64,000 nucleotides of DNA from Bacteroidia bacterium (GTDB lineage Bacteria > Bacteroidota > Ignavibacteria > SZUA-365): NCBI GenBank assembly GCA_027493955.1, contig JAOSJT010000001.1, forward strand, positions 3,087,131-3,151,130, read 5' to 3'. The notes under the pieces were generated by a model, which ran no database searches, was not told where the DNA came from, and worked only from the letters and a program-made list of their open reading frames with translations. The translations under genes were made by a program, and so were the position numbers. How positions within the stretch are numbered: the first letter of the stretch is position 1; every line of letters begins with the position of its first letter. This document shows, in pieces, positions 1 to 64,000 of this stretch.

Positions 1-974
1 TTGAAGAAGCGCACATTGTCCAGCGCACCGATGCCGAGGAAGGAAAACTCATTCAGGCGATCGGGAGACACCGTCGCCTTCGTAATGAAATCCCAGTACT
101 CCGGGACGAAGCCAAAACCCGCCGCCTTGAAAATGAAATCCAGATAACTGCGTCGCGCGCTGAAGAGGTAGGAACCAACCTCCCCGATGGGACCCTCGGC
201 ATTAAGTCCGAATTGGGACGCGGAGACGGTGAGCTTTCCACCGAGCCGGTCACGACGACCATCCCTGAGCTGTATGTTCATCACGGAGGAGAGTTTATCG
301 CCGTAGCGCGCACCGAAACCACCTGTGGCAAACGTCACATCTTCCACGAAATCCAGGTTGATAAAACTCAACGGTCCGCCGGTCGCACCCTGCGTCCCGA
401 AATGATTGATATTCGGGACTTCGAGATTATCCACAACGTACAGGTTCTCGGATGGAGCTCCACCGCGGACAATCAGATCGTTGCGGCCTGCGGACGCCTG
501 CACCACACCCGGCAGCACCGACACAGCGCGAATCACATCCTCCAATCCTCCCGGTGCGCGACGGATTTCCTCGTACGACAAAGTCTGCGCGCTCACTTGC
601 GCGTCGGCGTTTTCACGAAACCAGGCCGCCTCGACAACCACTTCCTCCAGATCGATCACCGACGGCTGCAGGGCGAAATTCAGTCGTGTCTCTCTGCCCG
701 GGGCCACCTCAACGTCCGATGCGACCTGGGGCTTGTGCCCGATAACGGATGCGCGGATCTGGTAAATGCCCGCAGGCACTTCACGAATCTCGAAAACGCC
801 GTCAAGGTTGCTCGCGGCGCCCAACGTCGTCCCGACCAGTATCACATTCGCGCCGAATAACGGCTCCTTCGTCACCGCATCGGTAACCGTACCGCGTATG
901 GCTCCTCCCCCCTGCGCATGAAGGAGTGATGGCGTCAACAATAAAAGCAAAACTAAAATTCGATTATACGTCAT
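1..974 (-). CDS. TonB-dependent outer-membrane receptor, N-terminal part (cut by the window edge)
   Basis: I translated this frame by hand from the ATG at 974; it stays open for 324 codons to the window edge. Residues 1-21 form a signal peptide (hydrophobic LVLLLLLTPSLLHAQ). Residues about 22-105 are a carboxypeptidase-regulatory-like beta-sandwich (GAIRGTVTDAVTKEPLFGAN, then SNLDGVFEIREVPAG). Residues about 130-235 are the TonB plug (SYEEIRRAPGGLEDVI, LPGVVQ, IVRGGAPSENLYVVD, FGARYGDKLSSVM). The barrel has begun when the sequence runs out. Receptors with this N-terminal domain are typical of Bacteroidota. The substrate cannot be inferred. A repeat region, not the polysaccharide operon, lies directly upstream, so it is probably transcribed separately. 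Confidence 0.9.
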   Translation of the reverse strand, partial: MTYNRILVLLLLLTPSLLHAQGGGAIRGTVTDAVTKEPLFGANVILVGTTLGAASNLDGVFEIREVPAGIYQIRASVIGHKPQVASDVEVAPGRETRLNFALQPSVIDLEEVVVEAAWFRENADAQVSAQTLSYEEIRRAPGGLEDVIRAVSVLPGVVQASAGRNDLIVRGGAPSENLYVVDNLEVPNINHFGTQGATGGPLSFINLDFVEDVTFATGGFGARYGDKLSSVMNIQLRDGRRDRLGGKLTVSASQFGLNAEGPIGEVGSYLFSARRSYLDFIFKAAGFGFVPEYWDFITKATVSPDRLNEFSFLGIGALDNVRFF

Positions 975-1068
975 TGCAAAAATCAACCTGTGAAAAAAAA
1001 TGTGCTCCGTACGCAAGGGATAACCAATTTCCATATCACTTCGGTTCCGCAACGGAGAGCAGTGAGTT

Positions 1069-1890
1069 GAGAGCAGAGCGCACGTATGTGGATGACCAAA
1101 GCCCGCGCCAAGATAATATCCCTCCGCGGCGGTCCCTGAGCGTAGTCGAGGGCTGCGTCACGTTCCCCTCTTCTTCCTTTCTGCGAATTCTGTTCCTGAC
1201 TTCGCCACGACACTGGTGGCATAACAGACACATGTTGATATACATGAGTTGCAAAGTTTTTATCTTCGGATTGGATGTTGCGCCAAACTCCACAGATTAG
1301 AGATGCGATCTGCGTTTCCGACGCGATTTCATCAGGCATGATTTCTTCTTTGGACTAATCGTGGGGCTGCATTGGCGAATTCAGGAGAGCAGAGCGCACG
1401 TACGTGGATGACCAAAGTCCGCGCCATGATAATATCCCTCCGCGGTGGTCCCTAAGCGTAGTCGAAGGGCAACCACCGTCGATGGGCTGCGTTAGCTCCC
1501 CCTCTTCTTCCTTTCTGCGAATTCTGTTCCTGACTTCGCCACGACACTGGTGGCATAACAGACACATGTTGATATACATGAGTTGCAAGGTTTTTATCTT
1601 CGGATTGGGTGTTGCGCCAAACTCTACAGATTAGAGATGCGATCTGCGTTTCCGACGCGATTTCATCAGGCATGATTTCTTCTTTGGACTAATCATGGGG
1701 CTGCATTGGCGAAGTCAGGAGAGCAGAGCGCACGTACGTGGATGACCAAAGTCCGCGCCATGATAATATCCCTCCGCGGTGGTCCCTGAGCGTAGTCGAA
1801 GGGCAACCACCGTTGATGGGCTGCGTTAGGTCCCCCTCTTCTTCCTTTCTGCGAATTCTGTTCATTCTGCGTGTTCTGCGTTCTGTGTTC
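1069..1890. repeat. Three tandem copies of a 316-334 bp repeat, the third truncated
   Basis: The same segment starts at 1069, 1385 and 1719 (each begins gagagcagagcgcacgta). Period is 316 bp then 334 bp; copies 2 and 3 carry about 18 extra bases after the gtagtcgaaggg motif. Copy 3 breaks off at about 1863 and continues as a ttctgcgt-type short repeat up to about 1899. Each copy holds the dispersed motif ggtccctgagcgtagtcgaa. Reading frames through the copies are short and repeat with the DNA, so I treat the block as non-coding. It fills the space between the TonB receptor and rfbC. Confidence 0.85.
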
Positions 1891-1953
1891 TGCGTTCTAA
1901 AAAAAATGGCGACCACAGGCCGCCTTTTCGCATGCAAAGAAATGAAAATGCCA

Positions 1954-2502
1954 CTAAGGGACGTACTCCGGCAATCGCGGCAACGCATGCAGCGGCAGCC
2001 CGGCCTTGTCCTTATCGGAGAGTATCGGATCCGTTATTGGCCATTGGACCCCTACCGCCGGATCATTCCACAACAACGTCATCTCGGTGTCGGGATGGTA
2101 GTAATCGGAACACTTGTACAGAAAATCCGCTTGTTCGCTCAGCACACAGAAGCCGTGTGCGAAGCCGGGGGGAATCCACAGCTGCCGCTTGTTCTCGCCG
2201 GACAGCTCGTGTCCCTCCCATTTCCCGAAGGTAGGCGATCCTTCCCGCACGTCCACCAGGACGTCGTACACCGCGCCGTCCACCACGCGAATCAACTTCC
2301 CCTGACCGTACGGGTGCTGGAAATGCAATCCGCGCAGCGTATTCTTTCCAGACCGCGAATGATTGTCCTGCACCAACGCGGGAATCCCGGCGGCATCACA
2401 CAAATCACGCCTGAACGTCTCCATGAAAAATCCCCGATGGTCGCCGTGAACCTTCGGTTCGATCAGGAAAACTCCCGGGAGGGATGTGGCGGTAAATTGC
2501 AT
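1954..2502 (-). CDS. rfbC: dTDP-4-dehydrorhamnose 3,5-epimerase
   Basis: 182 aa, the normal length for RmlC/RfbC, a cytoplasmic cupin that epimerises dTDP-4-keto-6-deoxyglucose at C3 and C5 on the way to dTDP-L-rhamnose. Visible family landmarks: the N-terminal PGVFLIEPKVHGDHRGFF, the catalytic-His region NTLRGLHFQ, GKLIRVVDGAVYDVLVD, WIPPGFAHGFCVL, and the catalytic-Tyr region FLYKCSDYYHP followed by LLWNDP. Start is the ATG at 2502. The partners rfbA, rfbB and rfbD are not in this window, so the rhamnose pathway is incomplete here, or the product is a related 6-deoxysugar. Repeats flank both ends of the gene. Confidence 0.93.
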   Translation of the reverse strand: MQFTATSLPGVFLIEPKVHGDHRGFFMETFRRDLCDAAGIPALVQDNHSRSGKNTLRGLHFQHPYGQGKLIRVVDGAVYDVLVDVREGSPTFGKWEGHELSGENKRQLWIPPGFAHGFCVLSEQADFLYKCSDYYHPDTEMTLLWNDPAVGVQWPITDPILSDKDKAGLPLHALPRLPEYVP

Positions 2503-2541
2503 GGATTAACGATGTGCGATTGACGATTTACGACTTACGAT
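2503..2541. repeat. Short degenerate repeat, gattgacgatttacgatt type
   Basis: The bases just upstream of rfbC are built from gattaacgatg/gattgacgatt/tacgacttacgatt variants. The same wording recurs at 61671-61693, 63474-63522 and 63968-64000, always beside a gene boundary. No coding function is visible. Confidence 0.6.
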
Positions 2542-2581
2542 TATTTTTAAGCTGGGTAGTACGGTATAAGCGAACTTTTTC

Positions 2582-2775
2582 GTGAAAAGGTGAAAAGGTG
2601 AAAGGGTGAAAAGGTGAAAAGGTGAAAGGGTGAAAAGGTGAAAAGGTGAAAGGGTGAAAGGGTGAAAGGGTGAAAGGGTGAAAGGGTGAAAGGGTGAAAG
2701 GGTGAAAGGGTGAAAGGGTGAAAGGGTGAAAGGGTGAAAGGGTGAAAGGGTGAAAAGGTGAAAGGGTGAAAAGGT
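2582..2775. repeat. 8-bp minisatellite, about 24 copies (GTGAAARG)
   Basis: The unit is GTGAAAAG or GTGAAAGG, repeated without indels for about 194 bp. The plus strand is nearly free of C. In one minus-strand frame it reads as an 8-residue Ser/Pro/Phe/His/Thr/Leu repeat, but that follows from 8 x 3 = 24 nt and is not evidence for a protein. Confidence 0.95.
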
Positions 2776-2822
2776 TATGAATGCCTATGGTACTCTTCAC
2801 TCTTACTTAGCTCTTTACTCTT

Positions 2823-2912
2823 ACCTTTTCACCTTTTTTCCTTTTCACCTTTTTTCCTTTTTTCCTTTTTTCCTTTTCACCTTTTTTCCTTTTTTTCCTT
2901 TTCACCTTTTCA
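2823..2912. repeat. Pyrimidine-rich repeat, inverted relative to the 2582 minisatellite
   Basis: Repeats of ccttttcacctttttt run up to the ugd stop region. This is the complement of the GTGAAAAG unit, so 2582-2775 and 2823-2912 form a large imperfect inverted repeat with about 45 bp between the arms. The 2503-2918 gap between ugd and rfbC holds only these repeats. Confidence 0.8.
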
Positions 2913-2918
2913 CGACCC

Positions 2919-4259
2919 CTACGCTCTCAGCATAGCCGGACGACCGATGGAAAAATAGTCGAAGCCGAGCTGCGCCATTTCCACAGGGTCGTAGATATTG
3001 CGGCCGTCGAATACCACGGGCTGCTTAAGGGAGTCTTTGATCTTCTTCCAGTCGGGCATACGGAACTCATTCCACTCGGTCACGAGCAGCAGAGCGTCCG
3101 CGTTCTCCAGTGCGGCGTAGGCGCTCTTCGCATAGGTGATACGATCACCAAAGCGATACTCGCGGGTGTTCTCCATTGCTTCGGGATCGAAGGCCTGCAC
3201 CGTAACGCCGGCTGCGAGCAGTTCATCAATGACGATAAAGGCAGGTGCTTCGCGCGTGTCGTCGGTGTTGGGTTTGAACGCCAGGCCCCACAAAGCGACC
3301 GTGCGGCCTTTCAGATCGCCGTCGAAGTACTCGTAAATTTTCTTGAAAAATCTGCGCGGCTGGTCCGCGTTGACGTCCTCGACGGACTGCACGATACGCA
3401 GTGGATGCTGCGCGTCGTTGGCGGTTTTCAACAGCGCTTTGACATCTTTGGGGAAACACGAGCCGCCGTAGCCCACACCCGAAAACAGGAATTTCTTGCC
3501 GATACGCGTGTCCGTGCCGATGCCGCGGCGCACATTGTCGACATTGGCCCCAAGGATTTCGCAAAGATTCGCCAGGTCGTTCATGAAGGAAATGCGCATG
3601 GCGAGGAAACTGTTCGCGGCATACTTCGTGATCTCCGCACTGCGCTCGTCCATGACAATGATGGGATTTCCCGAAAGCACGAAGGGCTCATACAGCTCCG
3701 TGAGAATACGCTTTGCCTCTTCATGGGATGTGCCAATCACGACGCGGTCCGGCCGCAGGCTGTCTTCCACCGCGAAACCCTCGCGGAGAAATTCCGGATT
3801 CGAGGCCACCGTGAACTCGCCGCCGTAGTGTGCCGCAATGGCCGCCGTCACCTTTTCGGATGTGCCGATGGGCACCGTGCTCTTGTCCACGATAATCTTG
3901 AACGGTTGCGGCGCATGCTTCGCGAGAATACGGCCGATATCATCCGCGACCTGCAGCACATACTGCAAGTCGGCGGAGCCGTCCTCCGTCGGAGGAGTGG
4001 GGAGACAGAGGAATATCACGTCCGATTTGAGCACCGCGCTTTCCAGATCGTCCGTAAACGACAGACGCCCCTCCTTGCTGTTGCGCTCATAGAGCGGATG
4101 CAGGCCGGGTTCGTAAATGGGGATCTGCCCGTTCAGCAGTTTCTGAAGCTTGCGGGGATCGTTGTCAACGCAAATGACCTGATTGCCATTCTCGGCGAAA
4201 CACGTTCCGGAAACCAGACCGACATAGCCGGTTCCAACGACAGCGATGGTATAAGGCAT
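2919..4259 (-). CDS. ugd: UDP-glucose 6-dehydrogenase
   Basis: 446 aa, the usual length for the UDP-glucose/GDP-mannose dehydrogenase family. It oxidises UDP-glucose to UDP-glucuronate with 2 NAD+. N-terminal NAD-binding domain: VVGTGYVGLVSGTCFAENG and ICVDND. Middle: VDKSTVPIGTSEKV, SNPEFLREGFAVEDS, and the helix KYAANSFLAMRISFMND. Catalytic cysteine in GVGYGGSCFPKDV. C-terminal UDP-binding domain: WGLAFKPNTDDTREAP. I chose the ATG at 4259; a GTG two codons upstream is also in frame. It lies about 70 bp downstream of the WecA-like gene and likely supplies uronic acid for the polymer, perhaps also a substrate for AsnB-type amidation. Confidence 0.95.
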   Translation of the reverse strand: MPYTIAVVGTGYVGLVSGTCFAENGNQVICVDNDPRKLQKLLNGQIPIYEPGLHPLYERNSKEGRLSFTDDLESAVLKSDVIFLCLPTPPTEDGSADLQYVLQVADDIGRILAKHAPQPFKIIVDKSTVPIGTSEKVTAAIAAHYGGEFTVASNPEFLREGFAVEDSLRPDRVVIGTSHEEAKRILTELYEPFVLSGNPIIVMDERSAEITKYAANSFLAMRISFMNDLANLCEILGANVDNVRRGIGTDTRIGKKFLFSGVGYGGSCFPKDVKALLKTANDAQHPLRIVQSVEDVNADQPRRFFKKIYEYFDGDLKGRTVALWGLAFKPNTDDTREAPAFIVIDELLAAGVTVQAFDPEAMENTREYRFGDRITYAKSAYAALENADALLLVTEWNEFRMPDWKKIKDSLKQPVVFDGRNIYDPVEMAQLGFDYFSIGRPAMLRA

Positions 4260-4326
4260 ACTCACTCACAGGGATGATAGGTGGATTCGGGAGGAAAATA
4301 TGTGCGCAACCCGTGCGAAACATAGC

Positions 4327-5529
4327 TCAGGGTTTGAGGTGGACACTGCCTTTGCTTCCGGCGACCTTGCCGTTACCGCGTACCGCGTGATGACCGTTGC
4401 TGCCGTTCTTGCGAAGGCCATTGCCGTTCAGCGGAAGGACGTTCACCGGATGCAGCTCGCCATCACCCAATGCGATCAACTCGCGATACCCCAGCCAGTG
4501 CAGGAAGATAAATTTTAAGCCGATGAGGATGCCAATGACAACGAATCCCACCGTCGTGGAACTGATCGCCACCACGATGCCCGCGCCGGCGTACAGCAAA
4601 CTGACGGACATGAGAACAGCCACCGTCATCTTCGTGGAAAAGCCCCGCTTCGCACGCAGCATGTGGTGTATGTGGTGCAGGTCGGCGCTGAAGGGATTCG
4701 TCCCCCGCACTATGCGTCTGAAAAATGCGAGCAGTGTATCTGAAACAGGTAGGCCAAGTACGATGATGGGTACGACCAGCGACGTCAGCGTCGCGGGAGC
4801 ACTGTCCACCAGCAACCATCCGCTCACCGACAGCGTGAAGCCGATGAACATGCTGCCGCCGTCGCCCATGAACACCCGCGCGGGTGGCGCATTGAACAAC
4901 AGGAAACCCAATATCGCGCCGCTGAGAACGAACAGTGCGGCTCCGAGAACCGGATTGCCCCAAAGCATCGCGACAATGCCGAGCGCCGCCGCCGAAATCA
5001 GCGAGGTACCTCCGGCCAGGCCGTCCATGCCGTCAATCATGTTGATGGCGTTCGTCGTCCCCACCATCCACAGCAGCGACACGACCATGGCCACGGAGCT
5101 GAGCAACACACCGGACGCTTCCAGACTGAACACTTCGGGGAAAAGATGCGACTTGATGGCGCCGAGAATCATCAACGACGCGGCGAAAAACTGAAAGAAA
5201 AATTTCTGCGAATAGCTCAGCTCGCGTAAATCGTCAATAACGCCAAGCACCACGATGATCACCGTTGCCTCGGCCAGATACGGGTAAAGCAGAGCGTACG
5301 ATGCGCGCTCACTGAAAAACACCGAAATCCCTTCGATCAGCCAAATCGCGGCCAATGTCAGCGCAAACGCGAGAATAATGCTGTAGCCGCCCGTCACGGG
5401 AACATTGCCTTCATGCACCTTCCGCAGCGTGTCAGGATAATCGAACAGCCCATAGCGTCGCGCCAGCCGTATGCACAACGGCATGAGTACTACGGCGAGA
5501 ATAAGGGCAACGAAGGGATATACCAGCAT
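4327..5529 (-). CDS. Polyprenyl-phosphate N-acetylhexosamine-1-phosphate transferase (WecA/TagO/MraY family)
   Basis: 400 aa polytopic inner-membrane protein with about ten hydrophobic segments. This family moves a HexNAc-1-phosphate from UDP-HexNAc to undecaprenyl phosphate, starting a repeat unit. Family motifs are intact: the HEGNVPVTGGYSI loop, the DD pair in GVIDDLRELSYSQ, NAINMIDGMDGLAGG (the NxxNxxDGxDGL signature), VFMGDGGSMFIGF, and the His-rich loop DLHHIHHMLRAKRG. The C-terminal 40 residues are a basic, Gly/Asn-rich tail. This is one of two initiating transferases here; the other is the monotopic PglC-like enzyme at 26300. The exact sugar cannot be told from sequence. Confidence 0.88.
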   Translation of the reverse strand: MLVYPFVALILAVVLMPLCIRLARRYGLFDYPDTLRKVHEGNVPVTGGYSIILAFALTLAAIWLIEGISVFFSERASYALLYPYLAEATVIIVVLGVIDDLRELSYSQKFFFQFFAASLMILGAIKSHLFPEVFSLEASGVLLSSVAMVVSLLWMVGTTNAINMIDGMDGLAGGTSLISAAALGIVAMLWGNPVLGAALFVLSGAILGFLLFNAPPARVFMGDGGSMFIGFTLSVSGWLLVDSAPATLTSLVVPIIVLGLPVSDTLLAFFRRIVRGTNPFSADLHHIHHMLRAKRGFSTKMTVAVLMSVSLLYAGAGIVVAISSTTVGFVVIGILIGLKFIFLHWLGYRELIALGDGELHPVNVLPLNGNGLRKNGSNGHHAVRGNGKVAGSKGSVHLKP

Positions 5530-5653
5530 GAATTACTATTGCCTTCAGGTCAAGTATTGAAAAATACGAACTCCGGCGGTAAAAAGGAATCGGATTCCGT
5601 TCACCGCAAGGAAACAGACACCGGAACCGGCGGAATGTTACGACTTTCGAATG

Positions 5654-6025
5654 CCTGCCCGCCGAAGCATCACAGGAACACGGCACAACCGTCGGTACAT
5701 GAGAGCGCAGGCGGGCCTGCCCGCCGAAGCATCACAGGATCATGGCACAACCTTCGGTACTTGAAAGCGCAGGCGGGCCTGCCCGCCGAAGCATCACAGG
5801 AACACGGCACAACCGTCTGTACATGAGAGCGCAGGCGGGCCTGCCCGCCGAAGCGTCATAGGACTACGGCACAACCGTCGGTACATGAGAGCACAGGCGG
5901 GCCTGCCCGCCGAAGCATCACAGGACCACGGCACAACCGTCGGTACATGAGAGCGCAGGCGGGCCTGCCCGCCGAAGCGTCACAGGACCACGGCACAACC
6001 GTCGGTACATGAGAGCACAGGCGGG
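5654..6025. repeat. Tandem array of six 62-bp palindrome-ended units
   Basis: Units start at 5654, 5716, 5778, 5840, 5902 and 5964, exactly 62 bp apart with no indels. Each begins cctgcccgccgaagc and ends gcaggcggg, so CCCGCC at the start can pair with GGCGGG at the end. Unit junctions form the palindrome gcgggcctgcccgc. Interior variation is by point substitution (caggaacac/caggatcat/caggaccac). Two solitary relatives, also 62 bp, sit at 63525-63586 and 63906-63967. The structure is REP-like; no coding frame runs across it in a meaningful way. Confidence 0.92.
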
Positions 6026-6100
6026 ACAACTTCCGATCTCTCCAGGTGTCGTCAGCCTCAGTGTGCCCACCAGTTCGCCTCAGGCGCATACACTGGACCA

Positions 6101-6134
6101 TTTCGTGGGGTGACATGAGGTCTCTGTGGTTTCG
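6101..6134. repeat. Dispersed motif ttcgtgggg-tgacatgaggtctc
   Basis: About 33 bases here match 23788-23820 (ttcgtgggtgacatcaggtctcagtggtttt), differing by an indel and a few substitutions. Both copies are intergenic and next to other repeats. Confidence 0.6.
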
Positions 6135-6145
6135 GCTACGATTAA

Positions 6146-7209
6146 GAGAACGGGTGGGTTGCGCGTGTCCCCCAACTGACGTTGCGGGTTAGAGGAAGTG
6201 TCGCCCTTCGGGCCAGGAGAACGGGTGAGTTGCGCGAGTCCCCCAACTGACGTTGGGGGTTAGAGGAAGTGTCGTCCTTCGGACCAGGAGAACGGGTAAG
6301 TTGCGCGTGTCCCCAAGCTGACGTTGCGGGTTAGAGGAAGTGTCGTCCTTCGGACTAGGAGAACGGGTGAGTTGCGCGTGTCCCCAAACTGACGTTGCGG
6401 GTCAGAGGAAGTGCCGCCCTTCGGACCAGGAGAACGGGTGGGTTGCGCGAGTCCCCTAACTGACGTTGGGGGTTAGAGGAAGTGTCGTCCTTCGGACTAG
6501 GAGAACGGGTAAGTTGCGCGTGTCCCCAAACTGACGTTGCGGGTTAGAGGAAGTGTCGTCCTTCGGGCCAGGAGAACGGGTGAGTTGCGCGTGTCCCCAA
6601 ACTGACGTTGCGGGTTAGAGGAAGTGCCGCCCTTCGGGCCAGGAGAACGGGTGGGTTGCGCGAGTCCCCAAACTGACGTTGCGGGTTAGAGGAAGTGCCG
6701 CCCTTCGGACCAGGAGAACGGGTAAGTTGCGCGAGTCCCCCAACTGACGTTAGGGGTTAGAGGAAGTGTCGCCCTTCGGACCAGGAGAACGGGTGGGTTG
6801 CGCGTGTCCCCCAACTGACGTTGGGGGTTAGAGGAAGTGTCGTCCTTCGGGCCAGGAGAACGGGTGAGTTGCGCGTGTCCCCCAACTGACGTTGGGGGTT
6901 AGAGGAAGTGTCGTCCTTCGGACTAGGAGAACGGGTGGGTTGCGCGTGTCTCCAAACTGACGTTGCGGGTTAGAGGAAGTGTCGCCCTTCGGACCAGGAG
7001 AACGGGTGGGTTGCGCGTGTCCTCCAACTGACGTTGGGGGTTAGAGGAAGTGCCGCCCTTCAGGCCAGGAGAACGGGTGGGTTGCGCGAGTCCCCAAACT
7101 GACGTTGGGGGTTAGAGGAAGTGTCGTCCTTCGGGCCAGGAGAACGGGTGAGTTGCGCGTGTCCCCAAACTGACGTTGCGGGTCAGAGGAAGTGCCGTCC
7201 TTCGGACTC
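6146..7209. repeat. 15-copy tandem array of a 71-bp unit with two potential hairpins
   Basis: Units begin with gagaacgggt at 6146, 6217, 6288 and so on every 71 bp to 7140; fifteen copies, none with an insertion or deletion, the last ending at about 7209. Copies differ only at a limited set of positions: ggg/gag/aag after gggt, gcgtgt/gcgagt, and the two stems. Stem 1 is CCCCCAAC-tgac-GTTGGGGG, perfect in copies 2, 10 and 11, with one to a few mismatches or a wobble in the others. Stem 2 is GCCC-ttc-GGGC or GTCC-ttc-GGAC, a paired change in several copies. Since 71 is not a multiple of 3 and stops occur in all frames, it is non-coding. There are no spacer-like unique segments, so it is not CRISPR. 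From 5530 to 7250 there is no gene. Confidence 0.95.
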
Positions 7210-7263
7210 TTCACCCTTCACCCTTTACCCTTCACCCTTTACCCTTCTCTCTACTCTTTACTC
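7208..7263. repeat. cttcacccttta minisatellite at the asnB 3' end
   Basis: Variants of cttcaccctttaccc follow directly on the 71-bp array and run into the last codons of asnB. The complementary motif ggtaaagggtgaaggg occurs at 61637-61671. Confidence 0.7.
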
Positions 7264-9107
7264 ATCCGATCCGCCAACACATACGCCCACCTCCTCTCCC
7301 AATTCGCGCGGACAAGCGTGGGTACACGCTTCCATGTGTCGATGCGCTCGTCTTGCTCCAGCCAATGACGGATGGGAACCTGAAAACCGGTTTTCCGTCG
7401 GTCGAGCAATTGCTGTGGTATGGGACGTGACGGACTCATCGCCAGCAGGCGCTTGCGATGCGTCAGCGCCAGGGTGTGCATGAGTGGCGCAAGGCGACGC
7501 AGCAGCTCGATGTCCACCAGCGGAACGCGAATTTCGATGGAATGCGCCATGCCCGCCCAGTCCGAATCGCGTAAAAGCTGATTTTTCATATACAGGCCCG
7601 CCTCCATCGCCGCGATACGTCCGTACGGTGTAACAGGATCCGGAGTCATTGCATCGCCGATCAGACCCATGATGTCCATATCGTGCAACCCGGCTTCCGC
7701 CCGGTCAACACCGAGCAACTCCGGCAGCTCCCAGGGCATGAAGAGTCCGCGACGCAGGTACCACGCACCCGGATAACTGTGTCCGTATTTCAGAGCACCG
7801 GCGACTTTCGGACTGCGCTCCGAATGCCCGGAAAGCAAAGACGCATACACACTCTGAAAGCCCTGCCCAAGCCAGGGGAGGCGCCTCGCAAAGCCAAATT
7901 TCCGTACCCACTCCGGCACATCCACAAAGGTGTTGTAGCCCGCGAAGAGTTCGTCTCCGCCCAGACCCGACAGCGCCACTTTCAAACCGTTCTCTCGTGC
8001 GGCTTTACTGACATAGTAGGTGTTGATGCCGTCAATGCTGGGTTGATCCATGACTGCGAGTATATGGTCGAGATCGCCGGAAAATTCCTGCGCAGTCAGC
8101 ATGCGCGTGCGGTGATCCGTACCGTAGTGACGCGCAACGTCTTCCGCCAGCGGCGCCTCGTCGTCGTGCCGGCCGCGAAATTCCTCGAACGCCAGCGTCA
8201 CCGTGCGCAAATCCTCTATGCCCGCATCACGCACCAATCCGACGAGAGTGCCCGAGTCAATCCCAGCGGAGAGAAACGCCCCCACCGGCACATCCGCGAT
8301 CATATGATGCGCCACCGAATCCCGCAACGCCTCACGAATGGTCTCTTCTTCCAACAGAGGGGCCGGGGGTGAGGTCTTCCCCCCCTCTCCTCTCAGGAGA
8401 GGGGCCGCCTCGGCCAACATCCCCGCAATGGAGCCGTACTCCACAGGTCCTTTGACTCCGGAACCATCCACGCGCAGCCAGTGTCCTGCCGGGAGAGCGC
8501 GAACAGCACGATAGATGCTCCGTGGTTCCGGCACGGAGCCCAGCATCAGAAAGGCGCACAGCGAACCCTCGTCAACGCGCGCATCCACTGCCCCGCCCGC
8601 CAACAGTGCCTTTACCTGCGATGCCATGCGAATGCAGCCGCCGTCGTCCGCGTAATACAGCGGTTTGATGCCGTACGGATCGCGCGCCGCAAAGAGCTGT
8701 TTCCTCTCATGGTCCCACAGCGCGAAGGCGAACATCCCCCGCAACATGGGCAACATGTCCGCGCCATGTCGTGCATAGAGGCCCATGAGCACTTCCGTAT
8801 CCGTCTCCGACCGGAGCGACCATCCGTCCCGCAGCAGCGTCTCCCGCAGCGGACGATAATTGTAAATTTCGCCGTTAAAGGTAATGCTGTACCGCCCGTC
8901 CACCGAGTGCATCGGCTGCGCACCGCGGTCCGACAGGTCAATGATGGACAGCCGCCGATGCCCGAAACCCACGCGGCCGTCGTCGGACACCCATTCGCCG
9001 AAGCCGTCCGGCCCGCGGGCGTGCATGTGGTCGCGCGTGGCGCGGAGTTCCGCGAGGTCCACCGTAAGAGAGCTGTTATAGTGAAAAATCGAATTGAAGC
9101 CGCACAT
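7251..9107 (-). CDS. asnB: Asparagine synthetase-type glutamine amidotransferase
   Basis: 618 aa. The N-terminal class II glutaminase domain (about 1-215) starts with the nucleophile Cys2 (MCGFNSIF) and shows HRRLSIIDLSDRGAQPM, FNGEIYNY and RGMFAFALWD. The ATP-PPi synthetase domain (about 255-600) has ADVPVGAFLSAGIDSGTL, where the PP-loop reads SAGIDS rather than the usual SGGxDS, and SGLGGDELFAGY. In polysaccharide loci such enzymes often amidate uronic acids, which would fit the nearby ugd; plain asparagine synthesis is the alternative. Residues about 235-251, between the two domains, are encoded by an inserted GC-rich palindromic repeat (APLLRGEGGKTSPPAPLL) that keeps the frame. Confidence 0.9.
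   Translation of the reverse strand: MCGFNSIFHYNSSLTVDLAELRATRDHMHARGPDGFGEWVSDDGRVGFGHRRLSIIDLSDRGAQPMHSVDGRYSITFNGEIYNYRPLRETLLRDGWSLRSETDTEVLMGLYARHGADMLPMLRGMFAFALWDHERKQLFAARDPYGIKPLYYADDGGCIRMASQVKALLAGGAVDARVDEGSLCAFLMLGSVPEPRSIYRAVRALPAGHWLRVDGSGVKGPVEYGSIAGMLAEAAPLLRGEGGKTSPPAPLLEEETIREALRDSVAHHMIADVPVGAFLSAGIDSGTLVGLVRDAGIEDLRTVTLAFEEFRGRHDDEAPLAEDVARHYGTDHRTRMLTAQEFSGDLDHILAVMDQPSIDGINTYYVSKAARENGLKVALSGLGGDELFAGYNTFVDVPEWVRKFGFARRLPWLGQGFQSVYASLLSGHSERSPKVAGALKYGHSYPGAWYLRRGLFMPWELPELLGVDRAEAGLHDMDIMGLIGDAMTPDPVTPYGRIAAMEAGLYMKNQLLRDSDWAGMAHSIEIRVPLVDIELLRRLAPLMHTLALTHRKRLLAMSPSRPIPQQLLDRRKTGFQVPIRHWLEQDERIDTWKRVPTLVRANWERRWAYVLADRMSKE
8356..8405. repeat. GC-rich palindromic repeat inserted inside asnB
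   Basis: Plus-strand gaggggccgggggtgagg followed by the palindrome cccctctcctctcaggagagggg. The same family lies in fcl (18832-18881), before wzi (25705-25790), at the DUF559 3' end (26219-26302) and in the aminotransferase (27845-27915). Here it adds about 17 codons in frame in the linker between the glutaminase and synthetase domains. Confidence 0.85.
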
Positions 9108-9251
9108 GAAAGAAGTATTTCCGTGTCAAAACAAGTATTCTACATTAGAGCACAGTCTCTTACGAGTCAAATGCGCGTGGGTGCAGGCGGAAAGCTCCGT
9201 CGGGGAGGCAGAAGAACTCCGGACTGAATCCGGATTGACGGGTTCATCCAT

Positions 9252-10922
9252 TCAGGGCATAATAAAGCGTGCGCGAAACGCCGCCAGCGATGTCAGATGA
9301 AATGCTCCGTTGTCATAAAATATCACCGGGGCATCGTCCCCCGACACGGGAAACGCTTGCAGACGCCGGAGCACTCCGGCGCGCTTTGGAGCGAATTCCA
9401 CGGGACGGAGGATAAAACCATTCATCGCAACATCGGCGTGTGATGAGAATTTCTGCGTGCTGACGGGAACAAATCCTGAGACCTCATCCGAAGACAGAAG
9501 CTCGAGCGTATCATTATTCACGCGCATCGTATACGGCTGTCGCCAATCGGTAAACATGCTGCCTTCAAATCGTCCAAGCACCCGCACCTCGCGATCAACT
9601 CTCGTGTTTCCATCGTCCGTATCGGGGATCAGCGGATGCCACACCGGCATGGCTGTTTCCGATATCGCTTGTCCTATTCTTCCGAATTGCGCGACGACAT
9701 ACACCGTACCCTTTTCCGGCAGCGATGCGGCGAGACGCTCCACCTGCCTGTTCCATGACCCTATGTGGTGGAATTTCCATATCAGTGCCGCATTGCTGAG
9801 CAGGATGATACTGAGCGCACCGGTCAGTAGCAGATTGCGCAATCGCAGCGCCCGCCGGTGTGTATCGAGGAGATGCACGGCGGGCAGCAGAAGCAAGGGC
9901 AGGATACCGTAGGCAAGCCGCATGGACGGAAAATTCGGCAGATACAGCAGCAAGGCCGCAAGACCGGCTCCCCAAAGCAACAGCACATCCTGTCGTACCG
10001 TGCGATCGGAGCGGAGGAACAACGTGGCAATGGCAAACAGGTACGTAGCTATCGGAATCAGAAAAAGCACAGCGCCCGGCCACCACGTAAACCAAAGTGC
10101 CTGATAATCCACGGGGTCCACCGGCGCGACAAGGGAAGCGATGCCATGAAGAAGCCACATCATCGCTCTTCCGCTATCGTGTATGCCAACAGCATCATTC
10201 GCACCAAGAACAGAACCGAATATGGAAGCACGATGCGCGAAATACACCGCGACGATAATGAAACTGACGGCAAACGCGGCCATCATCCTCCAGCGCTGCG
10301 GATTGTCGGCTCCGCGAAGCAAAAGCAAGGCACTGATCGCCACGAGGTACAGCGGAAAAAGCACCCCGCTTTCTTTCGACAGCAATGCAGCGACGAACGA
10401 AACGGCCATCAGCACGATGTACCGCAGCTTCCCGTTCCTGATAAACAGCAGCGACGATACGGCGGCCCCAAGCACGCCCGCGGTGTACAGTAAATCAGTC
10501 CTGCCGACAATCCAGTACGCATTGATCACACCCTGCGGGAGGATAAAAAACACGAAACCCGTGAGCAGAGCGATCCGCGCACGGGTTTGAAAGAGCTTCC
10601 GGAGCAACATCCCCACCAGCACCGCATTCAGCGCATGCACCAGCAGGTTAAACAAATGATACGACCACGGCAGTCCCGGACTCAGCCAGGCATTCAACGC
10701 AAAACTCAGCGTCACCAATGGCCGGAAATACGCGCCCTCCTTGATAACACGGAAATCGCCATCAACCGGAAACGCATTGATCGTGGAGCCGCGCAGAACC
10801 TCGTAGTCATCCCCGGAAAAATGGAAAGACAAGAGAAAGGGCGCCGCGACTACGGCAAGCGCGACCAGAAGCAGGCCGGCACTCGCAAGTCGTGCGGACA
10901 CACTCATTGCGGACCATCGCAT
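9252..10922 (-). CDS. GT-C type integral membrane glycosyltransferase-like protein
   Basis: 556 aa from the ATG at 10922; a TTG 16 codons upstream is also open but overlaps the next gene. An N-terminal membrane segment is followed by FHFSGDDYEVLRG, an acidic pair in the first outer loop as in GT-C enzymes, then YFRPLVTLSFALN and at least nine further hydrophobic segments up to about residue 385. The last about 170 residues are a soluble, probably periplasmic domain. GT-C enzymes use polyprenyl-phosphate sugars on the periplasmic face. It resembles its neighbour at 10951 in layout (SGDDYE versus RTDDFY). Sugar and acceptor are unknown. Confidence 0.6.
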   Translation of the reverse strand: MRWSAMSVSARLASAGLLLVALAVVAAPFLLSFHFSGDDYEVLRGSTINAFPVDGDFRVIKEGAYFRPLVTLSFALNAWLSPGLPWSYHLFNLLVHALNAVLVGMLLRKLFQTRARIALLTGFVFFILPQGVINAYWIVGRTDLLYTAGVLGAAVSSLLFIRNGKLRYIVLMAVSFVAALLSKESGVLFPLYLVAISALLLLRGADNPQRWRMMAAFAVSFIIVAVYFAHRASIFGSVLGANDAVGIHDSGRAMMWLLHGIASLVAPVDPVDYQALWFTWWPGAVLFLIPIATYLFAIATLFLRSDRTVRQDVLLLWGAGLAALLLYLPNFPSMRLAYGILPLLLLPAVHLLDTHRRALRLRNLLLTGALSIILLSNAALIWKFHHIGSWNRQVERLAASLPEKGTVYVVAQFGRIGQAISETAMPVWHPLIPDTDDGNTRVDREVRVLGRFEGSMFTDWRQPYTMRVNNDTLELLSSDEVSGFVPVSTQKFSSHADVAMNGFILRPVEFAPKRAGVLRRLQAFPVSGDDAPVIFYDNGAFHLTSLAAFRARFIMP

Positions 10923-10950
10923 ACACTCTGCCGATATCCCCGCCTCACCG

Positions 10951-12576
10951 CTAAATTCCCTCGTATGCAAAGCCCCGTTCGACGAGAAGGCGCAAGCCCT
11001 TCGGAGCGGCGGCGATATCGAGGCGTGCGCGACGATATCCGTAGTCGCGTAAGGGCTCGGAGAAAGTCACGTCCAGCCATGGCGGTCTGGCGACAGTGGT
11101 ATCGGCCATGAAGCCGGTGCGTATGTCTGTCGCCACGAGCTCAATGGTTTTGTCATCACGGCGGATATCGTATTCCTTCCGGGAGCGAACACCGTATTTT
11201 CTCAGTAATCGTACGGGCGAAACCTGCAGGAGAGTATCCTTACCGAATCGTCCGGTACGGTAAAAATGAATCGCGTATTGATCGAAAATCGTTTGATGGA
11301 CGAGGAGCATGCCGGCCTTTGTCGCCATTTCCGTCTCTTCGTGCAACAGGCGAACGTACCGCACATTCGCTGTTTCCCCTCGCCACCTCGGGATAATCAC
11401 CAGTGAGCCGGCGAGATGCGAAAGCAGTAAAAGACCCATCACCCACGAAGTCAGACGCGGACGGTACATCGTAAAACCTATCGAGAGAAGCAGCAGCAGA
11501 ACAGCGATTTGCAATGTGTTGATGCGCGGTGCAATCTGATGCACTGCACGTGGAAGCACGGCGATAAGCAACAAAACCAGCGCGATAAGGATAGACGTGC
11601 GGTGTTCGCGGCTCAATTTCCTCAGCAACAGGAAAAGCAACAATGCTCCCAGCGCCCCGAGCAGCAATGCCACAATACGCTGTTCGTACATGAATGGATA
11701 CAACATCTCCGCCACCCATGGATGCAGCGCGATCATCATGATCGCGACAGTCGAAAATAGCTTCGTTGGAAGAATGGCGAATGACAACACTTCATCGTAA
11801 CGATCAAATGCGAACCAAAAACCGACGAACGCGAAGGACAACAACACTCCTGCGACGGCGACCAGCACGAGCATAGACCGGCGAACACTTGTCCTGGCAC
11901 TCCGCCAATACACCACTGCCATTACAGTAAAAAGAAATGGAAGCACGACGATGCTGAACTTCACGAAGAAACCGATGAACAGTATCAGCATGCCACTGAG
12001 TGCATGGACCAACATCCCCGAAGCGAGATAGCGCAGCATTAGCAACAGGTAGAGCATGCATAGCAGCAGTGCCAGCGTCTCCGTCTGATTGGATATCCAC
12101 AGGACATTGTAAAACGCATCGGCGTGAACAGAAAGCACCAAAGTCGTAAAAACTGCTATGTGCACATGTGTCTGTCCAACGAAATGTTCCATTGTCGTGA
12201 GCAGAAGTGCATAGAAAAGCAGAACCGCAAGGATGTGGAAGAGCAATCCGACGACGTAATACCCCAAGGCCATGGTACCGAAGAGTTGCAACTGCCCCAG
12301 GAAGAGAATCATGGAAACGAGTCGAAATCCCATGAAATTCAGATACTGCCCGCTCTCCCATGGCCATACAAGTCCGCTCTCGCCGAGCACCGCAAAAAGA
12401 TAGAAGTCGTCCGTACGGAAATCATTCTGGATCAGAATCTGGGGAAAAAACCACAGTGCTGTGAAAAGAGCAATAACGATGCCGCCGATAATCCTCCACC
12501 GTCGCGTTGGATATGGCTCCCAGGATGCTTTAGAGAGCTGCTGCAAACTACTCCGCACGCCAGACATTTTTGTCAT
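10951..12576 (-). CDS. GT-C type integral membrane glycosyltransferase-like protein
   Basis: 541 aa, ATG start at 12576, overlapping the preceding gene by 29 nt (a second ATG at 12567 is possible). One N-terminal membrane segment leads to QNDFRTDDFYLFAVLGES with an acidic pair, then about ten hydrophobic segments and a C-terminal soluble domain of about 150 residues. The layout matches the next gene (9252-10922), so the two are probably old duplicates. I see no motif that fixes the substrate. Confidence 0.6.
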   Translation of the reverse strand: MTKMSGVRSSLQQLSKASWEPYPTRRWRIIGGIVIALFTALWFFPQILIQNDFRTDDFYLFAVLGESGLVWPWESGQYLNFMGFRLVSMILFLGQLQLFGTMALGYYVVGLLFHILAVLLFYALLLTTMEHFVGQTHVHIAVFTTLVLSVHADAFYNVLWISNQTETLALLLCMLYLLLMLRYLASGMLVHALSGMLILFIGFFVKFSIVVLPFLFTVMAVVYWRSARTSVRRSMLVLVAVAGVLLSFAFVGFWFAFDRYDEVLSFAILPTKLFSTVAIMMIALHPWVAEMLYPFMYEQRIVALLLGALGALLLFLLLRKLSREHRTSILIALVLLLIAVLPRAVHQIAPRINTLQIAVLLLLLSIGFTMYRPRLTSWVMGLLLLSHLAGSLVIIPRWRGETANVRYVRLLHEETEMATKAGMLLVHQTIFDQYAIHFYRTGRFGKDTLLQVSPVRLLRKYGVRSRKEYDIRRDDKTIELVATDIRTGFMADTTVARPPWLDVTFSEPLRDYGYRRARLDIAAAPKGLRLLVERGFAYEGI

Positions 12577-13357
12577 GCAGTACTTCCCAACGCACCTGCT
12601 CCGATCCCACGCGCAAATGCAGCACCGCGCCGCGATGCACGACTTCTTTGTATTCCTTACCGATCAAATACCGGTAATCCTCTGCAAACCATTGGAATGT
12701 ATCGGTATAATCCGGCTTTCGGGTTACTATGGAATACGCGAGACTGTACTTGTTGTGTCCCGGCGCTCCTTTCATCCCGCCCCAAAAGTGATTTGAACCC
12801 CTGTACGGTGTAAGCGAAGCAATCTCTCTATCGCTTTTCCCCAGTATATCCACCGCACGAAGCATGGTCAAATATGGTACCGTTCCTCCCCAGGCCACAG
12901 CGACGGTCGCTTCCGGCTTGAGTACATCCCGCAATGCTACCGCGGCACGGGTATTCACGGTATTCATGTCCACCTGATAGGCCTTGTCAATCAACGTCGC
13001 CTCACGCAGGAAACGGGAATTCACGCTCCAGATTATCCCGAAAAGCAACAGTACAGCGACCACCCGGGACTGACTCTTCCCGAGCAAGCCGAACACCGGA
13101 CTGCTCCGTAAGCCGCCGATCAGAACGTGCAAACCGCGCAACACCAGCAGGAGCTGCAACGGGATCAATGGTGCCGGCATGCGCCAGTAGTCCCAGGCGT
13201 CACCACCGATGTAGATTTGGTACGCCAGCATCGCGACAAACAGCGATACGATCATCACCGCCAGCCGATTGCGGCACAGAACGAGCGATACTCCCGCCGC
13301 AACAAGCAGTACGATACTTTCGCGCAGGAAGGGAATAATGAAGCCGATGCCATCCAT
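12548..13357 (-). CDS. C-terminal half of a GT-C membrane protein (probably truncated)
   Basis: 269 aa from the ATG at 13357, chosen because AGGAG sits 5 bases upstream. It has four to five hydrophobic segments, the block YIGGDAWDYWRMPAPLIPL, then a soluble C-terminal region. The GGD-W-Y-R-P block lies in the middle of longer proteins related to AftB-like GT-C enzymes, where it follows an N-terminal catalytic half with an acidic loop; that half is absent here. The frame stays open upstream to 13492 but overlaps the AT-rich gene at 13390-14613. Base composition changes abruptly near 13440, so the N-terminal half may have been lost when that gene arrived. Confidence 0.55.
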   Translation of the reverse strand: MDGIGFIIPFLRESIVLLVAAGVSLVLCRNRLAVMIVSLFVAMLAYQIYIGGDAWDYWRMPAPLIPLQLLLVLRGLHVLIGGLRSSPVFGLLGKSQSRVVAVLLLFGIIWSVNSRFLREATLIDKAYQVDMNTVNTRAAVALRDVLKPEATVAVAWGGTVPYLTMLRAVDILGKSDREIASLTPYRGSNHFWGGMKGAPGHNKYSLAYSIVTRKPDYTDTFQWFAEDYRYLIGKEYKEVVHRGAVLHLRVGSEQVRWEVLHDKNVWRAE

Positions 13358-13389
13358 AATTCTCCTGTGCATGGCCTTACTATCCGGCG

Positions 13390-14613
13390 TCAGGCAATTT
13401 TCCGCTCTGAGTCCCCACGAAATCCTCTTGTTGAGTCTACTTGCCAATACATTGATAGGAGTCGGAAAAGCAAACCTCCGAATAGCAACCAATGAGCAAC
13501 TTCATCAACAATTGTGCTCGCAAGCGGACCAACGAAGTATGCGTCCATATAGTTTCTAAGAATCAGATACCAGGTAGTTATGAGTATTAATGCCAACATT
13601 ACCATACCATATAGCCTGAAGGCAAGACGATCAAACGTCAGAAGAGTCAAAAGGTTCGGAAGCACAAAAGCTAGAAAAATCAATCTATAATCAAAATTTG
13701 CACCAAGCAGAAATGTCCCAATATATATCGATGAACCAATTATAAACAGCACATCTCGATTTTCACTTCTAGATGAGATTGCACGGCCTCTTTTAATGCA
13801 CCATAATGACCCCAGCAGCATGGAACCTACTCCCGCATATGCTATTATTTTCGCCAATGTGTACATCTCGGGAAAATGCTTTCCAAACTTTATTGTAATG
13901 ACCGATATACCGTACGAAAGTGAATCAGGAGCCGGGGTGTTTCTTGCAATAAGCGTCAAGTCTTCATAAATTAATGCAAAATAACAAATCGAAGCAATTA
14001 GCAGCAAGATCAAATAAACCCTGTCCCGACCGTCTTTCCAATTCATAATACCTATTGAAAATACAGGATATATTTTTAGCATCACCGTCAGCAGTATGGC
14101 TACAGCGGCGCTATTTCGTCTGTTGCGCGTATACAGGACGGCAGCCAAACAGAGGATGAAAAACACAGCAATATCTATATTTCCTCGCTCTATCGCGAGC
14201 ATCCCCGCTGGAGCCAACACAAACAAAATCAAGACAGGAGACCACCAAAGCTTCATCCCACGGAAAACGAGCAGCATCCCGCCGAAATACAGGACAACCA
14301 ACAAGAACCCTAATGTTTCAGTATGCGATTTATTAACGCCAAGTGGATACAACAACTGCCAGACGCGTGGATAATTTAAACGCCGGCTCCATGGATCAAA
14401 ATTGTTCTCTATCATCGGATCTACTCCGATAGCTGCGGCATCTGCACCATGTGTAATGGTGCGAAGATCTGCAAACGCTGGCTTCATTATCGGTACATTC
14501 CAATATTCAAATAAATCTGGCCATCCGGTATTAATGTAGGCCACAAATAGAACAACTATTCCAAGTATGACACTGCACTCCCCACCTCGGCGTCCAAGCT
14601 TAGAACGATTCAT
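13390..14613 (-). CDS. GT87/DUF2029-like polyprenol-sugar-dependent membrane glycosyltransferase
   Basis: 407 aa, ATG start at 14613. About ten hydrophobic segments start right at the N-terminus, followed by a loop with GWPDLFEYWNVPIM and NYPRVWQLLYPLG, then LAPAGMLAIERGNIDIAVFF. This pattern (D-x-x-x-Y loop, N-Y-P, E-R-G-N-x-D) recalls the DUF2029/GT87 family. The gene is clearly richer in A+T than the genes on either side. Its last residues (after VDSTRGFRGDS) run into the high-GC flank, consistent with a recombination junction. Substrate unknown. Confidence 0.55.
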   Translation of the reverse strand: MNRSKLGRRGGECSVILGIVVLFVAYINTGWPDLFEYWNVPIMKPAFADLRTITHGADAAAIGVDPMIENNFDPWSRRLNYPRVWQLLYPLGVNKSHTETLGFLLVVLYFGGMLLVFRGMKLWWSPVLILFVLAPAGMLAIERGNIDIAVFFILCLAAVLYTRNRRNSAAVAILLTVMLKIYPVFSIGIMNWKDGRDRVYLILLLIASICYFALIYEDLTLIARNTPAPDSLSYGISVITIKFGKHFPEMYTLAKIIAYAGVGSMLLGSLWCIKRGRAISSRSENRDVLFIIGSSIYIGTFLLGANFDYRLIFLAFVLPNLLTLLTFDRLAFRLYGMVMLALILITTWYLILRNYMDAYFVGPLASTIVDEVAHWLLFGGLLFRLLSMYWQVDSTRGFRGDSERKIA

Positions 14614-15071
14614 CTAATTTATCTCACGCGAATTGCTATTGACCCTCAATCAAAAAGCCTCTTTTTAATTCTGTGCACCTGCTAGCGTACTGACCTTGAT
14701 TCGATTCTATCACCTTTTCACCTCGTTCACTATACCCATAGACAAATTAGAAACACTCCTCCAACTTGCAACTATTACTTCAGAATCCCTCGAATGCAAC
14801 ATTCCCTGTTTGAGCAACATGATAGCTTGCATACGCTATAAATATAGTTTTACGGAGGAAAGTTTATCTGCATTTGCTTTTTAGAATTTCGATATCCTGT
14901 GCTTTTATATTAATTTATGCTATTTGATTACGGAATTTACATTGCTATTTATGCCGTAAACTTGTCACACCTACATTGAATACCCCGATATAGCACATAA
15001 TAAATATCTCCCGGCTAGACAGTATGAATAACCCCACAACATCGAGTAGCACTCTGCTAACCCTTATGTTC
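14614..15071. other. AT-rich intergenic stretch, no gene seen
   Basis: 458 bp between the GT87-like gene and the FkbM pseudogene. It contains a short hairpin, aaaaagcctcttttt at about 14652-14667, and a cacctttt motif at about 14709, but no frame that looks like a protein. It may hold a promoter for the GT87-like gene, but I found no clear TAnnTTTG motif. Confidence 0.5.
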
Positions 15072-15939
15072 TCATACTTCAACCCATGGCAGGCTCTTGA
15101 CTCTCCCCCAATCAACGGTACTTCTCAGTCGCGTGTATGGGTTATCGTGTACGCTTTCGACACTGACTTCCGGAAAGTATCGCTCACCAAGTTCCTCCCG
15201 TATAAAAATTGCGTTGAATCTGAAGCGATGGGTACCAATCAGCCGGTATCCCTTTCTGCCCAGAAGACGCTTAACTGCTAGAAGCGAAGCACCCATGAAG
15301 TCCGGATCGGGCCCCAGCATCCGCCGGAATTCCGGATCGTACGGTACCGCGGGCGACAGTGCACTCAGGATGACATTATGCGTTTCACAAATGATAACCC
15401 TTGGTTCAACGACACTGATCGCCTCTGCAAGTAGTAGTCTATTCCGTCGTCTTCCACGCTGTGAAGGTCAATTGGCCCAACGAATCCCTCCCGGGCGATG
15501 GTCTCGTTGATGTTCTCACGGGTAAGCCATGCATGCCTGAAGATCGGTGGATGACGCCACGAGTCCCGCTCTTCTGCGAAATATGCCCACCCACTTTCAT
15601 CGAGCTCCTGAAATCCATCGAACAAGAGACCTCCCAGCCGTGATCAATGATAAGATTCGCGGCCATACACTCCCGGCTATCTCCCGCGCACAGTTCAACG
15701 ACCCGCTTGTTTGTGCTACCGACCAATGAAAAGATGTACAGGAGCAAGCCATCCTCTTTATATTCCGAACACACCTTAAAGCCAACTTCAGCAAGCTTTG
15801 GCCTCACCTCCGGTGGAAGTATGTACTAGATCAAGCGATAATGTTTCGCCAGCAGAGTCCGATCCACCTGCGGGTTCTGGGAGAACGCAGGCGTGCTCAC
15901 GAGGAATTTCCGCAATCGTGCTTTCGCCGTTTCGATCAT
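15072..15939 (-). pseudogene. FkbM-type methyltransferase pseudogene
   Basis: Three frames together read as one FkbM-like SAM methyltransferase. Frame 1 starts at the ATG at 15939 (ARLRKFLVSTPAF, then HYRLI), hits an in-frame TAG at 15826-15828, and goes on (VGFKVCSEYKEDGLLLYIF, RVVELCAGDSRECMAANL). It loses one G near 15629-15635, moving to the frame with LLFDGFQELDESGW, HAWLTRENINETI and IDLHSVEDDGIDYY. A second one-base loss near 15427 leads to EAISVVEPRVIICE and FMGASLLAVKRLLGRKGYR. Restoring one base at each site would give one continuous protein apart from the stop. Three independent lesions argue for real decay, not one sequencing error. It borders the AT-rich insertion. Confidence 0.85.
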
Positions 15940-15997
15940 CGCTACATCCCGTATACTACCGGTAAGATTATTGCACACACCAAATAATGCTGAGCTT

Positions 15998-17029
15998 TCA
16001 TCCGAGTAACTTTCCCTTCAAATTCTCTGCACTGTAGGCGCCATCCCTCCCCACCCGCACCCATCCAGGCAGGGGCTCGTGCCAGAAGCGGGGACAAAGG
16101 ATGATGCCATCCGAGAGCAAGGCAGCGCTGTAGCTGTATGCGCTGCGCGAAACGATGAGGACGTCGGCGGCGCGCAGCGCTTCCCAATCCCCGATCTGAT
16201 CTCCGTCGAGATGGAGTGTTACTTCCAGTTCACGCAATCCCGCAAAGTCCTCCTCCCGGCCTTCGGAGTACACATGCAAGGTCGCGTGCAGTCCGTAATC
16301 ACTCAACACCTGCGCCACGCCGCCCAATGTACTCGCGAGATATGCATCGCTGGTGTAGCGCAATGTTTCGCTGGCAGGTACATCGCCGCGGCGCGCATGA
16401 GCCGCTACGACGATCGGCCGACCATCCCGCGGAGCTGGCGGAGCCCAGCGGTTCCGTTTTATTCCATCCAGCGCCGGTCCCCACACGGACGGATAGCGAT
16501 CGGTGAAGGCATGGCAGTTGTCCACCACATTCAGTGTGCCGGACCGATACCTGATTCCTGCCGCACCGTGCGCGACCATCCGTTTTGCAGGCTGTATACT
16601 TTCAGCGGAGGGATAGCCCTCACCCAGTTGCAGATGCCGCTCCCAGCGCCGACCGCATTCCTCATCCGTCATACCCGCTGGTGCATGGGACATGCGCTGA
16701 AAAGGTGTATGCACATACTGCACACCAGTGAAATCCGCGAAGCAGATATTCGACATAGTTGCAAGTATCTGCGAACCGGGACCATCCCAGCGTGTTCGCG
16801 ACGTAAGATATACCGCACTCAAATCGCGTGTCCGCATTCGCCAGGGCCTGCGCATCCATGGCCACAGCACACGGTGCCACCGCAGCCAGTGCATGAGCGC
16901 GTGCTCCCTGACTTTCGGATAGCGCAGTATAACACACGACAATCCCACGACGCTCATCATTCCACGCAGAAGCGCTTTGAGCCATCGCAATTTCGGATTG
17001 CGCGGTTGATACGGATTTTCCACGTTCAC
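15998..17029 (-). CDS. Fucosyltransferase-like glycosyltransferase (HxRRGD motif)
   Basis: 343 aa, GTG start at 17029. A basic N-terminus with a short hydrophobic stretch is followed by WDGPGSQILATMSNICFADF and YVHTPFQRMSH, then AAHARRGDVPASE near residue 220. H-x-R-R-G-D is the GDP-fucose-binding motif of alpha-1,2 and alpha-1,6 fucosyltransferases (GT11/GT23/NodZ type). Late in the protein VLIVSRSAYSYSAALLSDG fits the donor-site end of that fold. gmd and fcl, which make GDP-L-fucose, lie a few kb upstream in the same direction, which supports the call. Family membership is inferred from short motifs. Confidence 0.6.
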   Translation of the reverse strand: MNVENPYQPRNPKLRWLKALLRGMMSVVGLSCVILRYPKVREHALMHWLRWHRVLWPWMRRPWRMRTRDLSAVYLTSRTRWDGPGSQILATMSNICFADFTGVQYVHTPFQRMSHAPAGMTDEECGRRWERHLQLGEGYPSAESIQPAKRMVAHGAAGIRYRSGTLNVVDNCHAFTDRYPSVWGPALDGIKRNRWAPPAPRDGRPIVVAAHARRGDVPASETLRYTSDAYLASTLGGVAQVLSDYGLHATLHVYSEGREEDFAGLRELEVTLHLDGDQIGDWEALRAADVLIVSRSAYSYSAALLSDGIILCPRFWHEPLPGWVRVGRDGAYSAENLKGKLLG

Positions 17030-17054
17030 ACCATGATTTTCAGACAGCTTTACA

Positions 17055-18260
17055 CTATTCTAAAATCTGCATTTTCTGTCTGTACCCCATGGCAAGCACG
17101 ATCATCAGTGGCAGCACTGGTATGGAAAACCTCCCAATAGCATACAATGGTATGTGCACGAAAAGATAATACACGGTAATCACACCGCAGAGTATCGAGA
17201 GGAATGCGGATAGATGTCCGGCCCATACTCCCCTTGCACTGAAGAATACCAGGATCAGAGCCGGAACACCAAGTACTATACTATTTAGCAGTGTAGAACC
17301 AAGTGTAAAAAACAATATTGGATTTATTAGTATTTTAACGAGTATTATCGGTTCTTCGCAGAGCTGACGGAGACCGATGTCCAATAATCGCGCATCCTCC
17401 TCATACTCCTGCGTTGCAGTTCGGGGCTCACTGTCACTACCGCTCTTCCTGACAGCTGCATATCCATAGTCCCACAAAACAGATCCCGTGAATGGTGCTT
17501 CTGGAAATTTTTTCACGGTCTCGTTACCGATGAGCATGTTAAATCCTGCATTCGTATGCACGGGCAACAAACTCTGTGCGAGTGCACTGCTGCGAACGCT
17601 CCATGGCAGAACGACACCATACGGGAGAAGAAGTAACACGAGTGCAAGGCGCGGCTGTCTCGCAACTCTCCATACGACAGAAGCCAGGATGATGGGAAGG
17701 AGCAGAAACGTTTGCTTCACTAGAATTCCGAGACCCAATAGTACTGCAGCTGCGATGGTCGACCACATCGGGTTATACTCACTCCTCCGTACGAGAAGTG
17801 CGACCACTGCCAGCAAAAAAAACAGAAGCACATTTTCCAGATGGAAACGGGGAACGAAAACATGTAAAACCGGGACAGAGAGAAAGACCAGCAATGCTGT
17901 GTTTGCAGCTCGCAATCCTTTTTCATTGAACACCAGAGAGAACAGTAACGCTGCCGAGCCCGCGTTCAACAGTATCTGTACTATCACGGTCCACTCGTAC
18001 GAGACCTGCCCAAATGGCAAATTTATCAAAGCAAGAAATCCCGGGTATCCCGGACCCCGGAATACTGTGCTGTGCGCTTCGCAACCGAACGCGAATTTAC
18101 CGCATGACAGTAATGTGTCCGCAAGCTTCGCATATCCTTCGCCGTCCACTGCCCCCATGAGATGTCGCACTCGCGGATATATAAGAAAACTCACTACCGC
18201 ATCAAATGCTGCAGTGAGTAAAAATGCTTCATTCCCGTTTCGGAGCTTTAGTATTCGCAT
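17055..18260 (-). CDS. GT-C/GT39-like integral membrane glycosyltransferase
   Basis: 401 aa from the ATG at 18260 (a TTG two codons upstream is also in frame). The first membrane segment is followed by VDGEGYAKLADTLLSCGKF and TVFRGPGYPGFLALI. The D/E-x-Y ... R-x-P-G-Y-P-x-F layout is that of ArnT/PMT-like GT39 proteins. About nine to ten more hydrophobic segments follow, with PRFHLENVLLFF in the middle. It ends 25 bp before the fucosyltransferase-like gene, so the two are likely co-transcribed. Sugar unknown. Confidence 0.65.
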   Translation of the reverse strand: MRILKLRNGNEAFLLTAAFDAVVSFLIYPRVRHLMGAVDGEGYAKLADTLLSCGKFAFGCEAHSTVFRGPGYPGFLALINLPFGQVSYEWTVIVQILLNAGSAALLFSLVFNEKGLRAANTALLVFLSVPVLHVFVPRFHLENVLLFFLLAVVALLVRRSEYNPMWSTIAAAVLLGLGILVKQTFLLLPIILASVVWRVARQPRLALVLLLLPYGVVLPWSVRSSALAQSLLPVHTNAGFNMLIGNETVKKFPEAPFTGSVLWDYGYAAVRKSGSDSEPRTATQEYEEDARLLDIGLRQLCEEPIILVKILINPILFFTLGSTLLNSIVLGVPALILVFFSARGVWAGHLSAFLSILCGVITVYYLFVHIPLYAIGRFSIPVLPLMIVLAMGYRQKMQILE

Positions 18261-18466
18261 CTGCAAATCAAAACGATTTTCACATACGCGCTATTCGTCA
18301 TAACGGTGACATCTTTCCTCGAAAAGCCTTGCTCATCGAAACACGTCGCACATGTTTCGTCTGCTACGGCCACGGTTTGAAGTACGGATTCGCCGCTATC
18401 TGATGTCGCGATTCTACCAACGTAACTCAGTACCGCACCGAGAGCCCCATTATTCCACCTTTCGGT

Positions 18467-19468
18467 TCACGGCACCTGCTCCGTTACCCTCTTCGCATAC
18501 CAATCGTATGTTCTTCGTATCCCCTCCACAAGCGATATCTCCGGTCGCCACCCTAGTTCACGAATTTTCGTAATATCGAGCAACTTCCTCGGTGTACCGT
18601 CCGGATAATCCGTGTTGAAGCGCAGCTCGCCTTCAAAGCCCACGATGCGTCGCACCATCTCCGCGAGTTCCCGGATGGTGAGATCCTCGCCAGTACCGAC
18701 GTTGACGTGCTGCTCACCGTCGTAGTTCTGCATGAGGAAAACAAGAGCTGACGCGCAATCATCGACATTCAGAAATTCGCGACGGGGAGAACCTGTGCCC
18801 CAAATCTCTACGTGATCCTCGCTTATCCCGGACCTCACCTCCCACCCTTTTCCTGGCAGGAGAGGGACCTGGGGAGAGGTTCGCAGGAGTTTGGCGAGAT
18901 GGAATTTCTGTATCAACGCCGGCAGGACGTGGCTGTTCTTCAGATTGAAGGTGTCGTTGTAGCCGTAGAGATTCGTCGGCATCGCGGAGATGAAATTGTC
19001 GCCGTACTGCCGTTTATAGGATTCACACATTTTCAGACCGGCAATTTTTGCGATGGCGTACGGCTCGTTTGTCGGTTCCAGCTCGCCGGTGAGAAGATAT
19101 TCCTCTTTGATGGGCTGCGGCGCGAGTTTCGGGTAAATGCAGGACGAACCGAGGAAAAGCAGCTTCTTTACGCCATACATATGTGCGGCGTGTATCACAT
19201 TATTCTGTATCGCCAGGTTCTGAAAAATGAATTCCCCGCGATACACATTGTTGGCATATATACCGCCAACCCGCGCTGCCGCGAGGAACACATACTCCGG
19301 CCGCTCCGCTTTAAAAAACTGCTCGACATCCGCCTGGCGGGTGAGGTCGAGTTCGCTGAGTGCTTTACCAATGAGATTTGTGTAGCCGGCGTTCTGTAAA
19401 TTTCGCCAGATAGCGGAGCCCACCATGCCTGTGTGGCCGGCGATGTAAATTTTCGATGCAGTGTTCAT
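18467..19468 (-). CDS. fcl: GDP-L-fucose synthase with an in-frame repeat insertion
   Basis: 333 aa, about 20 longer than usual. It converts GDP-4-keto-6-deoxymannose to GDP-L-fucose (epimerase plus NADPH reductase, SDR fold). Motifs: [15 protein letters not shown] for the cofactor, [28 protein letters not shown] with the family cysteine, [15 protein letters not shown] with the catalytic Tyr-x3-Lys, NLYGYNDTF, and the C-terminal [17 protein letters not shown]. Between IQKFHLAK and VEIWGTGS lies [18 protein letters not shown], where normal enzymes have only a few residues; it is encoded by the palindromic repeat at 18832-18881. Gmd is upstream, with a small four-helix-bundle gene between them. 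Confidence 0.92.
18832..18881. repeat. GC-rich palindromic repeat inserted inside fcl
   Basis: Plus-strand acctcacctcccaccc, then tcctggcaggagaggga and cctggggagaggtt: a diverged member of the ggggccgggggtgagg family seen in asnB and the 27.8-kb aminotransferase. It keeps the fcl frame open and adds about 18 codons. Confidence 0.75.
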
Positions 19469-19500
19469 GGTCAGGATGATATTATTGAGTACTAGTCAAA

Positions 19501-19655
19501 TGCAGAGCGCGAAGGGCGAAGGGCGTAGCGCAGGCTTCTCGAAAATGCGGAGCGCGTAGGGCGGAGCGCAGGCTTCTCAAATGTTCAAAGCGATGCAGTA
19601 AACGAGACGCGGGCGCTACGCTCTCCGCGCTACGCTCTCCGCAACGCGGGCGCCA
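19501..19655. repeat. gcgctacgc/gcgtagcgc inverted-repeat element, copy 1
   Basis: The left part has gcagagcgcgaaggg, gcgtagcgcaggcttctcgaa and ggagcgcgtagggcgg; the right part has gggcgctacgctctccgcgctacgc. It shares its order of motifs (gcagagcgc, cttctcgaa, then gcgctacgc) with 20070-20175 on the other side of the four-helix-bundle gene, and with 27574-27720 inside an aminotransferase. Confidence 0.75.
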
Positions 19656-19662
19656 GACGTCT

Positions 19663-20031
19663 TTACGGCAGTGGTTTGGACTTGATCAGCGAAGCAGAGA
19701 ATCTGTTTATCTTCCTGGCGTTGTGATCAAGTGCCTCTAATAGTGCGGTCTTCGCTGCCTCTGTTATAAGTGAACGACGAGAGCAAATAATTACCATATT
19801 TGCCGTCTCAAACACGGAGCGATGAGCGATATTCAGGAAATTCTGGAAATCTCGAATCGAAGTGCTACCAGACCCCTCGGCTATATTGTTAGAAACTGAT
19901 AATACCGATGACCGAAGCTGCTCAGCGAAGCGGAAGTATTTCCTGTCGGTTAAATCGTCTGCCAGATCAAAGATTGTATCAAGGATATCAACGCTTTCAG
20001 TCCAGATTTCAAGCTTCTCAAAACGAAACAT
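19663..20031 (-). CDS. Four-helix-bundle protein (23S rRNA-intervening-sequence type)
   Basis: 122 aa from the ATG at 20031 (GAGG 8 bases upstream); the frame is open 17 codons further, but that part lies in repeat DNA. The sequence starts FRFEKLEIWTESVDILDTIF, then DRKYFRFAEQLRSSVLSVSNNIAEGSG, the hallmark of this family (F-x-L-x-V-W, then L-R-x-A-x-x-S-x-x-x-N-I-A-E-G). Members occur inside 23S rRNA intervening sequences and at many unrelated sites; their role is unknown. It sits between fcl and gmd and is bracketed by two copies of the gcgctacgc element, so it may be a small mobile cassette. Not obviously part of sugar synthesis. Confidence 0.88.
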   Translation of the reverse strand: MFRFEKLEIWTESVDILDTIFDLADDLTDRKYFRFAEQLRSSVLSVSNNIAEGSGSTSIRDFQNFLNIAHRSVFETANMVIICSRRSLITEAAKTALLEALDHNARKINRFSASLIKSKPLP

Positions 20032-20069
20032 AGGCGTACCTCGAATGTTGATGGATGAACGGTGACGGA

Positions 20070-20175
20070 GAGCAGAGCGCAATGCTAATGCTTCTCGAAT
20101 GTTTTAAGCCGAATATTAAGCGAAATCCTGACGCTACGCGCTACGCGCTATGCGCTACGCATCCCGGCTCTACGC
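20070..20175. repeat. gcgctacgc inverted-repeat element, copy 2
   Basis: gcagagcgcaatgctaatgc, cttctcgaatgtt, then acgctacgcgctacgcgc and gcgctacgcatcccgg, ending at the gmd stop. Same motif order and orientation as the element at 19501-19655. Confidence 0.75.
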
Positions 20176-20178
20176 CCA

Positions 20179-21219
20179 CTAATACCCTCTCCGCCGCACC
20201 TTCTCCAAATCCGCGGCCGTCATGATCTTGACAAGTTCCTCGAACTTCACTTTTGGCTCCCAGCCGAGCAGACGCTTCGCCTTGGAGGGATCGCCGATAA
20301 GAAGATCCACTTCGGTGGGACGATAGTAATGCGGACTCACTTCCACGCGCACCGCACCGGTGGCGGTGTCTATGCCCTTTTCTTTTTCAGCTTCGCCTTG
20401 CCACGCGAGCTCAATCCCAAGTTCGCGGAAGGTGATTTCGGTGAATTCGCGGACGGTATGCGTCTCACCTGTGGCGACAACGAAATCGTCGGGGGTGTCC
20501 TGCTGCAGCATGCGCCACATGGCGTCCACGAATTCAGGCGCGTAACCCCAGTCGCGCTTGGCGTCCATGTTACCGAGAACCAGCTTGTCCTGAAGTCCTT
20601 CTCTGATCCGCGCTGCAGCCCGCGTGATTTTCCTCGTCACGAAGGTTTCACCACGACGGGGAGATTCATGATTGAAGAGAATACCATTGCAGGCGAAAAT
20701 ATCATACGCCTCGCGGTAGTTCACCACTATCCAATACCCGTAGATCTTCGCCACGGCGTATGGAGAGCGGGGATAAAAGGGTGTGCTTTCCGACTGCGGA
20801 ATTTCCTGCACCTTGCCGTACAGCTCGCTGGTTGACGCCTGATAAAAACGCACTTTCGCGCCGCTTTCCTTGATGGCGTCGAGAAAACGCAGCGTCCCCA
20901 CCGCATCCACTTCGGCGGTATATTCCGGCACCTCGAATGATACCTTCACATGCGATTGCGCAGCGAGATTGTACACTTCGTCCGGCGCGATTTTCTCGAG
21001 CAGGCGATTCAGATTACTCGAATCCGTGAGATCCCCGTAATGCAGGAACAACTGTTTGTTGTATACATCCGGATTGTTGTACAGGTGATCTATCCTTCCG
21101 GTGTTGAACGACGAGCTCCGGCGAATGAGGCCGTGAACGGTATACCCTTTCTCAAGCAGCAGCTCCGCGAGATACGAGCCGTCCTGTCCGGTAATGCCGG
21201 TGATGAGTGCGGTTTTCAT
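20179..21219 (-). CDS. gmd: GDP-mannose 4,6-dehydratase
   Basis: 346 aa, full length. It removes water from GDP-D-mannose to give GDP-4-keto-6-deoxymannose, the Fcl substrate. Extended SDR motifs: [20 protein letters not shown] for [21 protein letters not shown], the catalytic [15 protein letters not shown], and [15 protein letters not shown] with the Tyr-x3-Lys pair. Then [15 protein letters not shown] and [20 protein letters not shown], typical of Gmd. ATG start at 21219. With fcl and the HxRRGD transferase it points to fucose in the polymer; rhamnose or colitose from the same intermediate is less likely given fcl. Confidence 0.96.
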
Positions 21220-21681
21220 AGGTGACTGGTACGAGTTATTGGTAATGTTTATGATTATCGAAAAAAAGAAGTTTGTGCGTTATCCTGGCTCCGTACTTTA
21301 TTTCCGGACTTACCCCCCCGGGCTCCCTCTTTCATCTGCCGGAGGCGGAAAATAGGAGAAGGCGGGAGGAGAAATTCAATACACAACCTTCGCTCCTCCC
21401 TCCTCATATTACCCCTGTCTGTCGAGAGAAGGGAGAAAACGGTGAAATTGCTTTCTGACTTTCACCCTCGAATAACCGCACGATATTGAAGCGTTGTACG
21501 CATCACACCTGGGAGCTTGTATGCGTCTGAGCAAATCACCCGGATTAAGACAGGTTGCCTGATGCAATACAGAGCGCTGCGTCTAGTGCAGATGTGCGCA
21601 GAGGAGAGATTGTGGTTTGTCTTGTGAAATCGAAGAGTTGCGGTGCGCGTTGTGAATAACGCACAAACTCCCAAAGAGCTT
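21220..21681. other. Intergenic stretch with repeat fragments, no gene seen
   Basis: 462 bp between gmd and the capD-like gene. Around 21308-21400 there is a GC-rich stretch (acccccccgggctccctctttc, then tgccggaggcggaaa) that looks like a worn member of the palindromic family. I found no convincing coding frame or RNA. Confidence 0.5.
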
Positions 21682-23613
21682 CTATTCTGTGATATCTGTG
21701 CCCCCCACCAGAGAGTGCTCGAATTCGGGAATGATTTTGTGTATGTGCCGCAGGATTTGCGCAGGCTCTGTCAGCGTGAGCAGCTCGGAGCGTACCCACT
21801 GCTCGAAAGCATCGCAGGAGGCGAGAATACGTGCGGAACCGTTATGACGTGCGCTCTCGTCGAAAGTGGGATCGAGGATAGTAAAAATCTTCTCATGCTC
21901 GGAGCGACGATAGACTTCGCCGGGGCGAAACAGCGCTTCCGAAAGTTTTTCGCCGGAACGCAATCCGCTGAACTCGATGGATATGTCCCGATAGGGTTCC
22001 TTGCCTGTAAGACGTATCAAATCCTCCGCAAGATCCACGATGCGCACAGGTTCACCCATATCCAGAACGTAGATTTCACCATTCCCTTCCAATGTGGAAG
22101 CCTGCAATACGAGCTGTACTGCTTCCGGTATGGTCATGAAATAGCGCTTCATGTCGGGATGGGTGACAGTGACGGGCCCCCCGGCATCGATTTGCTGCTG
22201 AAAGATCGGGACCACACTGCCGCGGCTGCCAAGGACATTGCCGAAACGCACTGCAGAGTATTTTGCGTTGTACTCACGCGCGCATAGCTGTACGGCGATC
22301 TCCGCCAGACGTTTCGTCACTCCCATGATGCTGCGCGGCTGCACGGCCTTATCCGTGGAGATAAGAATAAAGCGCTCGACCCCCGCCAGAAGCGCGCTGC
22401 GCAACATCGTAATTGTGCCACCAACATTATTGCTTACCGCATCAATCGCGTTCACCTCCATGAGGGGCACATGTTTGTGTGCTGCCGCATGATACACGAC
22501 CTGTGGCCGGTTTTCCATAAAAATATCGCGAATACGATCCACATCACGGATATCCGCGACAATCGTGCGATATTGCAGCCTCGGATACCTGCTTGCCAAT
22601 TCACGGGAGATTTCGTGAATGCTGTTCTCCCCGTGACCCAACAGAAGAAGTTCGGAGGGCGAACATTGCGCTACAAGACGGCATATTTCACCGCCGATGG
22701 AGCCACCCGCACCGGTTACCATCACGCGCATTCCGGAGAGCATACCCCGCACATTACTCATATCCGTCTTTACAGGATCACGACGCAGCAAATCGTCAAT
22801 GCGGACACTGCGGAGATGACTCAACTCCACCGTCTCACCCACGATTTCACTCACGCTCGGGAGGATACGAGTACTTACCTTAAGGGGTTCAATGATTTTC
22901 AGCACCGATTGAATCACACGGCCGGAGACGGACGGCATCGCGATCAGTATCTGCGCGATGTTGTACTCACGGCAAATCTCAGGAATGGCATCACGGGATC
23001 CGAGCACGGGAAGCCTATGAATCACGCCCCCAAGCTTGCGGTGGTCATCATCTACAAAAGCCACCGGCACAAGTTGTCCGTCAGTATGCCGCAGCATTTC
23101 GCGCGCAATCATGGTGCCGGAGTTTCCGGCACCAACAATGAGCACACGCCGGCTTGTATCGTGATTGCGCACCCTTCGACGCTGTTCCGTGACGTAGAGG
23201 CGGCTCATCACGCGAATACCTCCATGCAGCAGCAGTGAGAGCATCAAATCGATCAGCGGAACAGAACGGGGAATACGCTGGGGAATCGCGGGAAACAGCG
23301 GCAACACCACCAGATAGATCACACTGAATACAAAACCCGCGCTCAGTACAGAAATCAATATGACGCCCACTTCCTCTATGCTCGCGTAGCGCCACAGGTG
23401 CTTGTACATACCAAAGCGGTAGTAGACGATCAGCTTCACGACGGAGGCGAATCCTGTGTACACCAACAGCGAATGACCGTAGACGAAAAGCAGATTGGGT
23501 GTATCCAGCCGCAACGACAGCGCCAGTGACGGCACAATCATCATGGCAACAAGGTCGAACAACAGATAATGTCTGTTGCGTATCCCGAGAAATAAGCGGA
23601 GGAGCCGTTTCAA
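21682..23613 (-). CDS. Membrane-bound nucleotide-sugar 4,6-dehydratase (CapD/WbpM/PglF family)
   Basis: 643 aa, TTG start at 23613 (no nearby ATG in frame). Four hydrophobic segments at residues about 15-125 anchor it in the inner membrane. A Rossmann-like middle domain has VLIVGAGNSGTMIAREML, and the SDR catalytic domain (about 295-580) starts VMVTGAGGSIGGEICR. Then FHAAAHKHVPLMEVN-type YHAAAHKHVPLME, STDKAVQPRSIMGVTKRLAE (the Asp-Lys ... Met-x-x-x-Lys active site of this family) and FGNVLGSRGSVVPIF. It would turn UDP-GlcNAc into UDP-4-keto-6-deoxy-GlcNAc, the substrate of a PglE-like aminotransferase. A Bacteroidetes-type promoter lies just upstream. Confidence 0.92.
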   Translation of the reverse strand: MKRLLRLFLGIRNRHYLLFDLVAMMIVPSLALSLRLDTPNLLFVYGHSLLVYTGFASVVKLIVYYRFGMYKHLWRYASIEEVGVILISVLSAGFVFSVIYLVVLPLFPAIPQRIPRSVPLIDLMLSLLLHGGIRVMSRLYVTEQRRRVRNHDTSRRVLIVGAGNSGTMIAREMLRHTDGQLVPVAFVDDDHRKLGGVIHRLPVLGSRDAIPEICREYNIAQILIAMPSVSGRVIQSVLKIIEPLKVSTRILPSVSEIVGETVELSHLRSVRIDDLLRRDPVKTDMSNVRGMLSGMRVMVTGAGGSIGGEICRLVAQCSPSELLLLGHGENSIHEISRELASRYPRLQYRTIVADIRDVDRIRDIFMENRPQVVYHAAAHKHVPLMEVNAIDAVSNNVGGTITMLRSALLAGVERFILISTDKAVQPRSIMGVTKRLAEIAVQLCAREYNAKYSAVRFGNVLGSRGSVVPIFQQQIDAGGPVTVTHPDMKRYFMTIPEAVQLVLQASTLEGNGEIYVLDMGEPVRIVDLAEDLIRLTGKEPYRDISIEFSGLRSGEKLSEALFRPGEVYRRSEHEKIFTILDPTFDESARHNGSARILASCDAFEQWVRSELLTLTEPAQILRHIHKIIPEFEHSLVGGTDITE

Positions 23614-23636
23614 GGTGCAGCCTGATGGATGACCGT

Positions 23637-23667
23637 CAAATATATCATTTTTTTCGGTGTTAGCAAA
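23637..23667 (-). promoter_or_regulatory. Bacteroidetes-type promoter for the capD-like gene
   Basis: On the minus strand TTTG is followed by exactly 19 bases and then TATATTTG, matching the -33 TTTG and -7 TAnnTTTG consensus of the Bacteroidetes primary sigma factor. The -7 box is 23637-23644, about 24 bases before the TTG start at 23613, giving a short leader. No expression evidence is available here. Confidence 0.5.
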
Positions 23668-24045
23668 ATGGAATCAGGGGGATGAATCGGGAATCGTTAA
23701 TCGGGAGTCGGGAATCAGAAATCGGTCTACATGAAGGTGCTGCGCTCGAATGAGCCAACTTCGGGCCGCCAGGCAGGCCGGGTATATTCGTGGGTGACAT
23801 CAGGTCTCAGTGGTTTTGGTCGCTGAGCACAGTCGAAGGAGTACTCCTGTATGGGAGTATGGCTGAGACATCGGAGCGGGTCCGCGATAACCGGTGTGCC
23901 GGGCCCTGAGAGGAGGTAGGGCTACGCACAATCACCGCCGGTGGGACCGGTTTTCCCTGCGTGCACCGGTCCACAGCCTCGCAAGGTCCCCACGGTGTGT
24001 TCGTTCGCTGACTCGCTCAGTGTGGATGGTGGAGCAGAGCAATCC
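23668..24045. repeat. Intergenic mosaic of dispersed repeats
   Basis: Between the capD promoter and the wzi stop: cgggaatc/cgggagtc short repeats at about 23688-23725, a ccgccaggcaggccggg motif at about 23765, the ttcgtgggtgacat motif shared with 6101-6134, and gctgagcacagtcgaagga, a variant of the gctgagcgtagtcgaaggg motif. Then come complementary stretches around accgccggtgggaccggt and gcaccggtcc. No gene seen. Confidence 0.6.
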
Positions 24046-25704
24046 TCACCAAAGCCCGTAGGCGGCTCGGAGAGAAATGGTGAGGCCTTCGGGCTCGACA
24101 GAGGTTTTGTACCCTTCGCCAGGCTGTATGGCGACGTGGCGGACTGTCGCGACGGCGTACAGATCGTGCAGCGGCATCCAACGTATACGCAGCTCGAGAT
24201 TGCGCTGCGAGTATTCATGACCATAGAGAAAGGCCGGTTGGGTTCGGGGCCCGGCGGGGAGGAACATGTCGCTTTGTCCATAGCGCGCGAAGCTGACGGC
24301 ACCCGTCACATCAACGGCGCGCAGAGGATGGACGGTATGCGAGAGGAAGAGAATATCGGCGTTTGCGCCGATCCAGTGTCCGAGTACGACATTGTGCGAA
24401 CTGTAGCGCTGTACCGGCTTGGGATTGGTGTACACATACGGATACACACGGGAAAATTCCACGCGCGTCTCGCTGGCCAGAGGCAGCCAATGGGTATATG
24501 CGTCGGTCAGAAGCCCCCCCACGGTGTACGCTACATGATAATCGAAGCCGGTCTTGTCCGAGGCCATAATCTTGCTGTAATCCAGCTCATCGATGTAGCC
24601 GGTACCGTACACTATGACGGAGGGCAAGGCCCTCCAACGAAGGTCCGCGAAGAGCTGCGCATTCCCCGTTGTCGCGCGTGTCCAGCGATCGGCGGCGCGA
24701 AAGGGTAACACGGGCAGCAGGAAGAGCGGATTCACTGAACCGCCGTTGTACACGATGGACTCACCCAGCGCCACCTGCAGAGAAGGCATGACCCGGGCAG
24801 TAATGGCGTGCGCAGCGAAGAACTTATTTTCAAAGTACTGCAATCCCTCCACCGCACCCGGACCGGTAAAGTTGATATACGCCTCCAGTGTATCCGAAAA
24901 TAACCAGCCGTGCATATAATCCAGACGCAGCCAGTCGGTGATGAGCACGTGCAGGTTCATCGCGGGAAAGGACGGCGCCTTGTCCGAGAGAATGACCGCT
25001 CCCGTTCTCCCGCTTCCCCACCAAAGATCGGCTTTTTGCAACCCCAATCGCAGCCAGGGGAGGGAAAAAGTGAATTGCCCCTCCGCCACCTCCCAGTCGT
25101 ATCGGTCCACATCCTTCGACGGACCCTTCACTATGCCTTGCTCCGGCACGCGCCGCGCTCCGGCGTCATAGGGTATACCCCTGCGCCCATTGTCATACCA
25201 GCGCAGCGACGCCCCGAGATACTCCGACGCATAGCCCATGGCACGAATGCCGAACGCGCGCGTAAATACATTCTCCGCATCCTGCCGCAGAGCATAGCCC
25301 GCGCCGAAGACGATGTCGGCCGAGAGGAAACCGTGCGCGGGTCGCTCTCCGCGGAGGCGCAAAACATTCAAACGCTCATCGGACGGCTCCTCCGTACCGC
25401 TGCCGGAACGCGCCAGTCGTAAAAGTTCCTCGGCATACTCGGCGCGGTACCAAGAGAGCTCCATACGGTCATATTCCGTCAGCATCGCAGCGGAACGAGA
25501 GAGGGAATCCAGCAGAGCCGCTATTTCCATTCTCGGCAGGGCCCGGACAAATTGCGGCAACGCGTACCCGTATCGCGCTTCGATGCGGTCCAGGTAATCG
25601 TAGACCGGTGATCGCAGGGGTTCGTAGACGGTTTGGGCGTGGGCGGAGGAGAGGAGAGAGAAGAGTGAAAGAAGTAAAACACAGTGCAGGACCCCAGGCC
25701 TCAC
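24046..25704 (-). CDS. Wzi-like capsule assembly outer-membrane beta-barrel protein
   Basis: 552 aa, GTG start at 25704. Signal peptide LHCVLLLSLFSLLSSAHAQ. The mature part has an N-terminal helical segment and then many alternating, aromatic-rich strands ending in the Trp-containing ISLRAAYGLW, as expected for an outer-membrane barrel. Wzi-family landmarks include LGLQKADLWWGSGRTGAVI, PSFPAMNLHVLITDWLRL and YNGGSVNPLFLLPVLPF. Wzi proteins help attach or organise capsule at the surface. The GTG start lies inside a repeat-derived ggggtgagtgagg, so the repeat may have replaced the original start region; no better start is present before residue 58. Confidence 0.8.
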   Translation of the reverse strand: MRPGVLHCVLLLSLFSLLSSAHAQTVYEPLRSPVYDYLDRIEARYGYALPQFVRALPRMEIAALLDSLSRSAAMLTEYDRMELSWYRAEYAEELLRLARSGSGTEEPSDERLNVLRLRGERPAHGFLSADIVFGAGYALRQDAENVFTRAFGIRAMGYASEYLGASLRWYDNGRRGIPYDAGARRVPEQGIVKGPSKDVDRYDWEVAEGQFTFSLPWLRLGLQKADLWWGSGRTGAVILSDKAPSFPAMNLHVLITDWLRLDYMHGWLFSDTLEAYINFTGPGAVEGLQYFENKFFAAHAITARVMPSLQVALGESIVYNGGSVNPLFLLPVLPFRAADRWTRATTGNAQLFADLRWRALPSVIVYGTGYIDELDYSKIMASDKTGFDYHVAYTVGGLLTDAYTHWLPLASETRVEFSRVYPYVYTNPKPVQRYSSHNVVLGHWIGANADILFLSHTVHPLRAVDVTGAVSFARYGQSDMFLPAGPRTQPAFLYGHEYSQRNLELRIRWMPLHDLYAVATVRHVAIQPGEGYKTSVEPEGLTISLRAAYGLW

Positions 25705-25790
25705 TCACCCCGGCCCCCCTCTCCGCTTCCGGCATCTGATCTTTACGCCGCTGCGGAGAGGGGGAGGGGGAGGGGGAGGGAATTGACCGT
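25705..25790. repeat. GC-rich palindromic repeat between wzi and DUF559
   Basis: ccccggcccccctctccgc ... gcggagagggggagg: the two arms can pair across about 25 bases. It abuts the wzi start codon on one side and the DUF559 leader on the other, and belongs to the family inserted in asnB and fcl. Confidence 0.75.
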
Positions 25791-25857
25791 AGAATTTTCC
25801 GACTTTCCGTGCATCAGCAGAATTTCTAATTTTTTTAATATGTTTTTGGGAGAAAAC

Positions 25858-26316
25858 ATGCCAACAAAATTTCTCGCTCAAGTCGCACTACAACGTTGCA
25901 GGGAATTGCGACAACGTCAGACAAAGGCCGAATTCTTTCTGTGGGATTTGCTCAGGAACAGGAAGTGCGGTGGATTCAAATTCTATCGTCAGCGTGCAGT
26001 ATTCTATGAAGTGCCCGGAAAGAAATCGTTCTTTATTGCGGATTTCTATTCGCGCGAGCTGCTGCTCATCATCGAGTTGGATGGCCCTATTCATGAAAGC
26101 AGGAAGGAGTATGATACCGGCAGAGATGACGTATTACGTATGTACGGTTTGCGCGTGCTGAGATTTCAGAATGAGTTGGTGCTGGCTCATCCGGAGATGG
26201 TGTTGGAGGCGATTTTGGCCTCACCCCCGGCCTCTCCCCCGGCCTCTCCCCCGGCCTCTCCCCGGCCCCCTCTCCGCAAGCGGAGAGCGGGGGAGGAAAT
26301 CACAATAGTGTTTTAA
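25858..26316 (+). CDS. DUF559 (Vsr-like) endonuclease-fold protein
   Basis: 152 aa from the ATG at 25858, chosen for the gggaga ribosome-binding site 6 bases upstream; the frame is open further up but that part is repeat and AT-rich leader. Features: RQRQTKAEFFLWDLLRNRK, KFYRQRAVFYEVPGKKSFFIADFYSRELLLIIELDGPIHES and DDVLRMYGLRVLRFQNELV. The D ... E-x-D/H pattern is that of DUF559 proteins related to very-short-patch-repair nucleases. Function unknown. It is the only confident plus-strand gene here. Its last about 30 residues (ASPPASPPASPP, then RPPLRKRRAGEE) come from a palindromic repeat, and it overlaps the 3' end of the PglC-like gene by 17 bases. Confidence 0.8.
   Translation: MPTKFLAQVALQRCRELRQRQTKAEFFLWDLLRNRKCGGFKFYRQRAVFYEVPGKKSFFIADFYSRELLLIIELDGPIHESRKEYDTGRDDVLRMYGLRVLRFQNELVLAHPEMVLEAILASPPASPPASPPASPRPPLRKRRAGEEITIVF
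26219..26302. repeat. GC-rich palindromic repeat at the DUF559 3' end
   Basis: Four tandem cccccggcctct modules lead into ccccctctccgcaagcggag, a hairpin with gcaa at its tip. It encodes the C-terminal tail of DUF559 and ends at the converging PglC-like gene. Confidence 0.8.
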
Positions 26317-26872
26317 GTACCACCATCATATTTGAGCGGACGGTAGCGCTTTGACAATATGCGAGATCGATTCGGAGCTTCTCGGGAAGTATCTGCTCGA
26401 TATATAATTTCTCGTGATTATCACCTGTCAGCAATGAATTTTCATTGCGGAAGGCGATCGATGCGGGGCTCGTCATACCGGGACGGTATTTCAGGATATC
26501 CCGCAGGTGTTCAGGATAGTGTTCGACAAAACGCGGATCCTCGGGGCGGGGACCAACGAGACTCATCTGGCCCTTGAGCACATTGATGAGCTGCGGCAAT
26601 TCGTCCAGCTTGCTCCGGCGCAAGAAACGTCCCACCGGGGTGATGCGCGTATCGCCGGCGCTGGTGATGCCGGAACCGATACGGTCGGCATCCGTGCGCA
26701 TGCTGCGGAATTTGTACAATGCGAATGGTACGCCATTCCTGCCCGTGCGCGTGGCCCTGTAGAGAACCGACCCGGGCGAGGTGAGCTTGATCCATACGGC
26801 GATAACGATAAATACCGGCGCAAGCAGTATCAGGCCCAGCGAAGATGCGAGAATGTCTATCAGGCGCTGCAT
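26300..26872 (-). CDS. Small monotopic phosphoglycosyl transferase (PglC/WbaP catalytic-domain family)
   Basis: 190 aa, ATG at 26872. One N-terminal re-entrant hydrophobic helix (SLGLILLAPVFIVIAVWIKL) precedes the catalytic domain. Motifs: GSVLYRATRTGRNG, ALYKFRSMRTDAD, TPVGRFLRRSKLDELPQ with the catalytic Asp-Glu pair, QMSLVGPRPED and YRPGMTSPASI. These enzymes move a sugar-1-phosphate, often diNAcBac or a hexose, to undecaprenyl phosphate. The next gene upstream is a (frameshifted) PglE-like aminotransferase and a PglF-like dehydratase is 5 kb downstream, so the donor is plausibly a UDP-amino-dideoxy sugar. Stop codon overlaps the convergent DUF559 gene. Confidence 0.9.
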   Translation of the reverse strand: MQRLIDILASSLGLILLAPVFIVIAVWIKLTSPGSVLYRATRTGRNGVPFALYKFRSMRTDADRIGSGITSAGDTRITPVGRFLRRSKLDELPQLINVLKGQMSLVGPRPEDPRFVEHYPEHLRDILKYRPGMTSPASIAFRNENSLLTGDNHEKLYIEQILPEKLRIDLAYCQSATVRSNMMVVLKTLL

Positions 26873-27573
26873 GCGGTGTACAATCAGGAGAGTATTCTAC
26901 AACCGCGCGCGACGCAGCATTTCTACAACCGATTCGGCGACATAAGCCATTTCTTCGTCTGTCAAACCCGGGTAAATCGGCAAGGACAGCAGCCGCGGCC
27001 AGAGTGACGCCGCGACGGGGAAGTCCTCCGGTTTGTAACCATAGCTCTCTACATAGTACGGATGCATGTGCAGGGGACGCCAATGCACGGAGCACAGCAC
27101 GCCGCGCTGTTTCATTTCTTCGATGAACTGCGCACGATCGATGCGCAGAAGGTCGAGGCGCAGTTTGATGACGTAGAGGTGATGCGCGTGCAGAAGCGCG
27201 GAATTCTGCGGCAGCGTTTCCACTTCCTCCACATCGGCGAAGGCGTCGTCGTAGAAGGACGCGATGCGAGCGCGTTCAAGACGGAATTGCTCCGCCTTCG
27301 CCAGTTGCGAGAGTCCCAGCGCCGCCGCCACGTCCGTCATATTGTATTTGAAACCTGGAGCGACGATGTGATAATCCCAACTTCCGTCGGCGGTAAAGCG
27401 TTTCCAGGCATCGCGATTCATGCCATGCAGCGACATCAGCCGCATGCGCGCGGCCAACTCCGCATCCGCCGTTACCGCCATGCCACCCTCCCCTGTGGTG
27501 ATGGTCTTGTTGGCGTAGAAGCTGAAGCAGGACACTTTTGATGTATTGTTTCCGACGTAATGTATGGGATTGC

Positions 27574-27720
27574 TGAGAGGCGAAGAGCGGTGAGCGGGAG
27601 GCGTAGCGCGCAGCACGGAGCGCGTAGCGTTCTCAGATTCTGCTGTTTCGCCGGTATCCGCATGGTCTGTACGGGAAGTTGGCGCTACGCGCTCTGCGCT
27701 TTGCGCTACGCTCCCTCTCC
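27574..27720. repeat. gcgctacgc inverted-repeat element, copy 3, inside the aminotransferase
   Basis: ggcgtagcgcgcagcacggagcg and gcgtagcgttctcaga on the left, ggcgctacgcgctctgcgc and gcgctacgctccctctcc on the right: the same order of motifs as at 19501 and 20070. It is translated in frame as about 50 Ser/Ala/Arg/Thr-rich residues between the conserved HAF and CFSF blocks. Confidence 0.75.
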
Positions 27721-27844
27721 ACCCGGCCGGGAATGCGTGCGCGGCATCTTCGATGACCTCCGCCCCAACTTCGCTGGCGACAGCGGTAATCCCCTCGAGA
27801 TCGCACGGCCGTCCGCCGTAGTGGACGGGGATGATTGCGGAGAA

Positions 27845-27915
27845 ACGGCCCTCACCCCGGCCCCTCTGCCCTCACCCCCGGCCCCTCTCCCGGTAGGGAG
27901 AGGGGAGGAGGAGGG
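27845..27915. repeat. GC-rich palindromic repeat (two units) with the frameshift site
   Basis: Plus strand: ccctcaccccggcccctctg, then ccctcacccccggcccctct, then cccggtagggagaggggagg. Two near-identical units differ in the C tract (4 versus 5); this one-base difference breaks the aminotransferase frame. Confidence 0.85.
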
Positions 27916-28499
27916 GTCTTGGGATATAGCTGCGCGGATGGTCGTAGGGGTGATGCACAGGGTGTCGGGATCGACGTCGCAGAGGATGGGGATGGCATCG
28001 AAGTAGCGGACGACTTCGGCGGTGGCGGCGAAGGTCATGGTGGGGACAAGGACTCGGTCGCCGCGTTTGAGGCCGATGGCTTCAAGCGCGAGATGCAAGG
28101 CCGCTGTGCAGGAGTTGAGGGCCACGGCATGGAGCTCGGGGTTTCCGAGCGCGTTGACGAAGTCCTGCTCGAATTGCTTTACCTTGGGTCCCGTGGTAAG
28201 CCAGCCGGATTGGAGGCATTCCTCAATGCCAGCGAGGGCGTCGGGATCGGGGAGGAAACGGAAAAAGGGGATGTGCATGGTGTCAGTGTCGGAAAGTACG
28301 TCGGATGTTTCGCGCTATGGGATAGAGTCTCTCTGCGAGTTCGCGTCTCTGCGGCGCTTTTACCGACTTGTCTTGAAATGTTGAGCACGAAGATGCAATG
28401 GCGCTCTGGATGTTCTTTGATCTGTTTATCTCGAAATGCTGTCGTGTTAACCTGATTACCGTACGCACCTCGTACCGTTATGCGTGCGGAGACACTGAT

Positions 28500-29192
28500 T
28501 CAGAGAGGACGGATGCTGCAGAGGTGGTGGGATTTCAAAAAAGGTATGCGCGCGAGCACGGGATAGAGCGCGTTGGTCAGGCGACCCAGCGAGCGCGCGA
28601 GGGGAGGTAAAAGCGTGAGGGTTTTGCACTCCAGGCGGGTTCCGGGAAACAGGGCGCGGATTTCCTGCAGGTTCAGGGCCCGGACAAAGGGATTACGCGG
28701 ATTGTTGTAGCGGAAATCGTACACAATGATGCTCCCCTGCGGTCGCAATACGCGCAAAGCCTCGCGAGCTATGGCCGATCGCGTTTTATACACGAGTATG
28801 GATGAGAGCACGGTGAAGAGCAACACGGTATGTACGCTCCCGTCGCCTAAGGGCAGACGTGAGCCCTCTGCCAGTGCATAGTGCATGGCCGGATAGCGCT
28901 CATGCGCCTGGTGAATGCGAACAGCATCGATATCCACACCGTATAATATCTCTTGCGGCAAACCCATCGTATGCAAGGTAGCGAGCACATTTCCGGCACC
29001 GCAGCCGATATCGAGAACAGGCGCGGGTGAGGCCCCCTGCGTTGCGGCGAGCAATTCTCGCAACGCGCCGTCGCGCTCCATGCCCATAGCGCGGTTACCC
29101 GCATTCGCGGAGGACCAGGAGCGCTGCTTGCGCGCGTCGAGACGATACGCGTCGTAGACCTCGCGTAGGCGTTGGAGCTCAGCCGCATTCAT
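28500..29192 (-). CDS. Class I SAM-dependent methyltransferase
   Basis: 230 aa from the ATG at 29192 (a GTG three codons upstream is open). The SAM-binding motif I is VLDIGCGAGNVLATL, followed by ILYGVDIDAVRIHQAHERYP (motif II acidic residue), then AEGSRLPLGDGSVHTVLLFTVL and LRVLRPQGSIIVYDFRYN. This is the Methyltransf_11 arrangement. Target unknown; in this setting probably a sugar hydroxyl or a carrier-linked glycan. About 100 bp separate it from the GT2 gene upstream and about 220 bp from the aminotransferase downstream. Confidence 0.85.
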   Translation of the reverse strand: MNAAELQRLREVYDAYRLDARKQRSWSSANAGNRAMGMERDGALRELLAATQGASPAPVLDIGCGAGNVLATLHTMGLPQEILYGVDIDAVRIHQAHERYPAMHYALAEGSRLPLGDGSVHTVLLFTVLSSILVYKTRSAIAREALRVLRPQGSIIVYDFRYNNPRNPFVRALNLQEIRALFPGTRLECKTLTLLPPLARSLGRLTNALYPVLARIPFLKSHHLCSIRPL

Positions 29193-29300
29193 ACGTCGCA
29201 CTCCATTATAACAGCATTTCTCGTGACGAAGGCAAGTTGCCCCGAAAGATGTTTCTCCACGTTTCCGATATGCCGCGCAGCGCGTAAACTCACGAAGCCC

Positions 29301-30344
29301 TCACCTGCTCAGCCCGGTGAAAAGGCGTCCCGGCTGTGTGATGCCGAGCAACGCGTGCAGCAAGGCCATGAGGAAACCCAGGCCATAGGAAATGTGATAG
29401 CAGGCGAAGGTCGCGGGAAGGGCTGGAAGCAGGTCCATGCCATGTTCTCTCGCGGCTTTGAAGGAAAAGAAGAGATTCGCCGCGGTATACAGCGACACGG
29501 CACCGCCGTAGACCCACAGCAGCGGCGACCAGAGAGCGGCGAGGAGCGGACCTCCGAACAGACCCAGGACAAACAGCACTGGAACAAGATGGCGGGGAGA
29601 CGCGGGCAGCTTGTGCTTGCGTATGACGCGTACTTTCCAATATCCGTATTGCAAATACTGCCGGAATAAATCACGCAGCCGTGATCGCGGATAGTACCAG
29701 GATACTATTTCCGGTGACTGATAAATGGTGCCACCCGCGCGAATGATACGCAGGTTCAACTCGTCGTCCTGATTTCGGACCAGTTCCTCATCGAAGCCAC
29801 CCAGGTCCTGCAAGGTCTGTCTGCGCCAACAGCCGTAGGTCACGGTGTCAACATAGCCCTCGTAGTCCACATCGTGGAAGCGCGCGCCTCCCACCGAGAA
29901 GGGCGAGTGATATGCGGCCGCAATGGCACGTTGGACATAGCCCGTCGCCTTTGTGCGTGCGGGGCCGCCTACGTTCCAGGCACCGGTGTGTTCCAATGCC
30001 CCAACGCAGCGCGTGATGTAATGCACATCGTATTCGGTATGCGCATCCCAGCGGACGATGATATCACCGGTCGCCGAGGTGAGGCCAACATTCAATGCAT
30101 GCGAAACGAAGGTCGCAGGATTCTCCAAAACGCGGAGCGTCCTCCCGGTTCCGAATGAAAGCGACTGATTATGTAACTCTATGGTTGTCTCAAGCGAAAT
30201 CCTGCTGCCATCAGTGGATGCCCCGTCAATAAGAAGAAATTCAATACTGCCAGACGTATAAACCTGTGCGTTTATCGCTGTGAGAATGCGATCAAGAAAG
30301 TGCGCCTCGTTGCGCAGCGGGAGCAGGACAGAAACGTCGGGCAT
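29301..30344 (-). CDS. GT2 glycosyltransferase with C-terminal membrane segments (ExoA-like)
   Basis: 347 aa, ATG at 30344. The catalytic domain has PDVSVLLPLRNEAHFLDRIL, LLIDGASTDGS and IIVRWDAHTEYDVHYITRC (the DxH-type metal site seen in ExoA), then GAWNVGGPARTKATG, GGFDEELVRNQDDELNLR with the catalytic ED-like motif, and SWYYPRSRLRDLFRQYLQYG. Three to four hydrophobic segments at residues about 250-340 anchor it. ExoA of succinoglycan synthesis adds a glucose to a lipid-linked galactose; the exact sugar here is open. It lies 27 bp downstream of the DPM-like gene. Confidence 0.85.
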   Translation of the reverse strand: MPDVSVLLPLRNEAHFLDRILTAINAQVYTSGSIEFLLIDGASTDGSRISLETTIELHNQSLSFGTGRTLRVLENPATFVSHALNVGLTSATGDIIVRWDAHTEYDVHYITRCVGALEHTGAWNVGGPARTKATGYVQRAIAAAYHSPFSVGGARFHDVDYEGYVDTVTYGCWRRQTLQDLGGFDEELVRNQDDELNLRIIRAGGTIYQSPEIVSWYYPRSRLRDLFRQYLQYGYWKVRVIRKHKLPASPRHLVPVLFVLGLFGGPLLAALWSPLLWVYGGAVSLYTAANLFFSFKAAREHGMDLLPALPATFACYHISYGLGFLMALLHALLGITQPGRLFTGLSR

Positions 30345-30371
30345 GTCTTGTTGGAAGAAACCGCGGCCTGT

Positions 30372-31094
30372 TCAGCGGAAAATATTATACTTGACAATAC
30401 ACCAAAGCGCCCGCACACCGTCTCTCCAGCCGATCTTCTTCCCTTCTTCGTAAGTCCTTCCGTAATAGCTGATTCCGACTTCGTAAATTCGGCAGCGCTG
30501 TTTCGCAATTTTGGCGGTGATTTCCGGTTCGAAGCCGAAACGGTTCTCTTCTATGCGAATCTTGTCAATGATTTCCTTGCGAAACACCTTGTAGCAGGTT
30601 TCCATGTCGGAGAGGTTTAAATCTGTAAAGACATTCGACAACGTGGTCAGAAAGCGATTCCCGAGATAATGCCAAAAATACAGGACACGATGTTCCCCTA
30701 CGGGCAGAAAACGTGAACCATACACCACATCCGCCTTCCCTTCCAGAATCGGTTTGAGCAAGCGAGGATACTCCGACGGACTGTACTCGAGGTCGGCATC
30801 CTGTATCAACACAATGTCGCCCCGTGCGTGAGAAAATCCCGTTCTGAGAGCCGCACCCTTTCCTTGATTCTTGTCATGAGAAAACACTCTTGTCTCCTCA
30901 TCCGCAAGCGATGCCAAAATCGGACCGGTATCATCCGTCGAACAATCGTCAACAAGGATCAGCTCGCGCAGGCAACGCGAGGGGAGTGCGGCATGTCGTA
31001 CCGTCTCCACCAGCTCGCGAACGGTTGCTTGCTCATTGTAACAGGGGATGACGATAGTCACCAAAGTGCGCAACGGTACTTGCTCTGTACTCAC
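30372..31094 (-). CDS. DPM-like polyprenyl-phosphate glycosyltransferase (GT2)
   Basis: 240 aa, GTG start at 31094. Short, soluble, without membrane segments, as in dolichol-phosphate mannose synthases. Motifs: [66 protein letters not shown] (DxD), VVYGSRFLP, and the late [14 protein letters not shown]. It would make a polyprenyl-phosphate hexose. The next gene upstream is a GT-C membrane protein (31109-32374), the kind of enzyme that uses such a donor in the periplasm, so the two probably work as a pair. Confidence 0.85.
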
Positions 31095-31108
31095 TTACAA
31101 CTCATGAT

Positions 31109-32374
31109 TTATTGCCCTGGTATGTATGGTGCGACCGCCTCAAGCGGTTGCTCGTCCTTAGAATAGATTGCCGGAAGGAACACGAAGAGAAGAGTGATTG
31201 CCGGCACCATGTATCGCACTATTGACAGCACGAGAAAGGTCATGCCCCAGAAGTAGACAAATATGAGGGGAATTATGAACAGCGACTCCGAAATACATTG
31301 AATACCAGAGCTTCGGAAATGACGGTAAACACCCCACACAAGGGGAAGCAGAAACACGAGCTGTATCAGAATCATCAGCGTTTCGTTTCTGCCGCTATCC
31401 GTTCCGTACAAACTTCGTACTATTTTCATTCCGGCAAGCTGCAGCGTTTCCATTGGATACTCGACCGCCAGCCGCAGCACAGTGGAGGTGATTTCAGGTA
31501 CAGACTGCATTGTCGCTTGCTCAGCCGCATAGCGGAGCATCAATGATCTTACGCCCTCTGGTACATGCACTGCTTCCCTGTACGAAAGCTTCTCTACGCC
31601 AAAGGTCAGGCCATCCCGTATGCTCGCTACGGCGTTTCCTCCAGGCAACAGACGTGGCTGACCATAGGAGGACGTCCAGGCCAGATTGGGGAGAAGGCAC
31701 AGGACAACGAACAGAAGCAACACCGACGCAGCTTTGATCCTTGCGGGGAATGCCCATTTACGCAGGACAAGCAAATGCAGTACAAACACGAAGGGGAGTG
31801 CTACCGCTATGGGCCGCAACAACATGCTCACACTGAGCAGGAGTGACGCAGCGAACAGATATGCCCATCTGACGGAAGCGTCCTCCACAGCCCGTACATA
31901 CGACAACACCGCCAACACGAGTGCGAGGACAAACGGCGTTTCACTCAATGGCTGCAGCAGTAAGCTGGCCGTCAACGGATACGCAAGCCAGAGCAGGGCT
32001 GCGAGCAATGCTGAAATTTTTCCGAACAACCCGATTGCAAGCTGGAAAAGCACCACAGCGGAAAATCCGAGCATCAAGGCGAGGATGCAGGAGAACAGTT
32101 GATCGAAGGGAAGACCAAAAGAATCCGACAACCCTATCGTCGCGGCGATGATGAAGGGAAAACCCGGGGCCATCGACGAGAACTCACCATCGAGCATAAA
32201 GCCCTTCCCCTGTGCCAGACTCTGACCCAATGGGAGAGAATACCCCACATAATCCGAAGATTCACCGCCCCAGCGAGCGGAAATTCCTGTAACGTCAAAA
32301 GCGATGACCGTTACAAGCGGCACAAGCAACAGTACACAGACAATCGCCCAGACTGGTAACCGTCTCAACCACAT
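31109..32374 (-). CDS. GT-C/GT39-like integral membrane glycosyltransferase
   Basis: 421 aa from the ATG at 32374, which overlaps the stop of the preceding gene as ATGA; the frame is open upstream but that part belongs to the neighbour. The N-terminal membrane segment leads to SARWGGESSDYVGYSLPLG and GEFSSMAPGFPFIIAATIG, the acidic-loop and P-G-F-P pattern of ArnT-like enzymes. About ten further hydrophobic segments follow. It lies 14 bp before the DPM-like synthase that could make its donor. Sugar unknown. Confidence 0.7.
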   Translation of the reverse strand: MWLRRLPVWAIVCVLLLVPLVTVIAFDVTGISARWGGESSDYVGYSLPLGQSLAQGKGFMLDGEFSSMAPGFPFIIAATIGLSDSFGLPFDQLFSCILALMLGFSAVVLFQLAIGLFGKISALLAALLWLAYPLTASLLLQPLSETPFVLALVLAVLSYVRAVEDASVRWAYLFAASLLLSVSMLLRPIAVALPFVFVLHLLVLRKWAFPARIKAASVLLLFVVLCLLPNLAWTSSYGQPRLLPGGNAVASIRDGLTFGVEKLSYREAVHVPEGVRSLMLRYAAEQATMQSVPEITSTVLRLAVEYPMETLQLAGMKIVRSLYGTDSGRNETLMILIQLVFLLPLVWGVYRHFRSSGIQCISESLFIIPLIFVYFWGMTFLVLSIVRYMVPAITLLFVFLPAIYSKDEQPLEAVAPYIPGQ

Positions 32375-34332
32375 CACCGGTACAAAGTCTGAAAGATATT
32401 CATGTGAACATCCGGCTGCGTTACGCAGAGAATAATGTCCTTCCCTGCCAGGGAGAGCCGATACACATGCCCTACCGCGGGCCACAGTGATCCCGGATAC
32501 GCGAGACTGCCGGTCACCACCGGCCTCTTGCTCCAGGTGTACCAGCGCTCTGAATTCTGCAGACCACGACTGAAGCGATCAGCAAAGGAATTACCCGACA
32601 TCGCTCCGAGGCGGAGTTCCCGTTCTTCCCCATCGACAGAGACAAACCCTATTACTGTGCCCGGCGGCAAATCCTGCCCGCAACGCAGCATGAAGAAGAT
32701 TTCCCGTGACGATGCACCCGTGTCAAGACGCAAGCTATCCCCGATACGCAGCGGGGTGAAACCCGGCAAGGTCAGGCCTTTGTGATGAATCGGGAAGACG
32801 AGATCGCGATACATGATTTCCGGTGGCCGGGGAATAAATCCCGGATTCTCACCGGTAATGCGTTTCTCGTATCGGTATGCATACGTCGGGTACACGCCGC
32901 TGCTCCAGACACTGCGATACCCATGTTGTCGCAACACTTCCAGGCCGGCGGACAGAGCATGCAGCTTGCCCGTGCTGGCAACGCCACTGTTCCAGTTCTG
33001 CTCCATGGAAAGTGCCTGATAGGATTTCCAGTCATTCAGCACAAGGAACAGCTCACCGGGCAAGTTCAGGTCCGCCCCCCCGTAAGCAAACTCATCCAGT
33101 GACAGAATGCGGGCACTCTCCCCGTCTTCTCCCAAGTAAAAGCGAAACGTCTTGTCCGCGCGACCATCCAGGACGATCACGCCGCCATGTGCCACAGCGC
33201 GCCGTCCCTCTTCCGCGATGGCCGGCCAATCCGCTCGCGCGACGTTGAAGTCGAAGAAGAGACCGTAGAGCACAGGGAGCAATGGGAGATAGACGATATA
33301 CCGCCGCCATCGCGAAACCGACGGTGGAGACCAGGACAGAAGCAACAGGAAATACGGCAACGCGAAAATCGCATGTTTGGACTCGAACTGTGTAGACCCC
33401 GGCAAGGTCAGAGGCTCAAGAAACAAGTACATGCCGAAAAATGGGATGAAACCCGCTGTACAGAGAAAGACGAACATTGCGCGGTTTTCCCGCCAGATCT
33501 GCAAGAGTTTCCACAGCAGGAACAAGAGGAGCAATGCGAACACCGATATGACAAAGCCATTCTCCGTGGGCGTCAGTTCTGTGCCGAAAAAGAACTGGAA
33601 CACAGCATACACGGGCTTGATGAGCAGGGAGAGAGAGAAGCCACGCATTTGCATACCCGTGGCGTGCATGTCCGAAGCGAGCATGGGAAGCAATGCTCCC
33701 ATAATATCTCCCCAGTACAGCAGCAACGGTGTTGCCAGTACGACCGTACTCAGAATGAGCAGGGACCTCTGCTTTCTCGGTGCACGTGACAGCTCCGTCA
33801 GAATAAAAAACACGGCCAGCTGCCAGAACAGAAACATGTGCAGAAAGGGCGCGGTCAACAAGAGCAGCAGTACTTTCTTTCGTTTGTACACACCGCGCAC
33901 ATGATCGACGTACAGCGTCCCGAAGATGACAAATGCCGCCAGCACGTAAAAGGAATAGTAACGGAACAATTGCTCCTGATAAAGGGCAAAGCTGGAACAG
34001 ACGAGGTAGCAGATACCGAAGTACAGGTACCGATTGTATGCCTCGTCTTTCGTGCGAGAAATACCCAGCGAGAGGTACAATATCGTGGCGAGGATGCAAA
34101 GCAGACCGATCTGCCGATACAGCAGATAGTTTTCGGCATTCACGTCACCAAGAAACTGACGTAACAGGAATACCGCCGCAGTATATGGCAAAGCCATGAT
34201 ACTGCTCCCCCTCCCAGTGTACCACTCATCGCCACCCCAGGGAAGTTTAACGCTGTAGAGCAAAGCAAGAATACTGTGCCCGGACAGTAGCAATAATCCG
34301 AGAACGATGACAGGTGTTGATTGCCGTTTCAA
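32374..34332 (-). CDS. Large GT-C-like integral membrane protein
   Basis: 652 aa, apparent TTG start at 34332. The first membrane segment is followed by KLPWGGDEWYTGRGSSIM with an acidic pair, as in GT-C proteins, then about eleven hydrophobic segments to residue about 365. The remaining nearly 290 residues form a soluble, probably periplasmic domain (LVLNDWKSYQALSMEQNW, YRYEKRITGENPGFIP). Overlaps the following GT-C gene by one codon, so translation is coupled. I do not recognise a specific family. Confidence 0.6.
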   Translation of the reverse strand: MKRQSTPVIVLGLLLLSGHSILALLYSVKLPWGGDEWYTGRGSSIMALPYTAAVFLLRQFLGDVNAENYLLYRQIGLLCILATILYLSLGISRTKDEAYNRYLYFGICYLVCSSFALYQEQLFRYYSFYVLAAFVIFGTLYVDHVRGVYKRKKVLLLLLTAPFLHMFLFWQLAVFFILTELSRAPRKQRSLLILSTVVLATPLLLYWGDIMGALLPMLASDMHATGMQMRGFSLSLLIKPVYAVFQFFFGTELTPTENGFVISVFALLLLFLLWKLLQIWRENRAMFVFLCTAGFIPFFGMYLFLEPLTLPGSTQFESKHAIFALPYFLLLLSWSPPSVSRWRRYIVYLPLLPVLYGLFFDFNVARADWPAIAEEGRRAVAHGGVIVLDGRADKTFRFYLGEDGESARILSLDEFAYGGADLNLPGELFLVLNDWKSYQALSMEQNWNSGVASTGKLHALSAGLEVLRQHGYRSVWSSGVYPTYAYRYEKRITGENPGFIPRPPEIMYRDLVFPIHHKGLTLPGFTPLRIGDSLRLDTGASSREIFFMLRCGQDLPPGTVIGFVSVDGEERELRLGAMSGNSFADRFSRGLQNSERWYTWSKRPVVTGSLAYPGSLWPAVGHVYRLSLAGKDIILCVTQPDVHMNIFQTLYR

Positions 34333-34422
34333 TGTAACACCGTGAAATCGATAATTAACATAATGGTGTAATCAGAGACTATTGCCCGTAGACAAGCGCA
34401 GGGAAGGGATGAGTATGCAGCA

Positions 34423-35472
34423 TCAACCACGAATTGATGAGTCACAGAGTTTCTTGATTATGTTGGTGAGTTCAACAGTGCGTTTTTGCATAGAAAAGGA
34501 CGATGTTACCCACTCAGCTCCTGCCTTACGCTGCTCGTCATTCGCGGCATGCGCCTGAAGCAAAGCCACGGATAAGGCCGCATGATCGTGGAGGTCCACG
34601 ATTACACCGTGCTCTCCCACGACTTCCGGAAGTGAAGCCGCATTGCTTACCAGGGGTCTGCATCCCGCCGTCATGGCTTCGGCCACACTCAAACCGAAGC
34701 CCTCGTGCAAGGACAACTGCACATACACAGAGGCCTGCGCGTAATAGTCATGCAATTCCCGCTCGCCGACGAATCCGGCGAAATATACATTGTCCCCCGC
34801 TTCGGCCCTGAGTGTCTCTATACTGTCGTCCTGCCATTTCCCTACCAGCACGAAGTTCCAATCCGGCAGTTCCCCGGCCAGACGTACGAAAGGCAGTAAT
34901 CCCTTGCGATGAAGATTTTCGCGCCAGACTCCGCCGACGGTCAGTGCAAGTTTCTCTTTTGCTGCATGCGGTGTAAACGCAACAGCATGAACACCATGAT
35001 ACACCACATCTATACATGACGACTCCAGCCCGTCTATGGCTGCGGCTTCGCGGTAAGCGGCTTCCGAGTTTACTATCAGCCGGGTTGCATTCCGCAACAC
35101 GGTATTTGCGAGCCACTTTCTGATCCCTCCACGTTGCGAGCCATAATTGGCTTCGGGTACATTGGCAGTGTCATAGCCGCCGGTGACAAGCACCGAGGGC
35201 TTACGCAAGCAGTGCGCGAACAGTACCGGCAGCAATGTATGCCAGCTTGCGAACCAGCAGAACACCACGTCCGAGTTTCGCACATGCGTAAAGAGCCGTA
35301 GCGGACGGATAACGAATGGTGAAGGAACGTACAACTCCTCCACAGCGAATTCCGCCGAAAGGATCTCCAAATCGTCCCTGACGAAGCTTGTGCGCGCATT
35401 GTGGACAAAAAGGATCTTCTTGCGACTACCTGCCCTGGTACTGTCTCCTCCTCCCTTTTTCCACTTCTTCAT
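34423..35472 (-). CDS. GT4 glycosyltransferase
   Basis: 349 aa from the ATG at 35472, which overlaps the stop of the previous gene (ATGA). GT-B fold: an N-terminal domain with KKILFVHNARTSFVRDDL and SVLVTGGYDTANVPEANY, and a C-terminal domain with LTVGGVWRENLHRKGL, FAGFVGERELHDYYAQA and LHEGFGLSVAEAMTAG (the E-x7-E donor-binding motif), then VSNAASLPEVVGEHG. Cytoplasmic, retaining. Acceptor and sugar unknown. Confidence 0.85.
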   Translation of the reverse strand: MKKWKKGGGDSTRAGSRKKILFVHNARTSFVRDDLEILSAEFAVEELYVPSPFVIRPLRLFTHVRNSDVVFCWFASWHTLLPVLFAHCLRKPSVLVTGGYDTANVPEANYGSQRGGIRKWLANTVLRNATRLIVNSEAAYREAAAIDGLESSCIDVVYHGVHAVAFTPHAAKEKLALTVGGVWRENLHRKGLLPFVRLAGELPDWNFVLVGKWQDDSIETLRAEAGDNVYFAGFVGERELHDYYAQASVYVQLSLHEGFGLSVAEAMTAGCRPLVSNAASLPEVVGEHGVIVDLHDHAALSVALLQAHAANDEQRKAGAEWVTSSFSMQKRTVELTNIIKKLCDSSIRG

Positions 35473-36668
35473 CGCAGTACCGACAGCAACACCTGTTCGC
35501 ATTTCCCTGCATATTCCGGCAACGCGAAGTGACGAAGGGCCATATTACGTGCCGCCTCTCCCATTGCCTTGCGGTGCGCGGCATCGCTCAGCAGAGATTC
35601 CAGCGCTGTCGCGAGGGAAGCTACGTCGCCCACCGGCACGGTAAGCAGACCTGTGCCTGCATCCGCGATTTCCGTCACGCCGTCTATGGCAAAACCCACT
35701 GCGGGCAGACCGCTGGCCAGAGCGCAAAGCAAGGCCAGGGGACTGGTGTCCTTTTCCAGAGCAGGGTAGGCAAAAATGTCCATGGCGCGATACAGATCCG
35801 GCAGATCGCTTCTGTAACCGGTGAAATGAATGCGCTGCGCGTAGTCACTTCTCAGCGCTGTCGCCTGCAAGTCGCGCATATACTGTTCTCCATCGAACAG
35901 GGGCCCGCCCACAAACAGCAGCTGCGCATCCCGATGGCGCCCCGCCAAAAGCAAAAAGGCCTCCAGTAAGGCGGCCTGACCCTTCCATGGCGTGACACGG
36001 GCGACATGACCAATGCACAGCGCGTGTTCCGGTATACCCAGTTCACCGCGTGTCTGCGGCGAGTTACCCGGCTCAAACAACCCGGTATCCACACCATTCA
36101 GTATCATTTCCGTACGCCCACGTATTCGCTGGGAGTATTGCCCCGCGATAGCCCGGCCGTCCGCGATAAGCTTTGTAGCGAAGCAAGCAGCCAGCAAATC
36201 CATGATTCGTACGTTGATGCCGGCATGCCGCTCGGAAATCACATCCTGTACATGCCACACGCAGGGGATGCGGGCTATCCACGCAGCCAGACCGCCCAGT
36301 AAATGCGACTGCAGTCCTTTGCTATACAGCACTTCCGCGCGCAGCGTACGCAGTAAACGAACAAGCGCGGGAAGCGCCGTTACAAGCGCCAGGGCATTGC
36401 GCAACCAGGCCAGAGGCGCGGGTCTGCGTTGCAAGCCGTCGGTCCAGCGGCTGGTGGATGCGAGGGGTCTCATGGGGAGCAGTTGAAAGGCAAGACCCAG
36501 TTTTCCCAGCTCCTGTGTCAGCGGCCCCTCTAGCGGGAGCACAACAACAACATCCCAAACGGTGCGGTCCAGACAGCGCAACAAATTGAGCGTGCTGTGC
36601 TGAACACCGCCCATATCCGCGCTGCATTCCAGCACGCAGAGGCGGTGCGGGGTGGGGTTATGCGTCAT
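35469..36668 (-). CDS. GT4 glycosyltransferase
   Basis: 399 aa, ATG at 36668 with AGGGG about 13 bases upstream; the frame is open 11 codons further, but that part is a palindrome. N-terminal domain: LCVLECSADMGGVQHSTLN with the Gly-rich acceptor loop. C-terminal domain: ILNGVDTGLFEPGN, IGHVARVTPWKGQAALLEAF, LYRAMDIFAYPALEKDTSPL and ALASGLPAVGFAIDGVTEI. The first E of the E-x7-E motif is present (ALEKDTSPLALLCALASG) but the second is replaced by Cys-Ala, an unusual change. Probably adds a hexose in the cytoplasm. Confidence 0.85.
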   Translation of the reverse strand: MTHNPTPHRLCVLECSADMGGVQHSTLNLLRCLDRTVWDVVVVLPLEGPLTQELGKLGLAFQLLPMRPLASTSRWTDGLQRRPAPLAWLRNALALVTALPALVRLLRTLRAEVLYSKGLQSHLLGGLAAWIARIPCVWHVQDVISERHAGINVRIMDLLAACFATKLIADGRAIAGQYSQRIRGRTEMILNGVDTGLFEPGNSPQTRGELGIPEHALCIGHVARVTPWKGQAALLEAFLLLAGRHRDAQLLFVGGPLFDGEQYMRDLQATALRSDYAQRIHFTGYRSDLPDLYRAMDIFAYPALEKDTSPLALLCALASGLPAVGFAIDGVTEIADAGTGLLTVPVGDVASLATALESLLSDAAHRKAMGEAARNMALRHFALPEYAGKCEQVLLSVLR

Positions 36669-36686
36669 GGTATCGTTTTTTCCCCT

Positions 36687-36714
36687 GTAGAGACGTTGCA
36701 TGCAACGTCTCTAC
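36687..36714. repeat. 28-bp perfect palindrome centred on TGCATGCA
   Basis: gtagagacgttgca is followed directly by its exact reverse complement. It covers the stop codon of the GT2 gene (36711-36713) and ends just before the AGGGG ribosome-binding site of the GT4 gene. In the transcribed direction it is followed by AGGGGAAAAAACG, not a T tract, so it is not a standard terminator. Confidence 0.9.
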
Positions 36715-37472
36715 GGCGTGGGATGATCATCTGTGTGCTCGAGGAGCTTGGCGATGCGCACCATGTCGTAAAACGCGGCGTACATTGCCAGAACCACGCC
36801 GCGCCAGCCGTCGCGTATGCCGCCCCGCCAGAAGGCGCGATAGGCAAATACCAGCGGCGGATGCCACAGCAGGCGATGCGGCGCAATGGCTTTCCCGGTC
36901 TTCAGCCACTCATCGCGCTCGTAATTCGTGTAGCGATCGAGATTGGAGAGTTGTTTCGCTATGCCGGGCATACCATGATGGATGATATGACCGCGAAGGG
37001 TGCCGATTTCTCCATCCACTATCACCTGGGCATGCACTTCCCGCTCGGACCAGCGGCAGCGCTTTGTTCGCAGCAACCGCGTCTGATAGTCGGGATAGAG
37101 TCCACCGTGGCGTAACCAATGCGGGCCGTAATGGTTCTTCCTGGGTAAGCGAAAAGCTGAGATCTCGCTACCTGCATTGGCGATTACAGCGAGAATTTCA
37201 TTCTCCAGTCCCGACTCCATCGCTTCATCCGTGTCGATCTGAAAAACCCACTCCGTTCGTATGAGATCGAGCGCCCTATTCTTCTGACGTGATGAATTCT
37301 CATATTCATGTTGCAACACCTGAGCACCCAGGGACACGGCCGCCTCTCCACTACCGTCCTCACTGAAGCTGTCCACCACAAACACGGCATCGGCCCATGA
37401 GCAGGTGGGGATAAGTGCTTCCAGATAGGCCCTGTTGTTCCTGCATGGGATGAGAACGGTCAGGTCAGGCAT
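36711..37472 (-). CDS. GT2 glycosyltransferase, WaaE/KdtX-like
   Basis: 253 aa from the ATG at 37472, chosen for GAGG four bases upstream and a start (MPDLTVLIPCRNN) like that of other GT2 genes here; ATGs at 37481 and 37490 are alternatives. Motifs: LTVLIPCRNNRAYLEAL, VFVVDSFSEDGSGEAA, NSSRQKNRALDLIRTEWV (the QKN-A-L helix), QIDTDEAMESGLENEI (DxDE) and DYQTRLLRTKRCRW. This subfamily adds glucose or similar sugars to lipopolysaccharide cores. The end of the frame (REVHAQV, then TNYERDEWLKTG) also fits the subfamily. Confidence 0.83.
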   Translation of the reverse strand: MPDLTVLIPCRNNRAYLEALIPTCSWADAVFVVDSFSEDGSGEAAVSLGAQVLQHEYENSSRQKNRALDLIRTEWVFQIDTDEAMESGLENEILAVIANAGSEISAFRLPRKNHYGPHWLRHGGLYPDYQTRLLRTKRCRWSEREVHAQVIVDGEIGTLRGHIIHHGMPGIAKQLSNLDRYTNYERDEWLKTGKAIAPHRLLWHPPLVFAYRAFWRGGIRDGWRGVVLAMYAAFYDMVRIAKLLEHTDDHPTP

Positions 37473-38844
37473 TCGCCTCATATCGGTCATGATAGAGATG
37501 GTATTCAGACAGCAGCCAGGTGAACCATGCCGGGAGCGCATACTGTATGATCCACGTGACTCCACCGAAAGAGAAGAGCATAATATTCGTAATCATGAAG
37601 CCGACATAGGTCAGCCAGCGAAACTGCTCACTCCGTTCGCAGCGCTTCGCTTTGATAAGCAGCCTGATGGTTGTCGTGAGCAGCAGCGACAGAAACAGAA
37701 GTGCCGGGATTACCCCTAATTCCGCTCCTATTGAAAGTATATCACTATGCACCCACCCGGCATGCGCCCAGCCTCTCCCGAGCGGCTGCTCGACCATGGA
37801 ATTCACCGCATTACTCATGCGCTCGGCCCTGTCGGCACCACTCGAGTCTAGCCATCGTGTATCTTGACGGCCGAATTGATCGGTATCGTGAAGGAAATAG
37901 AATGATTCCATGCGCTTTACACCCTCTTCCGGAGCATAGGAAAGCAGAGCGATGAAAACCGGGATGGCAATCATCGCCTTCCAAGCGCCGAGCCGTACGT
38001 ATAAGGCCACACTGGAAATCAACAATATTGCGATCCATATATTTCGTGTGCCGCTGATATATATGGCATACAGTTGAATCGCAGCGGAGGCGAGGAGAAG
38101 AAGGCGATCTCTACTACTTCTCACTTCACCCCAGAGAAACCAGTGAGACTGGAAACAAAGCGTGAGCACAAGCACAGCCATTGTCGCGCCCCAGAAACTA
38201 AACAGACCCCTATTGAATCCATCGCTGTACGAAGAACCCGCCGCGAACATACCAAGATTGTATTCCAGAATACCCGGGATCGCTATTAGAAGACCGGCTA
38301 TCATGAGGGACCACATAATACCGGACGTAATTTGCTTCTGATGGAATATTCTCGGCAGAAGTATGGTCATAGGAATGAGAATGAGGAAATTCTTCATAAC
38401 CATAATTGCACTTTGCAATGAAATACCATTCAACATCGCAATTACCAATCCGTATAAACTGATACCCGCAATAAAAAGTCTTCTTGTGCTCATTTTCTTG
38501 AGGAAGCCCGGATGCAGCGCAGAGGAGGCAACCGGTATATCACCGCGTATCCAGAGCACGATGAGAAGCAGCGGAATGATATCAAGCATGTGCAGCATAT
38601 ACCCGCCCCCGATAGAGAACGCCCTGTATCCGGCCGCGAACCATAGAACCAGTCCGTAGGTGCTGTACTCCGCAACACTACGTTTGAAAAACAGCAGATA
38701 TGTCACTGTTACGAAGCCGGCAGTAATGAATACCGCATTCGTACCAAAGTAATGGTTGATGAACACCGCCAACAGTACAAGGGCAATAATGCCCCATGGC
38801 TTACGGTTCTGCGAAATTGATGCAGTCTGAACAATTGTTGTCAT
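37465..38844 (-). CDS. O-antigen ligase/polymerase-like membrane protein (Wzy/WaaL type)
   Basis: 459 aa, ATG at 38844. About eleven hydrophobic segments with one large loop at residues about 305-375 (GVKRMESFYFLHDTDQFGRQ, DRAERMSNAVNSMVEQPLGRGW, HSDILSIGAELGVIPALLF). A loop ending in N-x-x-x-x-E-x-G-x-x is the mark of the Wzy_C/O-antigen ligase family. It could polymerise repeat units or attach them to a lipid or protein. A second, unrelated member is at 55086. No Wzx flippase was found, so polymerisation by the Wzy route is uncertain. Confidence 0.75.
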   Translation of the reverse strand: MTTIVQTASISQNRKPWGIIALVLLAVFINHYFGTNAVFITAGFVTVTYLLFFKRSVAEYSTYGLVLWFAAGYRAFSIGGGYMLHMLDIIPLLLIVLWIRGDIPVASSALHPGFLKKMSTRRLFIAGISLYGLVIAMLNGISLQSAIMVMKNFLILIPMTILLPRIFHQKQITSGIMWSLMIAGLLIAIPGILEYNLGMFAAGSSYSDGFNRGLFSFWGATMAVLVLTLCFQSHWFLWGEVRSSRDRLLLLASAAIQLYAIYISGTRNIWIAILLISSVALYVRLGAWKAMIAIPVFIALLSYAPEEGVKRMESFYFLHDTDQFGRQDTRWLDSSGADRAERMSNAVNSMVEQPLGRGWAHAGWVHSDILSIGAELGVIPALLFLSLLLTTTIRLLIKAKRCERSEQFRWLTYVGFMITNIMLFSFGGVTWIIQYALPAWFTWLLSEYHLYHDRYEANA

Positions 38845-38845
38845 G

Positions 38846-39403
38846 TCAGGACTTTCCCAATTCTTTCGCAGGCACGCCCGCTACAATGGTTTCTGCCGCG
38901 ACGTCTCTCCGGACCAATGAAGCTGCACCAACGATAGCTCGCTTACCAATGGTGACGCCTTGCAGCACAGTGACGTTTACCCCCAGATAGGCCCCTGCAG
39001 CAATACAAACTGAGCCGGAAGTCGGAGGAATTTTCGTCGATGAAAGCGGACTTTCACCCGCGTCCGTATGCGTGACCAGCATGACGCGATGCGACAACGT
39101 GGCATTGTCCTCGATGCAGAGTGGCGCCTGGAGATCGAACATGCAGTCACGACCGATAAATACATGAGAACCTATGTCCAGATTTACGAGCATTGATCTG
39201 GAATGTAGTCCATAGTTATGGACAGTCAACGGAGCCTTTATCCGAACGCTGTTCCCGATGCTCGCGCCATGCCGCCTGAGCAGCTGCGGCATGTATCGCA
39301 TCGGCACAATCCTTAGCAAGACATTCAACCCTTCACCTCCGTAGCAGGAAACCAGAAGGTGATCGAGGAGAACAAGCGTCAAGTTGAGAGCTGCGTGAAA
39401 CAT
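38846..39403 (-). CDS. Hexapeptide-repeat acyl/acetyltransferase
   Basis: 185 aa, ATG at 39403 overlapping the previous stop by one base (TAATG). After an N-terminal helical segment comes a left-handed beta-helix made of I/V-G-x-x-V/A-type hexapeptides (IGNSVRIKAPLTVHN, IGSHVFIGRDCMFD, CIEDNATLSHRVMLVTHTD). The His-rich stretch LSHRVMLVTHTD carries the probable catalytic histidine, and ITIGKR-type VTIGKRAIVGAASLV plus IVAGVPAKELGKS close the coil. It likely O-acetylates a sugar of the polymer (WcaF/maltose-acetyltransferase type). Confidence 0.83.
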   Translation of the reverse strand: MFHAALNLTLVLLDHLLVSCYGGEGLNVLLRIVPMRYMPQLLRRHGASIGNSVRIKAPLTVHNYGLHSRSMLVNLDIGSHVFIGRDCMFDLQAPLCIEDNATLSHRVMLVTHTDAGESPLSSTKIPPTSGSVCIAAGAYLGVNVTVLQGVTIGKRAIVGAASLVRRDVAAETIVAGVPAKELGKS

Positions 39404-40599
39404 TAACACTCTGAAGAAGTCACTTGTCCGGAGGTAATATCCATAAATAATGATTTGTACCGCGAGACGAATAACTCAACTGAGTACTTCGCTGCACAAA
39501 AACGATTATGCTCCCCCATGACTCGCCAGGAAGCGCGCTGAGCGAACATTTCGCGAATGCCATCACGCAAACCATCCACAGAAGGGTTCGCACATATCAA
39601 CTCACAATCCCTTCCTAATTCTGCAAATCCCCCTACATCCGTAAGCAGTACAGGTTTCCCACATGACATCGCCTCAAGAGCAGCAACACCGAATGGCTCG
39701 ATGCGTGAAGGGAAAATTGCGAATTCGCAGATCTTCAATAGCGCGAATATTTCCTGGCGCCTCAATGGTCCTGTGAAAATCACAAGCTGAGCCACTCCGG
39801 ACTCTGCCGCAATGGTCTTCAGAAGTGTTTCTTCCGGTCCCGAACCCGCTATAACAAGCGGAGGAATGCCCCTATCTTGTTGGGCCACCGCGGCATACGC
39901 TTTTATGAGCATGTCGATGCCCTTCTTGCCCGTGAAACGACCGTAGGAAAGTATAAAAGGCGGCTGTATCACCGCTGTAAAAGTTGGCTTTGAGTTCCGG
40001 ACCTCCGGTTCGCGAACTCCATTTGCGATTACTGCGATATTTTTTAAAGCCGGGAAGTGAGTGAGCACTTCATCGTGCATATACCTGCTGCAGACAACGA
40101 CAGCTTCACTGTCGGCCAATAAACTGCGCAAGTGCTCAAACTGACAGACAATATCCTCGTTTTCATACCTTCTCGTACTGCTGTAGCGTTGAATGTCATC
40201 TCCGTGAAGAGAGGTGACAACGCAGTAGCGTCTGAATAGCTTTCTCAATCGCGCATAGAAGCGCAACTGATGGTCGGGAAAATGAATGTTGACGATATGT
40301 GGCGAGTAAAACAGAAGAATCAAAAAAAGTACAAGTGTACTGAAATAAGATATGAAGGTATATGCTACGAGACGGATAGAAGATGTTGATAGTATCTTGT
40401 TGTACATCGCGAGTAATGGCAGACGAAGAACGGTGATACCATCTACTTTGTTATATATGCACAGCTGTCGGGGATACAGATTCGTCACTACAAGAATGCT
40501 GTCATGCTTCTCTCTTAACCCCTGGGTCAGATCGCTGAGCACCGTTTGCAGCCCTCCAATAACAGGAGCGTAGGATGATGAGAAAATCAGAATTCTCAT
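39403..40599 (-). CDS. GT4 glycosyltransferase
   Basis: 398 aa, ATG at 40599 overlapping the preceding stop (ATGA). N-terminal acceptor domain: SSSYAPVIGGLQTVLSDL. Donor domain: ILSYGRFTGKKGIDMLIKAY, LVIAGSGPEETLLK, FTGPLRRQEIFALLK and SRIEPFGVAALEAMSCGKPV with the E-x7-E motif. The region at residues 75-100 is hydrophobic, suggesting membrane attachment. Member of a closely packed set of genes from 34.4 to 46.8 kb. Confidence 0.87.
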   Translation of the reverse strand: MRILIFSSSYAPVIGGLQTVLSDLTQGLREKHDSILVVTNLYPRQLCIYNKVDGITVLRLPLLAMYNKILSTSSIRLVAYTFISYFSTLVLFLILLFYSPHIVNIHFPDHQLRFYARLRKLFRRYCVVTSLHGDDIQRYSSTRRYENEDIVCQFEHLRSLLADSEAVVVCSRYMHDEVLTHFPALKNIAVIANGVREPEVRNSKPTFTAVIQPPFILSYGRFTGKKGIDMLIKAYAAVAQQDRGIPPLVIAGSGPEETLLKTIAAESGVAQLVIFTGPLRRQEIFALLKICEFAIFPSRIEPFGVAALEAMSCGKPVLLTDVGGFAELGRDCELICANPSVDGLRDGIREMFAQRASWRVMGEHNRFCAAKYSVELFVSRYKSLFMDITSGQVTSSEC

Positions 40600-41504
40600 G
40601 CAGTAGCCGTAGTCAGAGTGGAAATTTTCTGCCTCAGCATACCGAATCGCCAGAAAATCCCAATCACAAGCAACAAGGGAAACGCTACACAGGCTTGGCC
40701 TCTTGAACCCAATTTTCCGCTAAGTTGAGCTGCATCCAATACAACGCCAAGCACACATCTGCCGCACTTCAATAGCGCACGCCTTTCCCTCCATGACCGG
40801 GGATAAATGCTGTACATGGCAGGCCATTTCCTCCTCACAAGGTAGTAGGCACGGCCATACATATAATGCTGACGCAGTACTCCTCTGAGCGTTGGCCGAT
40901 GATAATGCCACACCTTCATTGACGGATCGAATACGACCTCGTAGCCGGCAAGCAGCACACGCCAGTTGTAATCCACATCCTCGCCACGGAAGAGCCGCAC
41001 ATCCTGCATGCCGATCTCGTCCAGCACGCTTTTCTTGTAGGAAATATTTACGCCCGGTAAGGTGCGGACAACGGTTCTGCTCGTCCAGGAGGGAAAGGTT
41101 ATGAGATCGGCAATGCGACCGACAAGGCCATGGACGTTACGCCCGTACACCGCACCGCCTATGGCACCGGCATCCGGCAATTCTTCATGCAAGGCCTTGA
41201 TGCGCGTGATCCAATCCGGAAACACCTCTGCATCGTCGTCGGTCATAGCGATGATGTCTCCGCTGCATGCGTTCAGGCCCAGGTTCCTGCTCGTGGCCAG
41301 ATTGATGTTGCTCGTTTTTAGATGCCTGATATGAACATCAGTGCCCTCTCTGAACTCATCCAGAACATGATCGGCTCTGTCATCCCCGCCATTGACCAGC
41401 ACCAATTCGTCCGGCCTTTCCTCCGCATCCACCAGTACGGATTGCAGGGCCTTTCGCAGCAGTTCATGGCGGTTGTATGTGCAGATCAGCACGCTGACTG
41501 TCAT
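40596..41504 (-). CDS. GT2 glycosyltransferase
   Basis: 302 aa, ATG at 41504 overlapping the preceding stop (ATGA). Motifs: VSVLICTYNRHELLRKAL, LVLVNGGDDRADHVLDEF, NLATSRNLGLNACSGDII, MTDDDAEVFPDWITR (DDD metal site) and FRGEDVDYNWRVLLAG with the catalytic ED. The C-terminal part has a basic amphipathic stretch and two hydrophobic segments. Sugar unknown. Confidence 0.87.
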   Translation of the reverse strand: MTVSVLICTYNRHELLRKALQSVLVDAEERPDELVLVNGGDDRADHVLDEFREGTDVHIRHLKTSNINLATSRNLGLNACSGDIIAMTDDDAEVFPDWITRIKALHEELPDAGAIGGAVYGRNVHGLVGRIADLITFPSWTSRTVVRTLPGVNISYKKSVLDEIGMQDVRLFRGEDVDYNWRVLLAGYEVVFDPSMKVWHYHRPTLRGVLRQHYMYGRAYYLVRRKWPAMYSIYPRSWRERRALLKCGRCVLGVVLDAAQLSGKLGSRGQACVAFPLLLVIGIFWRFGMLRQKISTLTTATA

Positions 41505-43297
41505 GGCCGTGCTTCATACATATACAAACGTGGTCCCCTGCTGCTGCCCTTTTCTGCCTTGAGGGTTCTGCGCAATTGGTACTGCGCCGTCAGTATGCGG
41601 CGTCGTTCGTCCGAGGGAGCTATGATATCCGGGAGATCCCGCAGGACGATGTAGCGATAGCGCCGGCTTTCCAATTCTTCAACAGACATATCCATAAGCA
41701 CGGAAGATGAGCTTGTTCGTACGCTCCCAAAGACCGGGACGAAGGCCAGATCCAGTGTTTTATCGTCCAGGGCAATGTCGGCGCCCTCGGCTCCCTGCTG
41801 CAACAACCACTCGAGGGCCAGTGAACGCGTGTCGGATACGCGAAGCTGCGAGATGTACCCGCTGCTTGCCAGTACCGGCACGAGCGGGAGAGCCATGGAA
41901 GCCAGGAAGATGGTGTACCGCAGCGTCCTGAAACGACTCTGATACAGCACGCAGAGCGGATACAGCGCAATGATGAGCAGCAGGGGCAGCAAGGGCAGCG
42001 CGTATCGCACCGCCTGATTGCCCCACGAGCTTATCACCATGCCATAGAGCAGCACAGTAGCGAGTAGCGACAGCAAATACCATTGTCTACGGAGCACCGC
42101 AAGAACCGCCCCCGCAGGTAGCAGAAGCAGAAACACATAGCCGGCGCTGGCACGCAACCAATCGAGGTAAAAAGACAATGAGGCGAAAGCGAGCTTTTCC
42201 GGTGCAAACATCTCATGGACTTCGCCGCCTACAGGATAATGTGCCGCGGAGCCGATATTCATGTGACGATATTCGTACAGTATGTCGCGCAGCGCATGAG
42301 GCCAGTCCAGCAGGTCGAAAGGTGACGACAGAATAAACACTAAAAACGGCAGGAGCAGCAGGAGCAAATAGCGGGGATGATGCAGCCGGTGCAGCGAATG
42401 CGACGATGGCAGCCGCCGGAAAGCCATACTCAGCATGAATAGCGCAACTGAAGCAACGAGTCCCGCGATACCCACACGCACGACAAATGCTTCGTACTCC
42501 GTTTCGACTATACCGTCGGTGGTATATGCCGCGGCATACTGCAAGAGCCCGGAACGAAGTATCAGCAGAAGGAGTCCGATAATGAGAGCCAGCATCGACA
42601 AAACCCCTGCTACGCGGACTGCATTTTTCCGACGTGTTGAAGCGTGCGGATCAACCATGCTCCGCAGACTGAACCACGACCCGGCCGCGAATAGAGGTAG
42701 AAAGAATATGGCGGAGTATTTCGTACTCATAGCCAGTCCCAGCGCCATCCCGGCGAAACTGAGTAAGCGCCATCGGGACTTCCTCGCTTGCTCCTTTCCC
42801 ATATCCTGTTGTTCGTAGCTCTGCGCACGAAGCAACAAGAGCAGCATGATTAACACCCAAAACAGCAGAGGTACATCCACCGTCGCATAACGGGACAATT
42901 CCAGATGCGTTGGATGCAGTGCCAGAAATACGGCACCCGCCAATGCCGGAAGTACAGAGTACAGCGAACGGAGAAGAAAAAACAACAACACTGCCGTGCC
43001 CGCACCCATCAAGGCGTTTAAAACGCGTGCATGCAGATAGCGATACGGCCCGTCAAGTGACTCTCCACTGATGGCGACAGGGAGATATGTTGCTGCAAGC
43101 AGGTATATTTGCAGCGACGGGTAACGGAAGAAATGCGGATTCAGGTCTGCCCCCAGCATGCGATAGGCATTTTCCACCTGAGAGGCCTCATCCGCCGGGA
43201 AGCGCTGGGGCAGTCCCCAATCAACATAGTATAGACGCGGAAGCAGAGCCAGAAGGAAGCAGATTCCTGCAAGAGCCAGAATGTGGCCCCGCTTCAT
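41501..43297 (-). CDS. GT39-like integral membrane glycosyltransferase
   Basis: 598 aa, ATG at 43297. N-terminal membrane segment, then LYYVDWGLPQRFPADEASQV with the acidic loop and YPSLQIYLLAATY, followed by FLALHPTHLELSRYATVDVP, a motif order of PMT/ArnT-like (GT39/PMT_2) proteins. About eleven more hydrophobic segments and a C-terminal periplasmic domain (LALEWLLQQGAEGADI, RYIVLRDLPDIIAPSDE). Overlaps its neighbours by four bases on both sides (ATGA), so it is co-translated with flanking GT4 and GT2 genes. Confidence 0.75.
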   Translation of the reverse strand: MKRGHILALAGICFLLALLPRLYYVDWGLPQRFPADEASQVENAYRMLGADLNPHFFRYPSLQIYLLAATYLPVAISGESLDGPYRYLHARVLNALMGAGTAVLLFFLLRSLYSVLPALAGAVFLALHPTHLELSRYATVDVPLLFWVLIMLLLLLRAQSYEQQDMGKEQARKSRWRLLSFAGMALGLAMSTKYSAIFFLPLFAAGSWFSLRSMVDPHASTRRKNAVRVAGVLSMLALIIGLLLLILRSGLLQYAAAYTTDGIVETEYEAFVVRVGIAGLVASVALFMLSMAFRRLPSSHSLHRLHHPRYLLLLLLPFLVFILSSPFDLLDWPHALRDILYEYRHMNIGSAAHYPVGGEVHEMFAPEKLAFASLSFYLDWLRASAGYVFLLLLPAGAVLAVLRRQWYLLSLLATVLLYGMVISSWGNQAVRYALPLLPLLLIIALYPLCVLYQSRFRTLRYTIFLASMALPLVPVLASSGYISQLRVSDTRSLALEWLLQQGAEGADIALDDKTLDLAFVPVFGSVRTSSSSVLMDMSVEELESRRYRYIVLRDLPDIIAPSDERRRILTAQYQLRRTLKAEKGSSRGPRLYMYEARP

Positions 43298-44409
43298 GTG
43301 AACACCCTCTCCATGTATTGCTTCGCGATATGTTCCCAGGTATGCTCTGCGAGTATGTGTTCTCTCCCGGCCTCGCCCATGCTGCGGCGTCTTTCGGGGT
43401 CATTCAACAAGAAAGAAATTGCATGTATAACCTCCTCGGTGTTCTCCTCGTCAACCTGCAATCCCCATTCGGGACGAATAAGCTCGTCAAAGGGCCGATG
43501 CCTGGATGCAATAACAGGTGTACCGCAGGAGAGTGACTCTAATGCAACGAGGGAAGATGCTTCGCCACGGCTCAGTATCAGCATCAGCTCGGCGGCCTGA
43601 TAGTAGGTAGTAGTATCTGTTCGGGCCGCAAGGAAGTGTACATTCGCATGCACTCCGATCTCCACTGCGAGTCTCTGCAGGGCCTCACGATACGGACCAT
43701 CGCCGACCACGACATAGTGCAAGCCGGACCAAAGTTTCAAAAGTGCAGGCAGTGCGCGAAGGACCCACTGTACACCCTTGCGTTCCTCAAGGGCGCTCAC
43801 TGTTATAAGAAAGCGTGCGTCTTTTTTCAATCCCAAAGCAGCTACAAGACGACTATGAGCAGAGGAGTCAGGGGAAAAGCTAACAGTATCGACGCCGTGT
43901 GAGATCACTATCGGAGTGCCATTCGTGAACCTTCTGGCCTCCTCGGCAACAAAGGCGCTGACAGCAATAACATTAGTCGCGTGCTTGAATAGACCTTTTG
44001 ATCGTAACGTGTGATAGCGATGCGGGACCTGTGAGTATGGAAAATGTAAAACCACGGAATACGGTACTGATATACGAAGTAATCTCAGTATGTTGAATGC
44101 CTGCGACTCCCCATAATCGGCAAAATGAATGAGAATGTGATTATACTTGCAGCGGAGAATAGATTTAATGTACGAAGGGAATGCGAACCATGAAGTAAAA
44201 TACCTTCGTGCAGGAACGGATATAATTTGCACATGTCTATTTTCTTCACCCCATCGTACTGGCTCGGGCATCTGCCAGGTTAAAACACTTACATCCATCC
44301 CCTCATGCACGAGCGCGGTAGCCAGATTCATTGTATAGCGCTCTATCCCCCGAGCGAACTTGTATATAAAGGGATGAATAAATGTTATACGCGTGCCGGA
44401 GTGCATCAT
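43294..44409 (-). CDS. GT4 glycosyltransferase
   Basis: 371 aa, ATG at 44409 overlapping the previous stop; an upstream in-frame extension is ignored because it lies in the neighbour. N-terminal: ITFIHPFIYKFARGIERYTM. Donor domain: VISHGVDTVSFSPDS, LITVSALEERKGVQWVLRAL, YVVVGDGPYREALQRLA, FLAARTDTTTYYQAAEL and LSRGEASSLVALESLSCGTP with the E-x7-E motif. Retaining GT-B enzyme of the cytoplasm. Confidence 0.87.
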   Translation of the reverse strand: MMHSGTRITFIHPFIYKFARGIERYTMNLATALVHEGMDVSVLTWQMPEPVRWGEENRHVQIISVPARRYFTSWFAFPSYIKSILRCKYNHILIHFADYGESQAFNILRLLRISVPYSVVLHFPYSQVPHRYHTLRSKGLFKHATNVIAVSAFVAEEARRFTNGTPIVISHGVDTVSFSPDSSAHSRLVAALGLKKDARFLITVSALEERKGVQWVLRALPALLKLWSGLHYVVVGDGPYREALQRLAVEIGVHANVHFLAARTDTTTYYQAAELMLILSRGEASSLVALESLSCGTPVIASRHRPFDELIRPEWGLQVDEENTEEVIHAISFLLNDPERRRSMGEAGREHILAEHTWEHIAKQYMERVFT

Positions 44410-45575
44410 TATGATAACAGACTTCTCAGTTGTATACCTATTTTCTCCCAAGTATAGGAATTTGCGATAACTTCACTGGATCTTGCCGCCCGATATAACG
44501 TCATGTCATTTCCTTGAAGACAAGACGAGACCGCTGCGGCGAATGCGAGCGGTGTGTCGGCTAAGAAGATGGTGTTCTCATGCTGAATACCCGATGCACC
44601 GAAAGTAGTCGAAACTGTCGGGATGCCGTACGCCATCGCCTCAAGCAGTTTGAGCCGTGAGCCACCACCACTTAATACTGGTATGATGCAGCAAGCTGCG
44701 TTAAGGTATTGGCACGATAGATCATCAACTTGTCCGATCTGCATGACTCCTGAAACATCTCCTAAACGTAGATTACTGCTGCCCTTACCCACTATGCGGA
44801 GAACAGCTGAAGGTTGCACTTTGAGAACTTCATGCCATGCATGTTCCAGAAACCATTGAAGGCCTTCTCTGTTCGGACCATAATCGAAGTTTGCTACCAT
44901 TAAAACGGATAGATTATCACCGTTACTCCATCGTTTCACAGGCGTACTTGCGCCATTCGGCAGCACGTGGATTGGTATACCTGAGATGGTCCTACTTAAT
45001 GCAGACAACTCATCCACAGTCGGTACAAAGATCAACGATGCCTGACGGAGAACTCGATGTTCCAATCTCCTCGAAAGAATCCCGTCTTTCAGATATATCC
45101 AGTAATATGGGCGGAATATTGATATTTGCTGACGTCGCGCGGCATGTATAGTTGCGTAGTAATCGTAAACATCTATCGCAGCCCTGTATTTCATTCCCTT
45201 GATCGGCAGCACACTCGCAGTTAATTGGCTTACGAAATAGATAGTATCGTAGGGTCCGTTCTCAATCCACTCACGCCGGATCGCATCCCGTAATATTGTT
45301 GTCTCGATCGCGCTGAACCCCGGGGCTTTCGTGTTCAGCAGGCGGCGGAAAACGCTATTATTTTTGTTGCTGGGTGTAAAAAAAGGGACACGGGTAAGAT
45401 TTTCATCACTAACTGTTGGAAGCACACGACGATCTGCTGGTTCCTGAGCAGCGATTACCGTAACATCAAATTGCTTTCTTAACTCCTGATATAGTTTGGT
45501 ACTCCGCAACGCAGCACCGCTATAAGGCAAAGCATCATGGAATGGTGTGACGTATAAAATACGCTTATGAGGCAA
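44409..45575 (-). CDS. GT4-type glycosyltransferase
   Basis: 388 aa, TTG start at 45575 with GAAGG close upstream. N-terminal: RILYVTPFHDALPYSGAALR. Donor domain: HVLPNGASTPVKRW, LSVLMVANFDYGPNREGLQ, VLRIVGKGSSNLRL and IPVLSGGGSRLKLLEAMAYG, where G-S-R-x-K-x-L-E-A-M replaces the usual E-x7-E; this variant is seen in Glyco_trans_1_4 proteins of the TuaH/WcaL-like type. A+T content begins to rise from here leftwards in transcription (upstream genes). Confidence 0.83.
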   Translation of the reverse strand: MPHKRILYVTPFHDALPYSGAALRSTKLYQELRKQFDVTVIAAQEPADRRVLPTVSDENLTRVPFFTPSNKNNSVFRRLLNTKAPGFSAIETTILRDAIRREWIENGPYDTIYFVSQLTASVLPIKGMKYRAAIDVYDYYATIHAARRQQISIFRPYYWIYLKDGILSRRLEHRVLRQASLIFVPTVDELSALSRTISGIPIHVLPNGASTPVKRWSNGDNLSVLMVANFDYGPNREGLQWFLEHAWHEVLKVQPSAVLRIVGKGSSNLRLGDVSGVMQIGQVDDLSCQYLNAACCIIPVLSGGGSRLKLLEAMAYGIPTVSTTFGASGIQHENTIFLADTPLAFAAAVSSCLQGNDMTLYRAARSSEVIANSYTWEKIGIQLRSLLS

Positions 45576-45587
45576 ACCTTCGACCGC

Positions 45588-46796
45588 TCAGCCAGCGACT
45601 TCTTTATAAAATCGTAACATTTGCTCTGCGACAACAGGTGCGTCGAATAGCCTGCATTGGTCAATCGTACGCGCCGCCAGCTCCGACCTCAATGCTGTAT
45701 CTTGCACGAGGTGTACCAGTGCTTCAGCAAGAGCACCTGCATCACCAGGCGGTACAAGGAGTGCCGCATCTCCCACAGTCTCCGGAATTCCGCCAATCGA
45801 AGATGTGACTACAGGTAAACCTGCCGCTAAGGCTTGTGCACATGTATAAGAAAAGCTCTCATACAGAATGGATGGTATTACCGCGATGTCGGCCTTCGCA
45901 TACTCAGAAAGGATCGATTCGTGGTCAATTTCACCCAGGAAGCTGACTTTTGCAGATACTCCAGTATTTTTGAAGTACTGGGTCATGCGTGTCATCCAGG
46001 TCGAACCCGAATGATCCGGCCTGTCTGGCCCCACAAATACAAACTCTACATTCTGACAATATAAAATGACTTCGGGCACCGCTCTCATTAGTATTTCGAT
46101 TCCTTTTGTCCTGTCGAGACGACCGACATGAAGGATTCGCACCAATGAATTTCTCTTCTCCTTGCTCGCTCTTATTGAGGAATATTCCTGTACATTGAGA
46201 GCATTTGGAATCACGCGGATCGTACCTGGAGTAAGGTGCAACTCTGATTCGATCAAAGAGGCCATGTCCCTTGAAGGTGCGCTTAATGCATCCGCTTGAT
46301 ACATGCAGAATTTTTCACGATTGGAAGTCATCTCCCAATCTACAGGGAATTCATTTTTGCCGTAATACTTTTGGAGAACAAACGTCGGAGTATGGCAACG
46401 CACAATGACGGGTATGGTACGTCCCGTATTCAAATAAATATATGCCTCCGCATTAACCTCTGCAAACTCTACAATTGATATTTTTCCTTCAACCTCGAGC
46501 TCCCTCAGTCGCGCATTCAGGCGTTTGCTGTAAATATATTGATCCAATGATCTAACACGTGCACGTAACACCGGTAGTCGAGCTGTAATTCCTCTTTCGC
46601 GAACAAGCTCACGGTATACGGCAACATTTAAATCATTTTGCGTTTCCGGATCCCTCTTTGAGTATCGCGCGGCGAGAACTGTTACTGAATTCCCGCGATT
46701 GACAAGTTCCCGACCAAGATCCCGTTGGTAAGCGGCGACACCCCCAAAACCGGAGTATGGCGGATACCATCTATTTGCTAAAATAATATTTAACAC
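45588..46796 (-). CDS. GT4 glycosyltransferase
   Basis: 402 aa, GTG start at 46796. N-terminal: ILANRWYPPYSGFGGVAAYQ with the Gly-rich acceptor loop. Donor domain: VIPNALNVQEYSSIR, RILHVGRLDRTKGIEILMRA, FVFVGPDRPDHSGS, FLGEIDHESILSEYAKADIA and ILYESFSYTCAQALAAGLP with E-x7-Q in place of E-x7-E. Only 12 bp separate it from the following GT4. Confidence 0.86.
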   Translation of the reverse strand: MLNIILANRWYPPYSGFGGVAAYQRDLGRELVNRGNSVTVLAARYSKRDPETQNDLNVAVYRELVRERGITARLPVLRARVRSLDQYIYSKRLNARLRELEVEGKISIVEFAEVNAEAYIYLNTGRTIPVIVRCHTPTFVLQKYYGKNEFPVDWEMTSNREKFCMYQADALSAPSRDMASLIESELHLTPGTIRVIPNALNVQEYSSIRASKEKRNSLVRILHVGRLDRTKGIEILMRAVPEVILYCQNVEFVFVGPDRPDHSGSTWMTRMTQYFKNTGVSAKVSFLGEIDHESILSEYAKADIAVIPSILYESFSYTCAQALAAGLPVVTSSIGGIPETVGDAALLVPPGDAGALAEALVHLVQDTALRSELAARTIDQCRLFDAPVVAEQMLRFYKEVAG

Positions 46797-46943
46797 AAGA
46801 TATATTTTCTTTACATACTCAGCTAATTACGTAGTATTTCTTATTAGTATTGCGTAGACAATACACATCTTGAAATTTTAAGTTATACTGAAATATTTAT
46901 ATTTTATCATCGGTGATTTATTTCACTAGGTTCACAGCCATGT

Positions 46944-48101
46944 TCATTTTTTAATTTTCCATGATTGTATGATGTCAAGATAATGCTTTTGTGTTTTCCT
47001 GGAAATGATTTCAAGCTTGCACGTTTGGAGCATCCTTTCCCGAGCTTTATTTCCTATTGATCTTGAGACGTCCCTATTACTTAACAAATACAAGATCTTG
47101 CCTGCAAGTTCTTGTACATTTGATCTCTGAAAGAGCAGCCCGTCTACACCATCATTTATAAGCTCTGGTATACCGCCAACTTTTGAGCCAACAACAGGGA
47201 CACCAGACGCCATTGCCTCATAAATTACATTTGGAGAATTATCCCACCGCGATGGTACGACAACAATTGACGCTTTCCGATAGATTTCGGGCAGCATCTC
47301 TAATCTGACTCTTCCAACTACCTTTATTCTATTATCACCTATCGTCTTCAACATTGTCTTCATAGAAGCATCAACAGATCCAACTAATTTCAATATTGCT
47401 TCAGGGAATTGAGACCAAATAATTTGCATAGCTGAAATAATACAATCAGCTCCCTTTCGATACTCGACCCTGCCAACGAATAGAATAATGAGCTCATCGG
47501 ATGCCTTATCGACTGGATAAAACACATCCGTATCTACAGGATAAGGTATTACAGTTATTTCTCTATTTACTTTGCATTTTTTCTCTACAATATCGATAAG
47601 TGATCTACTTGGCGAGAACACTGCTTCTGCATTTAATACTAGCCGTCTTTGAGTTACAGCTTCTGAACGACTTGCTTGGTAGCCTGAGTCATCAGCGTTT
47701 TCCTTCCAAACCCAATCAAGAGAGTGCATTCTTATGATGACAGGGAGCAGTCTCCTTACTGAAGCATAAACTTCAACCTCATGACACTCGACAAGATCAT
47801 AGCGAAATATTTTATTTAACATTTTAATGGTCTTTGTAAGCTGCCATTGATACTCAATGGATCGACAGTAACGAACAACCTCTGTACAATTGCTTAATAG
47901 CTTTGATGCATAGTAATGTAAGCCTAGAAGACCAACAGAAACAATCGTGAGGCCATTTTCACTTGCGATGGTAATCTTCTTATTTCCATATTCTATATAT
48001 AAGATTGTTACAGTGTTTCCAAGACGAATTAATTCATTGGCTATTCGCCGAACGTATGAATCGTGACCACCTCCAAGCTGTGACAGATACAATATATTCA
48101 T
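46944..48101 (-). CDS. GT4 glycosyltransferase in the AT-rich block
   Basis: 385 aa, ATG at 48101. N-terminal: NILYLSQLGGGHDSYVRRIA. Donor domain: VIPYPVDTDVFYPVDK, LIILFVGRVEYRKGADCIIS, ILKLVGSVDAS, VVGRVRLEMLPEIYRKASIV and SRWDNSPNVIYEAMASGVPV with N-S-P-N-V-x-x-E-A-M. The gene is clearly A+T-rich compared with genes below 44 kb, as are the four genes upstream of it, consistent with horizontal gain of this block. Confidence 0.86.
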   Translation of the reverse strand: MNILYLSQLGGGHDSYVRRIANELIRLGNTVTILYIEYGNKKITIASENGLTIVSVGLLGLHYYASKLLSNCTEVVRYCRSIEYQWQLTKTIKMLNKIFRYDLVECHEVEVYASVRRLLPVIIRMHSLDWVWKENADDSGYQASRSEAVTQRRLVLNAEAVFSPSRSLIDIVEKKCKVNREITVIPYPVDTDVFYPVDKASDELIILFVGRVEYRKGADCIISAMQIIWSQFPEAILKLVGSVDASMKTMLKTIGDNRIKVVGRVRLEMLPEIYRKASIVVVPSRWDNSPNVIYEAMASGVPVVGSKVGGIPELINDGVDGLLFQRSNVQELAGKILYLLSNRDVSRSIGNKARERMLQTCKLEIISRKTQKHYLDIIQSWKIKK

Positions 48102-48193
48102 TAATTTGTTACAATAATTCGCACAAACATGTTTTTATAGTGTTGCTATAGGGACGACATTAATGTTATTTTTATGGGCAATATTTTATCGCT

Positions 48194-48856
48194 TTATTTT
48201 TCGCCGACAGCCAATACTACCGACCAATTATTTTTATCAATGAAGCGTAATAACAGCCTATTGACGAGCACTAGAAACTTTTGCAAGAAAGCAGACTTAA
48301 TCATTCGATGCAATATTACAGAAACGGAATATGTCGGGACTATCAATATATTTTTAAATCCTGCATTAGCAAGGTCACCTTTAAGCTCATGTATTGTATA
48401 GTATCGAAGATGCGTCGGATCCTTATATGACGAATACAGTAATCCGTGTAACTCAATTTCCGATGGTGTTGCCAGCGGTACAGATATAATTACATTTCGC
48501 TTTGCTATCCGAGCCATTTCCTTAAGCGTTGATTCAGGATTAACTACATGTTCCAGGACGTCTAAACAAAGAACGGTATCATAAACACCAGCTGGGATCT
48601 TCTGCAATTCGCCTTTTTCTATATCGTAGTTAAAAATAGTCCTACCATAGCGCATCGCTTGAGAACGCAGCACTGTATTAATTTCAACGCCATCCACGAT
48701 ACGACCCTCTGCAGTTAAAGCTTCAATATACTGTCCTGGGCCACAACCAACATCGAGAATAACTCTCCCGGCATGTCTTCGAATATGATACATCTTACTG
48801 TTGCTTACAGCTGAAAAGGCCTGCTCTCCAAATATTGCATAATCCATTTCATCCAT
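48194..48856 (-). CDS. Class I SAM-dependent methyltransferase
   Basis: 220 aa, ATG at 48856. SAM motif I: VILDVGCGPGQYIEALTAEG, then VDGVEINTVLRSQAMRYG and VYDTVLCLDVLEHVVNPEST (the LEH motif of Methyltransf_11/23). Late part: KDPTHLRYYTIHELKGDLANAG without the usual demethylmenaquinone signatures. It may methylate a sugar residue or act on the chain end, which could matter for Wzt-dependent export. AT-rich. Confidence 0.83.
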   Translation of the reverse strand: MDEMDYAIFGEQAFSAVSNSKMYHIRRHAGRVILDVGCGPGQYIEALTAEGRIVDGVEINTVLRSQAMRYGRTIFNYDIEKGELQKIPAGVYDTVLCLDVLEHVVNPESTLKEMARIAKRNVIISVPLATPSEIELHGLLYSSYKDPTHLRYYTIHELKGDLANAGFKNILIVPTYSVSVILHRMIKSAFLQKFLVLVNRLLLRFIDKNNWSVVLAVGEK

Positions 48857-48922
48857 AGTGCGGTTTTAATAGTGTGAAATGCTGTCGCGCAATATAGTGT
48901 ATGTCGTGGATATTAGAACTTC

Positions 48923-49870
48923 CTAAACCGCTATTTTTCTGAGGGTTACATATAGCGTATGTCCGGCGAGAAATCTTAATTCCTTTATACCAATCCACCG
49001 CAATATCTGAATCATCGCTGATAACGTGAATCTACCTACGGCCCAAAATAAGTTTAACTCAATTTCCTCGATCCATGAGCGACATTGCACATCTTTCATA
49101 TTACATATTGAATCCCACCATGAAAACAGCCAATGAAACCTATGGGAGTCCAATGGTTCTCTCTTTAATCTAACCACCTCAAATCCATATCGACGCAACT
49201 CGTTAAAGCATCGCGCGGTCCACCGTGTTAGGTGATGAGGAGGACAATCAGTTGGAGAAGGACGTAAGTACTTCAATATCCCACTCGAATTTGGAACTGC
49301 AACAATAAAGTAACCATCCGTTTTTAACAATGAATTAGCTGAGCGAATAAAGTCCAGTGGTGCCTCGACGTGCTCTAGTACTTGAAAGGCACAAACAGCA
49401 TCATACGATCCTCTATCTGCATGTACCACTTCATCTAAAGTATTATCAGTTATCGGTAAAGATTTGATTTGAGCATTCATTACTGCGCGATTGTTTTTAT
49501 CGATCCCCTTTACCTCCTTTCCAAGAGCTAATAATTTATCTACAAAGTATCCTTCTCCACATCCAATTTCTAGAATTTTTTGACATTTTTCTAAATCTTC
49601 GAGAGCCATATTATACTCCCACTTTTCATCCAAGTAATAGTGCTTCTCATTTGAAATATCATTATAGAATTCAGATGTTCCCTCAATTAGCGGCTGAAAA
49701 GTGCCAAATCTACAATTTGAACATTCAAAGAACTCTACACTCAAAGGCAGTTCTTTAATTACATTACTACTCAACTCAACGCCCACCTGCATCCAGAGAT
49801 TTTGTATAACTTCCGAATTGTAGGATTCCTGAACTTGCACCAGTTTAGACTGGCATATAATACATGTCAT
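48923..49870 (-). CDS. SAM-dependent methyltransferase with an N-terminal cysteine pair
   Basis: 315 aa from the ATG at 49870 (a TTG six codons upstream is open). The first residues, TCIICQSKLV and later ECSNCRFGTF, form a four-Cys zinc-like site, as in C-methyltransferases of deoxysugar synthesis. The SAM domain has KILEIGCGEGYFVDKLLALG, VKGIDKNNRAVMNA and YDAVCAFQVLEHVEAPLDF. Ends with a hydrophobic C-terminal segment. The substrate may be a nucleotide sugar (C-methylation) or the glycan. AT-rich. Confidence 0.83.
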   Translation of the reverse strand: MTCIICQSKLVQVQESYNSEVIQNLWMQVGVELSSNVIKELPLSVEFFECSNCRFGTFQPLIEGTSEFYNDISNEKHYYLDEKWEYNMALEDLEKCQKILEIGCGEGYFVDKLLALGKEVKGIDKNNRAVMNAQIKSLPITDNTLDEVVHADRGSYDAVCAFQVLEHVEAPLDFIRSANSLLKTDGYFIVAVPNSSGILKYLRPSPTDCPPHHLTRWTARCFNELRRYGFEVVRLKREPLDSHRFHWLFSWWDSICNMKDVQCRSWIEEIELNLFWAVGRFTLSAMIQILRWIGIKELRFLAGHTLYVTLRKIAV

Positions 49871-50047
49871 AAGGTAACACTTTAGCAACCAAAATGTTTA
49901 GCCGAGTAAATTAAGATAATTACAATGCACTATGAAGCACTCTATATATATTTGGATTAGTCGCTATATTAAATTACATATTTTTATGGGATTTAGAACT
50001 TACATACTCGCACCAACAGACAGCACGGTACGCTTAAGATATCATTT

Positions 50048-50980
50048 TCATCGACCAAACAATGAAACCTTAATCCTAAAAATTTCGATTCGCAATGCCT
50101 CTATGCTATTAATATTCATACCATATCTTAATGCTTTAGCTACGAATTTAACCTTTTGCAAAACACCTCTAGCATGAATCTCAGCAAAATGATAACACAA
50201 CTCCTTCTGTGCTTGTTTCACATGCTTGTTATGACGCTTTGATGTTAATTTATTAAATATTTCTAATGAGTTAATTCTGTTTAACGCCCATTTCCCATAG
50301 GGCAGGGTGGATGTTGCCCCGCTCTTATGATAGACATGATCGCACCATACGGATTCGAGCATACCTATATCACCCCTATTCGCGTGCAATAGCATAACCA
50401 TATGATCAATTGACCAGGTGTATTCATATAATGATTGTGTTTCAATCGTAAGTGGGATCTTCCTTATAACTATTGTTGCCGTAAAAGGGAATATTTGAAG
50501 CAGTTTGTTAATATTCCAATTAGCAGTAGGCAATATGCGCTCTTGCACTAATTGCCCTTGATCATTCACCATTCGTCCGTTATGAAAAGATAGCCATAAA
50601 TCCAACTTGTCCATAAACAATATTTGTTTTTGCAGCTTTTCATTATAAGTCCAGTAGTCATCCCCTTCGCAAAATGCAATGTACTCACCCCTGCATTCAT
50701 TGTATGTTTTTACGAAATTTTTATTCATACCTAAATTTGACGGATTTCTTCTTAACTTTATTATATCGGGATAAAGCCTTTGATACTCTTCGCAAATATC
50801 GCCAGTCCTATCTGTCGAGCAATCTTCCCCGATGACCAATTCAAACGAGAAATCCGTAACTTGCATAAGTACGCCATTTATTGCACGATCAATAAATTTC
50901 TCGTGATTATACGCCAACATCAAAATACTCACCTTTGGCGTAATAGTATTTTGGTTATTATTATTATTTGTATATACCAT
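50048..50980 (-). CDS. GT2 glycosyltransferase
   Basis: 310 aa, ATG at 50980, two bases after the aminotransferase stop. Motifs: KVSILMLAYNHEKFIDRAI, FELVIGEDCSTDRTGDIC, LGMNKNFVKTYNECRGEYIA and FCEGDDYWTYNEKLQKQ (EGDDYW acidic site), which is typical of capsule GT2 enzymes of the WcaA/CpsI-type group. No membrane segment seen. Among the most AT-rich genes in the window (20 of 60 bases are G or C at 50041-50100, near its 3' end). Confidence 0.84.
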   Translation of the reverse strand: MVYTNNNNNQNTITPKVSILMLAYNHEKFIDRAINGVLMQVTDFSFELVIGEDCSTDRTGDICEEYQRLYPDIIKLRRNPSNLGMNKNFVKTYNECRGEYIAFCEGDDYWTYNEKLQKQILFMDKLDLWLSFHNGRMVNDQGQLVQERILPTANWNINKLLQIFPFTATIVIRKIPLTIETQSLYEYTWSIDHMVMLLHANRGDIGMLESVWCDHVYHKSGATSTLPYGKWALNRINSLEIFNKLTSKRHNKHVKQAQKELCYHFAEIHARGVLQKVKFVAKALRYGMNINSIEALRIEIFRIKVSLFGR

Positions 50981-50982
50981 AA

Positions 50983-52212
50983 TTATTTTCGTGCGCTTTG
51001 TACTCTCGTCCGTCTACTGAGCATCGAATGAATTTCGTGCCTGTTTGCAAACGCCCGAGATATAACCTGCGAAATACAATTAATTTCATCACGACGTATA
51101 CTTGATCCATTTGGCAAGATCATAATGCATTTTGCCAGAAGCTCCGTTTCTTGTAATACTTCCCGCCTATGCTTTATTTGCTTCTTATACGGCTCCATTT
51201 GATGGCAACCGGGGTAAAAATAGCGCCGCGCCAGCACGTTTTCTGCATGCAGCACCTGTAATATTTCGTCTCTGGTAAGACCAACGATAGTTTCATCTAT
51301 TTCAACAACAACGTACTGATAATTACATTTTTCTCTTTCAGGGTATTCGATAATCCGGATGCCTGGCAGACTACTAAAACTTTTTTTATACGCAAGATAG
51401 TTTTTGCGATTGACTGATATGAAATCATCGATACTTTCCAGGTTCGCAATACCCATTGCAGCATGCACTTCGGACATTTTGGCGTTCAGCCCGAGGTCAA
51501 CGACGTTATCATATCCCGAAAAACCGAAATTCTTCATTAGTCTCAAGCGACCGGCGAGTTCTTCGCTGTTTGTCGCGATCGCTCCGCCCTCGAAGGTATT
51601 GAAAAATTTCGTTGCGTGGAAACTAAACACTTCCGCTTCTCCGAAGTTCCCGATCATGGTGCCATTGTAAGAACAACCGAAGGCATGCGCAGCATCGAAC
51701 AGAAGTTTGACATTCTTTCGTTTAGCGATTTCAATAAGCTCATCAACGGCACAAGGACGCCCCCATACGTGCACTCCAAGAATTCCTGAAGTGGCTGGGC
51801 CGATGAGTTCTGTGACTTTACCGGGGTCAAGATTGTGCGTTTCCGGATCTATGTCGCAGAATACTGGCGTAATACCCTGCCACTGCAGTGCATGTGCTGT
51901 CGCCACGAATGTGAAGGACGGAACGATAACTTCGCCCTTCAATTCCAACGCTTTAATCAGTATTTCAAGTCCAACGGTCGCGTTGGAAACGACGACACAA
52001 TGTTTGACCTGGAGGTACTCCGCTATGCGCTTCTCGAACTCCTGCGCGAGCGGGCCATTATTGGAGAGCCATTTCCGTTGGAAGATTCCATCCAGCAACT
52101 CGTCGAACCGATCACGGTTGCCAATGTTCGGCCGACCTACATGAAGTGCTTCTCTGAATGCTGGCCTGCCTCCAAATATCGCTAAGTTTCGGTCTTCTTC
52201 ACTGATGTTCAC
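50983..52212 (-). CDS. DegT/DnrJ/EryC1/StrS sugar aminotransferase
   Basis: 409 aa, GTG start at 52212 overlapping the acetyltransferase stop (GTGA). PLP enzyme that aminates a keto sugar nucleotide with glutamate. Motifs: KWLSNNGPLAQEFEKRIAEY, VVVSNATVGLEILIKAL, VPSFTFVATAHALQWQG, LLFDAAHAFGCSYNG (PLP-ring Asp) and FSFHATKFFNTFEGGAIATN with the Schiff-base Lys. It pairs with the PglD/NeuD-type acetyltransferase upstream; this gene order resembles VioA/VioB, which make dTDP-4-acetamido-4,6-dideoxyglucose. A 3-amino product (QdtB/FdtB type) is an alternative. Confidence 0.9.
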   Translation of the reverse strand: MNISEEDRNLAIFGGRPAFREALHVGRPNIGNRDRFDELLDGIFQRKWLSNNGPLAQEFEKRIAEYLQVKHCVVVSNATVGLEILIKALELKGEVIVPSFTFVATAHALQWQGITPVFCDIDPETHNLDPGKVTELIGPATSGILGVHVWGRPCAVDELIEIAKRKNVKLLFDAAHAFGCSYNGTMIGNFGEAEVFSFHATKFFNTFEGGAIATNSEELAGRLRLMKNFGFSGYDNVVDLGLNAKMSEVHAAMGIANLESIDDFISVNRKNYLAYKKSFSSLPGIRIIEYPEREKCNYQYVVVEIDETIVGLTRDEILQVLHAENVLARRYFYPGCHQMEPYKKQIKHRREVLQETELLAKCIMILPNGSSIRRDEINCISQVISRAFANRHEIHSMLSRRTRVQSARK

Positions 52213-52865
52213 TGAAGATGCTCCCTTTTTATATGTGCTGGTACACCATAGGCGACGACACTCTCAGGAATATTCTTCGTGACGACCGCGCCGGCACCTA
52301 TTAGAGACTGCGCACCTATACATACCCCATCGATCACGACTGCTCCTATTCCAATTTGTGAGGCCTCACCGATAATGACACCACCGGCGAGATGAGCACC
52401 AGGACAGACATGCACCGCATCACCAAGTACGCAATCATGATCTACAGATGCCGCTGTATTGATAATAACGCTGCGGCCTAATCGCACTCCAGGTCCTACT
52501 ACCGCACCCGCTGCAATAATCGTACCACCATCAATACATACATCCGCAGCGACGGTCGCCCGGGGATGGATGACATTCGGCATAACGAACCCCAAGGTGC
52601 GCAATTCCTCATTGAGTTGCGATCTCCTTCGACAATCCCCGAAGCCAGGCAGGATTTTCAATATTCCTTTTTTACGCAGTATTTCGAGGCACTCCCTACC
52701 GCCAATGACCAACGATCCGCAGAACGCCTCTCCGGCTCGATCAGGGTTCAACTCGTCAATAAAACCCTCGATTTGAAACCGGCCCTCCAGACGTACGATA
52801 TCGGCTACTACTTTCGCATGTCCACCTGCGCCCCAAATCACGACGCCCGTATCAGGCAGTCCCAT
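52209..52865 (-). CDS. PglD/NeuD-family sugar O/N-acetyltransferase
   Basis: 218 aa from the ATG at 52865 (GGAG nine bases upstream). The N-terminal Rossmann-like domain has GVVIWGAGGHAKVVADIV and GFIDE; the C-terminal left-handed beta-helix has HPRATVAADVCIDGG, AAGAVVGPGVRLGRSVIIN, SVDHDCVLGDAVHVCPGAHL and GAGAVVTKNIPESVVAYGVP. The His in SVDHDC matches the PglD general base. It probably N-acetylates the amino sugar made by the next gene, with which it overlaps by four bases. It overlaps the end of wzt by 14 bases. Confidence 0.9.
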   Translation of the reverse strand: MGLPDTGVVIWGAGGHAKVVADIVRLEGRFQIEGFIDELNPDRAGEAFCGSLVIGGRECLEILRKKGILKILPGFGDCRRRSQLNEELRTLGFVMPNVIHPRATVAADVCIDGGTIIAAGAVVGPGVRLGRSVIINTAASVDHDCVLGDAVHVCPGAHLAGGVIIGEASQIGIGAVVIDGVCIGAQSLIGAGAVVTKNIPESVVAYGVPAHIKREHLQ

Positions 52866-54180
52866 TTGCACTCCACATACGCGTCTTTGCAGCCTCCGCG
52901 TGATCACTACCCTCGATTCGACACCATGTCGTCGCTCTGACCCTGATTACGCCCTCTTTGTGTCCCTGCCAGCCGAACTGACCGTTCGGTGACGGCAGAA
53001 GTTCAAACGTGAGCACATCGTGCGCCTGAGCGACTACATGGGCGCGATTAGCGACAAGCAGGAGCCAACCAATGGAGTAGGTTCCTTCATTCAAAATATT
53101 GGCAGGGATAGTTGCGCATAGCGTAACCTCGCCGATACCGTACTTTTCGTGATCACGATACACAGAGCTATCTACGAGCACGAGTATCCCGTTTTCATCT
53201 CGAAGATGATACGTCACATCCAACAGATCCCGGGAATTCCTCGTCCAATACCTGAATCTGAAACGAATTTCGTCGCTTGTATACAGTGGCGTGCCAGGAC
53301 TTGACGGCATCAATACCTCTGCGGAGAGCAGTTTATGTTCGGCATCCCCCGGAGCCATTGACTGCTCCCAATCGCAGCGTACATTGCTCACAAGAAAATT
53401 CTTCATATACGAAGATACCGCATCACGCGCACTCCCACGGTAAACTACTTCACCCTGTTTAAGAACGATGCCGCCTGTACAGAGATTCTGAACAGCCTCC
53501 ATGTTGTGACTGACGAACAGGACCGTCCTCCCTTCCAACGCTACTTCGCTCATTTTTCCGAGACATTTCTTTTGGAACTCCGCATCGCCTACGGCCAGGA
53601 CTTCGTCCACTACCAGTATCTCCGGTTCCAGGTGCGCCGCAACTGCGAAGGCGAGCCGTACATGCATACCGCTAGAGTATCGCTTCACTGGCGTTTCAAT
53701 AAACGCATTGACACCCGCAAATTCCACGATCTCATCGAATTTTTCTGCGATCTCGCGTTTCGTCATTCCGAGAATAGAGCCGTTCAGATAAATATTTTCT
53801 CTACCCGTAAGCTCCGGGTGAAATCCTGTACCAACTTCGAGCAAGCTTGCCACGCGACCTCGAATCTTCACTTCGCCGGAGCTGGGTGCTGTAACTCTTG
53901 AGAGGATTTTCAGCAGCGTCGATTTCCCTGCACCGTTTTTACCAATTATCCCCAAAATCTCGCCCTCGTTTACTTCGATGGAGACGCCATGCAAGGCCAT
54001 AACTTCGTCCATACCGCCCTGAAGCACACCTCTTGTTTGATCAATTCGTAGATTCGGATCTTGGCGTCCACGCTTGCGAGCCCACCAGGACTGCAAGTCG
54101 TGTGTAAGGGTTTTATGACTCAAAACTCCTAGCCGATAGCGCTTCGTGAGTTCATCGACCTTTATTACAACCTTGGACAA
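52852..54180 (-). CDS. wzt: ABC transporter ATPase for polysaccharide export, with C-terminal glycan-binding domain
   Basis: 442 aa, TTG start at 54180. ABC domain (about 1-245): IGKNGAGKSTLLKIL Walker A, VASLLEVGTGFHPELTGREN, YSSGMHVRLAFAVAAH signature, ILVVDEVLAVGDAEFQKKC Walker B and FVSHNMEAV H-loop; SLLEVGTGFHPELTGREN is typical of Wzt/TagH. The C-terminal about 170 residues form a beta-sandwich-like domain (HKLLSAEVLMP, YTSDEIRFRFRYWT, VTLCATIPANILNEGTYSIG) as in Wzt proteins that recognise a capped O-polysaccharide. Partner Wzm is directly upstream. The chain cap may be made by a methyltransferase of this locus. Confidence 0.93.
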   Translation of the reverse strand: MSKVVIKVDELTKRYRLGVLSHKTLTHDLQSWWARKRGRQDPNLRIDQTRGVLQGGMDEVMALHGVSIEVNEGEILGIIGKNGAGKSTLLKILSRVTAPSSGEVKIRGRVASLLEVGTGFHPELTGRENIYLNGSILGMTKREIAEKFDEIVEFAGVNAFIETPVKRYSSGMHVRLAFAVAAHLEPEILVVDEVLAVGDAEFQKKCLGKMSEVALEGRTVLFVSHNMEAVQNLCTGGIVLKQGEVVYRGSARDAVSSYMKNFLVSNVRCDWEQSMAPGDAEHKLLSAEVLMPSSPGTPLYTSDEIRFRFRYWTRNSRDLLDVTYHLRDENGILVLVDSSVYRDHEKYGIGEVTLCATIPANILNEGTYSIGWLLLVANRAHVVAQAHDVLTFELLPSPNGQFGWQGHKEGVIRVRATTWCRIEGSDHAEAAKTRMWSANGTA

Positions 54181-54225
54181 TATGGTGCTAATTATATTTG
54201 ATTGAGGGATGTGATTGTTGCAAGA

Positions 54226-55080
54226 TCAAACCGTATCCATGAAGGTTTTTTCCACCCTGCTGAACAAAAGTACGCCTAAAGCGAGCGTGAGCAGGATAAC
54301 TGCAGCGCTCGTACCGAGGTAATCCCATCGAAACACACCTGCTCCGAGGAAGGAATATCTAAACGCTTCAACGATTGCCGTCATCGGATTTGCCAGGAGC
54401 AGCGGTAGGTATTTATCCGGAAGGACTGAGAGTGGATAGACAACCGGCGTTGCGTACATGAGGAGCTGGACACCGAACTGTACGACTAAGCGCAAATCCC
54501 TGTATTTCGTCGTGAGCGAGGAGATAATAATCCCTGTACCAAGACCCAGAGCGGCCATCATCAACAGGAGAACAGGGAGTAGCAGTACATACCAATTAAT
54601 CAGCACCTCGGTACCGATAAACCAATAATAGAACAGGAAGCCAATAAAAAACAGGAATTGAATGCCGAAGGTGATCATATTAGTGATCACGATGGATATT
54701 GGCACGGCAAGCCGGGGAAAATAGACTTTTCCGAAAATATTGGCATTGGCAATAAAGGTATCGGAGGTCTTGGTCAAACAGGTAGAGAAATACGTCCAGG
54801 TGATGGTGCCTGCCATATAAAACAGCATCGGCGGCACACCGTCGGTGGGGATTTTGGCGATATTACCGAATACCACCGTGAATATCACAGTGGTAAAAAA
54901 AGGCTGCAAGAAGAACCAGAGAGGTCCGAGAATTGTCTGCTTGTAAAACTGTACGAAATCCCTGCGTACGAACAACATAATCAAATCACGGTACTGCCAA
55001 AGCTCGCGCAGGTTTACGTCGAACCAACCGCTTTTCGGTTTAATAATTGTTGTCCACTCGGCTGAATTTTGCTCTTGCAT
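54226..55080 (-). CDS. wzm: ABC-2 type polysaccharide export permease
   Basis: 284 aa, ATG at 55080. N-terminal amphipathic LRELWQYRDLIMLFVRRDF, then QTILGPLWFFLQPFFTTVIF and six membrane segments (FGVQLLMYATPVVYPLSVLP, ANPMTAIVEAFRYSFLG) as in Wzm/TagG proteins. Together with Wzt it moves undecaprenyl-linked polymer across the inner membrane. It lies five bases downstream of an O-antigen polymerase/ligase-like gene. Confidence 0.93.
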   Translation of the reverse strand: MQEQNSAEWTTIIKPKSGWFDVNLRELWQYRDLIMLFVRRDFVQFYKQTILGPLWFFLQPFFTTVIFTVVFGNIAKIPTDGVPPMLFYMAGTITWTYFSTCLTKTSDTFIANANIFGKVYFPRLAVPISIVITNMITFGIQFLFFIGFLFYYWFIGTEVLINWYVLLLPVLLLMMAALGLGTGIIISSLTTKYRDLRLVVQFGVQLLMYATPVVYPLSVLPDKYLPLLLANPMTAIVEAFRYSFLGAGVFRWDYLGTSAAVILLTLALGVLLFSRVEKTFMDTV

Positions 55081-55085
55081 TTCTA

Positions 55086-56630
55086 TTATTTTTGAACCGA
55101 GAAGCGGGAGTAGTTATTAACAGAAGGGAGTAGTAATAACAAACACGCAAAAGCCATGATTTGCGGATATTCGAGGTATTGCCGGAAGCAGAGGGAGCCG
55201 GAAATGAGCACGAAGGTAAACATCACGAGAGCGATGTTGCGGGTTTGCTCTGTTACTCCATCACCGTTTGTTGCTCGTAGCCGCTCTCTGAACACGGTCC
55301 CGAGAAAAAACAGAAGGAGGAGGTTGCCGAGCAGACCGAATTCCGCTGCCTGAGCCACCAGTCCCGATACCTGCACCTGCGCCGTGGCTCCGGCTATCCC
55401 CTTCTGTGCCTGCTTCAGCACAGTCTCATATTCCTGTGCTGTACGTGCACCAATTACACTGGGAAAAGGATATTCGAGCTTGTACAATCCGTCGGTGAGC
55501 CGCTTGTTTGCCACGCGGCTGCCGAAGCTGCCCGCGCCTGTCCCGAACAGCGCATCCAAGGGATTATCGTAGAGATACGTAAGCGTGTTGCGGTAGAGCA
55601 GCGCCTTGTTCGTGTGCGCGAACCAGGTGTCGCCAGCGTAAATCATTACGGCCAAAACAATCGGGAGCAGTGTGCCAAGGAGCAACGCCGTGAATGTCAG
55701 GGTCGTCATCCTCACCGCGAAACGTGAGAGCAGCAACAGCGCGACGGCAATACTGGCGGCCACAAGCAGGGATGGTACGGCATGCGTGGTTTCCGTCACG
55801 CCAAAGAGATACAGCAAGGCGACGGCAAGCAGCAGAAGCGGGAATGAACGCCTTTGCAACGCGCTGAGGAGCACCCATGCAAAGAGTATGGCCAACAGGA
55901 AGCCCAGTTGATGCGCGTCCACCAGCGTACCGCGATTCCAGTCCGGATCGGCATACGGCAGCGACACGCCGAGGCCGAGAAACAGATTGAACCCCTTGAA
56001 GAGGCCATTGAACCCCGCGAGATATAGCGAGGCATGTCCGATGAGCAGCGGGTACAGCAGCACGACGGCGGCCTGGGCGCTGAGCAGCGTGAGCAACATA
56101 CGCCGCAGTGCGAGCAACTCCTCGCGGCTCCATTCCAGGCCCTGAAAGAGCAGGATGTACAAGGTCGGTATTGCCAGCGCGGAAGCGAAATACGCCGGCA
56201 GGGACCAGATGTCCGTCGTATCGCCGAGGCGCAGCAGCCACAGCAGCAGCAGGTATACGAGGAAAGCACACCAGGCACGGAAAATCGGCGAAACCCGGAG
56301 GCGTGCACGTACGCATGCGCTGCCAAGGCGCGGCAACATACCCAGCACCGCCAGCACATACACCAGGGCGACGGTCTTTTGAAAGGGCACCATGGACGCC
56401 ACCAGCAAGCCGCCGAGCAGCAGCACTCTGTCGCGGCTCCACCAACCGGCCAGCAGGGGAAGCAGCGTGAAGGCGATGATTTCCCCGAGGGACAGCGCGT
56501 CCTCTCCGCCGTAGGTTCCGCGCCGCAGAGCGATGGCCAGTAGATACAGGAAGACCATGCCGAAGAGCGCCAGAGTAGGACGCAACTCTTTGAATCGGGT
56601 TAGTATCGCTGAGATGTAACGGTTTATCAC
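55086..56630 (-). CDS. O-antigen ligase/polymerase-like membrane protein
   Basis: 514 aa, GTG start at 56630 with GAGG just upstream. Roughly twelve hydrophobic segments; a periplasmic loop at residues about 345-420 holds GDTWFAHTNKALLYRNTLTY, DNPLDALFGTGAGSFGSRV and LVAQAAEFGLLGNLLLLF (A-x-E-x-G-L-x-G, the family signature). Could be a ligase that attaches ABC-exported polymer to a lipid, which would suit its place next to Wzm; Wzy-like polymerase is the alternative. It differs strongly from the protein at 37465. Confidence 0.68.
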   Translation of the reverse strand: MINRYISAILTRFKELRPTLALFGMVFLYLLAIALRRGTYGGEDALSLGEIIAFTLLPLLAGWWSRDRVLLLGGLLVASMVPFQKTVALVYVLAVLGMLPRLGSACVRARLRVSPIFRAWCAFLVYLLLLWLLRLGDTTDIWSLPAYFASALAIPTLYILLFQGLEWSREELLALRRMLLTLLSAQAAVVLLYPLLIGHASLYLAGFNGLFKGFNLFLGLGVSLPYADPDWNRGTLVDAHQLGFLLAILFAWVLLSALQRRSFPLLLLAVALLYLFGVTETTHAVPSLLVAASIAVALLLLSRFAVRMTTLTFTALLLGTLLPIVLAVMIYAGDTWFAHTNKALLYRNTLTYLYDNPLDALFGTGAGSFGSRVANKRLTDGLYKLEYPFPSVIGARTAQEYETVLKQAQKGIAGATAQVQVSGLVAQAAEFGLLGNLLLLFFLGTVFRERLRATNGDGVTEQTRNIALVMFTFVLISGSLCFRQYLEYPQIMAFACLLLLLPSVNNYSRFSVQK

Positions 56631-56644
56631 GGCCTCATGGTGCT

Positions 56645-56705
56645 TTCGGTGGTCGTTGGCTTCGGCTACTGGCTTCGGCTTCGCTCAGCCAGCGGAACCG
56701 AAGGG
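56645..56705. repeat. Dispersed palindromic repeat (ggctgagcgaagccgaagcc type)
   Basis: Plus strand ggcttcggcttcgctcagcc followed by agcggaaccgaagggcgg. It lies between the DegT stop and the next start and can fold on itself. It recalls the gctgagcgtagtcgaaggg motif at 1069-1890 in wording. Confidence 0.55.
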
Positions 56706-56738
56706 CGGTCAATGGCCGTACTCTTGCGACGAGCTCAC

Positions 56739-57902
56739 CTATACGGTATTGAGCAGTATCCCGCGCACGGTATGGATGATTCTGTCCACATCGCCATCGC
56801 TGAGCTTTGGTGACAGCGGTATGCTCACCGTTTGCCTCCCGATATGCATGGCCTGCGGATACTGCTCCGGCAGCCAGCCATAGCGCTCGCGATAGTACGG
56901 ATGCTCGGGTATGCTGAGATAATGCACACCCACACCGATGCCCTCCTGCGTCATGCGGTCGAGAAAGCCGTCGCGCGAAATGCCGCAGCGCTGCTCGTCA
57001 ATCAGCAGGGTGAAGAGATGCAGGGCGTGCCGCGATGCGGGGTCAATAGGCGCGGGCAGGGTGACGGGCAAATCGGCGAAGGCCTCCATGTATCGTAGCC
57101 ATATCGCCTCGCGCCGTTGCCAATACTGCTCGATACGCTCGAGCTGATGCAAGCCGATGGCGGCCTGGAGATCCATCATATTGTACTTGAAGCCCGCCTC
57201 CAATACCTGATAGTGCTTGTAACCATCATCGCCGAAGCGCTTCCAGGCATCGCGCGACATGCCGTGCAAGCCCAGCATTTTGATACGGTCTATGTGCTCT
57301 TCGCGCCTGGCCAGCACCATTCCTCCCTCGCCCGTGGTGATATTCTTGGTGGCATAGAAGGAAAAGCAGGCGAAATCCCCGAAGCTGCCGGACTGCCGGC
57401 CATGCCAGGTGCTTTCGATGGCGTGCGCGCAATCCTCTATCACCATCAACTCATGCTCCTCGGCGAGCTTCATGATAGTAACCATATCGCAGCAGCGGCC
57501 GGCAAAATGCACGGGCATAATCGCCTTTGTCCGGGGCGTGATCGCTGCTTCAATGGCGGCAGCGGTGATGTTCATGCTCGCTTCGTCAACATCCACAAGC
57601 ACGGGAACAGCCCCGCTGTGAATAATGGCGTTGATGGTGGCGCAAAACGTCATCGGCGTGGTGATTACCTCGTCACCCGGTCCCACGCCTGCCGCAAGCA
57701 GACTGAGATGCAGTGCCGCCGTGCAGGAATGCAGCGCGGCCGCATACGAAGCACCCTTGTACTCCCGGAACATATCCTCGAAACGCGCGACCTTGGGACC
57801 GGTACCAAGCCAGGCGGAGCGGAGGGAAGAGATTATCTCATCGATCTCTTCAGATTCTATCCGTGGTTGGCCAAATACAATGAATTCTGGAGGATGTATC
57901 AA
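56739..57902 (-). CDS. DegT/DnrJ/EryC1/StrS sugar aminotransferase (intact paralogue)
   Basis: 387 aa, TTG start at 57902 (no other Met nearby). Motifs: AWLGTGPKVARFEDMF, SCTAALHLSLLAAGVG, TPMTFCATINAI, VIEDCAHAIESTWHG, CFSFYATKNITTGEGGMV with the PLP lysine, LHGMSRDAWKRFGDDG and FKYNMMDLQAAIGLHQL. It is the close, undamaged relative of the frameshifted gene at 26897 and shows where that gene's insertions lie. Substrate is probably a UDP-4-keto-6-deoxyhexosamine (PglE/PseC type) or a 3-keto uronic acid made by the WlbA-like enzyme upstream. Confidence 0.92.
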   Translation of the reverse strand: MIHPPEFIVFGQPRIESEEIDEIISSLRSAWLGTGPKVARFEDMFREYKGASYAAALHSCTAALHLSLLAAGVGPGDEVITTPMTFCATINAIIHSGAVPVLVDVDEASMNITAAAIEAAITPRTKAIMPVHFAGRCCDMVTIMKLAEEHELMVIEDCAHAIESTWHGRQSGSFGDFACFSFYATKNITTGEGGMVLARREEHIDRIKMLGLHGMSRDAWKRFGDDGYKHYQVLEAGFKYNMMDLQAAIGLHQLERIEQYWQRREAIWLRYMEAFADLPVTLPAPIDPASRHALHLFTLLIDEQRCGISRDGFLDRMTQEGIGVGVHYLSIPEHPYYRERYGWLPEQYPQAMHIGRQTVSIPLSPKLSDGDVDRIIHTVRGILLNTV

Positions 57903-57925
57903 CAGATCACTTCTTCAGTATTGCT

Positions 57926-59443
57926 TCATGAATTTAATCCAGTCGAGACGAGTTCTGGATTTTCGACATGTTCTTTTTGCATCTCTTTGCGCCTCAAAGT
58001 CCATCCAACATAAAGAGAAAATGCACCCAGTAGAGATAAAAGTATAATCGCGACAGACTGTAAAACACTAAATAATTTAGAAATAGTTCCGTGCGGATTC
58101 ACTGTATGGGATTGGATTTGCCCCAACCATGGCAACGTGAAGCCGGAATTAACGAATTCCAACACATGCGTATAGTAGGTCTCAGTAAATCCTCGCATGG
58201 CACCAGCAATATTTATAAGCATGCCAAATATCATAAGGAAATAGAATGTCCCCTTGCCTCGTTCTCTTAGCATTACTGATACCGGAATTACCAAAAATGG
58301 CATCGCAAACAAAAGATAGCGCGGACCAAAGGCGCCTCCTGCATTCCAACCCTTGAATGAAGCAACGTAACAAAGTGCTGAAAGGAACATGACACCAGAA
58401 AACACAAGCATTCTGTCTCTCTTTTGCTTATCAACAATCGCGTGCCCAAAAGAAACAATCGCCAACATCGATATCGGCGCGAACAAAAGTAGACCTCGTT
58501 CAGGACTCAGTAGCAATCCGATAAACCTTTCAGCTCTAGGATACGATAGACCGATCATACCCTCACTCACGATATTCTGATATGATTCGCCAGCAAGGAA
58601 ATGATAACCTGTTTTGAACGGATGATCAAACAAGACCACATTATGCAAAGCTAAGGCTATAACAGGGATCGCAAATCCTGCAAAATACAAAACTGTGAAT
58701 TGTCTTTTAAACATCACAACATAGATTGTTACTCCCGCAGCAACGAGCAGACCGGAAACTTCGACAGTAAAAGTCATCGCCGTCACTAAACCCAAGGCCA
58801 CAACATGCCATTTTGTCAGCTCATCGTGTTCAGCGCGCAATAGATAATACACCGCCATTGCTGTGAATAGCATGGAAAAAACCTGCTCGAAAAGCACTAC
58901 CGCATGCCACATAATATGCGTGGCAAAGGCAAAGGCAATTGCCACCATGTACGATGTAAAGGCCGAACTTGTAACAAGCAAGGATATTTTATAGATAAAC
59001 AGGACGAGCAAAGCACCGGCAACACCCACAGTGAAAATGACGACGAAACCTTGAGAAAGGAAATACTCAACATTGTCAACGCTACCGTAGAACGAGCTGT
59101 CTTCGAGCTTTGTTTTCTTATAGGATTGGATTTCACCGAAATTCGCCTTGATTGCATCAGGCAACATCGCATACATTAATTTGAAAAGCACATATGATGG
59201 CACAGCAAAAATGCTGGGACCCGGCAATGCTCCGGCGTAATAATGCCCTTCATAGTATGCTTTGTCGCATGTATTCTCATGATACTTATCGATAGTAAAC
59301 GACCCTTCATTTACGAGACTGTGTGTTGTGTTCATGTACCTATTTGGAGTCACTCCGCCTGCTGGCGTAAAGAACATAGCGTACGTGAGCCATACAGTAG
59401 CAAACAAAACAAACGGTACATTATTACGTATTACTTTTTCCAT
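57926..59443 (-). CDS. GT-C-like integral membrane glycosyltransferase
   Basis: 505 aa, ATG at 59443. After the first membrane segment comes a long outer loop (SLVNEGSFTIDKYHENTCD, YYEGHYYAGALPGPSIFAVP), a pattern known from GT39-like proteins, then about ten hydrophobic segments and KGWNAGGAFGPRYLLFAMPF. The upstream neighbour is a GtrB-like GT2 with two membrane segments; such GT2 enzymes make the undecaprenyl-phosphate sugar that a GT-C partner uses, as in serotype-converting gtr sets. More A+T-rich than the aminotransferase downstream. Confidence 0.68.
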   Translation of the reverse strand: MEKVIRNNVPFVLFATVWLTYAMFFTPAGGVTPNRYMNTTHSLVNEGSFTIDKYHENTCDKAYYEGHYYAGALPGPSIFAVPSYVLFKLMYAMLPDAIKANFGEIQSYKKTKLEDSSFYGSVDNVEYFLSQGFVVIFTVGVAGALLVLFIYKISLLVTSSAFTSYMVAIAFAFATHIMWHAVVLFEQVFSMLFTAMAVYYLLRAEHDELTKWHVVALGLVTAMTFTVEVSGLLVAAGVTIYVVMFKRQFTVLYFAGFAIPVIALALHNVVLFDHPFKTGYHFLAGESYQNIVSEGMIGLSYPRAERFIGLLLSPERGLLLFAPISMLAIVSFGHAIVDKQKRDRMLVFSGVMFLSALCYVASFKGWNAGGAFGPRYLLFAMPFLVIPVSVMLRERGKGTFYFLMIFGMLINIAGAMRGFTETYYTHVLEFVNSGFTLPWLGQIQSHTVNPHGTISKLFSVLQSVAIILLSLLGAFSLYVGWTLRRKEMQKEHVENPELVSTGLNS

Positions 59444-59492
59444 TCTAACTCTTACTAACGAGCCACAGTTACTGAATTATTGTCGCGGGATT

Positions 59493-60458
59493 TCAAGCAG
59501 ACTGGTGATTTCTCTCCGCGGCCGTATCGTACGCAGAATTGATCAGATTTGTTGTTTGCACGATGTATGCGGGTCTTGATTTCACTTGTAAAAACATTCT
59601 TGCGATGTACTCACCCAGTATGCCAAGAACAATCATCTGCATACCACCAATGAACAGTACACTTACCAGAACAGAAGCCCACCCCGGGACAACTCTGCCC
59701 ACAAACAGCGCCATAATGATCGCATAGAGACCATACAGCGCAGATGATCCCGCAATTACAGCTCCCAATAGCGCTGACAAATGCAATGGTTTGACGCTGA
59801 ATGATGTTATCCCTGTTGTAGCGAAAGCAATCATCTTTCTATAGCTATATTTCGTTGCGCCGAAACACCGCTCCGATGACTCATATTGCAGGCAACATCT
59901 CTTAAAGCCAACCCAATTAAAATATCCACGAAAGAACAACTCGTACTCTTCTGATGACTTTACCAAATCACCGATTCGCCTATCAATTAATCGGAAATCG
60001 GCACTACCCGGGACAATATTTGTATCAGATAATCGCGACATTACTAGGTAGAACAACCTTGAAGTCCATTTTTTTAACTTAGGCACGCTAGCATTATCAA
60101 TCCTGACCGTTGTTACAATTTGATATCCTTGCTCCCATTTTTCTATCATCTGCGGGATCAATTCCGGCGGCTGCTGCAAATCCCCATCGAGCATGACAAT
60201 ACAATCACCACTGGCATACGATATACCTGCTCTCAATGCCGCCTGATGACCAAAATTTCTTGAAAATGAAAGATATTTTATTCTTTGATCAGAAAGTGAC
60301 AACGAGATAATTTTATCCAAACTGCGATCTTGACTCCCATCGTCAATAAAAATAACTTCTCTTAGATCAGATTCACGCACACTTACAAAGATCCGATTTA
60401 ATATTGGCTCGATGCTATCTTCTTCATTGCATATCGGGATTACGATACTCACTTTCAT
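59493..60458 (-). CDS. GtrB-like undecaprenyl-phosphate glycosyltransferase (GT2)
   Basis: 321 aa from the ATG at 60458 (a GTG three codons upstream is open). Catalytic part: KVSIVIPICNEEDSIEPIL, VIFIDDGSQDRSLDKII, FSRNFGHQAALRAGISYASG, IVMLDGDLQQPPELIPQMIE (DGDLQ) and VPGSADFRLIDRRIGDLV. Two membrane segments at residues about 230-300 (LHLSALLGAVIAGSSALYGL, FIGGMQMIVLGILGEYIARM) are typical of GtrB/ArnC-like enzymes. It likely makes the donor for the next gene, a GT-C protein. Confidence 0.9.
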   Translation of the reverse strand: MKVSIVIPICNEEDSIEPILNRIFVSVRESDLREVIFIDDGSQDRSLDKIISLSLSDQRIKYLSFSRNFGHQAALRAGISYASGDCIVMLDGDLQQPPELIPQMIEKWEQGYQIVTTVRIDNASVPKLKKWTSRLFYLVMSRLSDTNIVPGSADFRLIDRRIGDLVKSSEEYELFFRGYFNWVGFKRCCLQYESSERCFGATKYSYRKMIAFATTGITSFSVKPLHLSALLGAVIAGSSALYGLYAIIMALFVGRVVPGWASVLVSVLFIGGMQMIVLGILGEYIARMFLQVKSRPAYIVQTTNLINSAYDTAAERNHQSA

Positions 60459-60733
60459 CTCATACACCGTTTTTTAAAGTTGATCGTGTATATCGCTATC
60501 ATTTACATTTTCCGATTCTATGTCGCTTTCTGACGCACCGGTAACGTACAATCCGGATGAGAGTAGAGAAGTGTGGCGTACGTTTTACTCCAACACTCTT
60601 GCGTCCACCAAAGTTAAATCCGTCTTCCATTATGCGAAGGAACCTCAAGCCGCCGGATCGCATCGCCGAGCAGCTCGCTAAACCAACTTCCTTGTAACTC
60701 AAGAAGCTGGCGTCCTGTGAGATGAGCCCTCCA

Positions 60734-61618
60734 TCACCGCAACTCCCGCACCAACGCGATGGAAGCATAGGCCTCGTCTATACCGAAGCCGCCGCCGCTG
60801 AGTATGTCGTGGTACACGTCGGTATGCAAGTGCTCGAAGCCGCCGGCGAGGTCATAGGCGGCGCCGTCCACGGTGAGGGCGCGATAACCGCGGCCCTGTG
60901 CCTCCCCTGGCATATCGGCGGGGTTGGTGGAGAGAAACCAGGACACATCCGCATGCTCGAGCTGCAGGCGGCCGACCATTTTTTGTCGCTCTCTGATCTC
61001 CACGTCAACGGCCCGCACGTCCCCGAATATCCACAGCAGCAGATCGAAGAAATGTATGCCTATATTGCTCGCGATGCCGCCGGATTTTTCCTTGTCGCCC
61101 TTCCACGAATAGCCATACCAGCGTCCGCGCGGCGCGATGTAGCGTAAATCCACCGTGTGTCGCCTTGTGCCCCCGGCCTGCTCCACCGTTTGTTTGAGCG
61201 CTATCGCCGCCGGATGGAGGCGCAACTGGAGAATGACATACACACGGCGTTCATACTCCGCTTCCAGGTCCCGCAGCGCATCGAGATTCCAGGGATTGAG
61301 CACCAGCGGCTTCTCGCAAATCGCATGCGCTCCCACCCGGAGTGCCTGCCGTATGTGGGCGTCGTGCAGGTGATTGGGGGAACAGATGCTCACATATTGC
61401 ACCCGCTCACTCCCGGGTCCCCGCCGCAATTTCTCCAGATGCCGGTCGAAACGCTCGAACTCCGTGAAAAACGCCGCATCCGGGAAATAGCTATCCAGCA
61501 CCCCCACCGAATCGTGCGGGTCCACCGCCGCCACAAGCGTATTGCCGGTTTCCTTTATCGCTTTGAGGTGGCGCGGAGCTATGTAACCGGCGACGCCGGT
61601 GATGGCGAAATTGGACAA
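60734..61618 (-). CDS. Gfo/Idh/MocA dehydrogenase, WlbA/WbpB-like
   Basis: About 294 aa. The first conserved block, NFAITGVAGYIAPRHLKAI, is the NAD-binding start of WlbA/WbpB, which oxidise UDP-N-acetylglucosaminuronate at C3. Then FFTEFERFDRHLEKLRRG, SICSPNHLHDAHIRQAL, AICEKPLVLNP (the EKP motif), LQLRLHPAAIALK, GGIASNIGIHFFDLLLWIFG and FLSTNPADMPG. There is no ATG before the conserved block: a minisatellite and degenerate repeats replace the usual start region. The only close start is a TTG at 61618 without a ribosome-binding site; a longer frame to 61726 begins inside the DUF4276 gene. The start is therefore uncertain and the gene may be poorly expressed. Confidence 0.8.
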   Translation of the reverse strand: MSNFAITGVAGYIAPRHLKAIKETGNTLVAAVDPHDSVGVLDSYFPDAAFFTEFERFDRHLEKLRRGPGSERVQYVSICSPNHLHDAHIRQALRVGAHAICEKPLVLNPWNLDALRDLEAEYERRVYVILQLRLHPAAIALKQTVEQAGGTRRHTVDLRYIAPRGRWYGYSWKGDKEKSGGIASNIGIHFFDLLLWIFGDVRAVDVEIRERQKMVGRLQLEHADVSWFLSTNPADMPGEAQGRGYRALTVDGAAYDLAGGFEHLHTDVYHDILSGGGFGIDEAYASIALVRELR

Positions 61619-61636
61619 TTGGGTTAGCGGTTGGGA

Positions 61637-61693
61637 AATGGTAAAGGGTAAAGGGTAAAGGGTGAAGGGATTTACGATTGACGATTTACGATT
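61637..61693. repeat. ggtaaagggtaaagg minisatellite plus gattgacgattta repeat at the wlbA-like 5' end
   Basis: Four 7-bp (gtaaagg-type) units, then gaagggatttacgattgacg and atttacgattc. The first part is the complement of the cttcaccctttaccc repeat at 7208-7263. It occupies the place where the start of the WlbA-like gene should be. Confidence 0.75.
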
Positions 61694-61695
61694 CT

Positions 61696-62370
61696 TCAGC
61701 CCAAGGTCTCGAGACGAGTCAACCAATCGTTAAAATGCGGACAAGCGGCACGCAAGCGCTGGAGACCTATCGCTTCCGCGATGAGCGGACCTGCTGTTGA
61801 TTTCGCCGCCGCATACTCAGGTATCTGCCCAATGATGCGCCTGCTCGGAGCAGTTTCAAAATTGTCGTTGATCAGTTCGGGCTCTGTTTGCTGTGCTATC
61901 GCGGCCAAATTCTGGAGCGGCCCGTCACCGCAATTAAGCAATCCTCGGAATTGCTCCGGATCCACAAAGAGGAGCGCTTCGAACTCATGCAATTGTACAT
62001 AGGGTATGAATCTCGGATCAGCGATATCGGCGGAGAAGGCTTGTTCCAGTTCTGCCACCCGGTCGTACGGCCGGGGGCGATGCATCTCTGACTCTGCTCT
62101 TCCGGGAAAATCCCCGGGAAGCCCATAGAGATCGATCATCGTGGTGAAGTACACATCCCTGCCGGGGTTCTGCGTCAGGAAACGTACAATATCATTTTTC
62201 ATCTGTACGTACTTTCGGATCCCGCCACGATGCACATGCTGCCTTTTCCGGGCGTTCGCGATCAGTACAGGATGAACCTGTATATCCCTGCGCAACAGGT
62301 GCTCGTTCAGCGTGCTTCCAGCCCACGTCTGCTCGGTAGGACCTTCAGCAAAAAGATACAACCGTGACAT
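61696..62370 (-). CDS. DUF4276 (TOPRIM-like) protein, partner of the upstream ATPase
   Basis: 224 aa, ATG at 62370 overlapping the ATPase stop (ATGA). LYLFAEGPTEQTW at the N-terminus carries the E-G-x-T-E motif of TOPRIM-like nucleases, followed by VYFTTMIDLYGLPGDFPG (acidic second motif) and YVQLHEFEALLFVDPEQF, the HEFEALLF signature of DUF4276. Known ATPase plus TOPRIM pairs (PARIS AriA/AriB, OLD/Gabija-like) are anti-phage systems in which the ATPase restrains the toxic effector. By analogy this is probably the effector; that is inference. No link to sugar synthesis. Confidence 0.88.
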   Translation of the reverse strand: MSRLYLFAEGPTEQTWAGSTLNEHLLRRDIQVHPVLIANARKRQHVHRGGIRKYVQMKNDIVRFLTQNPGRDVYFTTMIDLYGLPGDFPGRAESEMHRPRPYDRVAELEQAFSADIADPRFIPYVQLHEFEALLFVDPEQFRGLLNCGDGPLQNLAAIAQQTEPELINDNFETAPSRRIIGQIPEYAAAKSTAGPLIAEAIGLQRLRAACPHFNDWLTRLETLG

Positions 62371-63473
62371 CAGAAGGGGCCGCCGCCGAAGACGTTTTTC
62401 TCCCACACGTCGCCGAGTGTGTATTCTTCAAGCCATGACTCCAATGCGTCGGGATCCGGTCTGGAGAAACGCGTACCGCGACTCACTTTCTGAACAATCA
62501 CGATATCATTGCGGTCGAAGTGATCAAGTAAGCCGGGTGATTGTGTACTAATCATGACTTGCGTATTCATTGCGGCCTGCTTCATCACCGAAGCGATCAC
62601 ATTCAACGCATACGGATGAAGGCCCAATTCTGGTTCGTCTACGATAATCAGATCCGGAGTTGAATCCACTGGCTGCAGAAAGAGTGTGATCAGGCAGATG
62701 GATCTCAATGTTCCATCCGAGAGTTGATGAGGCCCAAACACCTGATCGGAGCCGGTTTCTTTCCAATTGAGGATGATGTCTTTCTTCTCGGTTCCTGCGG
62801 GTTCCAGATCGAAATCGTCGAAGTATGGTGCGATCAATCGTATGTGCTTCACGATGCGATGGTACTGCTTCGGGTCGGCCTCGTTCTTCAATTTGTACAG
62901 GACGGCGGCCAGGTTGCCCGCGTCCGGCATGAGAAAGCGCGAATCACCGATATAGCAATGCTGTCGGACACGCGCGGTTGACGAGGTGTCGTGGAAGTGA
63001 TATACACGACAGCGACTGAGAAGGTACCTGAATACTTTCGCCACCTCGTCGCCTTCCTCGGCAGCGTCTCCTATGCGTGTTTCAAGCTGGCCTGCCCCGA
63101 GTGATTTTTCAACGGGTCTGACCTGATCGGTTTTACGATACCGCAGGGTCTCGTCAGCGAATACCAGCGTATCCCCGGCCGCATGAAAGAGACGCATTGA
63201 ATACTCATCCTCCGCCCCATCCAGCTCGAATTTCAGCGTCGCCTCCAACTGCGGCGTCTGCTTTGGTCCGTACGAAAGAATGGTTTGCGCTCGCCCGGAA
63301 ACACCGATGTGTATCTGCAATCGTTGGGCCATCATCTCATTGAGAAAACGGAAAAACGCGATGAGATTACTTTTTCCCGCTCCGTTGGCACCAACGAGCA
63401 CATTCATACGACTGAGGCGCACCTCAGAGTCGCAGAGAGACTTGAATCCCTTGATGTGCAGGTGGGTTAGCAT
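62370..63473 (-). CDS. AAA/ABC-type (RecF/SMC-like) ATPase, partner of DUF4276
   Basis: 367 aa, ATG at 63473. LTHLHIKGFKSL start and VLVGANGAGKSNLIAFF Walker A, characteristic of AAA_21/AAA_15 ATPases. A middle helical/variable part follows (YHFHDTSSTARVRQHCYI). The signature is GPHQLSDGTLRSICLITL, the Walker B is LIIVDEPELGLHPYAL, and the late VMISTQSPGLLDHF is the switch/H-loop. No long coiled coil is present, so it is not a classical SMC. With DUF4276 it forms a two-gene unit like AriA/AriB of PARIS. It starts the minus-strand run in this window. Confidence 0.9.
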   Translation of the reverse strand: MLTHLHIKGFKSLCDSEVRLSRMNVLVGANGAGKSNLIAFFRFLNEMMAQRLQIHIGVSGRAQTILSYGPKQTPQLEATLKFELDGAEDEYSMRLFHAAGDTLVFADETLRYRKTDQVRPVEKSLGAGQLETRIGDAAEEGDEVAKVFRYLLSRCRVYHFHDTSSTARVRQHCYIGDSRFLMPDAGNLAAVLYKLKNEADPKQYHRIVKHIRLIAPYFDDFDLEPAGTEKKDIILNWKETGSDQVFGPHQLSDGTLRSICLITLFLQPVDSTPDLIIVDEPELGLHPYALNVIASVMKQAAMNTQVMISTQSPGLLDHFDRNDIVIVQKVSRGTRFSRPDPDALESWLEEYTLGDVWEKNVFGGGPF

Positions 63474-63524
63474 GTGGATTTACGATGGTGGATGGACGAT
63501 TGACGAATGACGATTGACGATTTG
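63474..63524. repeat. Degenerate gattgacgatttg repeat upstream of the ATPase gene
   Basis: tttacgatggtggatggacg, gattgacgaatgacg and gattgacgatttg: same family as 2503-2541. The ATPase promoter must lie in or beyond this repeat; none is obvious. Confidence 0.6.
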
Positions 63525-63586
63525 CCTGCCCGCCGAAGCATCGTACGTGTTTGGCACGACCGTTGTTGGAAGAGGGCGAAGGCGGG
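63525..63586. repeat. Solitary 62-bp palindrome-ended element
   Basis: Begins cctgcccgccgaagcatc and ends aggcggg, and is exactly 62 bp, as each unit of the array at 5654-6025. The interior differs (cgtacgtgtttggcacgacc) but keeps ggcac-accgt. Flanked by cgatttg/acgattt. Confidence 0.85.
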
Positions 63587-63654
63587 ACGATTTACTCAGT
63601 GAAGTTAGGCCTGGCAGGGTGCTATTTGTGGAAATCCGGAGGCAGCGTTTCAGC

Positions 63655-63858
63655 TCATGCAACGTCTTTACCGTCGGTATTGTCCCCGGTATCGTCAAGC
63701 TTCCAGATATATGCGGGCTCGCCTCGTGCGCGGAGCAATGGTGCGGCGATGGTTTGAAGCTTGATGAGGATACGGACTTTCTCTTCAATCGGAAGCCTGG
63801 CCAGGGCGAGGCGTCGCTTCTCTTTCGCTGCAAGGATACGTTGCAGCTCCGGGTTCAT
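63655..63858 (-). CDS. Small conserved-looking protein of unknown function
   Basis: 67 aa from the ATG at 63858 (a GTG three codons upstream is open). NPELQRILAAKEKRRLALAR then LPIEEKVRILIKLQTIAAPL and RARGEPAYIWKLDD: a highly charged amphipathic helical protein with a Trp-containing tail. Small proteins with this opening (L-Q-x-I-L-x-x-K ... R-x-x-L-A-x-L-P-x-x-E-K) are often found beside nucleotidyltransferase-like toxin genes, but no such partner is visible here. Function unknown. Confidence 0.6.
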   Translation of the reverse strand: MNPELQRILAAKEKRRLALARLPIEEKVRILIKLQTIAAPLLRARGEPAYIWKLDDTGDNTDGKDVA

Positions 63859-63905
63859 TACTTTCACCTATGCTCCCGTAGTCGAAGGAGGAGATTTGCG
63901 ATTTG

Positions 63906-63967
63906 CCTGCCCGCCGAAGCATCGTACGTGTTTGGCACAACCTTTGTTGGAAGTGGGCGTAGGCGGG
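63906..63967. repeat. Second solitary 62-bp palindrome-ended element
   Basis: Begins cctgcccgccgaagcatc, ends taggcggg; 62 bp, about 55 of 62 positions the same as 63525-63586. The small gene at 63655 lies between the two copies, which are in the same orientation. Followed by gattcacgattcacg-type short repeats to the window end. Confidence 0.85.
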
Positions 63968-64000
63968 ACGATTCACGATTCACGTTTAACGTTTAACGTT

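Follow-up and report, generated by a model that had tools for sequence, protein, structure and literature searches.

The array of 71-bp units analysed here, found in a window of 64,000 nucleotides from a Bacteroidia bacterium, is likely to represent one cluster of a REP-like family that was spread as single-stranded DNA (ssDNA) by a transposase of the TnpA-Y1 subclass 1.2 and that subsequently grew in tandem. It consists of 15 head-to-tail units, each carrying two hairpins joined by a linker (Table 1). A preliminary description had reported a constant spacing without indels, and TRF agrees (period 71, 15.0 copies, 92% matches, 0% indels).

Table 1. Features of the window and fully paired stem types of hairpin 1 found among the genomic copies.
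Feature	Position	Strand	Basis
334-bp direct repeat, 2.2 copies, 96% identity	1145..1863		TRF
8-bp repeat GTGAAAGG, 24 copies	2582..2775		TRF
Family 4 glycosyltransferase gene, neighbour of the array	4327..5529	-	
Array of six 62-bp copies whose inverted ends are rich in GC, second dispersed family	5653..6025		
Candidate copy upstream of the array, probably truncated: linker and long hairpin 2, GGTGTCGTCAGCCTCAG	6045..6061	+	sequence reading against TGTCGTCAGCCTCAGGCTGA copies elsewhere
Array, 15 units of 71 bp; order: spacer GAGAACGGGTGRGTTGCGCGWGT, hairpin 1, GTTA, linker GAGGAAGTGTCG, hairpin 2	6146..7207	+	TRF and unit table
Hairpin 1 of unit 2, CCCCCAAC-TGAC-GTTGGGGG, perfect form; equivalent position in every unit	6240..6259	+	ssDNA fold; covariation over 61 genomic copies
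Unpaired linker in unit 2, TTAGAGGAAGTGTCG, with a final base able to pair within hairpin 2; the family is most strongly conserved here	6260..6274	+	alignment of 61 copies; copy list
Hairpin 2 of unit 2, GTCC-TTC-GGAC (other units GCCC-TTC-GGGC)	6274..6284	+	fold; covariation
CTTCACC/CTTTACC heptamer tract, immediately after the array	7209..7247	+	TRF; tract also after clusters at other loci
Asparagine synthase gene, neighbour of the array	7251..9107	-	
tRNA-Leu (gag) call within the asparagine synthase gene, probably false	8335..8422	-	ARAGORN
Hairpin 1 stem type CCCCCAAC/GTTGGGGG			
Hairpin 1 stem type CCCCACAC/GTGTGGGG			
Hairpin 1 stem type CCCCGGGC/GCCCGGGG			
Hairpin 1 stem type CCCCCAGC/GCTGGGGG			
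Hairpin 1 stem type CCCCATAC/GTATGGGG			

The element is dispersed. When the genome (5,237,942 bases, one contig) was searched with the array by BLAST, 119 matches in approximately 25 places were obtained, and a covariance-model search revealed at least 163 copies of the core in approximately 26 clusters. Confinement to the present locus, which the preliminary description had named as an outcome that would speak against function, was thus not what we found. The core comprises hairpin 1, GTTA or a variant of it, GAGGAAGTGTCG and hairpin 2, and the spacer between units is similar inside one locus and different from locus to locus. Clusters are intergenic and head-to-tail, with runs of up to 20 copies. 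Hairpin 1 occurs in no fewer than five stem types that pair completely, with the loops TGAC, TCAC, TGAA and similar ones, and hairpin 2 varies between CCC/GGG, TCC/GGA and TCAGCC/GGCTGA. In an alignment of 61 distinct genomic copies, 93% of the cells are paired. Covariation across loci reached 0.352 compared with 0.142 after shuffling (0 of 500 shuffles reached the observed value) and at most 0.088 with the partner slid; kinship among copies raises such scores, and the slid-partner control retains that kinship. Hairpin 2 is preceded by GTGTCG, whereas 5' of hairpin 1 no sharp tag was detected but only a loose tendency toward GCGTG.

Two further repeats accompany the family. The heptamer tract behind the array recurs right after hairpin 2 at nine other loci (L010, L014, L015, L018, L019, L027, L028, L030 and L032). 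The 62-bp family has 37 genomic matches in approximately 25 places, of which six lie within 2 kb of hairpin-array clusters, with 0.6 expected by chance.

Outside this genome, relatives of the element were reached solely by the covariance model. Near-identical copies were absent from 60 relatives searched by BLAST at E 0.001, and the exact pattern was absent from the named genome collection. Other genera of the same taxonomic family hold weaker relatives according to the model, namely 90 in genome G003, 17 in G010 and 9 in G001. In the draft genome G010, a homolog of the transposase discussed below was absent at E 1e-10.

REP elements are bound up with Y1 HUH transposases, and for this reason the genome was searched with PF01797. 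A single match resulted (C1:4215650-4215988), and its gene lies amid copies of the element: on its left lie two copies in minus orientation, on its right ten in plus orientation. On either side, the copies next to the gene consist of linker and hairpin 2 without hairpin 1 and are oriented outward. Among all clusters, opposite orientations, with inverted copies on both sides of a gene, occur solely at this locus, and positions no more than 200 bp from a cluster make up 0.6% of the genome. The locus also holds two units of the 71-bp array type (59/71 and 60/71 identical). The protein itself has 160 amino acids, the HUH motif NHVH, a WR motif and the catalytic motif YISNQKEHH. The profile built from its family hits the IS608 transposase, whose structure is solved (E 4.6e-17), and the protein scores 54.1 against the NCBIfam IS200 model (cut-off 55) and 21 against the model for REP-associated tyrosine transposases (cut-off 80). 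The motif Y---Q--HH is present in all 30 aligned homologs, which were chosen by their similarity to this transposase.

Whether the linkage is general was examined with two sets of homologous loci. Set 1 contains 29 loci from the same taxonomic class, with 38 control windows from the same genomes and mostly the same contigs. Within a distance of 800 bp, two or more recurrent hairpins were present in 16/29 loci and in 0/38 controls (Fisher 6e-8), and inverted 12-mers common to both flanks in 14/29 loci versus 1/38 controls. Set 2 contains 61 loci with full flanks from named genomes of Bacteroidota, Planctomycetota, Verrucomicrobiota, Acidobacteriota and others, the far flanks serving as internal control. 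Here, recurrent hairpins were found in the near flanks of 34 and the far flanks of none of the 61 loci, and inverted 12-mers shared by the flanks in 35/61 versus 1/61, near and far flanks differing in coding density. The sets overlap in part (judged by length and position, L205 corresponds to a G323 contig, L215 to a G036 contig and L165 to a G068 contig) and, as a few genomes are common to both, are not wholly independent. These counts against controls demonstrate association, not cause, and a general abundance of repeats near transposases may contribute to them.

Individual genomes illustrate the pattern. Separate genomes possess separate hairpin families, each inverted about a gene of this subclass. 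In G182, arrays are inverted around the transposase gene, and across the whole genome the flanking element occurs 64 times in exact form, the reversed pattern never; the flanking element of the planctomycete Pan216 has 31 copies, and the reversed pattern again none. Many of the Pan216 copies are arranged as inverted pairs with a distance of 116 bp, like REPINs. Furthermore, the hairpins beside the transposases of Pan216 (L173) and L165 are preceded by CATTAG or AGTAG, near the classical GTAG. In G003, which belongs to the same taxonomic family as the present genome, five of the six exact CCCCGAC-N4-GTCGGGG hairpins lie at the transposase gene, and their loops TGAC, TCAC and TCAT resemble those of our element. 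The genome of Flavobacterium sp. J49 contains just three exact copies of the flanking element, every one beside the transposase gene; wide dispersal is therefore not universal.

Such linkage could also arise if the hairpin family were older or independent, or moved by another enzyme, and the transposase gene had been inserted or trapped among the repeats. Insertion sequences do target REPs (PMC3733652), and under the criteria used nearly half of the homolog loci in both sets lack recurrent hairpins nearby. However, we consider this scenario improbable, given that each genome has its own hairpin family inverted around one and the same gene subclass, that near and far flanks differ so strongly, and that the transposase gene is single-copy here.

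The preliminary description had proposed a structured RNA, an ssDNA element or a replication/recombination site. The ssDNA element is the best reading, and a structured RNA is not favoured. Among the 22 clusters with at least two copies, 11 are sense and 11 antisense relative to the upstream gene, five lie between divergent genes, in divergent promoter regions, and 14 between genes of the same direction, genes having been predicted crudely from long ORFs. With this even orientation and five of 22 clusters in divergent regions, a transcript-borne element is ill-suited. Thus it seems unlikely that the family acts as a 3' UTR stabiliser, terminator or regulator whose hairpins are maintained by selection acting at the RNA level, even though hairpins with compensatory changes fold as RNA as well and the 14 clusters between genes read the same way are reminiscent of mRNA-stabilising REPs. 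Runs of up to 20 consecutive copies also speak against it, as does Rfam, in which the family matched nothing at the gathering score nor at E up to 1; together with a tRNA search, this agrees with the earlier statement that neither a tRNA nor a recognised RNA is present. Finally, an RNA function would leave the link to the transposase across many genomes unexplained. As for the DNA route, insertion via the lagging-strand template would predict a replication-strand bias; the clusters are distributed 12:1 on one arm and 8:5 on the other, which is suggestive but falls short of significance (p 0.16).

Within the array, all 15 units are distinct, with 17 variable columns and a mean identity of 92.6%. 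Hairpin 2 is present in every unit, as GCCC/GGGC, GTCC/GGAC or intermediates, so that the two alternating forms noted earlier are both there. Hairpin 1 has mismatches at two adjacent pairs in 8–9 of the 15 units, and its 8-bp stem is perfect in copies 2, 10 and 11, as had been noted. Either strand of a perfect-stem unit, when folded as ssDNA, forms hairpin 1 with 8 bp and hairpin 2 with 4 bp (z approximately -2). The paired change from C-G to T-A, to which the preliminary description had attached weight, is present but did not hold up as evidence: the pair is T-A in five units, C-G in three, T-G in three and unpaired in four, and covariation inside the array is at shuffle level (0.080 versus 0.079; 311 of 500 shuffles equal or exceed it). 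Covariation thus fails within the array and appears across loci. In contrast, the suggestion that variable columns occur in many combinations, as after recombination, was borne out by the four-gamete test, which 28 of 36 column pairs fail; units of the array have therefore probably exchanged sequence with one another. An integron attC array, prompted by GTTAG, was set aside since cassette genes are absent between the units. Indel-free units, high identity, mosaic columns and the lack of internal covariation would all suit a plain tandem satellite born of slippage or unequal exchange with incidental hairpins, yet this is very hard to maintain against a two-hairpin family dispersed to approximately 26 clusters with compensatory stem changes; the preliminary description, too, had held the array to be more than a plain satellite. 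Tandem exchange explains the growth of the array, not the element.

In elements of the IS200/IS605 group, hairpins are recognised as ssDNA with a guide sequence at their foot. The transposase described here is related to those of this group, which includes IS608 and ISDra2, through the profile match to IS608. However, it is encoded by one gene copy instead of several near-identical ones, and lone arrayed hairpins far outnumber the gene. From IS608, ISDra2 and the TnpA-REP of E. coli (PMC8266576) we infer how spreading by the transposase might proceed. When a strand is exposed as ssDNA, the hairpins would fold; the IS200-like Y1 HUH transposase of subclass 1.2 would bind them, cut near their foot and rejoin the element elsewhere. 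New sites would begin with one or few copies, and every site would later grow and homogenise in tandem through unequal recombination. Such recombination, acting at each site, would account for both the locus-specific spacers and the mosaic columns of the 71-bp array.

By analogy, the family thus appears to work in the manner of a REPtron (PMC6006769, PMC8266576, PMC3733652). It shares with REPs the short intergenic palindromes in high copy number, the single Y1 HUH transposase gene between inverted copies and an unpaired conserved motif at the hairpin foot. However, the GTAG/GTGG tag at the 5' hairpin foot is absent, two dissimilar hairpins with a fixed linker form head-to-tail arrays instead of inverted pairs (BIME/REPIN), and the transposase is of class 1 (Y---Q--HH) and not of class 2 (Y---NP). 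Since both the tag and the inverted-pair arrangement are lacking, the family falls outside the GTAG REP superfamily. A second superfamily, tagged with CGTC, is known from Bacteroidetes, Chlorobi and other phyla (Di Nocera et al., 2013, PMC3733652). CGTC does precede the palindrome in a minority of our copies, but these amount to approximately 12 of the 61 aligned, most having CGCC, and membership was rejected on this tag frequency. In addition, the stem starts differ, and the CGTC-tagged REPs occur mostly as head-to-head pairs without a linked transposase (PMC3733652), unlike the present family.

The subclass 1.2 was described as carrying the signature Y---Q--HH, as low-copy and as generally devoid of IS200 hairpins and of REPs (Quentin et al., 2018, PMC6006769). 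The enzyme of this genome resembles it in its signature, its single copy, its proximity to IS200 transposases and a distribution of the Bacteroidota type. It differs in having NHVH and WR in place of the DH[IV]H and WQ that characterise the subclass and most of the aligned homologs, and dispersed hairpins flank its gene, whereas no REP was assigned to the subclass (PMC6006769). However, the automated REP search in that study required GT[AG]G (PMC6006769), and consequently hairpins with other tags were invisible to it. Searches of open-access literature yielded no record of REPs linked to subclass 1.2.

Taken together, we lean slightly toward the view that subclass 1.2 is a previously unrecognised class of domesticated transposases that sustain REP-like hairpin families of their own; in the present genome this would be a tandem element of two hairpins lacking the GTAG tag. 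The subclass, to which neither IS ends nor REPs were assigned in 2018, gains a specific candidate substrate in one genome after another, backed by a strong statistical association, and the role of its enzymes would become directly testable by simple ssDNA assays. Close homologs occur in Planctomycetota, Verrucomicrobiota and Acidobacteriota and are widespread in Bacteroidota. If our view is true, REP biology would reach past GTAG-tagged repeats and class 2 enzymes, and the hairpin repeats of many Bacteroidota genomes would be accounted for.

Follow-up and report, generated by a model that had tools for sequence, protein, structure and literature searches.

Homopurine palindromes of the BoxC/PIT/TM type around DUF559 nuclease genes: a possible mobile element that enters reading frames

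What occupies the linker of the asnB-like gene in this stretch of DNA? The window, by which we mean the entire stretch of 64,000 nucleotides that was analysed (positions 3087131-3151130 of a 5.24-Mb genome), carries the gene near one end and, further along, a DUF559 nuclease gene and an aminotransferase gene (Table 1). The AsnB protein combines a GATase_7 domain (residues 50-170) with an Asn_synthase domain (residues 257-585), and between the two, at residues about 235-256, lies the product of a GC-rich insert of about 60 bp (window positions 8342-8404), made up of two hairpin copies of the BoxC/PIT triplex motif (TM), of which one has decayed and the other is intact. An earlier note on this DNA had described here a palindromic repeat of a multi-copy family, inserted in frame at a domain linker. 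The repeat is indeed found at that place, slightly larger than the 8356-8405 first proposed; it sits between the two domains, the 618-aa frame runs through it unbroken, and its 16-mer core has 10 matches in the window at up to 3 mismatches, against 0.47 expected. The note was thus right about an in-frame linker insertion of a multi-copy family, but missed the identity of the family with BoxC/PIT/TM.

Table 1. Position of the asnB-like gene, the DUF559 gene and the associated repeats in the window
Feature	Position	Strand	Basis or remark
asnB-like gene, 618 aa	7251..9107	-	TIGR01536 E 6e-108; intact frame
TM copy 1 in asnB, decayed, TCTCTTCTTCCAACAGAGGGGCCGGGGGTGAGG	8342..8374	+	resemblance to relatives' TM
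TM copy 2 in asnB, perfect hairpin CCCCTCTCC-tctca-GGAGAGGGG	8382..8404	.	hairpin search
Palindromic repeat 5' of DUF559 gene (CCCCTCTCC at 25716, GGAGAGGGG at 25755)	25699..25780	.	
DUF559 nuclease gene, 152 aa	25858..26316	+	PF04480 E 7e-28
TM-derived tandem repeat and hairpin, forming the DUF559 gene 3' end	26219..26290	.	
TM copies in aminotransferase gene	27850..27905	-	exact full TM pattern at 27870-27903

In the whole genome, the core motif has 15 matches at up to 2 mismatches, against 7 for the reversed control of the pattern, and 12 of the 15 fall within 58 kb, between positions 3095489 and 3153998. The only two DUF559 (PF04480) genes of the genome, at 3113018 and 3153563, lie in the same interval, each with palindromes on both sides. 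The final codons of the DUF559 gene in the window are themselves derived from the repeat (ASPPASPPASPPASPRPPLRKRRAGEE); its tail had been listed among the sites of insertion, and the repeat does form the 3' end of the gene, but DUF559 is the key partner of the family rather than one of its victims. Two further sites had been counted as members inside genes. The aminotransferase copy (G000:3115000) is present and matches the full TM pattern exactly, but the reading frame shifts across it and the protein continues in another frame beyond; the copy is therefore disruptive, and insertion of the family is not always harmless. In fcl, no hairpin copy was found, only scattered matches with 3 mismatches. 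Other repeats also occur in the region: a second, unrelated GCGTAGCGCG-type repeat lies in frame inside the aminotransferase gene (window 27580-27711), and the window is rich in repeats beyond this, with GTGAAAGG, 62-bp, 71-bp and ATTTACGATTGACG-type units arrayed in tandem at 2582-2917, 5591-6086, 6004-7297 and 63476-63996. An IS-like element (L215 about 1540-2915, genome 3152039-3153414; ORFs 1816-2478 and 2439-2876, ends GGCGCTAACTTAAG) interrupts the series of palindromes that precedes the second DUF559 gene.

E. coli K-12 has 23 copies of the intrastrand triplex motif TM, previously named BoxC and PIT. Holder et al. 2015 (PMC4666352) report triplex formation on a single strand in vitro, place the E. 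coli copies between genes with no mobility gene nearby, and describe PIT motifs as having neither promoter nor terminator activity. The repeats seen here have the same architecture, CCCTCNCCC-loop-GGGNGAGGG-NNN-GGGTGAGGG, and are likewise multi-copy, often arranged as inverted pairs, and found in many bacteria. As hairpins, the palindromes are of the homopurine/homopyrimidine kind, and slightly fewer than half of them also have a third tract of purines that can fold back; arms outside the CCCTCTCCC type also occur, such as AAGGAGGGG. The combination that defines TMs, a homopurine hairpin with arms of about 9 bp and a third purine strand, is present in the family, and exactly so in the aminotransferase copy. 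In asnB, copy 1 is of the same type: compared by eye with the TM CCTCTCCTTCCAGGAGAGGGGCCGGGGGTGAGG of the sister genomes G002 and G005, it has 4 mismatches in 33 positions. Copy 2, with 9-bp arms, has lost the third-strand part and kept the hairpin alone. We hold it to be close to certain both that these are the triplex-forming repeats known as BoxC/PIT/TM and that they are associated with DUF559 genes. Unlike the intergenic TMs of Holder et al. 2015, those described here are associated with DUF559 and also insert into coding frames. We dropped the notion of a TM design that keeps all six frames open, since TMs are no more open in six frames than shuffled sequence.

The linker into which the asnB copies are inserted was compared in eight relatives (G001-G006, G011, G012), none of which has such a palindrome there. 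The absence from orthologues that the earlier note had anticipated was thus found, but both the length and the sequence of the linker are hypervariable among these relatives, and it is hence not a clean empty site. It holds differing repeat-like sequences from one relative to the next, as though insertions commonly landed there in frame: G006 (L133/L147) has a duplicated GCAGGGGGATTCAATCCCTGC block, G003 (L127) a GCCCGCCGAAGGCGG-type sequence, and G005 (L128) and G002 (L132) have AAGACACCAAGACACGAAGACAC-type sequences.

In its PD-(D/E)XK fold, the DUF559 domain resembles both Vsr and the homing endonuclease I-Bth0305I. A structure model of the window protein (pLDDT 90) agrees in Foldseek with the homing nuclease fold (E 4.8e-3, prob 1.00), and the profile matches both the DUF559-like protein 3hrl and the I-Bth0305I catalytic domain, 3r3p (E 3e-4); matches to toxin B chains had E > 0.03 and were taken as noise. 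A PADLOC scan of the window protein gave nothing. The similarity of YcjD, the E. coli member, to Vsr has been reported before (PMC1189080), and DUF559 is described from inteins (PMC9403480). For Caulobacter, one study proposes the DUF559 protein VsrA as a mismatch-repair enzyme, and a DUF559 protein is reported there to cause an SOS response in cells lacking a methylase (PMC12907096).

How general is the association between DUF559 and the palindromes? We analysed 80 loci from named genomes of many phyla, which are the best 80 of 576 from a search with a KFRRQHP-type motif and hence biased by that motif, and 40 loci from the class of the window, chosen by hand among the first places listed and thus a non-random sample. 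Loci at contig ends were dropped (4 of 80 in the shared-string test, 6 of 80 in the hairpin-density test, 1 of 40 in the class sample, 7 of 120 in the relaxed-hairpin test). At the named loci, perfect-stem hairpins reach 7.51 per kb within 100 bp of DUF559, against about 0.25 per kb beyond 500 bp; a hairpin stands on both flanks at 50 of 74 loci, compared with 11 of 836 control ORFs, and an exact string of at least 20 nt is common to both flanks in 28 of 76, compared with 1 of 1347 control positions of the same geometry. The class sample behaves alike, with 4.38 hairpins per kb near DUF559 against about 0.2, and strings shared between the flanks at 12 of 39 loci against 2 of 147 controls. Under a relaxed rule (stem of 8, one mismatch, homopurine, within 300 bp), 112 of 113 testable DUF559 domains have a hairpin on at least one side and 83 on both, the corresponding figures for control positions being 45 and 0 of 352. 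The hairpins near DUF559 are of a distinct kind: their arms are homopurine in 218 of 235 cases (61 of 309 for distant hairpins), and a third strand fitting at 8 or more of 9 positions accompanies 101 of them (16 of 309). The orientation of TMs at DUF559 is mixed, 110 pointing inward and 54 outward, so that a strict rule in either direction was rejected. Taken at the level of sequence, DUF559 genes are flanked by homopurine palindromes in many phyla, a link for which we found no paper, under DUF559 or ycjD, in the open-licence PMC literature.

The association is also specific to the enzyme. At 30 DUF559 genes of relatives, 37 of 44 hairpins were homopurine, compared with 1 of 38 at 30 Y1_Tnp (RAYT-type) genes and 0 of 2 at 30 HNH genes of the same relatives, and since the scanned flank was 600 bp for the Y1 and HNH genes and 300 bp for DUF559, the comparison favours the controls. 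Among 119 genomes of the class, 44 contain both DUF559 and strict TMs, 29 DUF559 only, 6 TMs only and 40 neither (Fisher p 2e-7; within-family permutation p 5e-5), with 274 strict TM copies in DUF559 genomes against 18 in DUF559-negative ones; the reversed TM pattern had no match in any of the 119. Among the matches listed, to which the distances refer, 21 of 130 TMs in DUF559 genomes are at most 1 kb away from a listed DUF559 gene, where 0.18 would be expected, 28 are within 5 kb, and 102 lie farther away. As TMs also occur in 6 of the 46 DUF559-negative genomes, and as most listed copies are distant, either old copies persist or another agent moves TMs. The similarity of the nucleases covaries with that of the palindrome arms (Mantel r 0.495 for pairs below 75% identity, the largest of 1000 permutations being 0.19), a relation confounded by phylogeny and weak inside single genomes (rho 0.42, p 0.09, n=17).

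The asnB insert has many counterparts in which the nuclease itself resides within a host frame. At 45 of 120 loci, DUF559 is part of an open frame of at least 300 aa, a count in which all such frames were retained and which may include chance open frames in GC-rich DNA, and palindromes border both sides in 39 of the 42 that were testable. By Pfam, the 45 frames include N-6 methylase (8 members), MetH (8, at two different places), MmeI (6), HsdM (5), Eco57I (4), Mur ligase (4), HsdR (3), MetG (2) and UvrC (2), with HemD, RecQ and a PIG-L deacetylase as single hosts. Ten host proteins scanned singly have host domains on one or both sides of DUF559 and no intein domain, which excludes inteins as the explanation for these ten; none appeared either among the 25 of 51 families listed in the Pfam scan of the 45 members. 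At eleven positions of DUF559, among them those of E-x-D-G-x-x-H, all 45 of the 45 members have the same residue, which makes the in-frame nucleases look functional. In metH, the domain stands before the B12-cap domain in one lineage and between the cap and the Rossmann domain in another (carriers L089, L092, L099 and L120 from Chloroflexi, and L169 and L174 from the window's class), and the two positions point to independent invasions.

A single site with several states is provided by the uvrC linker in one genus of 13 genomes. It is ordinary, with neither repeat nor DUF559, in G029, G038, G124 and G125. In G056 it contains the repeats alone, as it does in G126, where a contig end cuts it, and in G047, G111 and G120 it contains both; in the remaining 4 genomes the site was incomplete or not found. 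Comparison shows that palindromes, alone or together with DUF559, occupy gene linkers in frame and that their presence at one site varies between close relatives.

In E. coli K-12, the DUF559 gene is ycjD, whose product (PF04480 E 1.4e-49) ends in RRSPSP. TMECO 9 (1351239-1351204) is located between fabI and ycjD at a distance of 168 bp from the ycjD end, and the chance that 1 of 18 sites falls within 300 bp of ycjD is about 0.004; the ycjD stop codon looks as if it were placed inside a decayed TM. The ycjD region is covered to at least 80% in 3363 of 5375 matching E. coli genomes. Two genomes without ycjD that were inspected have an RND efflux operon at that place (compare PMC12817139), with no TM there in the one that was read, and because of this alternation the locus is not a simple empty site. 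The PF04480 search had no match in our E. coli control genome, perhaps a strain without ycjD. Elsewhere, two TMs between lldD and trmL are paired in the manner of the uvrC cassettes; some strains lack this pair or have it in reduced form. Neither the TM-less alleles at this locus nor the AsnB relatives show a clean excision footprint or target duplication, the flanks differing too. In BL21 (L280), a small palindrome, CTGTCTCTTGATCAGATCTCCTGATCAAGAGAC, stands in place of the sequence that separates the two TMs; we take it to resemble the inside end of IS50.

What could have brought the palindromes to these places? We think it rather probable that nuclease gene and palindromes together constitute a mobile element, of which the asnB insert would be a non-autonomous copy. 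The autonomous form would be a DUF559 nuclease gene with a palindrome at either end. Its product would recognise the hairpin or triplex, perhaps single-stranded at a fork, and would cut or nick at the palindrome and at the target, upon which repair of the break would copy in the palindrome, either alone or along with the gene. Selection would spare insertions that preserve the reading frame at protein linkers, as in asnB; insertions that break the frame are found as well, as in the aminotransferase gene. As to the agent, the balance leans towards DUF559 as the mobiliser of the palindromes, as we infer. For the broadest form of the proposal our judgement is evenly poised: a class of bacterial mobile elements in many phyla, made of a Vsr/EDxHD nuclease gene and triplex-forming palindromes, would enter genes in frame and without splicing, the nuclease recognising and copying the palindrome, the palindromes without a gene being the BoxC/PIT/TM repeats, familiar for decades, and the protein staying as a domain in essential enzymes (metG, metH, uvrC).

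Several other explanations have to be weighed against such a mobile element. The palindromes might be older and independent, with DUF559 homing into them and the asnB copy representing an unoccupied landing site. Sites with palindromes only, in uvrC of G056 and in asnB, would fit this well, as would the great distance of most listed TMs from DUF559 (102 of 130 beyond 5 kb), the resemblance of DUF559 to I-Bth0305I and its occurrence in inteins (PMC9403480). However, TM copy number tracks the presence of DUF559, the spread of the palindromes is left unexplained, and the uvrC linker lacks palindrome and gene alike in four genomes, so that both may be gained or lost together there; we consider homing unlikely, though by no means negligible. 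A role of DUF559 as a Vsr-like enzyme of repair or genome stability, with immobile palindromes that regulate or protect its gene as terminators or by stabilising the transcript, could be argued from the Caulobacter VsrA work (PMC12907096), the YcjD-Vsr similarity (PMC1189080) and the reading of palindromes as terminators in Enterobacter 638 (PMC2869309). It is improbable in light of the in-frame loci, with the palindromes on both sides of the domain, since a terminator makes no sense where DUF559 lies inside a long open frame, and the lack of promoter or terminator activity that Holder et al. 2015 (PMC4666352) ascribe to PIT motifs likewise speaks against it.

That the palindromes are ordinary REPs moved by RAYT (Y1) or another transposase, DUF559 being a hitch-hiker, has in its favour that 33 of 41 relatives have a Y1_Tnp gene and that a transposase ORF of the IS-like element interrupts the repeats beside the second DUF559 gene. 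The hairpins at Y1_Tnp genes are of a different kind, nearly all of them not homopurine, and a RAYT origin was rejected as very improbable. For asnB itself, one could invoke the drift of an ordinary low-complexity linker, GC-rich and palindromic by chance, given the hypervariability of this linker in the eight relatives. This is hardly credible: the hairpin is perfect over 9-bp arms, the neighbouring copy deviates so little from the sister-genome TMs, and the excess of the core motif in the window together with the perfect hairpin rules out a chance palindrome.

Catalogues of BoxC/PIT/TM repeats cover hundreds of genomes, and Holder et al. 2015 (PMC4666352) left open how they spread; the tie to DUF559 names a candidate enzyme. 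It also connects a large, little-characterised nuclease family to a repeat in a way that is directly testable in E. coli K-12 via ycjD, and it explains odd inserts of the types ...PSPxGRGxGGEG... and ...TPLPxGEG... in many predicted proteins. If the proposal of a mobile element is true, it would add a means by which mobile DNA can reside in essential genes without splicing.

Among known systems, REP/RAYT is similar in organisation, as it also couples short dispersed palindromes to a dedicated nuclease gene that is flanked by them and covaries with them. It differs in that the enzyme here is unrelated (PD-(D/E)XK, Vsr-like), the arms are homopurine and triplex-capable, and insertion into genes in frame is frequent; the Y1 transposase genes that define REP/RAYT are not flanked by this palindrome, with 1 homopurine hairpin in 38 at 30 loci. 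The PATEs of haloarchaea were set aside as a different thing, being related to IS605 (PMC3119063). Rickettsia palindromic elements share the in-frame placement of palindromes in unrelated genes, which is seen here in asnB, the aminotransferase copy being out of frame. According to a review they measure ~150 bp (PMC10969869), against units of about 35 nt here; our family, set apart from them by this description and by its proposed nuclease partner, is not obviously one of them. Finally, homing endonucleases and inteins of the EDxHD type (I-Bth0305I) offer a related nuclease fold, borne out by the 3r3p and Foldseek matches, and in-frame residence in conserved genes. As regards transfer into empty alleles, uvrC shows the occupied and empty states only. 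No Hint domain surrounds the nuclease in the ten host proteins scanned singly and, in contrast to an intein, the insert described here would stay in the protein, bounded by palindromes that exist in many copies.

Follow-up and report, generated by a model that had tools for sequence, protein, structure and literature searches.

The closest described counterparts of the element analyzed here are the intragenic REPs of the GTAG and CGTC superfamilies, some of which lie in frame, including in uvr, recB, and tRNA synthetase genes, and which sometimes occupy roughly equivalent positions in related species (PMC3733652). The CGTC superfamily is said to be without a transposase (PMC3733652). The element in our window (the whole stretch of 64,000 nucleotides that was analyzed) is likewise a short palindrome inside a gene, but it has no GTAG or CGTC foot and is linked to a DUF559 gene instead of a tyrosine transposase. 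Whereas REPs are high-copy and mostly extragenic, the window element has nine core matches in 5.24 Mb, eight of them in a single 58-kb stretch. As it has neither of the two tags nor a link to a RAYT, it is placed in neither REP superfamily.

A second point of comparison is provided by the REPIN/RAYT systems, in which an enzyme gene is likewise bracketed by palindromes and solo palindromes occur elsewhere. There, however, the enzyme is a Y1 HUH transposase, whereas DUF559 is a nuclease of the Vsr-like PD-(D/E)XK type, and the solo hairpins here lie in coding genes. Rickettsia palindromic elements (RPEs) are palindromes inserted in frame in proteins and are not known to be linked to a nuclease gene. 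Like RPEs, the window element lies inside protein genes, in frame in asnB and one base off in the aminotransferase; it is unrelated to them in sequence, and autonomous-looking palindrome-nuclease-palindrome units are present here. Homing endonucleases in inteins and introns similarly place a nuclease in frame in conserved genes, with related hosts sharing the insertion site (here metH, leuS, uvrC, and hsdR), but ten scanned hosts of nested DUF559 domains are without a Hint or intein domain; L161 and L208, outside that scan, are apparent exceptions (L numbers are our own labels).

The titles and abstracts of one paper library held no report of palindromes around DUF559 or of its nesting within essential genes, and word searches of that library returned nothing closer than the intragenic REPs (PMC3733652). 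Since it regularly has palindromes on its flanks and sits in frame inside essential genes, DUF559 is a testable candidate for how one class of palindrome moves, and movement driven by it would also account for insertions resembling TPGPSPxRGEG in conserved bacterial proteins.

An aminotransferase gene in two frames

The element lies within an aminotransferase gene in a polysaccharide locus, with a methyltransferase on one side and a sugar transferase on the other. The features of this region are as follows.

26897-28278, minus strand: DegT/DnrJ/EryC1/StrS (PseC-like) aminotransferase gene, in two frames, split at the palindromic element (PF01041, TIGR03588, frames, and invariant residues)
26299-26872, minus strand: sugar transferase (PF02397, Pfam), directly downstream of the aminotransferase
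28500-29201, minus strand: methyltransferase, upstream of the aminotransferase (domain match)
27846-27915, unstranded: probable solo copy of a REP-like palindrome, situated in loop A, with a 10-bp stem (CCCCTCTCCC/GGGAGAGGGG) and a tandem-duplicated outer end
27848-27867, unstranded: shorter unit (20 nt) of the tandem pair at the outer end; its C4 run (27855-27858) marks the one-base offset
27868-27888, unstranded: longer unit (21 nt) of the same pair, containing the C5 run (27875-27879)
about 27575-27722, minus strand: second insert, in loop B, unrelated to that in loop A, made of inverted GCnnAGC heptamer arrays with the potential for a long hairpin (hairpin, inverted repeat, and alignment)

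The N-terminal frame (minus strand, frame 0) begins with the ATG at 28278 and stays open as far as a stop at 27708, the C-terminal frame is open from just past a stop at 27874 to 26899, and the two overlap by more than 150 nt. Both halves match PF01041 over adjacent parts of the profile (8-111 in the N part and 159-359 in the C part), and homology places the one-base offset between 27874 and about 27846. An earlier note on this DNA had put a change of frame at the repeat, and the frames together with the PF01041 matches locate the offset there. It had also stated that one added base would restore an open frame of about 460 codons, which agrees with the length of the gene: 26897-28278 is 1,382 nt, and one further base gives 460 codons and a stop.

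In a comparison with 45 relatives, every one of the 57 family-invariant columns is retained, counting both halves. The DegT/PseC family motifs and the PLP lysine are present, the SFYANK motif is kept, and the C part comprises 324 open codons without a further lesion. TIGR03588 (PseC) is the top NCBIfam model for the C half, with a score far under the model cut-off, and consequently the substrate of the aminotransferase is not fixed by this match. The assembled sequence does not allow the complete enzyme to be made, which reflects either a frameshift of recent date or an error of the consensus within a GC-rich hairpin.

Two more DegT-family aminotransferase matches lie in the same locus, at about 51175-51648 and 56766-57377 of the window, and are possible back-ups. 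The latter is 41% identical to the frame-offset aminotransferase.

The repeat units as the end of a palindrome

The earlier note had described two adjacent repeat units with homopolymer tracts of five and four, and these are present as the C5 and C4 runs listed above. Tandem Repeats Finder reports them as one array at 27848-27888 (period 21, 2.0 copies, 95% matches, and 4% indels). That description was right as far as it went, but it overlooked the larger REP-like palindrome at 27848-27915 of which the two units form the end, the second insert in loop B, and the other palindrome copies in the window. The element ends in GGCCTCACCCCC and GGGGAGG and is without a GTAG or CGTC end tag; the sole GTAG within it lies inside the hairpin loop, and the other copies have no GTAG. 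Taken as a whole, 27846-27915 folds no better than shuffled sequences (z -0.5), and no Rfam family matches at or near its gathering score within 25600-28400. The tandem-duplicated outer end is also found at both DUF559 copies of the source genome, and two units can therefore be regarded as typical of the element and not as a dedicated switch.

The position of the insert is explained by tolerance, as loops A and B, whose positions derive from sequence alignment, are the two places where the enzyme accepts extra residues. The invariant columns delimit 56 segments, of which only two differ by at least eight residues among the 45 relatives, namely those that hold the inserts. A similar palindrome (CCCTCCCCCGGCCCCTCCCGCAAGCGGGAGGGGAGG) occurs in frame in loop A of a DegT enzyme of L017, which belongs to another genus, and is missing from its congener L011. 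Sequence 27846-27915 is probably a solo palindromic element in a permissive loop, and it resembles in kind the palindromes on either side of DUF559.

Palindrome copies in the source genome

The source genome is a single complete contig of 5,237,942 bases. Within the window, the further features that carry the palindrome are as follows.

25684-26316, plus strand: DUF559 (Vsr-like nuclease) gene, copy 1, with a likely start codon at 25858 (PF04480, E 1.8e-27)
25700-25780, unstranded: left-hand palindrome of DUF559 copy 1 (fold z -3.2)
26216-26298, unstranded: right-hand palindrome of DUF559 copy 1, its outer end made of tandem 12-nt units
7251-9107, minus strand: asnB-like asparagine synthase gene (618 aa) with a palindromic element inside it (ORF similarity and reading)
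8356-8405, unstranded: solo palindromic element inside asnB, with the frame kept

DUF559 copy 1, bracketed by the palindrome, lies 1.5 kb from the aminotransferase element. Copy 2 lies 2.4 kb beyond the end of the window, and its flanking palindromes are clean inverted copies. With up to one mismatch allowed, the core motif is found at nine places in the genome, eight of which fall within a 58-kb stretch (3,095-3,154 kb) and correspond to both DUF559 genes, asnB, the aminotransferase, and an intergenic tail. Both solo copies that carry a hairpin lie within coding genes. In the in-frame test, the elements of asnB and L017 keep the frame, and that of the aminotransferase is one base off. Confinement of the copies to 58 kb fits local spread, and it also fits acquisition of a whole polysaccharide island that brought its repeats along, since the GC content of the window is lower and more variable (0.45-0.57) than that of other stretches of the genome (mostly 0.55-0.58).

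ARAGORN calls a tRNA-Leu (gag) at 8335-8422, inside asnB and over the palindrome, and this call was rejected as a probable false positive. The only Y1 transposase (RAYT) gene of the genome, at 4,215,650 (L291), is bracketed by a different repeat family. Fifteen 71-nt tandem units at 6146-7207 of the window carry GAGGAAGTGTCGTCCTxCGGA, which is the repeat that brackets this RAYT gene (4.2157 Mb).

Bracketing of DUF559 across the phylum

Flanking hairpins were scored by one rule for all families, which considers 300 bp beyond the domain and accepts a stem of at least 9 with a loop of 3 to 12. Among 59 DUF559 loci, which are top-scoring HMM matches and not a random sample, a hairpin is present on at least one side in 43 and on both sides in 21, and in 34 the two sides have an arm core in common; about a quarter are without a strong flanking hairpin. 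Many of the genomes are draft assemblies. Distal controls were mostly intragenic, and for this reason ParE and RAYT were added as comparison families. Under the same rule, ParE shows a hairpin on at least one side in 2 of 20 loci and none with hairpins on both sides or with a shared arm core, and RAYT shows a hairpin on at least one side in 10 of 24, on both sides in 3, and a shared arm core in 8. Further DUF559 loci, mostly from other classes and overlapping in part with the 59, have hairpins in 10/20 and 9/20 flanks versus 0/38 distal controls.

The association is also seen at the level of genomes. Of 294 genomes surveyed in the class, 171 have DUF559, and 56 of these carry the motif CTCACCCCNNNCCCCTCTCC; among the 123 that do not have DUF559, 8 carry it (odds ratio 7, a value that ignores phylogeny and assembly quality); the motif varies, so these presence counts are lower bounds. 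Eight genomes accordingly have the motif and no DUF559.

DUF559 nested in conserved genes

In relatives, the DUF559 domain is also found inside other proteins. At least 27 of the matches listed lie in open frames of at least 800 residues, and DUF559 is nested in frame, together with translations of the palindrome such as TPGPSPxRGEG on its flanks, in uvrC, metH, leuS, hsdM, GH2, and methylase genes. Pfam scans of ten such loci place the nested domain within the RNase H domain of UvrC and between the two B12-binding domains of MetH, as well as in HsdM, a GH2 enzyme, DNA methylases, and a type ISP enzyme. In LeuRS it lies in the editing domain at profile position 20-21 in L200, L294, and L296, which come from different classes of the phylum, and it is nested in metH in L148, L181, L184, L185, and L198. 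Nesting at the same site thus recurs in metH and leuS, for which common descent is an alternative to recurrent insertion. The Pfam scan detects no Hint or intein domain in the ten nested hosts, and their frames are open throughout. In L161 and L208, a reading of the translations suggests that DUF559 lies within a Hint domain of intein-like character, and this connects the nuclease with homing.

A candidate mobile element

The palindromes that bracket DUF559 and its in-frame nesting point to an undescribed small mobile element, and the solo palindrome is associated with, and perhaps mobilized by, DUF559. The anatomy of the element, the bracketing of DUF559, its nesting in relatives, and the confinement of the copies in the source genome are observations, whereas we infer both that DUF559 is the mover of these palindromes and the manner in which it moves them. 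In the likeliest and most economical reading, the palindrome-DUF559-palindrome arrangement is the small mobile unit and solo palindromes are its nuclease-less form. Insertion probably proceeds by way of a break or nick made by the nuclease and subsequent repair, and in-frame copies would persist where the host protein tolerates the added residues. In the aminotransferase element, the outer end is duplicated in tandem, and one copy, as assembled, lacks a base. On a wider scale, we tentatively propose, at less than an even chance, that DUF559 mobilizes widespread REP-like palindromes that have no known transposase, that the unit nests in frame and unspliced in essential proteins (LeuRS, UvrC, MetH, and restriction-modification subunits), and that the solo elements of the aminotransferase and asnB are its miniature form.

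It could instead be supposed that the palindromes are REPs mobilized by a RAYT and that their closeness to DUF559 is incidental, given that REPs inside genes have been described (PMC3733652) and that RAYT genes are frequent in this class. This is unlikely: by the same measure DUF559 is bracketed more often than RAYT, and the RAYT of the source genome has flanking repeats of its own that differ from the window palindrome, on which ground it was rejected as the mobilizer.

Origin of the frame offset

For the one-base offset in the aminotransferase, a new single-base lesion is about as likely as an error of the consensus in the GC-rich hairpin. According to the former, which comes close to an even chance, a real and recent frameshift in the duplicated end has inactivated the gene, and the other aminotransferases of the locus may compensate. 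The genome is complete in a single contig, and a comparison with one same-family genome finds no frameshift in 42 orthologous ORFs (14,028 aligned residues; internal stops in this comparison were ascribed, by assumption, mainly to antisense ORFs), from which it follows that the assembly is not generally frameshifted. Aminotransferases of the same family lie nearby, including the 41% identical match at about 56766-57377, although their redundancy is putative. The rest of the gene, however, is free of decay, which argues against inactivation.

Conversely, the living genome may have no offset, in which case the aminotransferase would be intact with two in-frame inserts and nothing would be switched or broken. 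This is a substantial possibility, if somewhat short of even. All 57 invariant residues are in place and the C part has no other lesion, the offset falls in a GC-rich hairpin with adjoining near-identical units, and all other inserts examined in loops A and B stay in frame, as does the asnB element. The absence of frameshifts from the 42 orthologous ORFs speaks against an error-ridden assembly and, to that extent, against this explanation.

The earlier note, which also allowed for a fresh break or an assembly error, had proposed slipped-strand phase variation at the G tract. Its assignment of the gene to a surface-glycan locus stands, but the tract belongs to the regular make-up of a palindromic element and is probably no dedicated switch. 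In the homopolymer phase variation of Neisseria and Campylobacter, a glycan gene likewise has a frame offset at a mononucleotide run, but the tracts there are of at least 8 nt, compared with 4 to 5 here. In Neisseria meningitidis, tracts of at least 8 are predominantly variable, and the one variable C5/C6 case is below the cut-off of that study (PMC5084427). Runs of the present length are ubiquitous, with 2,972 C4/G4 and 527 C5/G5 runs in 864 kb of the source genome (the window and 800 kb sampled as stretches), and both this background and the tract length, short of the roughly 7 to 8 nt or more needed for frequent slippage, led us to reject a homopolymer switch. It is conceivable that the near-identical tandem units within a glycan gene shift the frame in another way, by loss of a unit; yet the duplicated ends occur beside DUF559 genes too, and a switch of the enzyme, and hence of the surface glycan, by G4/G5 slippage or by gain or loss of a 20/21-nt unit is very unlikely. 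If true, it would add merely one further phase-variable glycan gene. Weaker still, and highly improbable, is programmed -1 frameshifting or transcriptional slippage that would yield some full-length enzyme from the sequence as assembled, for which the frame overlap and a strong hairpin close to the junction might be cited: inspection of the junction codons (GCC GGG GTG AGG) finds no X XXY YYZ slippery heptamer, on which ground programmed frameshifting was rejected, and runs of 4 to 5 nt are too short for transcriptional slippage.

Tandem arrays in loop B

The second insert of the aminotransferase, in loop B, has a hairpin (z -3.5), an inverted repeat, and a period of 7, and it is open in the aminotransferase frame. 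In-frame loop B inserts are found in L004, L061, L067, L077, L082, and L089, of which L061 also has an insert in loop A, and the relatives that carry inserts in these loops span several phyla. The inserts of the relatives are mostly period-7 arrays, although L004 has a unit of 8 nt; in L075, loop B is long but shows no clear period. As the sequences differ among the relatives, the inserts were probably acquired independently. The period-7/8 arrays of loop B constitute a second kind of intragenic element. In several phyla, these arrays are often G-rich on the left and C-rich on the right, as if their ends were inverted. Short 7- and 8-nt tandem arrays (GTGAAAGG, CTTCACC, and GATTTAC) are also numerous in the window itself, at 2582-2913, 7209-7247, 61636-61693, and 63474-63522.
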